A stretch of DNA of 37,845 bases, from NCBI GenBank assembly GCA_902776605.1, contig CACYQQ010000005.1, positions 1-37,845 on the forward strand. Direction: 5' to 3'. This DNA comes from an uncultured Bacteroidales bacterium. GTDB lineage: Bacteria > Bacteroidota > Bacteroidia > Bacteroidales > UBA3663. A model generated the notes under the pieces. That model made no database searches. It was not told the DNA's origin and saw only the letters and a program-made list of their open reading frames with translations. The translations under genes and the position numbers were made by a program. Shown piece after piece: positions 1 through 37,845 of this stretch. Every line of letters starts with the position of its first letter. Positions within the stretch are counted from its first letter, which is position 1.

Positions 1-914
1 GCGGACAAATGTCGCGCGACATGACGCTCTATGTGGATGACGACGGCAAGGCCTATCACATCTTTTCGTCGGAAGACAACCTCACGTTGCACATTGCAGA
101 ACTGACTGACGACTACCTGCACCATTCGGGAAGATATACTCGTGTGGCACCAGCTGGGCACAATGAAGCGCCCGCCATCTTCAAACGCAATGGCACCTAC
201 TGGATGATTACGTCGGGGTGCACAGGTTGGGCACCCAATGCGGCAAGAATGTTCTCTGCCTCAAGCATTTGGGGACCTTGGACGCAACACCCCAACCCCT
301 GCATCGGCCCGAATGCCGACAAGACGTTCGGTGGTCAGAGCACCTTCATCCTTCCCCTTGGCAATGACCAATATCTCTTCATGGCCGACATTTGGCGTCC
401 GAAACATCCCAGCGATGCCCGATATATCTGGTTGCCCATTGAATTTGAGGAGGAGAAACCCAAGCTCATCTGGCGTGACGCATGGAATTTAGAAATGAGC
501 AGTTGGCTGTTTCTTGACGAAGAACCTCTATTCCGTTCTGAGAAACCAACAGAGAAAACTGTAAAGGTACCTTATAGTGCTAAAATAATCCAAGACCAGT
601 TCTATATCAAGAAAGTTAAAAAGCAAAAATACAAGTACGTCCACAAGGACGTAAAAATGCCCAAATACCATATAGCAGTATATGCTGAACTTGACGGCGA
701 AATGTATAAAATCGTTGGCAAGCCTGACTCTCTTATTGAAACATTAAAGAAACATCATTCCTACAAGATGAGCATTAAACGGTTTTATCCAATGCCGGGA
801 GAGATGTACAACTGCCTAATAGGCAATGTTAATGGTATTCCTGTTGAAATCAATAAAGGAATATGGGAACTTTATACATTGGTCAACATATTTGATACTA
901 TTGCGGTCAGGTAA
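1..914 (+). CDS. Glycoside hydrolase family 43 enzyme, 5'-truncated, with atypical C-terminal tail
   Basis: The reading frame is open from base 3, so the gene begins before the window; the first internal ATG is at base 9. Residues 1-161, counted from that ATG, match the C-terminal half of a GH43 five-bladed propeller of the galactan-acting type. Landmarks are the MTLYVDDDGKAY strand, the HNEAPAIF segment with its conserved Glu, TSGCTGWAPN, KTFGGQST and MADIWRPKHP. Such enzymes are exported exo-glycosidases on arabinose- or galactose-containing glycans. In the family as I know it, the protein ends shortly after the WRDAW block. Here about 140 further residues follow (162-301): lysine- and tyrosine-rich, AT-rich at DNA level, and of no family I recognise. 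The GH43 assignment is secure; substrate and tail function are not. Confidence 0.85.
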   Translation, partial: GQMSRDMTLYVDDDGKAYHIFSSEDNLTLHIAELTDDYLHHSGRYTRVAPAGHNEAPAIFKRNGTYWMITSGCTGWAPNAARMFSASSIWGPWTQHPNPCIGPNADKTFGGQSTFILPLGNDQYLFMADIWRPKHPSDARYIWLPIEFEEEKPKLIWRDAWNLEMSSWLFLDEEPLFRSEKPTEKTVKVPYSAKIIQDQFYIKKVKKQKYKYVHKDVKMPKYHIAVYAELDGEMYKIVGKPDSLIETLKKHHSYKMSIKRFYPMPGEMYNCLIGNVNGIPVEINKGIWELYTLVNIFDTIAVR

Positions 915-1479
915 AAGATAGATATATTTGAAAATCTCATACAAAAAAAAAAGTAATAGGGTTTCAATCTGTCAAAGAACGTTTTCGCTAAGCCATAGAC
1001 AGAAAACTTGTTTTATGTTATGGCGAGAAAATGTCTGTCGAAAGACGAACGTTTTCTTTTTTTCGCGGTGCAAAGATACGACATTAACTTTGCGGATTTC
1101 ACAATTTGTCCCAACTTTTTTCAAAAAAATTTCATAGCACCTCCAGAAACGGTGAACGATTCGTTCTCCCCCTTGTGATAGAATCCTATTTACAACGGGA
1201 AAAAATGGGTGTCATGAGTGTCATTATTATTGTTTGTTTTGACGCCCAATGGTTGAAAGAAAAAGTATCTATGGAAATAAGGCAAGTGTAAAATATTTTT
1301 TCTATTGGCCAGCCCTTCGGTGAGCCTATTATGAGGTTATTATGTGCCTATTATGTGCTCTTTATGATAGAAAGAATAGGAAATGACTATGAAACTGGGC
1401 TTTTGACAGAAAAAACATCTGGAGACAAATAAGACTCGATATTTTGTCTTAAAGAGTTTTAGCGGGAAGCAACAATTGG
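915..1479. other. Gene-free interval with inverted repeats and promoter-like boxes
   Basis: I see no convincing gene. The stretch holds a direct repeat GAACGTTTTC (near 978 and 1047), nested inverted arms (GCCATA/TATGGC and GACAGA/TCTGTC between about 992 and 1038), two opposed TAnnTTTGC boxes near 1070-1093, and short TATTATGTGC-type repeats at 1325-1365. Small ORFs here lack any recognisable motif. Confidence 0.5.
1070..1078 (-). promoter_or_regulatory. Bacteroidota -7 box (TATCTTTGC), minus strand
   Basis: The minus strand reads TATCTTTGC, an exact TAnnTTTGC match, in the context GCGGTGCAAAGATAC that often precedes Bacteroidota genes. No clear TTTG lies 19-20 bases upstream. A transcript would run leftward through 915-1060 into the antisense of the GH43 tail, where no minus-strand gene is visible. 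A plus-strand TAACTTTGC lies at 1085-1093. Confidence 0.35.
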
Positions 1480-1911
1480 CTATTGTCTTATTGAAGGGAT
1501 TATTATCCTCTCACATGACTTGCTTATTAAGTGTTCATTGAATTTAATCGAAACAGACGTTGTCTCATTTGATGGTTTCAACCTACTCTTTTCGCCCTCA
1601 TCTATATGATAAAACACACAAAACGCAATCACAATCATGGCAGGCAGGAGAATGTAAGGAATCGGATTCTTCAACCATTGAGAAAGACGAAAACCAAAGG
1701 CCAAAGACAAAAACACTAACCCTGGATAGCAAACAATGATGAAATGCATCCACTCACGACAAGTCTCATCCAGGGGTGATTGAATAGGATAATCAAGCAT
1801 AAACCCTGACATGAAAAGTGCGAGAGGCCAAAAAAGCAAGGACACCATCCACAAAAAGAAATAAGCTTTCTGCCACTCGGAAGGTGTTCCTCCTAAAATG
1901 AATTTCATCAT
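1480..1911 (-). CDS. Small multi-pass membrane protein of the O-acetylation cassette
   Basis: This 143-residue protein has about three predicted membrane segments (roughly residues 15-37, 56-75 and 84-103) and a polar C-terminal tail of about 40 residues. I recognise no family. It starts with two adjacent ATG codons 12 bases after the stop of the DHHW protein gene, on the same strand, so it is almost certainly the last gene of the MBOAT-DHHW unit. By position it may be an accessory membrane subunit of the acyl-transfer machinery. It shares the AT-rich composition of its two upstream partners. Existence as a gene is likely; function is not inferable from sequence. Confidence 0.55.
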   Translation of the reverse strand: MMKFILGGTPSEWQKAYFFLWMVSLLFWPLALFMSGFMLDYPIQSPLDETCREWMHFIIVCYPGLVFLSLAFGFRLSQWLKNPIPYILLPAMIVIAFCVFYHIDEGEKSRLKPSNETTSVSIKFNEHLISKSCERIIIPSIRQ

Positions 1912-1923
1912 AATTGAACCTAA

Positions 1924-3222
1924 CTACAACTTTATGGATGGAAAGAATTCGGTTCCTCCGTATACACCAATATTACCAAAGAACAGTACTATATCAATCT
2001 TATTTTTTCGAATATAATCATCAATTACGAAAGGCGCATTTGTATGTCGTTCAAAATGTCGAAGGTCGACAGAATACATCTTGTGAAAATGTCCTGCCAA
2101 TAGTTTTAATACAGCATTGTCATAACTATCACCTATAATCAAGAGATTTGGGCGATCAGTTCTTTCGGTTTCAAAAACCAATTCTCCTATATCGATACCA
2201 TAAACGAATCCGTATGAGAGCCAATCATTTATCGTAGAATCCTGATTATGAAGCACCTTATCCTCATTGCCATACTCAAAGGGTTCTCCGTCACGATAGA
2301 TTTTCATAGGACTATAATTGAATCGATAGACATACATTTTGCCAGAGAACAAGCCTGTTGTTCCTGTCATCCTGGATTTTGACTCATGGTATTTAGTTGC
2401 CACCAATACAGCACGAGCGCCATCTGTTTCAACAGGAGGATTGTCATCCACCCAGAATGACATCGAGTCATCGGGAGCAACTGGTCTCATGAGTGACTCC
2501 CCTTGTTCATCAAGTTTCAACAAGTGGAAAACATCCTTATATCCTTGATAGGAACCAAAGCATTGCCAATGATGATCGGCTTGATAGAAGAAACGGCAAT
2601 ATTGATCAAAATCATTAATTTCCAATCGAGAAATATGATCCATTTGCAAAGAGGCCAAAGACCGCAAAGATTCGTAATAAGAGGATTTCCTATTGTCATC
2701 GAACTTGCAATCATCATCTTTTTGTACATAATAAAGATAGAATTGGGTCTGAGGATTTCTTTCAATAATGGAATTGATTATTTGAGATGTCCGCTTAATA
2801 TTGTCAATTCGGAACTGTCGTTTGTCATCCAATTTGTACAGCAGATATAGATTTGAACTATCCCCATACAGATAAAGATTGTTCCTGAAGTGGACATAAT
2901 AATCTGAGAAATTGTACGAATTTTCCTGAAAGTCAAGCAATCTGGAATAACGACGTTGGTAGTAGAGAATTTTCGCAGTAATAACATAAGGAAGATAGTC
3001 TGAAAGAGCTGAATTAAATTGCTTCTGATAGTTTCCGTCCAGCCATTCCTCATTATCCCATTCAGGGAAAGCTGCCTCACTCCTATTTTCAAATTTTCTG
3101 AAGTAAGGTTTCTCTCCCCGAAAGAGAGCGGCCACACCAAATGTTGCCAAGACAGCCAACAGAGACACTGGAAGCAATATCTGCAATACTTTTATATAAG
3201 TATCTTTATTGAAACCTAACAT
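1924..3222 (-). CDS. DHHW/AlgJ-like SGNH-type protein for polysaccharide O-acetylation
   Basis: This 432-residue protein has one N-terminal membrane anchor (about residues 12-33) and a large extracytoplasmic domain. It carries the DHHW motif at 216-219 (QADHHWQ) and a C-terminal GDS nucleophile motif at 364-366 (LLIIGDSYDNA), the hallmarks of DHHW and AlgJ/AlgX-like SGNH-fold proteins. Family members work with an MBOAT partner to move acetyl groups onto exported polysaccharides; the MBOAT gene lies 51 bases upstream on the same strand. The polysaccharide target is unknown and no polymer-synthesis genes lie in the window. The gene is AT-rich relative to folA and rlmI, consistent with acquisition as a cassette. 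Confidence 0.85.
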   Translation of the reverse strand: MLGFNKDTYIKVLQILLPVSLLAVLATFGVAALFRGEKPYFRKFENRSEAAFPEWDNEEWLDGNYQKQFNSALSDYLPYVITAKILYYQRRYSRLLDFQENSYNFSDYYVHFRNNLYLYGDSSNLYLLYKLDDKRQFRIDNIKRTSQIINSIIERNPQTQFYLYYVQKDDDCKFDDNRKSSYYESLRSLASLQMDHISRLEINDFDQYCRFFYQADHHWQCFGSYQGYKDVFHLLKLDEQGESLMRPVAPDDSMSFWVDDNPPVETDGARAVLVATKYHESKSRMTGTTGLFSGKMYVYRFNYSPMKIYRDGEPFEYGNEDKVLHNQDSTINDWLSYGFVYGIDIGELVFETERTDRPNLLIIGDSYDNAVLKLLAGHFHKMYSVDLRHFERHTNAPFVIDDYIRKNKIDIVLFFGNIGVYGGTEFFPSIKL

Positions 3223-3273
3223 ATTCGCTAATTTTGTAAAGACTGAACTTTGACTACATCTTAATTCGTCATA

Positions 3274-4815
3274 TTAAAACCTAAAATAGATAAAAGGATG
3301 AAATGACGAACTGTAAATAAACACGATGCACAGTATCAATAACAGAATGGCAAAAACTGGTCGCAAAGTCTGAAGTATGATATTCTGACTATTGCTCATA
3401 AAGGAGAACACAGGGAAGGAGAACAAAACGCCCAATAGGATATAAGGCAGCGACAGATATATATCAGAATCAACCGCGAAAAGACGCAACCAATCAGTAG
3501 GATGCCAACTGATCATAGTATATAATACTCGAAGGATGTCGCCCATGCTGGTAACATGGAATAGCACCCAACCTATATTGACGATAGCAAAAGTAATTGT
3601 CCATCGAACTCCCGAAAATGCCATTTGGAGAACTGTATTGCCTGTCGAAGAGTCCTCTTCCGAATAAGGCAAATGCAAAACTCTATGGAATGTGGTGCGG
3701 ATTTGACTGGATTTCCACATCTTCTCGATAGTCAGCAAGACTCCATAGTAAAGACCCCAAAGAACAAAATTCCACGCAGCACCATGCCACAAACCAGTAA
3801 GCATCCAAACGACCATGATATTAAACAATTGGCGTAGCAGCCCTCGGCGATTACCTCCTAAAGGGATATAGACATAGTCGCGAAACCACCCAGACAAAGA
3901 GATATGCCAACGACGCCAGAATTCTGTAATGGAGCTCGAAATATAAGGGTAGTTGAAGTTCTCCAGGAAGTGGAAGCCAAATATTTGTCCCAGACCTATA
4001 GCCATATCACTGTAACCTGAGAAGTCAAAATAGAGTTGCAAAGTATATGCCAATGCGGCAACCCACATAGCTGTTGTACCTGTTATTTCATCTGTGCCAG
4101 AATTGATGTGTATGCCATATACGACATCAGAAAAGCGGGCAACATTGTCAGCTATAAGTATCTTTTTTGACAATCCAAAAATGAACCGCAATGTGCCTTC
4201 ATAGATATCGAGGGAGGTACTTTTTCTGGTAGTAAGCTCTTGTTCAACTGTACTGTATCGCACAATTGGTCCAGCAATGAGTTGTGGAAATAAGCTGACA
4301 TATAATAGCAACCGCAAGGGATTGCGTTGAACCTTAATACTACCACGATACAAGTCAATAATATAAGAAAGTATCTGGAATGTGAAGAAGCTGATGCCGA
4401 TAGGCAATCGCAAATCAATGACTGGTACGTCAATATGTGGAATTCTATTGACATTGGTTATCAGGAACCCCAAATACTTGAAAACACCGAGGGAAAGGAC
4501 GAGCAATGAAATGGTTACAACGGTCACAACAAACCCAGCCCGTTGTCCTCTCCAATGATCAAAAAGGAGGCCTCCTATCCATGCCACAAACGAGGAGCCC
4601 AACAGCAAAAGTACATAGACAGGTTCACCCCAAGCATAAAAGAAGAGTGAGGCAACCAACAAAACGGCATTGCGGCCTGTAGTGGACACGACTCTGGCAT
4701 CTTGGGAAACATCGTCTCTACCTGCCAACAGATTTTCTATTCCCCAAACGAGGAAATAGATTATCAATACGGCAGGTAAAAACAAGAAGAGAAATGTGGT
4801 TGTATCAAAAGACAT
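3274..4815 (-). CDS. MBOAT family O-acyltransferase (AlgI-like)
   Basis: The protein is 513 residues, normal for AlgI-type MBOATs, with about ten or more membrane segments. The two family signatures are present: FWRRWHISLSGWFRDYVYIP at about 299-318, and LTGLWHGAAWNF at about 339-350, where His344 matches the conserved catalytic MBOAT histidine. PQLIAGPIVRY at 177-187 is also typical. These proteins pass acyl groups, usually acetyl, across the inner membrane for polysaccharide modification. It is first in the three-gene cassette with the DHHW protein and the small membrane protein. The start lies 51 bases after the folA stop, so read-through from folA is possible. Function as an O-acyltransferase is confident; acceptor unknown. 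Confidence 0.9.
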   Translation of the reverse strand: MSFDTTTFLFLFLPAVLIIYFLVWGIENLLAGRDDVSQDARVVSTTGRNAVLLVASLFFYAWGEPVYVLLLLGSSFVAWIGGLLFDHWRGQRAGFVVTVVTISLLVLSLGVFKYLGFLITNVNRIPHIDVPVIDLRLPIGISFFTFQILSYIIDLYRGSIKVQRNPLRLLLYVSLFPQLIAGPIVRYSTVEQELTTRKSTSLDIYEGTLRFIFGLSKKILIADNVARFSDVVYGIHINSGTDEITGTTAMWVAALAYTLQLYFDFSGYSDMAIGLGQIFGFHFLENFNYPYISSSITEFWRRWHISLSGWFRDYVYIPLGGNRRGLLRQLFNIMVVWMLTGLWHGAAWNFVLWGLYYGVLLTIEKMWKSSQIRTTFHRVLHLPYSEEDSSTGNTVLQMAFSGVRWTITFAIVNIGWVLFHVTSMGDILRVLYTMISWHPTDWLRLFAVDSDIYLSLPYILLGVLFSFPVFSFMSNSQNIILQTLRPVFAILLLILCIVFIYSSSFHPFIYFRF

Positions 4816-4866
4816 ACTTTACTAATAGATACTTCGCCCAAAAACTTAGGATTGAGTCAATTTCAA

Positions 4867-5346
4867 TTACCGTTCCCTCTCCCACACTTCAAAGGTGACG
4901 GGGTAGTCATTCTTCTCGTCGGCTGGTTGGTCCTGACTGGAAACAAGCTTAAAGCCCTGAGGCAGAGGGGGGATGACGGTATCATACTCCTCGATAACGG
5001 TGTGCACGCGAGTGATATAGAAACGGTCGGCCTTGTCCCATGCCTGAGCATAGATTTGCCCGCCGCCAATGACGAAAGCATCGTCGGGCACAGCGGCAAG
5101 AGCAGCATCGAGAGAGGGATAGAGTTCGACACCCTCGGGCAACTGCAAATCTGCCTGACGCGAGATGACGATGTTTCGACGACCCGGCAGGGCGCGCCCG
5201 ATGGACTCAAAATTCTTTCTGCCCATGATGATGGCGTGACCCATAGTGGTCTGTTTGAAATACTTGAGGTCGGCGGAAAGATGCCACGGCATTCCACCTT
5301 TATTCCCGATGACATTATTCTCGGAAGCGGCAACGATGATGGTCAT
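4867..5346 (-). CDS. folA: Dihydrofolate reductase
   Basis: This 159-residue protein is the normal length for bacterial DHFR, which reduces dihydrofolate to tetrahydrofolate with NADPH. Visible landmarks are the N-terminal strand TIIVAASENNVIGNKGGMPW (active-site Met20-loop region, PW included), the ADLKYFKQTT helix, MGRKNFESIG, the ALPGRRNIVIS strand and VIGGGQIYAQA (cofactor GG). In many relatives folA follows thyA; no thyA is seen here. It lies between the acetylation cassette downstream and rlmI upstream, separated from rlmI by an 8-bp-periodic repeat. Confidence 0.95.
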   Translation of the reverse strand: MTIIVAASENNVIGNKGGMPWHLSADLKYFKQTTMGHAIIMGRKNFESIGRALPGRRNIVISRQADLQLPEGVELYPSLDAALAAVPDDAFVIGGGQIYAQAWDKADRFYITRVHTVIEEYDTVIPPLPQGFKLVSSQDQPADEKNDYPVTFEVWERER

Positions 5347-5354
5347 AATAGTGA

Positions 5355-5484
5355 AGGTTATGAGGTTGTGAGGTCGCTATGCTGGTGAGGTTATTAGGTT
5401 GCGAGGTTTTCCCTTAGAGGCATCGTTTTTGACATCTGAAGGTAACCTACCTTAAAACCTCAAGACCTCACAACCTAATAACCT
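5355..5484. repeat. 8-bp-period AGGTTNNN satellite in two inverted arms
   Basis: Between rlmI and folA, degenerate octamers of the form AGGTTNNN start at 5355, 5363, 5371, 5388, 5396 and 5404. The same unit recurs in inverse orientation at about 5440-5484. The segment 5388-5406 matches the reverse complement of 5466-5484 at 18 of 19 positions, so the region can fold into a long hairpin. It may act between the two same-strand genes as a terminator-like or mRNA-stabilising structure; that is inference. Confidence 0.75.
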
Positions 5485-5490
5485 AATGAA

Positions 5491-6792
5491 TCATTCTACA
5501 TACAGCACCAATCCCTTCAGGTACTCGCCCTCGGGGTGATAGATGTTGATAGGGTGGTCGGCGGGTTGGTGGAGTTGGTGCAGGATACGCACACGACGAC
5601 CAGTCTGAGCAGCAGCCGAGAAGACGGCACAGCGGAAATCGTCCTTGGTGACCACCTGGCTGCATGAGAAAGTGAAGAGGATGCCGCCTGGACGAATCTT
5701 CTCCAAGGCCTTGGCATTGAGGCGCTGATAACCGCGTAGGGCGTTGCGGAGCACGTTTTTGTGCTTGGCAAAAGCGGGCGGATCGAGGATAATCAAGTCG
5801 TAAGGCAAGTAACCCTCGGCATCAGGTTCAAGTCCAGCGCCGAAACGTTGTGGATTGTCCAAAAAGTCAAACGCATCGGCAGCAAAGGCCTGGTGACGTG
5901 CATCGCCCGGGAAGTTCAGTTCGACATTGGCCTGAGTGAACGAGATGGCTTGCTTCGACACATCAACCGAGTGCACCAACTGAGCATTGCTGCGCATGGC
6001 ATAGAACGAGAAACCACCGGTGTAGCAGAACATATTGAGCACCTTGCGGCCTGCCGAATACTTCTCGACCAAGGCGCGGTTCTCGCGTTGATCGACGAAG
6101 AAGCCCGTCTTCTGGCCCTTCAACCAATCGACGTGGAACTTCAAACCGTTCTCCAAAGCAACATCGCTGATGCTGTTCTCCAACTGCTTGCCTTGGGCGG
6201 CCGACTCGACTTTCTTGCCGTCGATGATGAGGTAGCCATTGACAGACTCACCCTCAGCCTCTGCCGCCTGACGTGCCTCGGTCTTGTAGCCGAGGGTGGT
6301 CTCCGACTTGTAATAGACGTTGCGGATGTCGGCTCCGGCCACACGGATCAGGTCTTCGGCCAACGCCTCACGGATGTCATGGATGCCAGGCGTATGTGCC
6401 TGCATCACGGCGGTGCCGTCATAGACGTCGATGATGAGGCCTGGCAAACCGTCGCCCTCGCCGTGCACCAAACGGAACGCGTTATTGTCGGGGCGAATCA
6501 ATCCCAACGTGCGGCGCAGGTCGTAGGCCGACTGCAATCGGCGCAAGAAGAACTCATCGTCCATCTCGTCTTCCTCAAAACTGAACACGCGCACAGCTAT
6601 CGACCCTATCTGATATTGGCCCAATGCCAGGAACTCGCCGGCGTCGCTCACCACGCGAACCCATTCGCCCTCAGCCGGTTGCACCTCGTTGCCGAACTCG
6701 TCCTCCATACGGAAGATGGCTCCCGAGAATACCCAAGGATGAAACCTCTTGAGGCTCTCCTCCTTATGATGTTTTAAGATGATTGTTGTCAT
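5491..6792 (-). CDS. rlmI: Class I SAM-dependent rRNA (cytosine-C5) methyltransferase, RlmI-like
   Basis: The 433-residue protein has an N-terminal PUA-type RNA-binding domain (residues about 1-80, with the RFHPWVFSGAI start typical of the family) followed by a Rossmann methyltransferase domain. KVLNMFCYTGGFSF is the SAM-binding motif I, LILDPPAF is the DPP motif IV, and FSCSQ carries the catalytic-region cysteine. RlmI methylates C1962 of 23S rRNA in E. coli; the architecture here is the same, although the exact target nucleotide is inferred. It lies 42 bases downstream of the symporter on the same strand and may be co-transcribed with it. Confidence 0.9.
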   Translation of the reverse strand: MTTIILKHHKEESLKRFHPWVFSGAIFRMEDEFGNEVQPAEGEWVRVVSDAGEFLALGQYQIGSIAVRVFSFEEDEMDDEFFLRRLQSAYDLRRTLGLIRPDNNAFRLVHGEGDGLPGLIIDVYDGTAVMQAHTPGIHDIREALAEDLIRVAGADIRNVYYKSETTLGYKTEARQAAEAEGESVNGYLIIDGKKVESAAQGKQLENSISDVALENGLKFHVDWLKGQKTGFFVDQRENRALVEKYSAGRKVLNMFCYTGGFSFYAMRSNAQLVHSVDVSKQAISFTQANVELNFPGDARHQAFAADAFDFLDNPQRFGAGLEPDAEGYLPYDLIILDPPAFAKHKNVLRNALRGYQRLNAKALEKIRPGGILFTFSCSQVVTKDDFRCAVFSAAAQTGRRVRILHQLHQPADHPINIYHPEGEYLKGLVLYVE

Positions 6793-6834
6793 ATATACTT
6801 TATTATTTGATTTCTATTTTTTGGTCAATATCCC

Positions 6835-8478
6835 TCAGTTGAACCACACATACAGCGCCACCATCACCACGGCAAGGGCAATCCACGATGCCCAGACACT
6901 GGGCTGCATCGGTTCTTGGATGCAACGCATGTCCTGTCGGTGGCGAGGCGACTTGTCGCACAGGCTGATGATGACCATCGAAACAATCAGCAGCACAAAG
7001 AGATAGAACGACAGGAGCATGAAGTGCGGCCAACGGATGACACCTGTCACCAGACCGAACTCGGCCGACATCACGGAGGCTGGAATCACTCCATCGGGCA
7101 TGGCGTAATAAAGTATGCCCACCAGGAGACACACCGCCGTGCCGAAGGTCAACGTCAGGTTGGCAGCCAACGGAGTGCAACGTTTCCAGAAGACGCCCAT
7201 CACGAAGACGGCAGCCATGGGCGGAGCGATGAACGAGAGCACCGACTGGAAGATATTGAACAACGGAATATCCTGAATGAGGTCGATTGCCACGCAGATG
7301 ACGATGCTCACCAGGGCACCCAGGATGGTGACAATGTGCGACGTGCGACGAATCTGTACCTCGTCGGCCTCCTGCTGGAAGTTCTTGACGTAGATGTCCA
7401 TAGTAAAGACCGTCGAGAGGGCATTGAGCGCCGAACCGATGGTCGAAACCAAGGCCGCAGTGAGTACCGCCAACACCAACCCCACCATGCCGACGGGGAA
7501 GAGATGGGTCACCATGAACATATACGAATCGTCGGCCTGCGGGGTCTGCTCGAAGACTCCCGTCTTGCAAAGGGCAAAGCAGACGATGCCGGGAATGATA
7601 TAGATAGCAACGTCCAATATCTTGAGCCAACCGCAGAAGTTGGCGCCTTTCTGTCCCTCACGCAACGAACGGGCAGCCAAAACGGGTTGCACCATGCTCT
7701 GGTCGGTGCACCAGAACCAGATGCCCATCACGGGGTAGCCCAACAGGATGGGCAACCACGGGAAATCGGGGTCCGAGAGCGGTTGGAAGAGGTTCCAATA
7801 GTGCACCGGCACAATGTCGGGGTTGGCCAATTGGTCAATGCCTCCCACGAACGAGCCGTCGCCCAACTTGACGATGCCCGCCAGGGTAAGCACGGTCGAG
7901 ACCACAATGAGCAACGTCATCTGATAAACATTGGTATAGGCCACCGCCCTCAACCCGCCCAACATCGTGAAGAAGGCTGAGATGGCCAACAGCAACAGCG
8001 CCGACCAGAACATCGGGATGCCGAACAACTGTCGGATGAGCACGCCTCCGGCGAACAGCGTCAGCGCCAACCACGAGATCAGGATAGTCACAATGGTGTA
8101 CCACGCCAACATCGTCCGCGTCGATGACCCGAACCGCCGTCCCATGAACTCCGGCAGTGTCGAGATTCCCTCCCCTAAGTACCTGGGAGCGAAGACGAAA
8201 GCCAACAGGGCGATGAAGACAAACGCATACCACGCATAGTTGCCCGACACCACTCCGGCTGCAAAACCGCTGGAGCACGACGCTATCAACATCGACGGCC
8301 CCACATTGGTACCCCACATGCTGAGTCCGATGTGGTGCCAACTGAGCGACCGACTGGCCAGGAAGGCACCCTTACCCCCCTGCTTCTGCTGGCGCGATGC
8401 CCACAATCCGATGGCGAGCAGCACCACGAAATAGATGGCCAAGATGGCCCAATCGACAAAATGCAGTTGCGATGTCAT
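6835..8478 (-). CDS. Sodium:solute symporter (SSS/SGLT-like)
   Basis: The 547-residue protein has about 14 hydrophobic segments and starts with DWAILAIYFVVLLAIGLWAS, the usual first helix of Bacteroidota SGLT-like symporters. The segment GLSMWGTNVGPSMLIASCSSG and the later FWCTDQSMVQPVLAARSL match the sugar-transporter subgroup. Such proteins import sugars, inositol or sialic acid with sodium. Two glycan-enzyme loci lie nearby (GH43 at the left edge, GH31 and beta-helix genes to the right), so a sugar substrate is plausible but not shown. The ATG at 8476-8478 follows a -7 box by about 100 bases. Confidence 0.88.
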   Translation of the reverse strand: MTSQLHFVDWAILAIYFVVLLAIGLWASRQQKQGGKGAFLASRSLSWHHIGLSMWGTNVGPSMLIASCSSGFAAGVVSGNYAWYAFVFIALLAFVFAPRYLGEGISTLPEFMGRRFGSSTRTMLAWYTIVTILISWLALTLFAGGVLIRQLFGIPMFWSALLLLAISAFFTMLGGLRAVAYTNVYQMTLLIVVSTVLTLAGIVKLGDGSFVGGIDQLANPDIVPVHYWNLFQPLSDPDFPWLPILLGYPVMGIWFWCTDQSMVQPVLAARSLREGQKGANFCGWLKILDVAIYIIPGIVCFALCKTGVFEQTPQADDSYMFMVTHLFPVGMVGLVLAVLTAALVSTIGSALNALSTVFTMDIYVKNFQQEADEVQIRRTSHIVTILGALVSIVICVAIDLIQDIPLFNIFQSVLSFIAPPMAAVFVMGVFWKRCTPLAANLTLTFGTAVCLLVGILYYAMPDGVIPASVMSAEFGLVTGVIRWPHFMLLSFYLFVLLIVSMVIISLCDKSPRHRQDMRCIQEPMQPSVWASWIALAVVMVALYVWFN

Positions 8479-8511
8479 AATTTACTTTTGTCTTTCAGCT
8501 AGTTGAACTGC

Positions 8512-8538
8512 GGTCATCTGGAGACACGTCTGGTGACC
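8512..8538 (-). promoter_or_regulatory. Hairpin in the symporter 5' leader
   Basis: GGTCA (8512-8516) pairs with TGACC (8534-8538), with an inner AGAC/GTCT pairing, inside the predicted leader between the -7 box at 8579 and the ATG at 8478. Function unknown. Confidence 0.3.
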
Positions 8539-8578
8539 AATTGTCCCCACTACGGACATTGACCTTGATAATCAACTT

Positions 8579-8587
8579 GCAAATATA
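8579..8587 (-). promoter_or_regulatory. Predicted -7 box of the symporter promoter
   Basis: The minus strand reads TATATTTGC, an exact match to Bacteroidota TAnnTTTGC, about 100 bases before the symporter ATG. No good TTTG is seen 19-20 bases upstream. Confidence 0.5.
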
Positions 8588-9190
8588 ATAAAAAAGAGCT
8601 ACATCTTCGAGTTTTGTTGGCAATTTATGCAATAATCGCTGAATAATTCGATTAAATCGCTGAAAATGCTCCTATGACAAGCCTTATTTCGAAGCTATTA
8701 TTCCCTTTGTGCGCCCCGTTTTCATCCCCGTTGGGCGACTACCGACGGGAGATTCCGTCTCCAAGTGGAATTTTCTGCTCCAACGCCTCACGCCAGGAAT
8801 ATTTTTCCAATAAGCACACCGAAGGAGCATAATTCCCTCACCGTAGGCGCATAAAAGGAAGAGCGAAAGACAAAATTTCTACACTTACCGAATCTTCTTA
8901 GTCAAATATTCTGCTCCCGCAGTTGTATTCAATTCGGTGTCACAGGTGTCATTATGGGCCTTAGTCATTAAGGTCATTAACGCTACAATCATCTACTTCT
9001 CCTCCCCCTTCCCTCCCTTTGACTTTCTACCGACCTTCTCCCTTCTTGCTCCCTTTAAAAGGCAGCAAGAAGGCAGAAGGTCAACCTCAAACCAACCATA
9101 GATCAACGGGAGCAGAATAGGATGAAAGGAGTATCGAGCCATTCAAAATGGAGTCTCTTCAGTCCTTATTGATTATCAGCCTATTAAATA
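8588..9190. other. Gene-free interval with small hairpins
   Basis: No credible coding sequence was found in either strand. It holds a short hairpin GACGG/CCGTC near 8744-8759, loosely periodic GTCATTA repeats near 8937-8985, and the long inverted repeat at 9032-9082 listed separately. Confidence 0.5.
9032..9082. repeat. Dispersed hairpin repeat A, copy 1
   Basis: This is a 51-bp near-perfect inverted repeat: GACCTTCT (9032-9039) with AGAAGGTC (9075-9082), CCTTCTTGCT (9041-9050) with AGCAAGAAGG (9064-9073), and CCTTT with AAAGG at the tip. The only unpaired arm positions are two C-C mismatches (9040/9074 and 9051/9063). The core recurs at 28705-28738 with one difference. No U-run follows, so it is not a classic terminator. 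Confidence 0.85.
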
Positions 9191-9202
9191 CTTATCAAAT
9201 AG

Positions 9203-9257
9203 TTATCCATAGAGTTATCAACATAGTTATGAACAAAATTGTTAATAACTATTCACA
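9203..9257. repeat. 12-bp-spaced cluster of DnaA-box-like sites
   Basis: TTATCCATA (9203), TTATCAACA (9215) and TTATGAACA (9227) follow each other with an exact 12-base period. The inverse box TGTTAATAA (9240) and CTATTCACA (9249) come next. Against the consensus TTATCCACA each has one to three mismatches. The surroundings are very AT-rich. It could be a replication-origin element, a DnaA-responsive promoter region, or an AT satellite; no dnaA or replication gene is nearby and gene orientation does not switch here. Confidence 0.4.
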
Positions 9258-9273
9258 AAAATACACCCAAACC

Positions 9274-9306
9274 CTTGGATATTTCCCTGAAATACAGTAT
9301 ATTTGC
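9274..9306 (+). promoter_or_regulatory. Promoter of the structured RNA (CTTG-N20-TATATTTGC)
   Basis: CTTG at 9274-9277 (three of four to TTTG) is separated by 20 bases from TATATTTGC at 9298-9306, the Bacteroidota housekeeping spacing. Predicted transcription start is near 9311-9313, exactly at the first hairpin. Confidence 0.6.
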
Positions 9307-9310
9307 CGCA

Positions 9311-9590
9311 TCAATGAGCCACAGCGGTGGAACCACTCATTGATTTTATTAATCAAAGACGCTTACACGTCAATATCTTCGAATCGAAATCTCGCAAATT
9401 TCCGTCTACTTGAAGGTTTGGCAACGTAATCGTCCATTGTTAGTTAGTAGTATGAATGCATTCTAGTATTTTGCTAGAACGGCATCTATACTTTTTCTGA
9501 CGTGGACTTTCGAACGTTGCTTATCCAAGTAGATGGCAATGCGAGAGCCACGATTCAGATAAGCAACTAGTAAGGAGTCCCCGTCTTTTT
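9311..9590 (+). ncRNA. Candidate structured small RNA, about 280 nt
   Basis: The region downstream of a good promoter has no convincing ORF but dense pairing. Hairpin 1 is ATCAATGAG (9310-9318) with CTCATTGAT (9336-9344). Hairpin 2 spans 9450-9491 (GTAT/ATAC, ATGC/GCAT, TTCTAG/CTAGAA) and is followed by TTTTTCT. Hairpin 3 spans 9499-9585: GACGTGGACT with AGTCCCCGTC and GTTGCTTATC with GATAAGCAAC, followed by TTTTT, so it looks like the terminator. TCTACTTG (9405-9412) can also pair with CAAGTAGA (9526-9533) in the hairpin 3 loop, a possible pseudoknot. No tmRNA, RNase P or SRP signature is visible. A 6S-like or Bacteroidales-specific RNA is possible; identity is open. Confidence 0.5.
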
Positions 9591-9633
9591 ATTATTCATA
9601 AGCTAAGGGATGACGCTATTAACTCATTTTATT

Positions 9634-9972
9634 ATGAAAACAAAGTATTTGATGATTTCCGTTCTCTCCTTGTTTTTCTTCTCTTGTGAATCAAAAAAGA
9701 CCAACGCAGAACAAGCCGTGGACAATGCCGTGAAAATCCATGAACAATACATCAAGGATATGAACAATGCAAAAACTAAGGATGAGGCCCAAGCAATTCA
9801 TAAAGAATATCGTGAGCATCTCAAATTTGAATCTACAAAAGTATCCAAAGAGGAACAAGACGAATTTCTCAAAAATGCAGATTGGGAGACCATAAAAAAA
9901 GCAAATGAGGCGTCTGAAAAAGCAAGGGAAGCCAGAGAAAATGCCAAAAAGAGATTTAGAAAGAATAATTAA
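9634..9972 (+). CDS. Small helical lipoprotein of unknown function
   Basis: The 112-residue product from the ATG at 9634 has a lipoprotein signal peptide (MKTKYLMISVLSLFFFSC, with acylated Cys18) and a mature part of highly charged Lys/Glu/Ala-rich helix that ends in an Arg/Lys-rich tail. An upstream ATG at 9610 would add eight residues before the signal and is less likely. I recognise no domain. The helical repetition AEQAVDNAVKIHEQYIKDMN suggests a coiled coil or helical bundle in the periplasm or on the outer membrane. It is convergent with the methyltransferase fusion gene, and the two share the bidirectional terminator at 10094-10150. Confidence 0.7.
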   Translation: MKTKYLMISVLSLFFFSCESKKTNAEQAVDNAVKIHEQYIKDMNNAKTKDEAQAIHKEYREHLKFESTKVSKEEQDEFLKNADWETIKKANEASEKAREARENAKKRFRKNN

Positions 9973-10093
9973 ACGTTATTATATCCTTTCGATAGTGATT
10001 CCCCAAACGCAAATTTTGTTTTAGCTATAATATTACTTTGATTTGACTGATAGCTCATACTTATTTTGCGTCTGAGTGTTGATTAACGACATA

Positions 10094-10150
10094 AAAAATA
10101 ACGGATATGAAGGAAGAGGCTTAAGCCCTTTCTTCATATCCGTTATTTTT
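10094..10150. terminator. Bidirectional intrinsic terminator
   Basis: Perfect 19-bp arms (10094-10112 and 10132-10150) with an inner GGCTTAAGCC end in A-run/T-run on both sides. It lies between the convergent lipoprotein and methyltransferase fusion genes and can serve both strands. Confidence 0.9.
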
Positions 10151-10209
10151 GGCATTCTACCAAAGTAGTGACCGATTGCTATTATTGGCTATCTCCCCAA
10201 AAGCCCTAT

Positions 10210-13095
10210 TTATCGACCACTTTCTTGTAGTGAATCCTCTTTTGCTTTCATCAACTCCTTAGCGCAGGCGACAGCTTGGTTGGCATTGTCGGTGTAGGCG
10301 TCGGCGCCGATGCGGTCGCAGAACTCCTGGGTGACAGGAGCGCCGCCAATCATGACTTTGACCTGGTCGCGGATGCCGGCCTCCTCGAGGGCGCGGATCA
10401 CTTCGGGCATGTAGGTCATGGTGGTGGTGAGGAGGGCCGACATACTGAGGATGTCGGCGTGTTCACGTTTCACCGCCTCGACGAACTTCTCAGCAGGAAC
10501 ATCGATGCCGAGGTCAACGACCTCAAAACCAGAGCCTTCGAGCATCGAGATGACGAGGTTCTTGCCGATGTCGTGGAGGTCGCCTTTGACCGTACCTACC
10601 ACCACTTTGCCGAGGCTCTCCATCTGCCCGTTGCCGCCATGCGCGGTTTGGTACTCCTTGATGAGCGCCATGGCCGCCTTCATGGTTTTGCCTGCCATAA
10701 GCAGTTGAGGCACAAAGGCTTTACCCTCCTCGAAGCGTTTGCCCAGAATGCCCATTGCGCCTATCATCTCGTTGATGATATCGGTGCCCGGCAGACCGTC
10801 GGCCAACATCTTCTGCACCAAGGGAGTGGCATCGTTCGCCTTGCCCGACAGGATGGCTTGCTGCAAAGGAGTGACCGAAGGAGCCGAATCGGCCGAAGCC
10901 GGCGAAGCGGTGGTCGAAGCAGAAGCCGACGCAACAGCAGGCCATTTGCCTGGTATTCGGGGACTTACGAAGCAACCCGGAGCGGTTTCGACCAACTGAG
11001 CAAGAGCACGCATGTGACCATCGTGCGTACCGCAACAACCGCCCACGATGTTAACGAGATGTTCGTCGAACATCGGCCACATCTGCCGCTGGAAGAGGTC
11101 GGGTTGGGTAGGGAACACGCCATCGGCATCGGGAATGCCCGCATTGGGGAAGACCGAGATATAATAAGGCGTCTCGGAGGCGAGGCGACGGGTGAGGTCG
11201 GTCACCATCGGGATGTCGGGATTGCAGTTGATGCCCACCGAGAGGACATGATAGTCGGGGTGCAACTGCTTGCAGAAGTCAATCACATTCTGTCCCACCA
11301 TGTTGAAGCCTTCGGGCGTGCGCACCGTGAAACTCAGGAAGATAGGCACACGGATGCCCGTCTTCTGCATCGCAGCCATGGCGGCATGGAGATAGGCTTC
11401 ACAGTTCTGCGTGTCGAAGATGGTCTCGTTCAACACGCCATCGACGCCAGCTTCGAGTTGCGCCTCGATCTGCTCTTGGTAGATGGACATGAGTTGCTCG
11501 AAGTTGAGCGATGCGCCCTCCATCGAGATGGTCTCGCGCGTAGGACCGGCACCACCCAACACGTAGCGCGGTTTGTCGGGGTTGGCCAATGTGAAAGCGT
11601 CGGCCAACTGACGTGCCAGCCGACAAGCTGCCAGATTGATTTCACGTGTCCGGTCGGCAAACTGTGCCGGCAACGAACAACGTTGCGCATTGAACGTATT
11701 GGAGGTAATGATGTCCGACCCAGCGGCCAGGAAACGACGGTAGATGTCGCCGATGACGTCCGGGCGCTCGATACTCAGGAACTCGTTGCTGCCACTGGTG
11801 CCCGTGAGGTGGAGGGCATGGATGGTAGTGCCCATGGCGCCGTCGAAAATCAGAATACGTTGGCGCATCAACTCCTCCAATGGGGGACGATTCACCGCCA
11901 AGGGGGCGACGTCGGTAGGCGCAAACTGATTGAGTGCCAACGCCGTACCACGTGGACGCATCTTGCTGGCGCGCACCTCGGCAATGATGCGTTGCGCCTC
12001 TTCGACCTCCTGCTCGTTGTGGAAGTCCATCTCCAGATGCACGCCCTCGGTACCGATGGCCTCCAGAAGAGGTTTCAGTTCGGGCAACGTGACCCACGAG
12101 ATAAGCACACTCTTGCCCCCAGCCAGAATGCGGCGGTAGAGGTCGTACCACTTGGGCGATCCACCTTGCGGTTCGCCGACACCAGGAGTCCACTGGATAG
12201 CCTTCAACTCCTTGATTTCCAACAACGCAGGCAAGTGATGCATGGCTCCCACACCGTCCAGATGATAAATGGTATAGGGGATGCGCTGACATTGCTCGCG
12301 GATGAAAGGTTGGACGAAACGGCGATAATCCTCGTCGCTCAACATGGTCGAGAGATCACATTGCAACTTGGTCATCTTGCCAGGTGCCCATGCCGAGAAG
12401 TAGCAGAAAGCCATCTCGCCATCCTCCTCCCGGATGATGTCGTAGAGTTCGTCGAACACCTGGAAATAGATGTCGTTGATGCGTTGCATCTGGTCGAGCA
12501 AGACCTCGGGTTGCTCCATGATGTCCATCATCACTCGGTCGGTGCCCTTCATGCCTGCCAGCACGTCGATGCCCTCCATCAGGTCGGGCATACCCACATA
12601 GTAGTGGCCTTGCGCCTTCTCCTTGCAGGCTTGGAGCAATGCTTTGTGCAACAAGTAGTTGGGATGATTGGGGTTGAACTGGAAGTCGTCCGTATAATGG
12701 GGGTCGGGGTGAATCCAGATGGTATCGTCGCCCCCCTCAAACTGAGCCCCCAGAATAGCCGACATCGACCCCGGTCCCAACTGCGTGTTGGCGACAGGCA
12801 ACATATCGGCCTTGAGACAGGAGTGGCCGACATACCAATCCAGATAGTTGGCGCGCCACTCGGGGTCGAACCATTTCTGGTCATTGTCCCGAGGCACAGG
12901 GGCACCAGGGATGACATTGCCCGTGCCGAAACCCGTCGAAGTGGCCTCTTGCACCGGAGCCTCGCCAGCATAAGGTCCATGAGGCTGGACGCCCACCTGA
13001 AAGTGCTCCCACATATTGAGCACAATGCCCTTGTGGTTCCACCAATCTATATAGTGCTGTTTAGTTTCAGCCAAGTTTTCTTTCCACGTCTTCAT
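10210..13095 (-). CDS. Fusion: UroD-like methyltransferase + homocysteine S-methyltransferase + corrinoid-binding protein
   Basis: One uninterrupted 961-residue frame. Residues 1-375 resemble the UroD-like family linked to corrinoid methyl transfer (YHLDGVGAMHHL at 277-288, KAIQWTPGVGEP at 298-309). Residues about 410-705 are a homocysteine S-methyltransferase barrel: FDGAMGT at 417-423, plus the three zinc-ligand cysteines as in MetH, Cys624 (GINCNP) and Cys687/688 (GGCCG). An Ala/Ser/Pro linker (about 710-742) leads to the B12 helical cap (743-818) and the cobalamin Rossmann domain with DLHDIG (839-844; His841 as lower cobalt ligand). Unlike MetH there is no pterin-binding and no SAM reactivation domain. 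The likely job is to take methyl from an unknown donor through bound corrinoid to homocysteine in the cytoplasm. The ATG is at 13093-13095, 92 bases after GH31. No cobalamin riboswitch is visible. Confidence 0.88.
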   Translation of the reverse strand: MKTWKENLAETKQHYIDWWNHKGIVLNMWEHFQVGVQPHGPYAGEAPVQEATSTGFGTGNVIPGAPVPRDNDQKWFDPEWRANYLDWYVGHSCLKADMLPVANTQLGPGSMSAILGAQFEGGDDTIWIHPDPHYTDDFQFNPNHPNYLLHKALLQACKEKAQGHYYVGMPDLMEGIDVLAGMKGTDRVMMDIMEQPEVLLDQMQRINDIYFQVFDELYDIIREEDGEMAFCYFSAWAPGKMTKLQCDLSTMLSDEDYRRFVQPFIREQCQRIPYTIYHLDGVGAMHHLPALLEIKELKAIQWTPGVGEPQGGSPKWYDLYRRILAGGKSVLISWVTLPELKPLLEAIGTEGVHLEMDFHNEQEVEEAQRIIAEVRASKMRPRGTALALNQFAPTDVAPLAVNRPPLEELMRQRILIFDGAMGTTIHALHLTGTSGSNEFLSIERPDVIGDIYRRFLAAGSDIITSNTFNAQRCSLPAQFADRTREINLAACRLARQLADAFTLANPDKPRYVLGGAGPTRETISMEGASLNFEQLMSIYQEQIEAQLEAGVDGVLNETIFDTQNCEAYLHAAMAAMQKTGIRVPIFLSFTVRTPEGFNMVGQNVIDFCKQLHPDYHVLSVGINCNPDIPMVTDLTRRLASETPYYISVFPNAGIPDADGVFPTQPDLFQRQMWPMFDEHLVNIVGGCCGTHDGHMRALAQLVETAPGCFVSPRIPGKWPAVASASASTTASPASADSAPSVTPLQQAILSGKANDATPLVQKMLADGLPGTDIINEMIGAMGILGKRFEEGKAFVPQLLMAGKTMKAAMALIKEYQTAHGGNGQMESLGKVVVGTVKGDLHDIGKNLVISMLEGSGFEVVDLGIDVPAEKFVEAVKREHADILSMSALLTTTMTYMPEVIRALEEAGIRDQVKVMIGGAPVTQEFCDRIGADAYTDNANQAVACAKELMKAKEDSLQESGR

Positions 13096-13104
13096 AGCTT
13101 TGTG

Positions 13105-13175
13105 TTTTATAAATTATAGTTACTATAATTATAATGACTATAGTAACTATAGATATTATAGAGAATAACTAATAA
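13105..13175. repeat. AT-rich inverted repeat between GH31 and the methyltransferase fusion
   Basis: ATAGTTACTAT and its perfect reverse complement ATAGTAACTAT are separated by 13 bases. They lie in a string of roughly 9-bp-periodic ACTATA/AATAACT units. It belongs to the general class of short-period intergenic satellites seen across the window. Confidence 0.6.
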
Positions 13176-13187
13176 CTCGTTGAGCGC

Positions 13188-15461
13188 TTAGATTTCCAAC
13201 CCTTTGAAATCGGACGTAATACGCAGTGTCACAACATCATCGGTCGAATACTCATCGGTGCACTGGATGTCGTGCGACAGGAGGGGTATCTCTGCCTCGG
13301 AACGGACAAAGACGGGCATTTGCTTCAAAGGCACTTCAACCCCATAGTACCATCGACCACCTTGCCAATGCTCGCCCGTGAAGAGGTGAATCCATTCACC
13401 CTCAGGGAGATAAATATCTCGGCGGTTGTCGGAATTCATCACGGGACAGACCAAGAAGGTGTCGCCAAAGTAATATTCATCGTCGATGTGCCAGACGGTG
13501 CGGTCGGCGGGATGGTGATAGAGCAAGGCGCGCACCATCGGATAACCCGTCCGAGTGCACTTCTCGGCCTGTTGGACAATGTAGGGCAACAAGCGGTAAC
13601 GCAATCGCCACCAACGTTTTACGATAGGCGCAATGGTTGGATATTCCCATGGTTCGCGTTTGCAGGTGCCATGATAGCGCATGTGGGAAGTGAAGACACC
13701 GAACTGGGTCCATCGCACATAGATATCGTCGTGCAGCGGCGAGTTCATGAAGTTGGGCAACGAGTGGAAACCCGGCACGTCGTGACTCCAGAACGAGAAG
13801 CCCGACAGACCGAAATGCAAACCACCCTTCAAACTACCTGCCATGCCGTCCCACGAGTGGGCAGAGTCGCCGCCCCAATGCAGTGGATAACGTTGTCCAC
13901 CTGCCCAAGCCGAACGCCCCCAAACAATGCCGTCCCCACACACTTGGCGCGTCACGTCGTAGGCAGAACGTTGATAAAGAATGGAATAGATATTGTTCAA
14001 CTGCTCGGGCGTACGACCATCATGATAGTGCGCATCCATGTGAATATTCTCGCCGAAATCGGTCTTGATGCAAGTCACGCCCATCTCCAGAAGTCGGCGC
14101 AGGAGTCCTTGGTACCACTTCACAGCCTCGGGGTTGGTGAAGTCGATGGTGCCAGCATAGTCGAGGGTTGAGAAGTTGGAGCCCGAACCATTGCTCTTAC
14201 GGTTGGGACGAGGGGCAATATAATTATGTTCGACGGCTTCGGCCAACTGTTCAGCAGCCTCGGCCACATAAGGTAACTGCCAGAGCGAGACGCGAAAACC
14301 CTGTTTCAAGAGGTCCTGCACAAAGCCCTTCGGGTCGGGGAAACGCTCCTCGTTGAACTTCCACTCACACAACCAGTCGGTCTTGAACCACCCCGTGTCG
14401 AGGTGAATCACGTCACACGGATAATGCTCCTGACGGAGACGTCGGCAGATGCCATTCACCTCATCGGCCGAGAAATAGCTCATGCGGCTCATCCAGATGC
14501 CGAAACTCCAAAGTGGCAACATGGGCGAGAAACCTGTCAGCTGTCGGTAGTGATACTGGATGCGCTCGGGCGTCCCGCCTCCTATCACGAAGACATCCAT
14601 CTGCGGTTCTTCGCTCAGGAACTGGGTGGAGCGGGTCGAGTGGTCGGCCAACGACATCTTGCTATAAGCCGATGTGTGATAGAACATTGCGTACATGCGG
14701 CTGCTCATGTAGAACGGCACATTCTTGTAGCAACGGCGATTGTTCACGCCCTGTCCATCCTGATTCTTGAGTTGGAAGGTGCGACCCGAGAGGTCCATCT
14801 TGGTGAACCGCTCTCCACTGCCCACAAAGCATTCATCCGCCTGGCACTCTACCGAGAGTGTGATGCTGTCTATCTTTCCGTTCCGTTGCACATAGGCCAA
14901 CGGCAGGGCATCGTACCTTGGGGGCGAGAAATGGTCGTAGGCCGACAAGTGCACCGCCTTGTCGTTGCCCTCTGGATAGAGCGTCAGGTCGAACGTCTCC
15001 TGCGGTGGGGGCAACAGGTCACTCCAGGGGTCGAGTACAGGGGCACGGTTATCCAATCGGGCATAGATCTTACCCTCAGCATCGAGCACCACAAAGAGAT
15101 CCTTTTCGGTCTCTACCACCTGGAGAGGCAGCACCTTGACCGACGGGTCGAAACAGAGCATCTCGTCATTGTCCAAGTCGCCCGTCAAGGCAGCCAAACG
15201 TTGGTCGCTGAGCCGTACGGTGAGGCGCAAAGTCTGGTTGTTATAAAGGCGCAACAAGACCTTATGTTCCACCCTACCGACCTCCTTGTCGGCCTGCATT
15301 TCGTTCTGTTTCAACTGTTTCTGAAAAGGAACGGTGAACACAACGCCCTGTTCCGTCGCCTCCACTCGTGTGGGCCGACAAGCTATCCACAAGGCCTCAT
15401 CGGCTTGCAGATTGGGGTCAAAATCCAGGAAATCGAACAAATGATAATTGGTCTGTTTCAT
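13188..15461 (-). CDS. GH31 family glycosidase, alpha-xylosidase-like
   Basis: The 757-residue protein has the GH31 layout: an N-terminal beta-sandwich (about 1-310, with GSGERFTKMDL), a catalytic barrel (about 310-650) and C-terminal beta domains. IKTDFGE holds the nucleophile Asp468, and HWGGDSAHSW holds the acid/base Asp532. LWSFGIWMSRMSYFSADEV and the KTDFGE form of the nucleophile motif resemble YicI-type alpha-xylosidases rather than alpha-glucosidases (usually WxDMNE). No signal peptide is visible, so it probably acts in the cytoplasm on imported oligosaccharides, such as xyloglucan-derived ones. It is on the same strand as the beta-helix protein upstream and the methyltransferase fusion downstream. 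Xylosidase specificity is inferred. Confidence 0.88.
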   Translation of the reverse strand: MKQTNYHLFDFLDFDPNLQADEALWIACRPTRVEATEQGVVFTVPFQKQLKQNEMQADKEVGRVEHKVLLRLYNNQTLRLTVRLSDQRLAALTGDLDNDEMLCFDPSVKVLPLQVVETEKDLFVVLDAEGKIYARLDNRAPVLDPWSDLLPPPQETFDLTLYPEGNDKAVHLSAYDHFSPPRYDALPLAYVQRNGKIDSITLSVECQADECFVGSGERFTKMDLSGRTFQLKNQDGQGVNNRRCYKNVPFYMSSRMYAMFYHTSAYSKMSLADHSTRSTQFLSEEPQMDVFVIGGGTPERIQYHYRQLTGFSPMLPLWSFGIWMSRMSYFSADEVNGICRRLRQEHYPCDVIHLDTGWFKTDWLCEWKFNEERFPDPKGFVQDLLKQGFRVSLWQLPYVAEAAEQLAEAVEHNYIAPRPNRKSNGSGSNFSTLDYAGTIDFTNPEAVKWYQGLLRRLLEMGVTCIKTDFGENIHMDAHYHDGRTPEQLNNIYSILYQRSAYDVTRQVCGDGIVWGRSAWAGGQRYPLHWGGDSAHSWDGMAGSLKGGLHFGLSGFSFWSHDVPGFHSLPNFMNSPLHDDIYVRWTQFGVFTSHMRYHGTCKREPWEYPTIAPIVKRWWRLRYRLLPYIVQQAEKCTRTGYPMVRALLYHHPADRTVWHIDDEYYFGDTFLVCPVMNSDNRRDIYLPEGEWIHLFTGEHWQGGRWYYGVEVPLKQMPVFVRSEAEIPLLSHDIQCTDEYSTDDVVTLRITSDFKGLEI

Positions 15462-15571
15462 GAGGTGAGAGATGATTATAATGGGATGAATGGGACTATA
15501 TTATTATGAGCGACATGAGGCGAAGAGGACGAAGAGAATGCAAACGACTTTACTCTCTCGAGGATTTTACT

Positions 15572-15590
15572 CCTCCCCTTTACGGGGAGG
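15572..15590. other. GC-rich hairpin between beta-helix and GH31 genes
   Basis: CCTCCCC (15572-15578) and GGGGAGG (15584-15590) surround a TTTAC loop, next to a GGGAGGGGG run. No U-run is present on the minus strand. It may influence expression of the downstream GH31 gene; it resembles the G/C-run flanks of the repeat B copies. Confidence 0.4.
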
Positions 15591-15604
15591 TCGGGAGGGG
15601 GTAT

Positions 15605-17416
15605 TTACTCTTTAAACACAACGTCCTTGCCCACCTGATTCTCGCCAATCTTCCTTTCGGGCATCGCGTTCCCTTGGATAGTGAAGCCGTCGGTGGCTTC
15701 GTCCAGATAGATGTAGAAAGCACGGTTGTTGGTGGCAAAGGGAGCTCGTCCCATGCTATCCAAATGGTTACCGAAGATGGAAGATTTCGGTTGATACGAG
15801 AGCGTATAGATGGCGCCACAATCGTGCAATTGGAGGCCGAAATGCGAGACGTGATTGCAGTTAATATGGTTGTTCTTCATCGGCCACCGACGACGGGAGG
15901 CTCTGTCCTTCGGAGCAGGCATCCACCCCCATCCCATACAGATTCCACTCCACTTGCAATGAGTGACTTCATTGTAGGCAATAATGGTGTTATAGACAAA
16001 ACCTGCATTGATGGCGGGAGCGCCCCAATCCTCCATGCCTACGTGTTGTATCTCGTTGGATGTAATAAAGATGTCGTGGCAAAGCCTCCGCCTATCGGCA
16101 GGCAAGAACGGAGCATGCGTCTCATGACCTCCGGTCGAGAAATCTCCCACCAAGATGGCGGTAGCGCCGATGTCGGAGAAACGGCAATTAAAGATATGGC
16201 AATTCGAAGCGGTCTCGACATAATCTACGGCACATGCGCCCAAGTGGGCAAAATCGCAATCGTCAAAGACGACAAGTTCCACGCCTTGCAGGGTGATGGC
16301 CGATTGTGGACGACCAATCCAGGCCTGGTTTTCGAGCGATGCCTTGTGAGGCAATCCCGGTTCCTGTAGTTTGTAGGCATCGATGATGGGGAATCCGGCC
16401 TGCAAGGTGACCCATCCCTCCCGATTTGGGGTAGTCCACGAGGTATATTCAAAACGGATGCCCGAGAAATAGACATCGTGCACAGGACGTTCCAGACTGC
16501 CCTCCACCTTTACCAACTGGTCGGTGACTGGGACGATGATGGGTTCCGACGGACGTGCACCACCAAGGTCGGGACTGACATAGTATATCAACCCGTCCGA
16601 AGGACGTTGCAGCCATTCGCCCGGCTGATCCAGGCACGACACATGTCCGTAGAGGTTGAACGACGACGAGACTACGCGACCATCCTCCAACGTGTCGTTG
16701 ATGACGGGTTGCGGCCAAGGATGCTCAAACTCGCGGCGACTCTCGGGGTCGTGGAACGAGATGCGGGCCTCGTCCTTGTCCATCCGTATCCCCTTGATAC
16801 GCAACAAAGCGATGGCCCATCGTTGGTGCACCAGCATCCAACCCAGGTCATCACTATGCAATAGTTCCTGATTGATATATTCTTGAGGAATACCGATCTC
16901 GCAACGCGAACGGTCGAAACTGAGCATCGGCAACAGACTGTCCTGCGGCACCAACGAGGCTTGCGGCAAACGCTGTCCTCCCTGCCACAACTGACGGGTC
17001 TCCACCCGACGACCCTGCACACGCGGGGCTTCACATACCCAAATCTGTGGACGCACCTTCGTTGGCACTCCTTGCAGTTCGGACGACGTGGGACGACGCC
17101 ACCCTTGCAACGGCACTCCTCCACACAGAGTTGCCTTGCCGGCATGCTCCGCCCGTATCGAAAAAGCATGGTTCCTCGTTCCGCTATCCTCGGGACGCAA
17201 CCAGAGGGGTTCGGTCAACAAGTAATCGCCATCGGCCAAAGTGATGGAAAAGTTGCCACGATGCAACCGACGTGCCTCTCGCACCTCCCGCAACACGGCC
17301 GACAGGTCTTGTCCTGGCTCGACGCGGATTTCGGTTTTCGATGGACCATCGGCAGCAAAGGCCAGGATGGGCCATACGAAGAGCAGGCAAGTGGCCAGTT
17401 TTGCGAAGAGTTTCAT
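15605..17416 (-). CDS. Exported right-handed beta-helix protein, GH141-like
   Basis: The 603-residue protein has an N-terminal signal peptide (about residues 1-21, cleaved near AFAA). IRVEPGQDLSAVLREVREAR begins a pectate-lyase-like parallel beta-helix fold. Later coils with the typical N-x-I/V pattern occur at about 370-560, for example FNCRFSDIGATAILVGD and IIAYNEVTHCKWSGICMGWG. Landmarks LRPEDSG, GGVPLQGW and the GWGW segment resemble GH141, a family that includes an alpha-L-fucosidase acting on rhamnogalacturonan II and a xylanase. The protein is likely periplasmic or surface-exposed. It precedes the GH31 gene on the same strand and follows rseP by 44 bases. The fold is confident; enzyme class is moderate. 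Confidence 0.75.
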   Translation of the reverse strand: MKLFAKLATCLLFVWPILAFAADGPSKTEIRVEPGQDLSAVLREVREARRLHRGNFSITLADGDYLLTEPLWLRPEDSGTRNHAFSIRAEHAGKATLCGGVPLQGWRRPTSSELQGVPTKVRPQIWVCEAPRVQGRRVETRQLWQGGQRLPQASLVPQDSLLPMLSFDRSRCEIGIPQEYINQELLHSDDLGWMLVHQRWAIALLRIKGIRMDKDEARISFHDPESRREFEHPWPQPVINDTLEDGRVVSSSFNLYGHVSCLDQPGEWLQRPSDGLIYYVSPDLGGARPSEPIIVPVTDQLVKVEGSLERPVHDVYFSGIRFEYTSWTTPNREGWVTLQAGFPIIDAYKLQEPGLPHKASLENQAWIGRPQSAITLQGVELVVFDDCDFAHLGACAVDYVETASNCHIFNCRFSDIGATAILVGDFSTGGHETHAPFLPADRRRLCHDIFITSNEIQHVGMEDWGAPAINAGFVYNTIIAYNEVTHCKWSGICMGWGWMPAPKDRASRRRWPMKNNHINCNHVSHFGLQLHDCGAIYTLSYQPKSSIFGNHLDSMGRAPFATNNRAFYIYLDEATDGFTIQGNAMPERKIGENQVGKDVVFKE

Positions 17417-17460
17417 AACTGTAAGGTTTAAGGTGAGGGACGAAGGTTGTGGCGACTACG

Positions 17461-18837
17461 TCACAGGAGGAACTTGATGATGTCGTTGGCATTCACCACA
17501 ATAAGGAGCAAGATGATGAATCCGAAACCGACATATTGCAGACGGTCCTTCAACTTGTCGCTCAATGGACGGCGGATAATAGCCTCAATGGCAAGGATGG
17601 CAATGTGTCCACCATCCAAGGCAGGAATAGGCAGGATGTTCATGAAGGCCAATGCCACAGATATGAATGCTGTCAGACCCCAAAAGGCACGCCAGATCCA
17701 CTCTTCGGGGAAGATGGAACCCATGCTACCGAATCCGCCCAACTCCTTGGCGCCCTGTTTGGTAAACACCAGTTTGAACTGGCGCACATAGTTGTAGAGC
17801 ATATCCCAACCACGGCCAATACCAGCAGGAATGGCTTCGGCAAAAGAGTAGTCGATATGGGTGAAGTATTCCTGACCAATCATGTTCTTGAACGAGAAAC
17901 CCAACATACCGTTGGCCTCCAACTTCGTGCGGAAGGAATAGAGTGAATCGGCACGCAACACGCTGATAGTGACCGAGTCGCCAGCATGAGCCTTCAACTG
18001 TTGGCGCACATCGGCAATATAAGGCGTGCTCAAACTGTCCACCCGCATAATACGGTCGCCACGCAGGAGTCCAATCTGCTCGGCGGTCTTTCCAGGCAAA
18101 ACCGAATCGACCACCATAGGCTGACGGATGGTGCAGAAGTTCACCAAGTCTTCCTTGTACTCCAAGAAGTGCGTACCCAACGTATCGGGCAGCGCGATGC
18201 GAACCTCCTTGCCCTGACGCAACACCGTCACCTCGTTGGCCAAGAGGATACCACTCTGGAACGAATTCAGATCCTGCACCGGTTTGCCATCCAAGGCCAT
18301 GACCACGTCGTCGTCCTGAAAACCGACGTTCTTTGCCACCTCGCTATAGGCCACGCCGTAAGGCAAGTTCTTGATTTCCAATATATCCTTACCCCAATAC
18401 CAAGCCATGCCGATATAGATAACAACGGCCAGGATGAGGTTGTTGAGCACACCACCGAACATGATCATGAACTGGGCGAACTTACCTTTCTTGACAAAGG
18501 CGTCGGGACGATCCGTATCGGCCTGTTCGGCATTGTGTGTCTCGTCAATCATGCCCACAATGGCACAATAACCACCAATAGGCACCCAACCAATGCCATA
18601 TTCCGTGGCACTGGGGTTGACCAATGTCGGGAAGTGTATCACATCGAAGAGGTGCAGGCCCTGCTTGTTCCAACGCAACAGTGCAAAGTTGTAGGCATCG
18701 AAGAACAAATAGAACTTTTCGACACCCACCTTGAAGAAGCGTGCCCACATGAAGTGACCCAACTCATGAATAAAAACCAGCAAAGAGAGACTGAGCAACA
18801 GCTCCATTGCCTTGAACCAAAATATAGAATCGAACAT
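17461..18837 (-). CDS. rseP: RIP metalloprotease RseP (site-2 protease, M50)
   Basis: The 458-residue membrane protease has the zinc motif HELGH at 24-28 in the first membrane segment and the second catalytic motif (LPIPALDGGH) near residue 410. Two PDZ-like segments lie between them (around GVAYSEVAKNVGFQDDDVV and LPGKTAEQIGLLRGDRI). Members cut transmembrane segments of anti-sigma factors or signal peptides inside the inner membrane. The pairing with dxr just upstream is the common bacterial order. A 174-base gap to dxr holds two different repeat elements. Confidence 0.95.
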   Translation of the reverse strand: MFDSIFWFKAMELLLSLSLLVFIHELGHFMWARFFKVGVEKFYLFFDAYNFALLRWNKQGLHLFDVIHFPTLVNPSATEYGIGWVPIGGYCAIVGMIDETHNAEQADTDRPDAFVKKGKFAQFMIMFGGVLNNLILAVVIYIGMAWYWGKDILEIKNLPYGVAYSEVAKNVGFQDDDVVMALDGKPVQDLNSFQSGILLANEVTVLRQGKEVRIALPDTLGTHFLEYKEDLVNFCTIRQPMVVDSVLPGKTAEQIGLLRGDRIMRVDSLSTPYIADVRQQLKAHAGDSVTISVLRADSLYSFRTKLEANGMLGFSFKNMIGQEYFTHIDYSFAEAIPAGIGRGWDMLYNYVRQFKLVFTKQGAKELGGFGSMGSIFPEEWIWRAFWGLTAFISVALAFMNILPIPALDGGHIAILAIEAIIRRPLSDKLKDRLQYVGFGFIILLLIVVNANDIIKFLL

Positions 18838-18853
18838 TGTGATTTTGGAAAAA

Positions 18854-18912
18854 TCAAATTACAAATTACGAATTACAAATGACTTGCAACCAATTACAAA
18901 TTACAATTTATT
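18854..18912. repeat. AATTACAA short-period satellite
   Basis: The units AAATTACAAATTACGAATTAC and later CAATTACAAATTAC form an 8/9-base-periodic array between dxr and rseP. The reverse-complement version (GTAATTTGTAAT) appears at 23073-23100. Confidence 0.7.
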
Positions 18913-18930
18913 AACCGTATTGACTGAAAG

Positions 18931-19020
18931 TCCCCCCTCGGGGGTCCTCGCAGCGACAGGGAGGGTTGATAACCCTCCAGCGAGAAGACGAGGCTTTAGC
19001 CGAGGGGCACTTAGGAGGGG
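18931..19020. repeat. Dispersed two-hairpin repeat B, copy 1
   Basis: The core contains outer arms CTCGC (18947-18951) and GCGAG (18980-18984), and an inner perfect hairpin GGAGGGTT-GAT-AACCCTCC (18960-18978). A second small hairpin GGC-TTTA-GCC follows (18992-19001). G/C-run flanks bound the element. It overlaps the last codons of dxr and supplies its stop codon. Confidence 0.8.
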
Positions 19021-20252
19021 TCTCTTTCCAATATCTCCCTCGCCTTGACCCTCGCCTCCGCATCGATGGCGAAATAGTCATCCAAAGTAGGTTTAGCCAC
19101 GAAAGGCATCGCCTGCATGGTCTTCTCATTGACCTCGGCCATCTGGAGGAACTTACACTGCCCCTTGCGGAAAGCCTCGTTGGTCACCTCGTTGGCGGCA
19201 TTGAGCACACAGGTACGGTCGCCCCCTTTGTCCAATGCCTCGAAGGCCAGACGCAGATTTGGGAAACGCTCCAAGTCGGGACGTTCGAAAGTGAGGTGAG
19301 CATAGTCCTCCATCTTCAACTTTCCGTTGATGTGCGAAGGCATGCGGTCGGGATAACTGAGGGCATAGGCGATAGGCACCTTCATGTCGGGACAACCCAA
19401 CTGCGCCTTGATAGCACCGTCCGCGAACTGCACCATACTGTGCACAATGCTCTGAGGATGAACAGCTACCTCAATCTGGTCAGGCGTCATACCAAAGAGC
19501 CAACGCGCCTCGATGACCTCAAAACCTTTGTTCATCATGGAGGCCGAGTCGATCGTAATCTTGGCACCCATGTCCCAGTTCGGATGTTTCAATGCCTGGG
19601 CAGCCGTCACGTCACGCATCTGCTCCATCGTGAAGGTGCGGAAAGGACCACCCGACGCAGTGATGATGAGTTTGTCAATCGGATTGTCCAAATAAGAGAC
19701 GGGGGCATCGTCACCCTCTTTCGCGGTCTTGGGTTTCGCCAACCAAGGGAAGCAACCCTTCGCCACCGACTCACCCTGCAAACACTGGAAGATGGCCGAA
19801 TGTTCACTATCAACAGGGAGGATAGGCACTTGATACTCAGCACAAAGGTCTTCAATCAACTGACCGGCCACGACGAGCGTCTCCTTGTTGGCCAATGCGA
19901 GAGCCTTCTGCGCCTTGATGGCTGCTACCGTAGGACGCAAACCGGCGAAACCGACCATGGCTGTCACCACCACATCAATAGGACCTGCCGTCACGACTTG
20001 GCACAACGAGTCGGCACCCGTCCACACCTTGATAGGCAGGTCACTCAATGCCTCTTTGACTTTGTCGTAATAAGCCTCATCGACGATGACGACCACCTCG
20101 GGTTTGAATTTCCGTGCCTGCTCAATCAGCAAATCGGCACTGCGATGGGCCGTGATGGCATATACTTCAAACAAGTCAGGGTGTTCCTCGACCACCTCCA
20201 AAGTCTGGCGACCGATACTACCTGTACTTCCTAATATTGCGATTGTTCTCAT
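19011..20252 (-). CDS. dxr: 1-deoxy-D-xylulose 5-phosphate reductoisomerase
   Basis: The 413-residue enzyme converts DXP to MEP with NADPH, the committed step of the non-mevalonate isoprenoid pathway. Landmarks are the NADPH motif GSTGSIGRQT (8-17), ALANKETLV, the metal/substrate motif PVDSEHSAIFQ, SGGPFR, and HPNWDMGAKITIDSASMMNKG. The ATG overlaps the stop of the M23-like gene upstream by four bases (ATGA), so the two are translationally coupled. The last few codons lie inside repeat B copy 1, so the extreme C-terminus (about ERDPS) is probably repeat-derived. Confidence 0.96.
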   Translation of the reverse strand: MRTIAILGSTGSIGRQTLEVVEEHPDLFEVYAITAHRSADLLIEQARKFKPEVVVIVDEAYYDKVKEALSDLPIKVWTGADSLCQVVTAGPIDVVVTAMVGFAGLRPTVAAIKAQKALALANKETLVVAGQLIEDLCAEYQVPILPVDSEHSAIFQCLQGESVAKGCFPWLAKPKTAKEGDDAPVSYLDNPIDKLIITASGGPFRTFTMEQMRDVTAAQALKHPNWDMGAKITIDSASMMNKGFEVIEARWLFGMTPDQIEVAVHPQSIVHSMVQFADGAIKAQLGCPDMKVPIAYALSYPDRMPSHINGKLKMEDYAHLTFERPDLERFPNLRLAFEALDKGGDRTCVLNAANEVTNEAFRKGQCKFLQMAEVNEKTMQAMPFVAKPTLDDYFAIDAEARVKAREILERDPS

Positions 20253-21106
20253 TCTCTGCTTTTCTTTTTCTGTTTTTCTACTTTACCCGATGCCGGCTTG
20301 GCAGTTTCCTGAGGCGTAAGCGTCAGAGGCATCACCGTCTCGGGTTCCAACATCTTGCCCTTGTGCCAAAGCATAAGGCCAACCCAACTGTCGGCTTGAT
20401 TCTGAGGGTCACCGGCATGACCCAATACCTGCCCCGACTTGACCTCTGCCCCCACTTCGACCATCACCGACGAGAGGTGATTGAAGATAGACACATAGTC
20501 CTGAGGATGTTGCACGGTCACCTGATAGCCCGAACCCATCAAATAGACCACCGATATGACATTACCCTCCGTGGGGTTGAGCACAGGCACGCGATTGTTC
20601 AGTTCGATGCGTGTCTCCGGGTCGGACTCATCTTCCTGAAAGATGATGCGGCCACGCACGGGCGCCATGAAGATGATGGTCGGGGTCTGCGGATTCAGTT
20701 CGTCCAACGCATTGAGACCGAAGCGCTCCCGTTTCTCGTACTTATCGACGAAAGCCAATTCACGTTCCGAGGCAGCGAGCAGCGTGTCCTGAATGATGGG
20801 GACCGACGAGTCGTATGGCAGCAGTGCCTCGACCGCCTCGGCCTTGACACGGTCACGCAGGATATCCATCATGTTGTTCAGATAAGCCATTCGCAACGTA
20901 GTCTCCTGTTCCAGACTGTCAATACGCATGGCACTCTGCATCACCACGGCTCGTTTCTCCACGTCCAGATAACCAGGCAGAAAGACGTTCAGTCGCGTGC
21001 CCACTATCAAGACGAAGATACCCGTGGCAAGAAGCATACCCTGCAAGAAATACAGCGTACGCCTTTTCCAGATGAAATCTATGAATTCTTTTAGTTTCGG
21101 GTGCAT
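20249..21106 (-). CDS. M23/LytM-domain protein with degenerate active site
   Basis: The start is the ATG at 21106, 45 bases after the predicted -7 box; the longer frame from 21154 would begin before the likely transcription start. The 285-residue product has one N-terminal membrane anchor (about residues 20-43), a helical region, and a C-terminal LytM-like beta domain (about 165-265). VTVQHPQDYVSIFNHLSSV and GQVLGHAG match the fold, but the usual zinc motifs (HxxxD and HxH) are not intact; the HxH position reads LMLWHKG. It is probably a non-catalytic regulator of cell-wall hydrolysis, as known for degenerate LytM proteins in other bacteria. It is coupled to dxr. Confidence 0.8.
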   Translation of the reverse strand: MHPKLKEFIDFIWKRRTLYFLQGMLLATGIFVLIVGTRLNVFLPGYLDVEKRAVVMQSAMRIDSLEQETTLRMAYLNNMMDILRDRVKAEAVEALLPYDSSVPIIQDTLLAASERELAFVDKYEKRERFGLNALDELNPQTPTIIFMAPVRGRIIFQEDESDPETRIELNNRVPVLNPTEGNVISVVYLMGSGYQVTVQHPQDYVSIFNHLSSVMVEVGAEVKSGQVLGHAGDPQNQADSWVGLMLWHKGKMLEPETVMPLTLTPQETAKPASGKVEKQKKKSRE

Positions 21107-21150
21107 AGTCAATAACTGGTACAAGCATAGCTTGACCATAAAAAATCTCT

Positions 21151-21159
21151 GCAAAAATA
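21151..21159 (-). promoter_or_regulatory. Predicted -7 box for the M23-like-dxr-rseP transcript
   Basis: The minus strand reads TATTTTTGC (TAnnTTTGC). A start a few bases downstream gives a leader of about 35-40 bases before the ATG at 21106. The -33 element is poor. Confidence 0.5.
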
Positions 21160-21230
21160 CATTTTTTTTTCGACATATTCGACAATTGGCAGGATTTTAT
21201 ATGCTTTCGGTAGAGTATTTTTAAGGTTCG

Positions 21231-21263
21231 TTTGCAAAATAGGGTATATTTCTCTATCTTTGC
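21231..21263 (+). promoter_or_regulatory. Bacteroidota promoter of the IspD/TarI-type gene
   Basis: TTTG at 21231-21234 and TATCTTTGC at 21255-21263 are separated by 20 bases, a full match to the Bacteroidota consensus. Confidence 0.8.
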
Positions 21264-21269
21264 GACCAA

Positions 21270-21326
21270 TAAGTAGTTGTTCAAAATTAATTTTATTATA
21301 GTTTACTAATTATGACCAACTACTTA
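21270..21326 (+). promoter_or_regulatory. Leader with 10-bp inverted repeat and upstream ATG
   Basis: TAAGTAGTTG (21270-21279) and its perfect complement CAACTACTTA (21317-21326) frame an AT-rich loop directly after the predicted transcription start. An ATG at 21312 opens a 57-codon frame that overlaps the start of the cytidylyltransferase gene in another frame and stops at 21485. Confidence 0.45.
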
Positions 21327-21354
21327 AAAGACCATTTAGACCACATCTTTTATA

Positions 21355-22062
21355 ATGAACATCGCAGTTCTCTTGGCCGGCGGAACCGGCAAGCGCATGG
21401 GCGGCAACTTACCCAAACAGTTCATCGAAGTGGCAGGACGCACCATTCTGGAACACAGCATCCGCGCTTTCAGTCAACATCCTGACATTGACGAGATTGT
21501 CATCGTCAGCCATGCCGACTATGTCGAGTTGGTGGAGTCCATTGCCCGCCCCTACTCCAAAGTGAAACATGTCGTGACGGGAGGCAAGGAGCGTTACGAT
21601 TCGACCCTTTCTGCCCTTCGTCTCTACCAACAGGAACAGACCTTGCACCCCACTTCGGACATCCGCGTGCTCATTCACGACTGTGTGCGATGCCTTGTCT
21701 CCCAACGCATTATCTCGGATTGCATCGAGGCCATGAACCGCTACAAGGCGGTCGATGTCGCCATCCCATGCACCGACACCATCTGCGAAGTCAATGCCGA
21801 GGGTCACATCGTTCGCATTCCACCTCGCGCCTCGCTTCGCAATGTCCAGACTCCACAGGCATTCCACTTGGACACCATCGCCGAGGCCTATCGCATTGGC
21901 CTACAGGACCCTGCCTTCGTCACTACCGACGACTGCGGTGTGGTTCACCACTATCTGCCCGAGGTGGACATCTACGTCGTGGAGGGTGAATCGACCAACA
22001 TCAAGATCACCTATCCTGCCGACTTGGTATTGGCCGAGAAGATACTGAAAGACAAAAAGTAA
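21355..22062 (+). CDS. IspD/TarI-family cytidylyltransferase
   Basis: The 235-residue protein has the nucleotide-binding signature LLAGGTGKRMGGNLPKQF (residues 6-23), GGKERYDSTLSAL, a catalytic-region IHDCVRCLVS, and NVQTPQAFH, the features of IspD (CTP + MEP to CDP-ME) and TarI (ribitol-5-phosphate cytidylyltransferase). It is divergent from the dxr operon, which favours a role in the MEP pathway. However, the HDxxR motif has Cys where IspD and TarI usually have Pro (R-P), and an unknown polyol-phosphate substrate cannot be excluded. No symbol is assigned for that reason. It has its own promoter and a structured leader. Confidence 0.8.
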   Translation: MNIAVLLAGGTGKRMGGNLPKQFIEVAGRTILEHSIRAFSQHPDIDEIVIVSHADYVELVESIARPYSKVKHVVTGGKERYDSTLSALRLYQQEQTLHPTSDIRVLIHDCVRCLVSQRIISDCIEAMNRYKAVDVAIPCTDTICEVNAEGHIVRIPPRASLRNVQTPQAFHLDTIAEAYRIGLQDPAFVTTDDCGVVHHYLPEVDIYVVEGESTNIKITYPADLVLAEKILKDKK

Positions 22063-22089
22063 GCCCTTTTGCAAAAAAACAACGATAAA

Positions 22090-22122
22090 TTTGGTGGATA
22101 CAGCAAATTGCTCTATCTTTGC
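22090..22122 (+). promoter_or_regulatory. Bacteroidota promoter of the DUF4923 gene
   Basis: TTTG (22090-22093), 20 bases, then TATCTTTGC (22114-22122). It starts 27 bases after the cytidylyltransferase stop, so the two plus-strand genes are separately transcribed. Confidence 0.8.
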
Positions 22123-22166
22123 ACCCAAATTGGCAAGTCATTTCCTATAAAACCAAAAATACGACT

Positions 22167-22913
22167 ATGAAAAAGATTTTTGCGACAAGCCTCGTCACGG
22201 TCGCTTGTATGCTCTTCCAGACGACTAACGCTCAGAGCGTTCTCTCTAACCTTCTCTCGAATGTAGCCAACGCTGCGGCTCAAAGTACCACCCAGCAGAA
22301 CAACAACGGCGGCAAGGGTTCCTCTTCTTCCACCACCTCCAACGTCCTGGGCGCCGTGCTCAATACGGCTGTCTCCACCGCCACCGAAAAGACCTCCGAG
22401 GACACGGGCAACCTCATTGCCAACCTCATTGCCTCGGTCACTGGCGATGTCACAACCACTTCGGCAAGTGTAGTCGGCACATGGAGCTACGATTCGCCAA
22501 GCGTACAGTTCGAGAGTCAGAACTACCTCACGCAGGCTGGCGGCGCTGCCATTGCCGAGAAGTTAGAGGCCAAACTCGCCTCGCTTTATAAGTTGGTAGG
22601 CATCCGCGCCGGCAAGATGACTTTCACCTTCGAGTCGAACGGCAACATGACCTACGGCGTTGGCAGTGTGAAGCGCGCTGGCACTTACACCTTCGACAAT
22701 GCCACCAAGACCTTGACCCTCACCACCTCGGTAGGCACTTCGTTCCGCTGCTACGTCACCGTTTCGGGGAACACCATGTACCTCACTTTCGATGGCGATA
22801 AGTTTCTCACCTTCGTCAAGACCATGGGCAGCAAGTTCAGCACGCTGAGCACCGTCGTTGCCTTGGTCAACAACTACGAGGGCATGAAAGTGGGCTTCAA
22901 GTTTGTAAAATAA
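22167..22913 (+). CDS. DUF4923 family exported protein
   Basis: The 248-residue product from the ATG at 22167 has a signal peptide (MKKIFATSLVTVACMLFQTTNAQS, cleavage after NAQ or nearby). A Ser/Thr/Asn-rich low-complexity segment (about 25-75) precedes a beta-rich domain (about 100-248) with VVGTWSYDSPSVQFES and KRAGTYTFDNATKTLTLT, as in the Bacteroidota DUF4923 family. The GTW-start and TYTFD patterns resemble small lipocalin-like barrels. Function is unknown; location is periplasm or outer membrane. The upstream in-frame ATG-like start at 22119 lies ahead of the predicted transcription start and is excluded. Confidence 0.8.
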   Translation: MKKIFATSLVTVACMLFQTTNAQSVLSNLLSNVANAAAQSTTQQNNNGGKGSSSSTTSNVLGAVLNTAVSTATEKTSEDTGNLIANLIASVTGDVTTTSASVVGTWSYDSPSVQFESQNYLTQAGGAAIAEKLEAKLASLYKLVGIRAGKMTFTFESNGNMTYGVGSVKRAGTYTFDNATKTLTLTTSVGTSFRCYVTVSGNTMYLTFDGDKFLTFVKTMGSKFSTLSTVVALVNNYEGMKVGFKFVK

Positions 22914-22955
22914 GAGAAGGAAGATAAAGAAGTATAATAAAAGAGTTAATTTCAT

Positions 22956-23019
22956 GGTCCTCGCAGCGAATAGAACGATTGATAATCGTTCAGCGAGAAG
23001 ACGAAGCTTTAGCTGAGGG
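22956..23019. repeat. Dispersed two-hairpin repeat B, copy 2
   Basis: It has the same outer arms CTCGC (22960-22964) and GCGAG (22993-22997), but the inner stem is AACGATT-GAT-AATCGTT (22974-22990). The second hairpin is AGC-TTTA-GCT (23005-23014). Stem sequences differ from copy 1 while pairing is kept; the loops GAT and TTTA are identical. Confidence 0.8.
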
Positions 23020-23072
23020 AAACAGACGATTGTTTTAGGCTATCGACACTCTTTCCTTTTCGCAAGAGAAAC

Positions 23073-23100
23073 GTAATTTGTAATCAGTAATTTGTAATTG
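23073..23100. repeat. GTAATTTGTAAT satellite (inverse of 18854-18912)
   Basis: GTAATTTGTAAT occurs twice in a row, separated by CA. It is the reverse complement of the AATTACAA array next to repeat B copy 1. Confidence 0.6.
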
Positions 23101-23106
23101 ATTCAA

Positions 23107-23139
23107 TCGTCCGTTAACTCCCTAAGCGAAGCGATAACT
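23107..23139. repeat. Dispersed repeat D, copy 1
   Basis: The 33-base segment starting TCGTCCGTTAACTCCCT recurs at 23641-23673 with one A/G difference. Both copies continue into further TTAACTCC units. Confidence 0.75.
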
Positions 23140-23234
23140 TCCATTTACTCCCGTTAACTCCCATCATTTGAGCAAGTTGCAATTCTTGCTCAAATGCAAC
23201 TACCGCAAGAAGTATTTAGCATTCCATATACAAC

Positions 23235-23282
23235 CAGCAACCTCCGGGGCTTCGATTTTCGACCTCGGAGGTTGTTGCTTTT
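23235..23282 (+). terminator. Intrinsic terminator, plus strand
   Basis: CAGCAACCTCCG (23235-23246) pairs with CGGAGGTTGTTG (23265-23276, one G-T pair) and is followed by CTTTTTG. It is about 320 bases after the DUF4923 stop and could end that transcript or a separate small RNA. Confidence 0.7.
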
Positions 23283-23308
23283 TGTCTGACGGAAAGAAGA
23301 AAACAGAG

Positions 23309-23433
23309 GGGGTGGTAACACCACGAAAAGGGGTACCGCCTCGTGAGACGATACCACCCCAAAACACGTTACTGAGCAACGGATAGCATTACTGATGACG
23401 GTAAATAGTTCTTTGGAGAAAAACTCAGTAACG
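23309..23433. repeat. Nested inverted repeats
   Basis: GGGGTGGTA (23309-23317) pairs with TACCACCCC (23352-23360), enclosing CACG/CGTG. Downstream, CGTTACTGAG (23367-23376) pairs with CTCAGTAACG (23424-23433). No ORF is supported here. Confidence 0.5.
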
Positions 23434-23515
23434 AGAGAAACATTCATAAATGAGACACTCTTGTATTGCAAAGCAACAAGAGGTAATTCTTGTAGTTAAC
23501 TGGAGGCTAATCATT

Positions 23516-23590
23516 GCTAAAGGGCTCTTCGAGCCGCTAAAAGTGCTTCGCACGCTAATAGTCTTCGGCACTAAGGAGCTCGAAAAGTTC
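23516..23590. repeat. Tandem mini-hairpin array C
   Basis: Three consecutive units of 18-20 bases each have a GCTAA-type spacer and a hairpin with a TTC loop: GGCTC-TTC-GAGCC (23523-23535), GTGC-TTC-GCAC (23543-23553) and GTC-TTC-GGC (23561-23569). A degenerate fourth unit (CTAAGGAGCTCG) follows. Stems differ from unit to unit but stay paired. Confidence 0.75.
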
Positions 23591-23640
23591 GGTTTTTCAA
23601 TTTTCACTTTTCAATTTTAATTTTTCATTTTCCATTTCAT

Positions 23641-23700
23641 TCGTCCGTTAACTCCCTGAGCGAAGCGATAACTCCTATTAACTACCATTAACTCCCTAAG
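23641..23700. repeat. Dispersed repeat D, copy 2
   Basis: Near-identical to 23107-23139 over its first 33 bases, then continues as TTAACTCC-like units to about 23700. Confidence 0.7.
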
Positions 23701-23994
23701 TAGCAAAACTGCTTCCTAAGTGATTGTCAAAAAGAGACTTAAAAGACTCTGCCGGTTCATTCCAAGTGCCAATTCCCAACTACAGGCTAATACGCTTCTA
23801 ATACAGTTTACTTGGAACTCGCCGAGAGATAACGCAAGATACAAAAAGTGAAAACACCTCTGTGAAACAATGATCGGGAACGTCGCCGCCGCAACAGTTT
23901 TCTGCTCGACGCTTTGACTACATAGACGTAATCCCGAGACGAATAGATATTCTAAAAACAATTGAAACAGAGTCGATTAAGTCTCTTACTATAA

Positions 23995-25038
23995 TCAATT
24001 AGCCATCTTAAGTTCACGGATGTGCTGGAAGTCCTTCCAATGGGGCGCCTCGCGATACGCCGTGAGAGAACCGACAGGAACGAGAACGACAGCTTTCTGA
24101 TAACAACTGAAAGATTCTTTGAGCAAACGTGGCGGACGGGCAGATCGTGCCACAATGGTCTCCAGACTGTCACAACCTTGGAAAGCCCAACGGCCCACCG
24201 TCAGACAGGAACTGGACAGTACCACCGACTTCATGTTCTTACAGCCCTTAAAGGCATAGTCAGCAATATAGACAACGCTGTCGGAGAGTCGCAACTCTCG
24301 CAGGTTCTTGCAATCCTTCATCAGCCACGGTTCTACATGACGTACGCCAAACGGAATAGGCATCGTCAACAGACTGGAGCAACCGGAGAATGCCTCGGCT
24401 CCAATCTCCTTGACCGTGATAGGCAGATGGACATCCTGCAACGAAGCGCAACCGGCAAAGGCTCGTTCGCCCACAACGACCAGACTGTCCGGGATATCGA
24501 ACTGCGCCAACTTCTGGCAACCTGCAAACGCCTCATTATCAATCACGGTGACCGTGTTAGGCAGATTGAGTTTCGCCAGACTCTTGCAGTTGTAGAACAG
24601 ACGGTACTTCACCTCACGAAGGTCGGCCGGCACATCGACCGAAGTCAACTGCTCGCAACCGGCAAAGGCCCGCTCGCCCACACTATGCACTGTAGAGGGA
24701 ATAGAAACAGAGCGCAGACCCACGCAACCGCTGAATGCGCCAGCAGCAATCTCGGTGACGTCAAAATGCTCTCCTTCGTAAGAGACAAGGTTAGGAATGG
24801 TCACGTTGCCCATGATACCATTCGGGTTAGAGACCACTTCGCAAGTAGTACGACCCGTCACTTTGAAGAACATGACAGAACCGTCCTGCAACAGAGCCAT
24901 GAAGTCTGCACGTGAGTTCAGACTCTTTACTCCATGAGGGATACTCTCCTCCAACTCATCTCGCACGCAAGATGTTTGGATTGACAGGCTACTAAACAAT
25001 AAGCCATATAGTATTAGTAATTTCCAAAAACTTCTCAT
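23995..25038 (-). CDS. BspA-like leucine-rich-repeat lipoprotein
   Basis: The 347-residue protein has a lipoprotein signal ending at SIQTSC (Cys24), a short beta-rich N-terminal part (about 40-95), and around ten LRR_5/BspA repeats from about 95 to 310. Each repeat is about 23 residues with the frame GAFxGCxxLxxVxIPxxVxxIG, for example AFAGCEQLTSVDVPADLREV. A C-terminal RPPRLLKESFSCYQ...LVPVGSLTAYREAPHW cap is typical of such proteins. Family members are surface-exposed adhesion or binding proteins of oral and gut Bacteroidota. The gene stands alone on the minus strand with a -7 box about 100 bases upstream. The ligand is unknown. Confidence 0.9.
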   Translation of the reverse strand: MRSFWKLLILYGLLFSSLSIQTSCVRDELEESIPHGVKSLNSRADFMALLQDGSVMFFKVTGRTTCEVVSNPNGIMGNVTIPNLVSYEGEHFDVTEIAAGAFSGCVGLRSVSIPSTVHSVGERAFAGCEQLTSVDVPADLREVKYRLFYNCKSLAKLNLPNTVTVIDNEAFAGCQKLAQFDIPDSLVVVGERAFAGCASLQDVHLPITVKEIGAEAFSGCSSLLTMPIPFGVRHVEPWLMKDCKNLRELRLSDSVVYIADYAFKGCKNMKSVVLSSSCLTVGRWAFQGCDSLETIVARSARPPRLLKESFSCYQKAVVLVPVGSLTAYREAPHWKDFQHIRELKMAN

Positions 25039-25134
25039 GGCATCATCAGTTTAAATTAAAAATTCTCCTTCAACTATCCTGCCACAAAGGTAGGACAAAA
25101 TTCAGAATATTCGCCATTTCCCTCCAAAATAAAG

Positions 25135-25163
25135 GCAAAAATAGAATATTTTTCTATATTTGC
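25135..25163 (-). promoter_or_regulatory. Palindromic pair of -7 boxes upstream of the LRR gene
   Basis: The minus strand reads TATTTTTGC (25135-25143), which fits the LRR gene. The plus strand reads TATATTTGC (25155-25163). The two boxes face each other in a near-palindrome. Neither has a clear TTTG at the right distance; the plus-strand box has no gene to serve. Confidence 0.45.
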
Positions 25164-25182
25164 CACCCTAACATAACAAAAA

Positions 25183-25220
25183 CAAAAAAATTGACTGCCA
25201 ATTTGCTCATTAGCAGTCAA
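25183..25220 (-). terminator. Intrinsic terminator of tRNA-Pro
   Basis: On the minus strand TTGACTGC pairs with GCAGTCAA (arms 25191-25198 and 25213-25220) and is followed by TTTTTTTG, about 25 bases after the tRNA 3' end. Confidence 0.8.
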
Positions 25221-25227
25221 TTCTTCT

Positions 25228-25245
25228 GACAAATATATATTTGTC
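25228..25245. repeat. 18-bp perfect palindrome at the tRNA 3' end
   Basis: GACAAATATATATTTGTC is perfectly self-complementary and overlaps the last bases of the tRNA gene. Confidence 0.7.
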
Positions 25246-25316
25246 GGGGTGACCCGACTCGAACGGGCGGCCTCTACGTCCCGAACGTAGCGCGCTACCA
25301 ACTGCGCCACACCCCG
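25244..25316 (-). tRNA. tRNA-Pro (CGG anticodon)
   Basis: The 73-base cloverleaf has acceptor CGGGGTG/CACCCCG with discriminator A, D-stem GCGC/GCGC around AGTTGGTA, anticodon stem CTACG/CGTAG around TTCGGGA (anticodon CGG), and T-arm GCCCG-TTCGAGT-CGGGT. C1-G72 is typical of bacterial tRNA-Pro. CCA is not encoded. Confidence 0.95.
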
Positions 25317-25333
25317 TGCTTATACTATAAGCA
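25317..25333. repeat. 17-base palindrome directly 5' of tRNA-Pro
   Basis: TGCTTATA-C-TATAAGCA is a perfect inverted repeat that abuts the 5' end of the tRNA gene. It may overlap promoter or 5'-processing signals. Confidence 0.6.
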
Positions 25334-25450
25334 AGTTATTAGGTAATAGTTATTAGTTATTAACCTTGCGGTCAAGGAGTTTTAAATAGGGATTAACTAT
25401 TAATTCACCAGTGGGGAAAAATAACTAATAACTCCTAACTGATAACTTAA
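25331..25450. repeat. TTATTAG/AATAACT satellite between tsf and tRNA-Pro
   Basis: GTTATTAGGTAATAG-type units at 25335-25362 face AATAACTAATAACTCC-type units at 25420-25447, so the two groups are roughly inverse to one another with short (8-9 base) internal periodicity. Confidence 0.5.
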
Positions 25451-25456
25451 AAATCT

Positions 25457-25493
25457 CATTCTTGCCACCGCCACCAATGCGGTGGCAAGAATG
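25457..25493 (-). terminator. Intrinsic terminator after tsf
   Basis: Perfect 15-bp arms CATTCTTGCCACCGC and GCGGTGGCAAGAATG enclose a 7-base loop. On the minus strand it is followed by AGATTTTTAAG, 10 bases after the tsf stop. Confidence 0.88.
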
Positions 25494-25502
25494 AATTTTA
25501 TA

Positions 25503-26489
25503 TTAGTCCTGATTCAAGTTGATACGCTTGAAAGCGGTAACAGTCAGACCCTTCTGTACAGAGTCCATGTACTGCTGAACGTTCAACTTAGCGTCGTTGA
25601 TGAACTCCTGCTCAACCAAGCAGTTCTCCTTGAAGAACTTGTTCAGACGACCCTTAGCGATGTTCTGAATCATTGCCTCAGGGAGGTTTGCAGCCTTCTG
25701 CTCAGCAGCTTCCTTCATGATCTTGCGACCCTGCTCTGCCTGCTCAGCGGTGATCCAACCCTTAGACATGTTGCTCTCGATGTGATCCTCGCTGTCGAAG
25801 TGGTTAGGATTGAGACCAGCCTTCTTGAGAGCTGCCTCAACAGCCTTCTGAATCTGCTCCTCCTTGGTCTTGATGATAGCGATGTTGAGCTCCTCATCCT
25901 TCTTCTCCTGTGGGATCTCGTCAGCGTTAACGGCAACAGGGTTCATAGCGACAACCTGGCAAGCAACAGCCTTGAGAGCCTCCTCGTCGGCATTCTGGTT
26001 GAATGCTACAACCGAAGAGAGCATGTGGTTGAAGTGGTTGTAGGCAACAACGCCCTCGCCCTTAACGAAGTCGTAAACGACCTCCATCTTCTCACCACAA
26101 GCACCTGAACGCTCGGTGATGACGTCGCCAACCGTGCTACCCTCCAAAGGCAGGGCGAGCAAAGCAGCCTGGTCGGCTGGCTTGTTGGCCATGATGAGAT
26201 CCATGATAGCCTTAGCCAAATCCTGGAAACGGTCGTTGTTGGCAACCGACTCGGTCTCACACTTCAAAGCCATGATGGCACCGAAGTTACCCTCGGTACG
26301 TGCAATGACAACGCCCTGTGCGGCATCACGAGCCTCACGCTTAGCGGCGATTTTGGTGAACTTCTCGCGAATCCACTTTACAGCGGCATCGAAATCGCCG
26401 TTAGACTCCTCGAGAGCCTTCTTGCAATCGCCCATACCAGCCTGGGTCATTTCGCGAAGTTTCTTGATATCTGCAATTGAAACTGCCAT
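25503..26489 (-). CDS. tsf: Elongation factor Ts
   Basis: The 328-residue protein recycles EF-Tu by GDP/GTP exchange. The N-terminal UBA-like domain has the diagnostic ADIKKLREMTQAGMGDCKKAL (residues 6-26); the core EF-Ts domain follows. It is longer than the E. coli protein (283 residues), as usual in Bacteroidota. It is last in the order rplM-rpsI-rpsB-tsf and is followed by a strong intrinsic terminator. Confidence 0.97.
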   Translation of the reverse strand: MAVSIADIKKLREMTQAGMGDCKKALEESNGDFDAAVKWIREKFTKIAAKREARDAAQGVVIARTEGNFGAIMALKCETESVANNDRFQDLAKAIMDLIMANKPADQAALLALPLEGSTVGDVITERSGACGEKMEVVYDFVKGEGVVAYNHFNHMLSSVVAFNQNADEEALKAVACQVVAMNPVAVNADEIPQEKKDEELNIAIIKTKEEQIQKAVEAALKKAGLNPNHFDSEDHIESNMSKGWITAEQAEQGRKIMKEAAEQKAANLPEAMIQNIAKGRLNKFFKENCLVEQEFINDAKLNVQQYMDSVQKGLTVTAFKRINLNQD

Positions 26490-26551
26490 AATAGTATTCG
26501 ATATAAGAGAGACATGACTGCAAAGCCAGTCTCATAGGTAGAACATTAATG

Positions 26552-26573
26552 GGGGACTCTGTTTCGAGTCCCC
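26552..26573 (-). promoter_or_regulatory. Hairpin between rpsB and tsf
   Basis: GGGGACTC (26552-26559) and GAGTCCCC (26566-26573) enclose a 6-base loop. No U-run follows on the minus strand, so attenuation or mRNA processing between the two genes is more likely than termination. Confidence 0.45.
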
Positions 26574-26584
26574 TATTGTTTGAT

Positions 26585-27406
26585 TTACTCTGCCTCGGCA
26601 GCAGCTACCTCCTCTGCAGGAGCAGCGGCCTCCTCCTCAGCTGGAGCTGCAGCAGCCTTCTTAGACTTGCGTGGAGCCTTGCCAGAAGCCTCGGCAGCAT
26701 CGCTGTCGGCCTTCTCGACCTTGCGCTCCTCAAGACCCTCGGCAATAGCCTGGCATACAGCGCCCATGACTACGTCAATAGACTTGGTAGCATCGTCGTT
26801 AGCTGGGATGATGAAGTCGATGTCGCGTGGGTTAGAGTTGGTATCCACCATACCGAATACAGGAATGCCCAGACGGACAGCCTCTGCAACGGCAATGTGC
26901 TCCTTCATTACGTCAACAACGAAGAGAGCAGATGGCAGACGGTTCAAGTCGGCGATAGAACCGAGGTTCTTCTCCAACTTCTCACGCTGGCGGCTGATCT
27001 GCAGACGCTCGCGCTTAGAGAGGTTGTTGAATGTACCGTCCTTGGTGAGTTTGTCGATGTTAGCCATCTTCTTCACAGCCTTGCGGATAGTGGTGAAGTT
27101 GGTGAGCATACCACCTGGCCAACGCTCGATAACGTATGGCATGCCAATGGCCTGAGCCTTCTCGGCTACGACCTCCTTGGCTTGCTTCTTAGTAGCGACG
27201 AAGAGAACCTTCTTGCCGCTCTTGGCGATAGCCTTGAGCTGCTCAGCTGCCTCGTCGATTTTAGCAACTGTCTTATTCAGGTCAATGATATGGATGCCGT
27301 TACGCTCCATGAAGATATATGGAGCCATTGCTGGGTTCCACTTGCTCTTGAGGTGTCCGAAGTGAACGCCGGCCTCCAAAAGTTGGTCAAAATTTGTACG
27401 TGACAT
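26585..27406 (-). CDS. rpsB: 30S ribosomal protein S2
   Basis: From the ATG at 27404-27406 (MSRTNFDQLLEAGVHFGHL) the protein is 273 residues. A TTG three codons upstream is the alternative and less likely. FGHLKSKWNPAMAPYIF, RWPGGMLTNF, and IPVFGMVDTNSNPRDIDFIIPANDD are S2 signatures. The C-terminal Ala/Glu-rich extension of about 40 residues is a Bacteroidota trait. It lies downstream of rpsI with a 146-base gap that may hold a leader for S2 autoregulation. Confidence 0.97.
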   Translation of the reverse strand: MSRTNFDQLLEAGVHFGHLKSKWNPAMAPYIFMERNGIHIIDLNKTVAKIDEAAEQLKAIAKSGKKVLFVATKKQAKEVVAEKAQAIGMPYVIERWPGGMLTNFTTIRKAVKKMANIDKLTKDGTFNNLSKRERLQISRQREKLEKNLGSIADLNRLPSALFVVDVMKEHIAVAEAVRLGIPVFGMVDTNSNPRDIDFIIPANDDATKSIDVVMGAVCQAIAEGLEERKVEKADSDAAEASGKAPRKSKKAAAAPAEEEAAAPAEEVAAAEAE

Positions 27407-27552
27407 AATTGTCAATTGTTTTTTTGTTTACATTCTTGTTATGCAACCCGCAGGTAGTCTGGTCGTCGGTCTGTGCCGAAGGCAAGGGTCCTGACGGATT
27501 TAGATACTAAACGCGTAAATATCTCAGCACGCTTCACGCGGCTGGTAGGATA
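27407..27552 (-). promoter_or_regulatory. Leader interval upstream of rpsB
   Basis: This interval holds a short stem around TGCC-TTCG-GCA and a run of GAC-containing repeats (ACCGACGACCAGACTACC) before rpsB. An S2-responsive regulatory leader is possible, but no known motif was recognised. No -7 box of good quality is seen. Confidence 0.25.
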
Positions 27553-27942
27553 TTAACGCTTGCTGAACTGGAAGCGACGACGAGCCTTTGGCTGACCTGG
27601 CTTCTTACGTTCAACGATACGTGCATCGCGGGTGAGGAAGCCAGCCTTGCGAAGAGCAGACTTGTTCTCCTCATTGATCTTAACGAGCGCACGTGCGATA
27701 GCGAGGCGGAGTGCCTCGGCCTGGCCCTTATAGCCACCACCCTGAAGGTTTACCTTGATGTCATACTGCTCAGCAACACCTACTTCGTTGAGAGGCTGCT
27801 TAACGATGAACTGAAGGATAGACGATGGGAAGTAGGCCTGGAGTTCCTTCTTGTTGATGGTGATGTTACCAGCACCTGCAGCAACATAAACGCGGGCAAC
27901 GGCGGCCTTACGACGGCCAATTGCATTGATTACTTCTGCCAT
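27553..27942 (-). CDS. rpsI: 30S ribosomal protein S9
   Basis: The 129-residue protein has the S9 landmarks NAIGRRKAAVARVYV, GGGYKGQAEALRLAIARAL and the C-terminal RKKPGQPKARRRFQFSKR, which reaches the ribosomal P site. It starts nine bases after the rplM stop, the universal rplM-rpsI order. Confidence 0.97.
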   Translation of the reverse strand: MAEVINAIGRRKAAVARVYVAAGAGNITINKKELQAYFPSSILQFIVKQPLNEVGVAEQYDIKVNLQGGGYKGQAEALRLAIARALVKINEENKSALRKAGFLTRDARIVERKKPGQPKARRRFQFSKR

Positions 27943-27951
27943 ACCTGTCTA

Positions 27952-28322
27952 TTACTTTAGAGTGTTAATGTCAATTACCTCAGGCTGCTGTGCTACCTCC
28001 TTGTACTCTGAACCTTCGTAAACACGAACGTTCTTGAGGAGCTGAGCGCCCAACTTGTTCTTTGGAAGCATACCCTTCAGAACGATCTGGAAGAGGGCAG
28101 CATAACGTTGCCGGTCATTGTCACTTTCTCTGCGTTGATGATGATGACGTTGTCACCACAATCAACATTAGGGGTAAAGCTTGGCTTGTACTTACCACGG
28201 AGGATCTTTGCGACCTTTGAGCAAAGACGACCCATCACCTGGTCAGTAGCATCCACAACAACCCACTTTTTCTGTGCAGTTGCTTTGTTCACAGAAATGG
28301 TCTTGTAAGATAAAGTATCCAC
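27952..28322 (-). pseudogene. rplM: 50S ribosomal protein L13, internally deleted and frameshifted
   Basis: The 5' part encodes a normal L13 start ([20 protein letters not shown], then [20 protein letters not shown]) through TMTGN, about 72 residues. The frame then runs through MLPSSRSF into a TGA. The 3' part, in another frame, encodes a normal L13 end ([19 protein letters not shown] and DINTLK) down to TAA at 27952-27954. Together they account for about 124 residues, against about 150 for the family, so roughly 30 codons are missing and the frame is shifted. The junction near 28105-28110 has CAAC in common with the expected sequences on both sides. L13 is normally required, so an assembly error is a serious alternative. 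Confidence 0.85.
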
Positions 28323-28444
28323 TGTTGATTTTGGATTAAATAATTAATAATAGGTTAACTGTGCAGAGCCTCAGTTTACGGACAAGCTCCCCGAGGATGC
28401 ACCGAAAAGCGCGGCTTTCAGGGCCATTTCTCGCAAATCGGCTT

Positions 28445-28453
28445 GCAAAGATA
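28445..28453 (-). promoter_or_regulatory. Predicted -7 box of the rplM-rpsI operon
   Basis: The minus strand reads TATCTTTGC, about 125 bases before the rplM ATG. The leader between holds GTAAACTG/CAGTTAAC pairing (near 28352-28380), a possible ribosomal-protein leader. Confidence 0.55.
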
Positions 28454-28901
28454 CATTTTTTCCTCCACATACGCGCCGCATACGTTTTTATTTTTCTCCG
28501 AGGCTACGTTTTTCTCGCCCCCTCGTCTCGGTTTGTCATCTTGAGTAAGCAATCATCGCTACTTTTCACCTCCCTTCCCCTTCATCGGAGGGCGTCGTTG
28601 CCCCGGACCGGCCAACTGTTTCTCCGGACCGACAACTCCCCCGACGCTGTCCTACCGTAGTTGCGTTCTTTTTGCGTTCTTTTTCCTTTCTTTTTTGAAC
28701 CTTTTTGCTCCCTTTTAAAGGCAGCAAGAAGGCAGAAGCTCAAAAGCGGTCCAGAAGAAAGGAGACGCCGAGTGCGGAAGGGGAACGTTTGCACCCCCTT
28801 TTTGCCGACTATCCTGCTCAAAACCACGCGATAGCTTTTTGACCAAGACCCCAAACAAAAAATAATTGAGGCATTTCTCGCGATAATTCAAAAATTATGA
28901 G
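28454..28901. other. Gene-free divergent intergenic region
   Basis: It lies between the divergent rplM and EamA genes. Apart from the hairpin repeat A copy 2 at 28692-28746 and pyrimidine-rich stretches, no gene or RNA was recognised. Confidence 0.5.
28692..28746. repeat. Dispersed hairpin repeat A, copy 2
   Basis: The 34-base core at 28705-28738 matches copy 1 (9047-9080) at all but one position. Core arms CCTTTTTGCT and AGCAAGAAGG pair (one mismatch). The outer arms here are TTTTGA and TCAAAA, different from copy 1 (GACCTTCT/AGAAGGTC) yet again complementary. Confidence 0.8.
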
Positions 28902-28910
28902 TAAATTTGC
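28902..28910 (+). promoter_or_regulatory. Predicted -7 box of the EamA gene
   Basis: TAAATTTGC matches TAnnTTTGC; the ATG at 28946 follows after 35 bases. This excludes the TTG start at 28907 that overlaps the box. Confidence 0.5.
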
Positions 28911-28945
28911 CGCGCGAAAATACAATACCCTCTACTTTTCACATT

Positions 28946-29908
28946 ATGGTTTGGCACCTATTGGCTCTACTCACCGCCTGCATCTGGGGCTCCACGTTTG
29001 CGGCAAGCAGTCTGCTCATCCGGGCAGGACTATCGCCTGCCGAGATCATGCTGTTCCGCTTTGCCATTGCCTACCTACTGATGCTGCCCTTCCAGGTCAA
29101 GGGCATGGTGCAACGGGGCCAACGGTTCAACCCGCACGACCGCAACATGCTGTTGGTCAGGCTGCGTGACGAGGGATTGTTCATCCTGTTGGGACTGACG
29201 GGCGGCTCGCTCTACTTCCTGAGCGAGAACTCTGCTATCAAGCTCACCAACTTCACCTCGACCGTCGCCCTCATCGTCAGCACCTGCCCTATCCTGACGG
29301 CACTGGTGCACCGACTGATATGGCGCGGCGAACATCTGTCGAACCGCTTCCTGTTGGGGTCGGCCACCGCCATGGCGGGTGTGACGCTGGTGGTGCTCAA
29401 CGGTGTGTTTGTCCTGGACGACAACCCCTGGGTCATTGTTCTGAGCTTCGGCGCCGCCCTGTTCTGGGCCTTCTACAGCATCATCCTCAAGGTGCTCGAC
29501 CGCCGTTATAGCAGTGACTACATCACGCGCAAGGTCTTCTTCTGGGGCGTGGTCACCATGTTGCCCGTCTGCCTGATTGAGGCTTACTCGGGACACAGCG
29601 AACTGTTCCCGTTGTCGGAAACGGACGGCGCGCCTACGTTGAACCTGAGTCTGTTGGCCGTGCCCGAGGTCTATCTGACGTTGCCCTTCTTGGCACTGAT
29701 TGCCTCCTTGGGTTGCTTCCTGACCTGGAACATCGTCTGCAAACGGCTCACGGTGGTCACGGCGAGCAACTACCTCTATTTCAACCCCGTGACTTCGCTC
29801 TGGATGGGTGCTTTGCTGCTCGGCGAACAGGCCACTTGGCCCGCCATCGTCGGCTGTCTGGTCACCATCGGGGGTGTATATATGTGCAACAAGAAGTCGC
29901 AAGGTTAA
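28946..29908 (+). CDS. EamA/DMT-superfamily transporter
   Basis: From the ATG at 28946 the protein is 320 residues with ten hydrophobic segments in two EamA halves. The first half begins LLALLTACIWGSTFAASSLL, the second has LSFGAALFWAFYSIILKVLD; PVTSLWMGALLLGEQATWPAIVGCLVTIGGVY is the typical end. Such permeases export or exchange small metabolites, often amino acids or nucleotide-related compounds; the substrate is unknown. It is likely co-transcribed with the TauE/SafE gene 39 bases downstream. Confidence 0.9.
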   Translation: MVWHLLALLTACIWGSTFAASSLLIRAGLSPAEIMLFRFAIAYLLMLPFQVKGMVQRGQRFNPHDRNMLLVRLRDEGLFILLGLTGGSLYFLSENSAIKLTNFTSTVALIVSTCPILTALVHRLIWRGEHLSNRFLLGSATAMAGVTLVVLNGVFVLDDNPWVIVLSFGAALFWAFYSIILKVLDRRYSSDYITRKVFFWGVVTMLPVCLIEAYSGHSELFPLSETDGAPTLNLSLLAVPEVYLTLPFLALIASLGCFLTWNIVCKRLTVVTASNYLYFNPVTSLWMGALLLGEQATWPAIVGCLVTIGGVYMCNKKSQG

Positions 29909-29947
29909 TATTCATTATTTAATATTTAGTATTTCTAAACAAGTATA

Positions 29948-30676
29948 GTGACAACTACCACCATCCTTCTCCTGTGCCTCCTGGCTTTTGGCGCCGCCGT
30001 CGTGCAACGCGTGTCGGGCTTCGGCTTTGGCATCTTCATCATGACGGCCTTGCCCTACCTGATGCCCACCTTCGGCGAGGCGGTCACCCTGAGCGGCGTG
30101 TTGGCATTGGTGACATCAATCACCATTGTCATCCACATGCACAAATATATCGTCTGGAAGAAGCTGTTGCCCATCCTGACGGTCTTTCTGATTGTCTCCT
30201 GGTTTGCGGGGCAATGGATATCGGCCACCAGCGACGGACTGTTGAAGCACATCCTGGGTGGTGTACTGCTGGCTGCCAGCATCTGGTTCATCTTCCTGAG
30301 CGAACGCATCCACATCAACCCTACCTTGCCGATGCAAGTGAGCATGGGTACACTGTCGGGCGTGATGGGTGGTCTGTTTGGCATGCAAGGTCCGCCCGCC
30401 GTGCTCTATTTCCTGGCTTCGGCCTCGCGCAAGGAGGAATATATGGCCATGGCGCAATGCTATTTCCTGGTGGGCAACCTGGCCATGACGGGCTTCCGCG
30501 CCTACAATGGTCACCTCACCACCAATGTCCTCTGGGCCTGGTGCTGTGGTCTGCCTGCCGTCCTGTTGGGCACTTGGTTGGGCAGTATCATCTTCCGCAA
30601 TATCCCTATCCGCATCCTCCGCAAGATCATCTATATCTACATGGGAATCAGCGGAGCGATAGCGTTGTTCTTGTGA
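29948..30676 (+). CDS. TauE/SafE-family membrane permease
   Basis: The 242-residue protein starts at GTG (29948) and has about eight membrane segments. It carries the family start (LAFGAAVVQRVSGFGFGIFI), and the second half has GTLSGVMGGLFGMQGPPAVLYFL, the mirrored motif of this inverted-repeat fold. Members are proposed exporters or importers of sulfite, sulfoacetate or other organic acids. It follows the EamA gene by 39 bases on the same strand. The GTG start is preferred because the Thr-rich N-terminus leads directly into the first membrane helix. Confidence 0.88.
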   Translation: MTTTTILLLCLLAFGAAVVQRVSGFGFGIFIMTALPYLMPTFGEAVTLSGVLALVTSITIVIHMHKYIVWKKLLPILTVFLIVSWFAGQWISATSDGLLKHILGGVLLAASIWFIFLSERIHINPTLPMQVSMGTLSGVMGGLFGMQGPPAVLYFLASASRKEEYMAMAQCYFLVGNLAMTGFRAYNGHLTTNVLWAWCCGLPAVLLGTWLGSIIFRNIPIRILRKIIYIYMGISGAIALFL

Positions 30677-30785
30677 GAGGGTCCAAGACCTGAGACCCCC
30701 CACTAACTCCCCCGAGGGGGAGAACCAGCCCCTTGCAAACGAAAGAGTTTGCTACTTTTTGTAACTAACAATCCCCTCCCCTCGA

Positions 30786-30891
30786 GGTCCTCGCAACTGA
30801 GGGTTGATAACTTCTCGCGAGGGATAATCTCCTCCCCTCGGGGTCCTCGCAACTGAGGGTTGATAACCCTCAGCGAGAAGACGGGAGGGGG
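30786..30891. repeat. Dispersed two-hairpin repeat B, tandem copies 3 and 4
   Basis: The same 26-base segment beginning GGTCCTCGCAACTGAGGG occurs at 30786-30811 and 30843-30868, a 57-base period. Copy 4 has outer arms CTCGC/GCGAG and inner GAGGGTT-GAT-AACCCTC intact. Copy 3 has lost the right half of the inner stem. G/C-run flanks surround both. Confidence 0.8.
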
Positions 30892-30908
30892 TCTCATATT
30901 TATTTATC

Positions 30909-31700
30909 ATGCAAAAAGACTTAGATTCCATCGAAGAGCTCAACTTCATCGCCACCGTCGCAGAAGATGCCAAGATTGATGCCTATATCACCCAGTTGCG
31001 TGAATGGGGCTACGGCTCCATCCGCGAGGTCAATGACCTGCACCAACTCTTCTGGGAACTGTCGCAACGTAACCTGGTGCTCGACAAACTGTTCCGCGTG
31101 GCGGTGGTCGAGTGCATCGACGAGGAACCTCTTTACCTGAAGTTCCTCGGCATGGCCAAACACTATAACGGTTGGAAGCAGCAGAGCATCGACAAGTTCG
31201 GACAGCAGATCAAGACGTTGCGCAAGGAACTTAATGAACAGCGCGAGGAGAACAACAGCATCCATGAGTTGTTCCGCAAACTCCAGTCGGAAAATGTCAA
31301 ACTCAAGATGGAAATGCTGCAAATGAAGCCGAAGTCGGAGGGCGCTCAGGTCAACGAACTGCGTCACGAACTCAAGAAGCAATACAACCTGGAACTTGCC
31401 GAGATTCGCGCCAAGCACAAACCCGACAAACTGATTCGCCAGGCATTGCTCAATGACCTTTGCAACCCCTGCTCGAAGTTGTTCAATGCCTTCGACCTGA
31501 CCCGCGAAGAGGACTGTCAGGACTACATCCAATGGTTCCGTAAGGCGGGTCGGAAGATCAACAACCCGACGTTGCGCGACATCGAACAGCGCTACGAAGG
31601 CCACGACCTCGGCACCTTCCTCTCGCTGGTCGAGGCCTACAATGCGGAGTGGGCTGCCCGTCACCAAGGACAGTCGGACGAGGAGGAGGAAAACGCGTGA
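30909..31700 (+). CDS. Coiled-coil protein of unknown function
   Basis: The 263-residue protein has an N-terminal helical region (about 1-90, with DAKIDAYITQLREWGYGSI), a long coiled coil (about 95-170, IKTLRKELNEQREENNSIHE and following heptads), and a C-terminal helical part (about 170-245) ending in an acidic tail (DEEEEN). No signal peptide or membrane segment; a cytoplasmic location is expected. I recognise no family. It is framed by repeat B copies upstream and a 9-bp satellite plus terminator downstream and appears to be transcribed alone. Confidence 0.7.
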   Translation: MQKDLDSIEELNFIATVAEDAKIDAYITQLREWGYGSIREVNDLHQLFWELSQRNLVLDKLFRVAVVECIDEEPLYLKFLGMAKHYNGWKQQSIDKFGQQIKTLRKELNEQREENNSIHELFRKLQSENVKLKMEMLQMKPKSEGAQVNELRHELKKQYNLELAEIRAKHKPDKLIRQALLNDLCNPCSKLFNAFDLTREEDCQDYIQWFRKAGRKINNPTLRDIEQRYEGHDLGTFLSLVEAYNAEWAARHQGQSDEEEENA

Positions 31701-31708
31701 AAGCGATC

Positions 31709-31850
31709 GGAGTGAATCGGAGGGCTCTGATTACTCGGAGTATTCCGATTACTCCGACTATTCTTATTTTTTCCGAGGACTCCGATAATTCCGATTACTC
31801 TGAGTACTCCGATTATTCCGATTACTCAGACTAATCCGATTACTCCGATA
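31709..31850. repeat. 9-bp ATTACTCCG satellite
   Basis: Degenerate nonamers of the form ATTACTCCG or ATTATTCCG run from the stop of the coiled-coil gene to about 31850; the first part (CGGAGTGAATCGGAG) is in inverse orientation to the rest. In one frame it spells a Ser-Asp-Tyr repeat, but no gene is supported. Confidence 0.8.
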
Positions 31851-31863
31851 CCCCTTTTTTACT

Positions 31864-31916
31864 AAAATAGCCCACGGGGCAAGCATCGTTATGATGCTTG
31901 CCCCGTGGGCTATTTT
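31864..31916. terminator. Bidirectional intrinsic terminator, 24-bp perfect stem
   Basis: The arms 31864-31887 and 31893-31916 are perfectly complementary over 24 bases (AAAATAGCCCACGGGGC... and inverse) with a 5-base loop. A and T runs at the two ends let it work for the coiled-coil gene (plus) and the nuclease operon (minus). Confidence 0.93.
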
Positions 31917-31936
31917 GTGAACCTCTTTACGAGGCT

Positions 31937-32857
31937 TTACAGGTTCCAGGAAGAGAGGGTGAAGTTCTTCTCGACCGCTGCCTCTGCCTCGTCGGGCAGG
32001 TTGTGGAAGAAGTCGATACCCGTGTATTCCTCCAACTCGTCAATCGAGATGGCATGCTTGGCAATCTCTGCCTTGTTGGCATCCACTTCGTAGTCCTTAT
32101 GCTCCATCCAGAAGGCAATAGCCTCGTAACCAGAGCTCTTGCACTTGAGGAGCGCCATGTAGTAGAACTTCGGGATAGCGACTCTCTTGCCGTTGCCACG
32201 TTCGCGATAACCCAGAATCTTGTCCTTGTCGATGGTGCCACCCTTCACGACATAGAGCGTGTCGGAGAAAGAGGCATCGCGACCCAGGTTCTGAACATAA
32301 TTCTCGTAGCCCACCCAGTAGTTCTGGTTGAAAGCCGACATCTGTGGCGACATGTTGGTCATATAGAATGTCTGGCGATTGGCTTCCTCCGAAACGAGAC
32401 GGTCGTTCGAGGCGCAGAGATGACCACGATCATAGCCTCCGCCGAAACCATTGTAACCGATATAGTGCTTGGAAGGAATCTCCGGATCGTCCGAGAAAGC
32501 ATCACTGCTGCTACGACCAGTATTCTTGGCACGGTTGCTGCCGTCGAAGCGGAACGCCACCCAACGGGAATGATACTGAACGGTATCGTAGGCCAAGCAA
32601 TAGTTCATGATGGTATCATCCTTCTCTGCCCTCTCGATGATGAGATTGTGCGTGACGAAGAGGTCGCTCGTTTGCAGAGCTGGCACCTCCATCATTTTGG
32701 CATCTGCTGCCGAGGCCTTGCCAATCTTGCTCTCGACACCCAGTACGACTCCATCGAAGTCATACGGGTCGTCGCTACAAGCGGCAAAACTCAGCAGTCC
32801 GCACACGCCCACAGACAATGCCCACAGGCTCTGTGCTTTGAATATGCTATTTTTCAT
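31937..32857 (-). CDS. Secreted DNA/RNA non-specific endonuclease lipoprotein (NUC1)
   Basis: The 306-residue protein has a lipoprotein signal ending at LLSFAAC (Cys27) and a beta-beta-alpha-metal endonuclease domain. DRGH at 143-146 holds the catalytic His, and TNMSPQMSAFNQNYW at 167-181 holds the metal-binding Asn, as in Serratia-type nucleases. These enzymes cut single- and double-stranded DNA and RNA. As a lipoprotein it is probably on the outer membrane, facing out. It is the last of four tightly spaced genes (11 bases from the previous stop) and ends at the bidirectional terminator. Confidence 0.9.
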   Translation of the reverse strand: MKNSIFKAQSLWALSVGVCGLLSFAACSDDPYDFDGVVLGVESKIGKASAADAKMMEVPALQTSDLFVTHNLIIERAEKDDTIMNYCLAYDTVQYHSRWVAFRFDGSNRAKNTGRSSSDAFSDDPEIPSKHYIGYNGFGGGYDRGHLCASNDRLVSEEANRQTFYMTNMSPQMSAFNQNYWVGYENYVQNLGRDASFSDTLYVVKGGTIDKDKILGYRERGNGKRVAIPKFYYMALLKCKSSGYEAIAFWMEHKDYEVDANKAEIAKHAISIDELEEYTGIDFFHNLPDEAEAAVEKNFTLSSWNL

Positions 32858-32868
32858 ACCTTTACAAT

Positions 32869-34518
32869 TTATTCTTTATCAGCCACCGCCTTGTAGATGA
32901 CAATCTTGGTAATCTGCGTGTTGTGGGCCGACTCTACTTTGAGGGTATATTGATTCCCAGCTGCCTGATAGTCAGCGGCAATCTCGTACTTATTAGTGGT
33001 CTGTGCACCTGTAGTCGAAGCACTGACAGCTGTTTCGCCAACATAGAAATTCTGGACTACAGCAGCAGAAGCCTTTTCTGCACCTACTACTTCAATGCTT
33101 GAGACGGCAAAGTCGAAAGCGGGCAATGTCAAGGTTGCACCCTTCTTTCCTAACATCAAGACTTTGCTGGTAGCATTGTAATAGTACTTATCAGGAGCAG
33201 TCAAAGTGATAGTATAGTCTCCGCTGGTGAATGTCTGAGTATCAGTAGCGCCATTACCAGAACCTTCTGGCAATCCCCAAGCATTTGCAGAGAAATCAAG
33301 AATAACGTCACCTACGGGAACATCACCGCCACCGCCTTGACCGGCAGACACAAGTTCGACAAACGTTGCAGGATTTATCTCATCTTTGGTTACACCATCC
33401 TTAACATAAGGATAATACTTACCACGTACTACAATTGTAGAACCCTCTGTTACGCCAAGGGCTGCCAACGATACTTTATTGCCCTTATCATCAACAGTCT
33501 TATAAACATATACAGAACTGCCATCTTGGGTCAAATCAAAACTTGCATAGCTTTCATTAATATTGGTAGCAACACCTTCCAATTCGTAAGCGACAGACTC
33601 ATCCTTTAACTCCAAGAACTTCGCAATGGTAATACGCTCAAATTCAACCTGTTTGACACCCTTCTTAACTCGCACAAAAGTCGCAGGATTAATCTCGTCC
33701 TTGACATTGCCGTTCTTGTCGGTATAAGCAAGATATACACCCGTAACGGTCACGGTATCTCCCTCTTCAATGTTGAGAGCACCCAAATCAGCTTTGTTTC
33801 CTTGAGCATCATTCATTCGGTAGATATAAATCTTGTAACCATCCTCAGTTAAGTCGAAGCTAGCATACTGTGTATTGAGCGCAGAAGCGACACCAGTCAG
33901 TTCATAAGCCACCTTGGTATCCTTCTTCTCCAGGAACTCCTTGATGCTGATATGTTCAAACTTGGTTTGGACAGAGTCTGGATCCTTACCTGCCTTATTT
34001 TCTCCATACTGAGCATAAGAAACCGACTTGAGACCTGCAGCACCGAAATATTTCTCCAATGAGCCATAGAGCATCACGGAAGCGCCCAACATAGTTGGAT
34101 TATCCTTCAAATTGAGAGCGTCTCGCACAGCACCTACTGGCAATTGGATAGCCATACAGTTGGTTGCAATCTGCTCATCGGCCGATGGAGCCAACACGAT
34201 ATTGCTCTTCATATCATCCGTTGGTGCGGCAAAGACGGTATTATTGATGGTGGTAGAAGTCTCACTACTCGTTGGAATATAGCCGACAATATAGCCTTTT
34301 ACCCAAACATTGCCTGTCTTACCACTACCCTGTGCCTTGATGGCAGCAGCAACACTATATGGTGTCTCGCGGTACTTTCCGAGAGAGTCGTTGGCAGCAG
34401 AACCACCACCTTCCTCCAAAAACAGTTGATAGGGAGCTGGCACATCCTCGCAAGACGAGATGCTGGCAGCCATTACAAGACTCATGGCCAAGCCCAGAAA
34501 ATAATGTATCTTTTTCAT
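32869..34518 (-). CDS. DUF6359 / OB-like repeat lipoprotein
   Basis: The 549-residue product has a lipoprotein signal (MKKIHYFLGLAMSLVMAASI then SSC, Cys23). Residues about 44-172 match the DUF6359 pattern (YSVAAAIKAQGSGKTGNVWVKGYIVG). Two similar modules follow, about 187-285 and 292-390, each with an F-E-x-I-xI-x-x-FLExK start and a DEINPATFV end; they look like OB-fold domains related to DUF5689-type regions. A Gly-rich linker (393-399) leads to a beta-sandwich (404-549). OB folds often bind nucleic acid or glycans, which suits the nuclease partner; binding is inferred. It is 14 bases from the previous gene in the operon. Confidence 0.8.
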   Translation of the reverse strand: MKKIHYFLGLAMSLVMAASISSCEDVPAPYQLFLEEGGGSAANDSLGKYRETPYSVAAAIKAQGSGKTGNVWVKGYIVGYIPTSSETSTTINNTVFAAPTDDMKSNIVLAPSADEQIATNCMAIQLPVGAVRDALNLKDNPTMLGASVMLYGSLEKYFGAAGLKSVSYAQYGENKAGKDPDSVQTKFEHISIKEFLEKKDTKVAYELTGVASALNTQYASFDLTEDGYKIYIYRMNDAQGNKADLGALNIEEGDTVTVTGVYLAYTDKNGNVKDEINPATFVRVKKGVKQVEFERITIAKFLELKDESVAYELEGVATNINESYASFDLTQDGSSVYVYKTVDDKGNKVSLAALGVTEGSTIVVRGKYYPYVKDGVTKDEINPATFVELVSAGQGGGGDVPVGDVILDFSANAWGLPEGSGNGATDTQTFTSGDYTITLTAPDKYYYNATSKVLMLGKKGATLTLPAFDFAVSSIEVVGAEKASAAVVQNFYVGETAVSASTTGAQTTNKYEIAADYQAAGNQYTLKVESAHNTQITKIVIYKAVADKE

Positions 34519-34532
34519 ATTGAATGATGTTT

Positions 34533-35513
34533 TTACTGATGAATAATTTTGAAGTCAGAAGGATTGCGCAAATTGAGCTGCCACTTGTCGTCGAAGCTGT
34601 CGTACGAGAACAAACCGGACAGTTCCACAGTATCTTTTGGCAAGACGATGTGCGAACATTCATTGCCTGTACTGGTACGCACCAGCATGGTCGAGTTGTT
34701 GCTAATCAACTTCAAGGTGCGGTTGACACCATAGCCCGCATCTTCCAGCGAATCAGGAGCTAAGGTTGCCGTGCCGTCGGCCTCCAGGAATACGCCACGC
34801 ACCGTAGCAATGGTAGGATAATTGGTTGCAACGCGGTTTTCGCTTGCACGAATCCACTTGTCGCCATCATCGTTAGCAAGAGGCTTGCACTGGCACTCTG
34901 CCACCGTGGTATCGGGGACTCCAATCAGCTGCACATGCTCCTGAAAAATCTGCAACGGAATAGGGCCAAGGTTGTGATTGCCTGCCGAGGTGTAGTAAGG
35001 ATAACCGATACGGGGCACACGACTGTAGGCACCGACATAAAGACCCTTGAGGTTGATGCGAATGCGCTGACCTACAGGATAAAGTGGATAGAGGCAAGGA
35101 TTCTTGACCTCAATGTCAATAGCCTGGTCTTCGCCAGTCACGGGGTCGATATTGCGCACCAGCAACATCTGGTAGAGACAACCGAAAGGTCCGTCGTTGG
35201 CACAGATGACACCCTCAATGACATAGCTGGTGTCGATGCGGGTCTCCCAGTTGGAAGTATTGCGGCTGAAGGTATATTCGGCTGGACGCTCCACCTTGCC
35301 GTTGTTGCTGCAATAGGTCAACTTGAGCTGTTTGAGCGATATATTAGGTTCGGACAATGCCACATCGGACTGCAACTCCTTGGCAAAGTCCTCAGTATTG
35401 GGTTCGTCCAAGTCGTCGTAGCATCCCGTCAGGAGCAGACTCAATGCCGGCAACAGGAAAAGGGTCTTGGAAAGAGCCCCGAACGGTTTCTTGAAATATG
35501 ATGAATTTTTCAT
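34533..35513 (-). CDS. DUF5689 domain lipoprotein
   Basis: The 326-residue protein has a signal peptide with lipobox LLLTGC (Cys31), then a DUF5689-type beta domain with SYVIEGVICANDGPFGCLYQMLLVRNIDP and GQRIRINLKGLYVGAYSRVPRIGY. A second beta-rich part (about 210-326) has ATVRGVFLEADGTA and ELSGLFSYDSFDDKWQLNLRNPSDF, an OB-like signature. Such lipoproteins commonly sit beside TonB-dependent receptors in Bacteroidota and take the place of SusD-like binding proteins. It starts 7 bases after the receptor stop. The ligand is unknown; context points to nucleic acid. Confidence 0.8.
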   Translation of the reverse strand: MKNSSYFKKPFGALSKTLFLLPALSLLLTGCYDDLDEPNTEDFAKELQSDVALSEPNISLKQLKLTYCSNNGKVERPAEYTFSRNTSNWETRIDTSYVIEGVICANDGPFGCLYQMLLVRNIDPVTGEDQAIDIEVKNPCLYPLYPVGQRIRINLKGLYVGAYSRVPRIGYPYYTSAGNHNLGPIPLQIFQEHVQLIGVPDTTVAECQCKPLANDDGDKWIRASENRVATNYPTIATVRGVFLEADGTATLAPDSLEDAGYGVNRTLKLISNNSTMLVRTSTGNECSHIVLPKDTVELSGLFSYDSFDDKWQLNLRNPSDFKIIHQ

Positions 35514-35520
35514 AGTGAAC

Positions 35521-37845
35521 TTACCATCTATAGTTAATATTCAGGAAAGCATTGACAGCGTTGGCATAGTAGTACTTCGAGTTCTTGGAGAACTTGTAGG
35601 CCTTGTCCAATCCCTTGGAGCCATCGCCCGTACCATAAGAATTATAATAGCTGTCGTCGCGGTTCTGCTCGTAGCCACCCGTACGCATGTTGGTATTGTT
35701 GGTGACATTCTGTACCTGGAGGTTGATGCTCATCGAACGGCTGTGGCGCATACGGATGTACTTGCCGACCGAGAGGTCGAGCATGAAGCCAGGATGGAAC
35801 TTCTCTTGCTGAGCACCATAGATGCGCTTCACCTTACCTGTAGAAGAATCCCACAGCACAGCACCATTCTCACGAATGCTCTGCTCGCTCACGCCATAGA
35901 CAGGCAGACCCTCGGCATTGATGCTGGTGTTGGTGTAGTTCTCCATGATATTGGTGAGACGACGATACTGTGAGAATCCACAATAGACACGGTCGAACCA
36001 GTTGAGGTTGGCCTCGAAGAAATAGCCGTTGACGCTGTACTCGGCACCGATGTTCAAAGCGGTGAGAGGAGTGCTTCCAACATGCATACCATCGGCGGCA
36101 ACGCGAAGTTGCTCACGCTCGCCAGTCACAGGGTTCTTCCATACATTGACCTTGGCATTGTCTTTGGCCGACATACCCTGCGTGTTCAACTGAGCATAAG
36201 GGTTGTTGGTGTAAAGGGCCTGGTTCCAAGTACCCATGGCATGGATAGAGAGGTTCGAGAGCAACTGATATTCCAATGCTGCCTCGATGCCATAATGCTC
36301 CTTGCTAACCTTGCTCATGGTGAGGTAGGTGAAAGCCGAATAGGCATCGTTGAAGAAAGCGGTCTGTTCTACCTGATTGCGCATGCCGATATAATAACCC
36401 GATACGGTGGCGGTCAAGTCGCCATAACGCATCTGCCAGTTGGCGTCGAAGCTGTAGATATCTTCCAAGGTGAGGTTATCGACATAGTTGTTCTGGATGC
36501 GGGGTGCGACAAAGGCATTGCGTGCCAATGGTGCTTTCTTTTCGTACGAAGCACCGACCACGAAGCGGTTGTTGGCATCCAGTCGATAGCCATACTCGGC
36601 CTTGACGGCACCGCCCAGGAACTTCGCCCAGCCCGACTTGCCGTACGAGAGGTCGTGGTTCACGCCATTCTCGTCGATGACCTGACCTTGTCCATTCTGC
36701 ATCAAGCCGTTACGCTGCATCTGTGTACCTGTCAGGTGACCCTGCAAGTTGAACGACTGTGCACCTGCATTGTACTGATACTGAGCCCAAAGCTGCGCCA
36801 TGTTGACCAGAATCTCGTAGTCGTAGCCGAAGCGGTCGTCCTCCTTCACCAAGCGGTTGGGGTGACGCATGTCGCTCTGAGCGATGTCCGAGCGCATTCC
36901 GTAGTCTCCGGCCGCAAACTTGTCGATATCGGTGAAACGCTTGGCACCCAAAAGGTCGGCCATGGTCTTGTAGTGCATACCCTTGGTGGCATTGAGTTGA
37001 ATGCCGGCATTGAGTCGCTGGTGAGCCGTCAAGCTGTGGTTCAACGTGGTCGATAAGGCCCAAACCTGCTGGTCGTTGTGACGACGCTCCTGGTAGTAGA
37101 GTGCCTCGCCGCCGTTGGCATCGCTCTGACGGTTAATATAATAGAGGCGGTCCCAGTTAATCTGACGGTTGGCCTTGGACGAGATCCAATAGTCCTTCAT
37201 TGTATTGTATTGCTCCAACAGGAACGGATTGTTCTCCAGATAAGTACCGTTGTTCTTCTCGGGGTCATAGACATTGAACACACTCGAAGGCAGGTTCTTG
37301 TAGTAGTCCGGACGGGGGTCGTAGGCCTCGCCGGCAAAGCTCAGAGCCGTGCTGCTGTACATGGCATACTTGTAGCCAAGCACGGTGCTCAACTTGCTGT
37401 CCTCGTTGATGTCCCAATCCCACGAGAGGATTCCCGTAGGCTCGTAGTCGTTGACGACGCGGGCATTACGTTTCTTGCCATCCTGATAACCCCAGTTCGG
37501 GTTATAGTAGTGCGAGTTGGCCAACCAATAGGCCTCCTCGGTCGAAGCACCTTGCTGGGCGCGCTCGGTCGGAGCACCAAAGGTGACGAAGTTGAAAGTA
37601 TGGTCGCCCAACACTTTCTCGGCCGTCAGGAGGTAACTCAATGAGTTATAGAAGGTTCCCTCGATGACACCCTCCGAGGCACCACGGTAACCGATAGTGC
37701 CGCCGAACGACCAACCGTTGAGCAACTGGCCGGTGCCGAAAGTATAGATGGCGCGGTACTTGTAGTTGCGGTTGCAGGCGGTGAGGGTGAACTTCTGTCC
37801 TTGCTGCATACGGCTGGCGCGGAGCAAGGTGTTGCTGCCACCGCC
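35521..37845 (-). CDS. TonB-dependent outer-membrane receptor, 5' end outside window
   Basis: The frame is open to the window end (about 774 residues visible, beginning GGGSNTLLRASRMQQG), so the signal peptide, carboxypeptidase-like domain and most of the plug lie outside. The visible part is a beta-barrel with alternating strands, typical loops, and the C-terminal strand ANAVNAFLNINYRW ending in aromatic Trp as outer-membrane porins do. LGYKYAMYSSTALSF, INLQVQNVTNNTNMRTGGYEQNRDD near the end match SusC-like receptors. It imports a ligand using TonB energy. It is the first visible gene of the operon with the two lipoproteins and the nuclease. Confidence 0.92.
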   Translation of the reverse strand, partial: GGGSNTLLRASRMQQGQKFTLTACNRNYKYRAIYTFGTGQLLNGWSFGGTIGYRGASEGVIEGTFYNSLSYLLTAEKVLGDHTFNFVTFGAPTERAQQGASTEEAYWLANSHYYNPNWGYQDGKKRNARVVNDYEPTGILSWDWDINEDSKLSTVLGYKYAMYSSTALSFAGEAYDPRPDYYKNLPSSVFNVYDPEKNNGTYLENNPFLLEQYNTMKDYWISSKANRQINWDRLYYINRQSDANGGEALYYQERRHNDQQVWALSTTLNHSLTAHQRLNAGIQLNATKGMHYKTMADLLGAKRFTDIDKFAAGDYGMRSDIAQSDMRHPNRLVKEDDRFGYDYEILVNMAQLWAQYQYNAGAQSFNLQGHLTGTQMQRNGLMQNGQGQVIDENGVNHDLSYGKSGWAKFLGGAVKAEYGYRLDANNRFVVGASYEKKAPLARNAFVAPRIQNNYVDNLTLEDIYSFDANWQMRYGDLTATVSGYYIGMRNQVEQTAFFNDAYSAFTYLTMSKVSKEHYGIEAALEYQLLSNLSIHAMGTWNQALYTNNPYAQLNTQGMSAKDNAKVNVWKNPVTGEREQLRVAADGMHVGSTPLTALNIGAEYSVNGYFFEANLNWFDRVYCGFSQYRRLTNIMENYTNTSINAEGLPVYGVSEQSIRENGAVLWDSSTGKVKRIYGAQQEKFHPGFMLDLSVGKYIRMRHSRSMSINLQVQNVTNNTNMRTGGYEQNRDDSYYNSYGTGDGSKGLDKAYKFSKNSKYYYANAVNAFLNINYRW

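Follow-up and report, generated by a model that had tools for sequence, protein, structure and literature searches.

A predicted single-chain corrinoid O-demethylase and methionine synthase in a rhamnogalacturonan-II context in gut Bacteroidales

Results

An uninterrupted three-module gene lies beside two glycoside hydrolases

The window, by which we mean the whole 37,845-nucleotide stretch of DNA analysed here, carries in succession a GH141 glycoside hydrolase, a GH31 glycoside hydrolase, a triple-fusion gene and a terminator-like hairpin, with a sodium:solute symporter following on the other side of the terminator from the fusion (Table 1). The fusion gene opens with an ATG and contains no internal stops. 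Pfam profiles assign S-methyl_trans to residues 415-701 (E value in Table 1), B12-binding_2 to residues 744-813 (2e-15) and B12-binding to residues 829-942 (1.7e-28), the corrinoid module as a whole bearing its best likeness to corrinoid proteins of the MtgC/MtbC type. All three zinc-ligand cysteines are invariant among the homologues that possess the homocysteine domain, and the histidine of the DxHxxG motif is kept in 85 of 86 homologues. The same domain scan found neither Pterin_bind (PF00809) nor the MetH activation domain Met_synt_B12 (PF02965) in the chain, which scores 372 bits against the MetH model TIGR02082, below the curated score of 1010.85; domain content thus excludes a MetH variant or fragment as the identity of the protein.

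Table 1. Features of the fusion gene and its surroundings (positions in the window)
Feature	Position	Strand	Size or basis
Triple-fusion gene (UroD-like methyltransferase, homocysteine methyltransferase, corrinoid module)	10210..13095	-	961 aa
UroD-fold domain, aa 1-376, presumed methyl-donor (O-demethylase) site	11968..13095	-	Structural model, fold Z 20, conservation
Flexible linker, aa 379-404	11884..11961	-	aa 379-398 with pLDDT < 50
Homocysteine S-methyltransferase domain, aa 405-715, Zn ligands C624, C687, C688	10951..11883	-	PF02574, 1.4e-68; conserved in 79/79
Flexible Ala/Ser/Thr-rich linker, aa 716-742	10870..10950	-	aa 720-739 with pLDDT < 50
Helical cap and Rossmann B12-binding module, aa 743-950, DxHxxG (H841)	10246..10869	-	Pfam and profile matches
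GH31 resembling alpha-xylosidases/alpha-glucosidases, no apparent signal peptide; D468 and D532 presumed catalytic	13188..15461	-	In the operon of the fusion
GH141, apparent signal peptide; D532 and D572 match the two catalytic Asp of BT_1002	15605..17416	-	
SLC5-type sodium:solute symporter, conserved partner	6835..8478	-	1.7 kb from the fusion
Terminator-like element immediately behind the fusion gene: strong hairpin with a trailing T run	10100..10144	-	Fold z -8.7

A structure prediction for the full-length chain (pLDDT 77.5, pTM 0.52) shows three modules joined by two disordered segments, as expected for a protein whose B12 domain must visit two active sites. These results bear out most of what an earlier, sequence-only reading had described, namely three modules in a single frame in the order UroD-like, homocysteine and B12, a complete set of zinc cysteines, a B12 cap followed by a Rossmann domain with DxHxxG, and a chain containing neither a folate nor a reactivation domain.

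The N-terminal domain has a predicted UroD fold and lacks a thiol-type zinc site

Residues 1-375 match the Pfam URO-D family (PF01208) at an E value of 0.2 and 11.1 bits, under the gathering score of 23.9, and a sequence-profile search of the PDB with this domain returned no useful match. The AlphaFold2 model of the domain (pLDDT 90.8) nonetheless has a UroD fold: its top Foldseek match is MtaA of Methanosarcina mazei (4ay7), to which it aligns with a VIA Z of 20.1, and it scores about 20 against uroporphyrinogen decarboxylases. The UroD-like assignment of the sequence-only reading is therefore upheld by fold, although not by Pfam.

Inspection of the presumed active site revealed a conserved H278-L-D280 at the position of the HxC motif of MtaA-like neighbours. 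The domain does not match the MtaA/CmuA-type model TIGR01463, its His-x-Cys...Cys zinc site is absent, and no conserved cysteine follows H278-L-D280 among the homologues aligned. UroD enzymes of the O-type have carboxylates or non-ligands where S-methyltransferases carry cysteine (PMC10418091), and some O-demethylases of the UroD superfamily lack zinc altogether (PMC13222342). By analogy, the carboxylate of D280 in place of a cysteine would fit an O-methyl substrate (PMC10418091).

Fusion architectures form a graded series

The fusion occurs as a single frame in nine of the 15 genomes of the window's genus, while stand-alone versions occur at 53-59% identity outside the genus (393 genomes of the order sampled). 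A scan of species genomes yielded 313 relatives; among the best 80 of these, nearly all from gut Bacteroidales, 70 are triple fusions and eight are UroD-B12 double fusions without the homocysteine domain, one of the carriers of the double form being Phocaeicola vulgatus ATCC 8482. The UroD gene adjoins an unfused corrinoid gene in a few Bacteroidaceae, and separate genes typify more distant relatives. Conservation of the single frame across genera excludes a frame accident or assembly artefact. The architecture proves to be both widespread and graded (separate, double, triple).

On a tree of the UroD domain, the separate form branches first, and the triple fusion arises after the double one; two lineages appear to have reverted. 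The architecture labels require five changes, compared with 19 in shuffles. The tree is a quick one and has several long branches, which makes progression from separate through double to triple a good reading rather than an established one.

Two further observations concern UroD proteins outside the fusion. Distant UroD-like proteins of about 27% identity in other Bacteroidales (L035:6243-7337, L036:6309-7403) are possibly demethylases for other methylated substrates. In two families, a Gfo/Idh/MocA oxidoreductase adjoins a stand-alone UroD gene (L030:9630-10679, L033:7610-8674), its nearest models being inositol dehydrogenase, below cut-off.

Conserved partners of the fusion

Across some 90 loci, the frequent partners of the fusion are the SLC5 symporter (58), GH31 (56), GH141 (54), an MtaA-like UroD methyltransferase (48), a MetH-type activation protein encoded as a gene of its own (46) and L-fucose isomerase (FucI; 12). 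Where GH31 and the fusion are neighbours (39 pairs), their reading frames overlap in 13 cases, 12 of these by four bases, an arrangement that points to translational coupling in those genomes. In the window itself the two genes are separated by an AT-rich, near-perfect inverted repeat (13096-13187; fold z -2.8), with an operator or a weak attenuator as possibilities. An Rfam scan of the window gave tRNA only, and no cobalamin riboswitch or other element.

The operon GH31 finds its best model in the alpha-xylosidase family NF007940, at 468 bits and under the cut-off of 606, and its nearest solved structure is labelled an alpha-glucosidase. GH141 matches PF21231 (6e-37). It is a paralogue of the BT_1002 orthologue rather than that orthologue itself, and the BT_1002 pair of catalytic aspartates is kept in 48 of 48 GH141 proteins compared.

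All 44 MtaA-like neighbours compared retain His-x-Cys...Cys, the site typical of thiol methyltransferases; because of this thiol-type site, the MtaA-like protein may serve, as judged from sequence, as the acceptor enzyme where the fusion has no homocysteine domain. In about ten loci the gene immediately upstream of the fusion is FucI; other loci contain fucose-type catabolic genes. A variant operon (L047, L049-L053, L056, L060) has FucI in this position with GH31 and GH141 not nearby; GH141 is present elsewhere in the same genomes. A separate cluster (L135:7404-11847, L136, L137, L139) joins the MtaA-like gene, the stand-alone activation gene and a fucokinase/GDP-fucose pyrophosphorylase gene (Fkp) in genomes of the genus, some of which are missing the fusion.

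Genomic associations of the operon with rhamnogalacturonan-II (RG-II) utilisation genes

Characterised BT_1002 releases 2-O-methyl-D-xylose-alpha-1,3-L-fucose from chain A of RG-II (PMC10154630). The UroD domain is found in 17 of 399 Bacteroidaceae genomes, and exactly these 17 also carry the operon-type GH31 (Fisher p 3e-30); GH141 is present in all 17, compared with 44 of the 382 other genomes (p 2e-15), both p values overstating the evidence because they ignore shared ancestry. The co-occurrence holds even in Palleniella (G406), where GH31 and GH141 lie on a different contig from the fusion.

In one genome (G811) an evident RG-II locus surrounds the operon: BT_1002 and BT_1003 each have an orthologue there (1063 and 1254 bits, respectively), and the locus further encodes an apiosidase, GH88, GH28, GH78 (GH78-BNR) and enzymes of fucose-type catabolism. 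In the window's own genome, a BT_1002-like and a BT_1003-like gene, 52% and 61% identical to the G811 orthologues, sit together on a contig (C35, L189) other than that of the window. Genes of this pair (L189:722-11170, L190, L191) flank a sugar isomerase-like gene, a kinase of the FGGY type and a transketolase pair that is split; by eye, these resemble a set for apiose utilisation.

Cobalamin reactivation and other methionine synthases

In MetH, oxidised cobalamin is reactivated by the last domain. The sequence-only reading noted that a reactivation domain is missing, which is true of the chain but not of the system, as a stand-alone PF02965 gene adjoins the fusion in many relatives. Neither this activation protein nor the MtaA-like protein was found in six genomes of the window's subclade, and no PF02965 reactivation gene was found in the window's own genome, the assembly of which is about 80% complete.

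A frame of about 1,150-1,220 residues with the MetH activation domain is present in most genomes of the genus, and the fusion is therefore probably not the sole methionine synthase of these bacteria. This distribution, together with an assembly of the window's own genome that is only about 80% complete, removes a missing MetH as the reason for the fusion. The window's genome also encodes, after metF, a stand-alone homocysteine methyltransferase of 327 residues (L001:442-2451, G000:C213), distinct from the MetH-length frame of its relatives in the genus.

Discussion

A proposed route from a methylated pectin sugar to methionine

As judged by domain content and fold, the fusion holds a complete set of first methyltransferase (MTI), corrinoid protein and second methyltransferase. 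Taking the computed domains, fold and conserved catalytic residues together with gene order, co-occurrence and RG-II context, we infer the catalytic steps, donor sugar, acceptor, transporter cargo and reactivator set out below. The protein is probably a single-chain corrinoid O-demethylase/methionine synthase that transfers the methyl group of the 2-O-methyl-D-xylose of RG-II to homocysteine. Outside the cytoplasm, a GH141 of the BT_1002 type would free 2-O-methyl-D-xylose-alpha-1,3-L-fucose from chain A of RG-II, and the SLC5-type symporter would import this disaccharide for cleavage by the cytoplasmic GH31 to fucose and 2-O-methyl-xylose. The UroD-fold domain would then pass the O-methyl group to Co(I) in the B12 module tethered to the same chain, with xylose as the other product, and this module would swing over to the homocysteine domain, at whose zinc site methionine would be made. 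Re-reduction of Co(II) would fall to the separate activation-domain protein in many relatives and, in the window's subclade, perhaps to MetH acting in trans or to another reductase.

Methyl transfer towards methionine, as first proposed from the sequence, is retained as the likely purpose of the fusion. The betaines, methanol and methylamines initially listed as candidate donors are disfavoured by a context that constrains the donor to an O-methyl sugar, most likely one from RG-II.

The identity of that sugar is the point at which the nearest alternative departs. The same machine might act on 2-O-methyl-L-fucose from chain B of RG-II and hand L-fucose to the FucI next door, as the position of FucI and the other fucose-type genes would suggest, along with the Fkp gene that clusters, in the genus, with those for the MtaA-like and activation proteins. 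We consider this unlikely: 2-O-methyl-fucose is freed by GH139, which is not among the identified partners in the fusion operons, whereas the constant partner is a GH31 of the alpha-D-xylosidase/glucosidase type with exact co-occurrence, and the disaccharide from chain A would yield fucose as well. Rather unlikely, too, is a methyl ether from some other glycan, with the operon GH141 and GH31 acting on a substrate other than RG-II. The GH141 family does include a xylanase as well as endo-fucanases (PMC12786026), and RG-II enzymes are not nearby in several loci; against this stand the RG-II enzymes clustered with the operon in G811, the BT_1002/BT_1003-like pair of the window's genome and the retention of the BT_1002 aspartates in all 48 GH141 proteins compared.

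Readings that dispense with a glycan fare worse. The resemblance of the corrinoid module to MtgC/MtbC, and the coupling of betaine demethylation to methionine synthesis by separate subunits in Ruegeria (PMC12478193), would accord with a general folate-independent methionine synthase drawing on a common donor such as betaine, methanol or dimethyl sulfide. Such a role is improbable given the exact co-occurrence with GH31, an operon shared with GH141, a UroD domain that has no HxC thiol-type site, and the fact that no partner of the MttB/MtgB type was seen. Sequence cannot tell the direction of transfer, and the chain might be degenerate or work in reverse to methylate a sugar or thiol, but retention of all catalytic residues in about 80 homologues and a catabolic operon that combines exported hydrolases with cytoplasmic ones make this very improbable. 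We therefore favour demethylation of the RG-II 2-O-methyl-D-xylose. Weighing against this proposal are the sub-threshold alpha-xylosidase score of the GH31 and the alpha-glucosidase label of its nearest solved relative, the paralogous rather than orthologous relation of the operon GH141 to BT_1002, the position of the window's symporter past a terminator, and the failure to find the activation and MtaA-like proteins in the window's subclade.

Implications

We know of no established route for the removal of methyl ethers on plant sugars by strict anaerobes; the oxidative demethylation route of marine bacteria requires oxygen. The operon offers a concrete oxygen-free candidate route with a defined candidate substrate. 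If the proposal is correct, methylated pectin sugars serve anaerobic gut bacteria as a source of both carbon and methyl groups, providing a candidate tie between dietary pectin and the bacterial economy of methionine and B12. The series from separate subunits to triple fusion would likewise display the stepwise assembly of a modular corrinoid enzyme by gene fusion, and the double fusion is at hand in an accessible isolate, P. vulgatus ATCC 8482.

Relationship to known corrinoid systems

In the open-access literature searched, we found no description of a UroD-homocysteine-B12 chain or of corrinoid-dependent demethylation of a sugar ether, in keeping with the initial impression that no characterised enzyme has this order. 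Somewhat better than even, in our estimation, are the chances that this is the first corrinoid enzyme to take the methyl group from a sugar ether of RG-II, either 2-O-methyl-D-xylose or the disaccharide that it forms with fucose, and to make methionine from it in a single polypeptide.

The closest parallels each share part of the design. MetH (TIGR02082) resembles the fusion in its modular chain, its homocysteine domain with Cys-Cys-Cys zinc site and its swinging B12 module of cap and Rossmann domain; the fusion differs in having an N-terminal UroD-fold donor domain and no folate or activation domain in the chain, its order being donor-homocysteine-B12 where that of MetH is homocysteine-folate-B12-activation. 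The UroD O-demethylase systems (MtvB, OdmB or VdmB with a corrinoid protein, MTII and an activating enzyme) likewise pair a UroD-fold MTI missing the cysteine of the HxC position with a corrinoid protein, but those known consist of separate subunits and demethylate methoxylated aromatics, whereas the fusion has homocysteine as acceptor and a predicted sugar-ether substrate. The chloromethane methyltransferase CmuA unites a UroD-type methyltransferase and a corrinoid domain in one chain (PMC13222342), correcting the sequence-only reading, which had counted the CmuA type among the enzymes with separate subunits; UroD-corrinoid fusions are therefore not new. CmuA differs in its halomethane donor, its use of a separate CmuB as second methyltransferase and its lack of a homocysteine domain. 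MtgB/C/D/E of Ruegeria pomeroyi also couple catabolic demethylation to methionine through a shared corrinoid protein, but as four separate proteins, with glycine betaine as donor, a folate intermediate and an MTI of the MttB rather than UroD type. The core methionine synthases MesA-D, like the fusion, make methionine without a folate-binding domain, but are related to MetE and not to PF02574, and their corrinoid donors are separate. Modular corrinoid methyltransferases are thus already known from MetH, CmuA, the O-demethylase systems and MtgBCDE; what appears to be new here is the triple fusion, together with a predicted new class of substrate.
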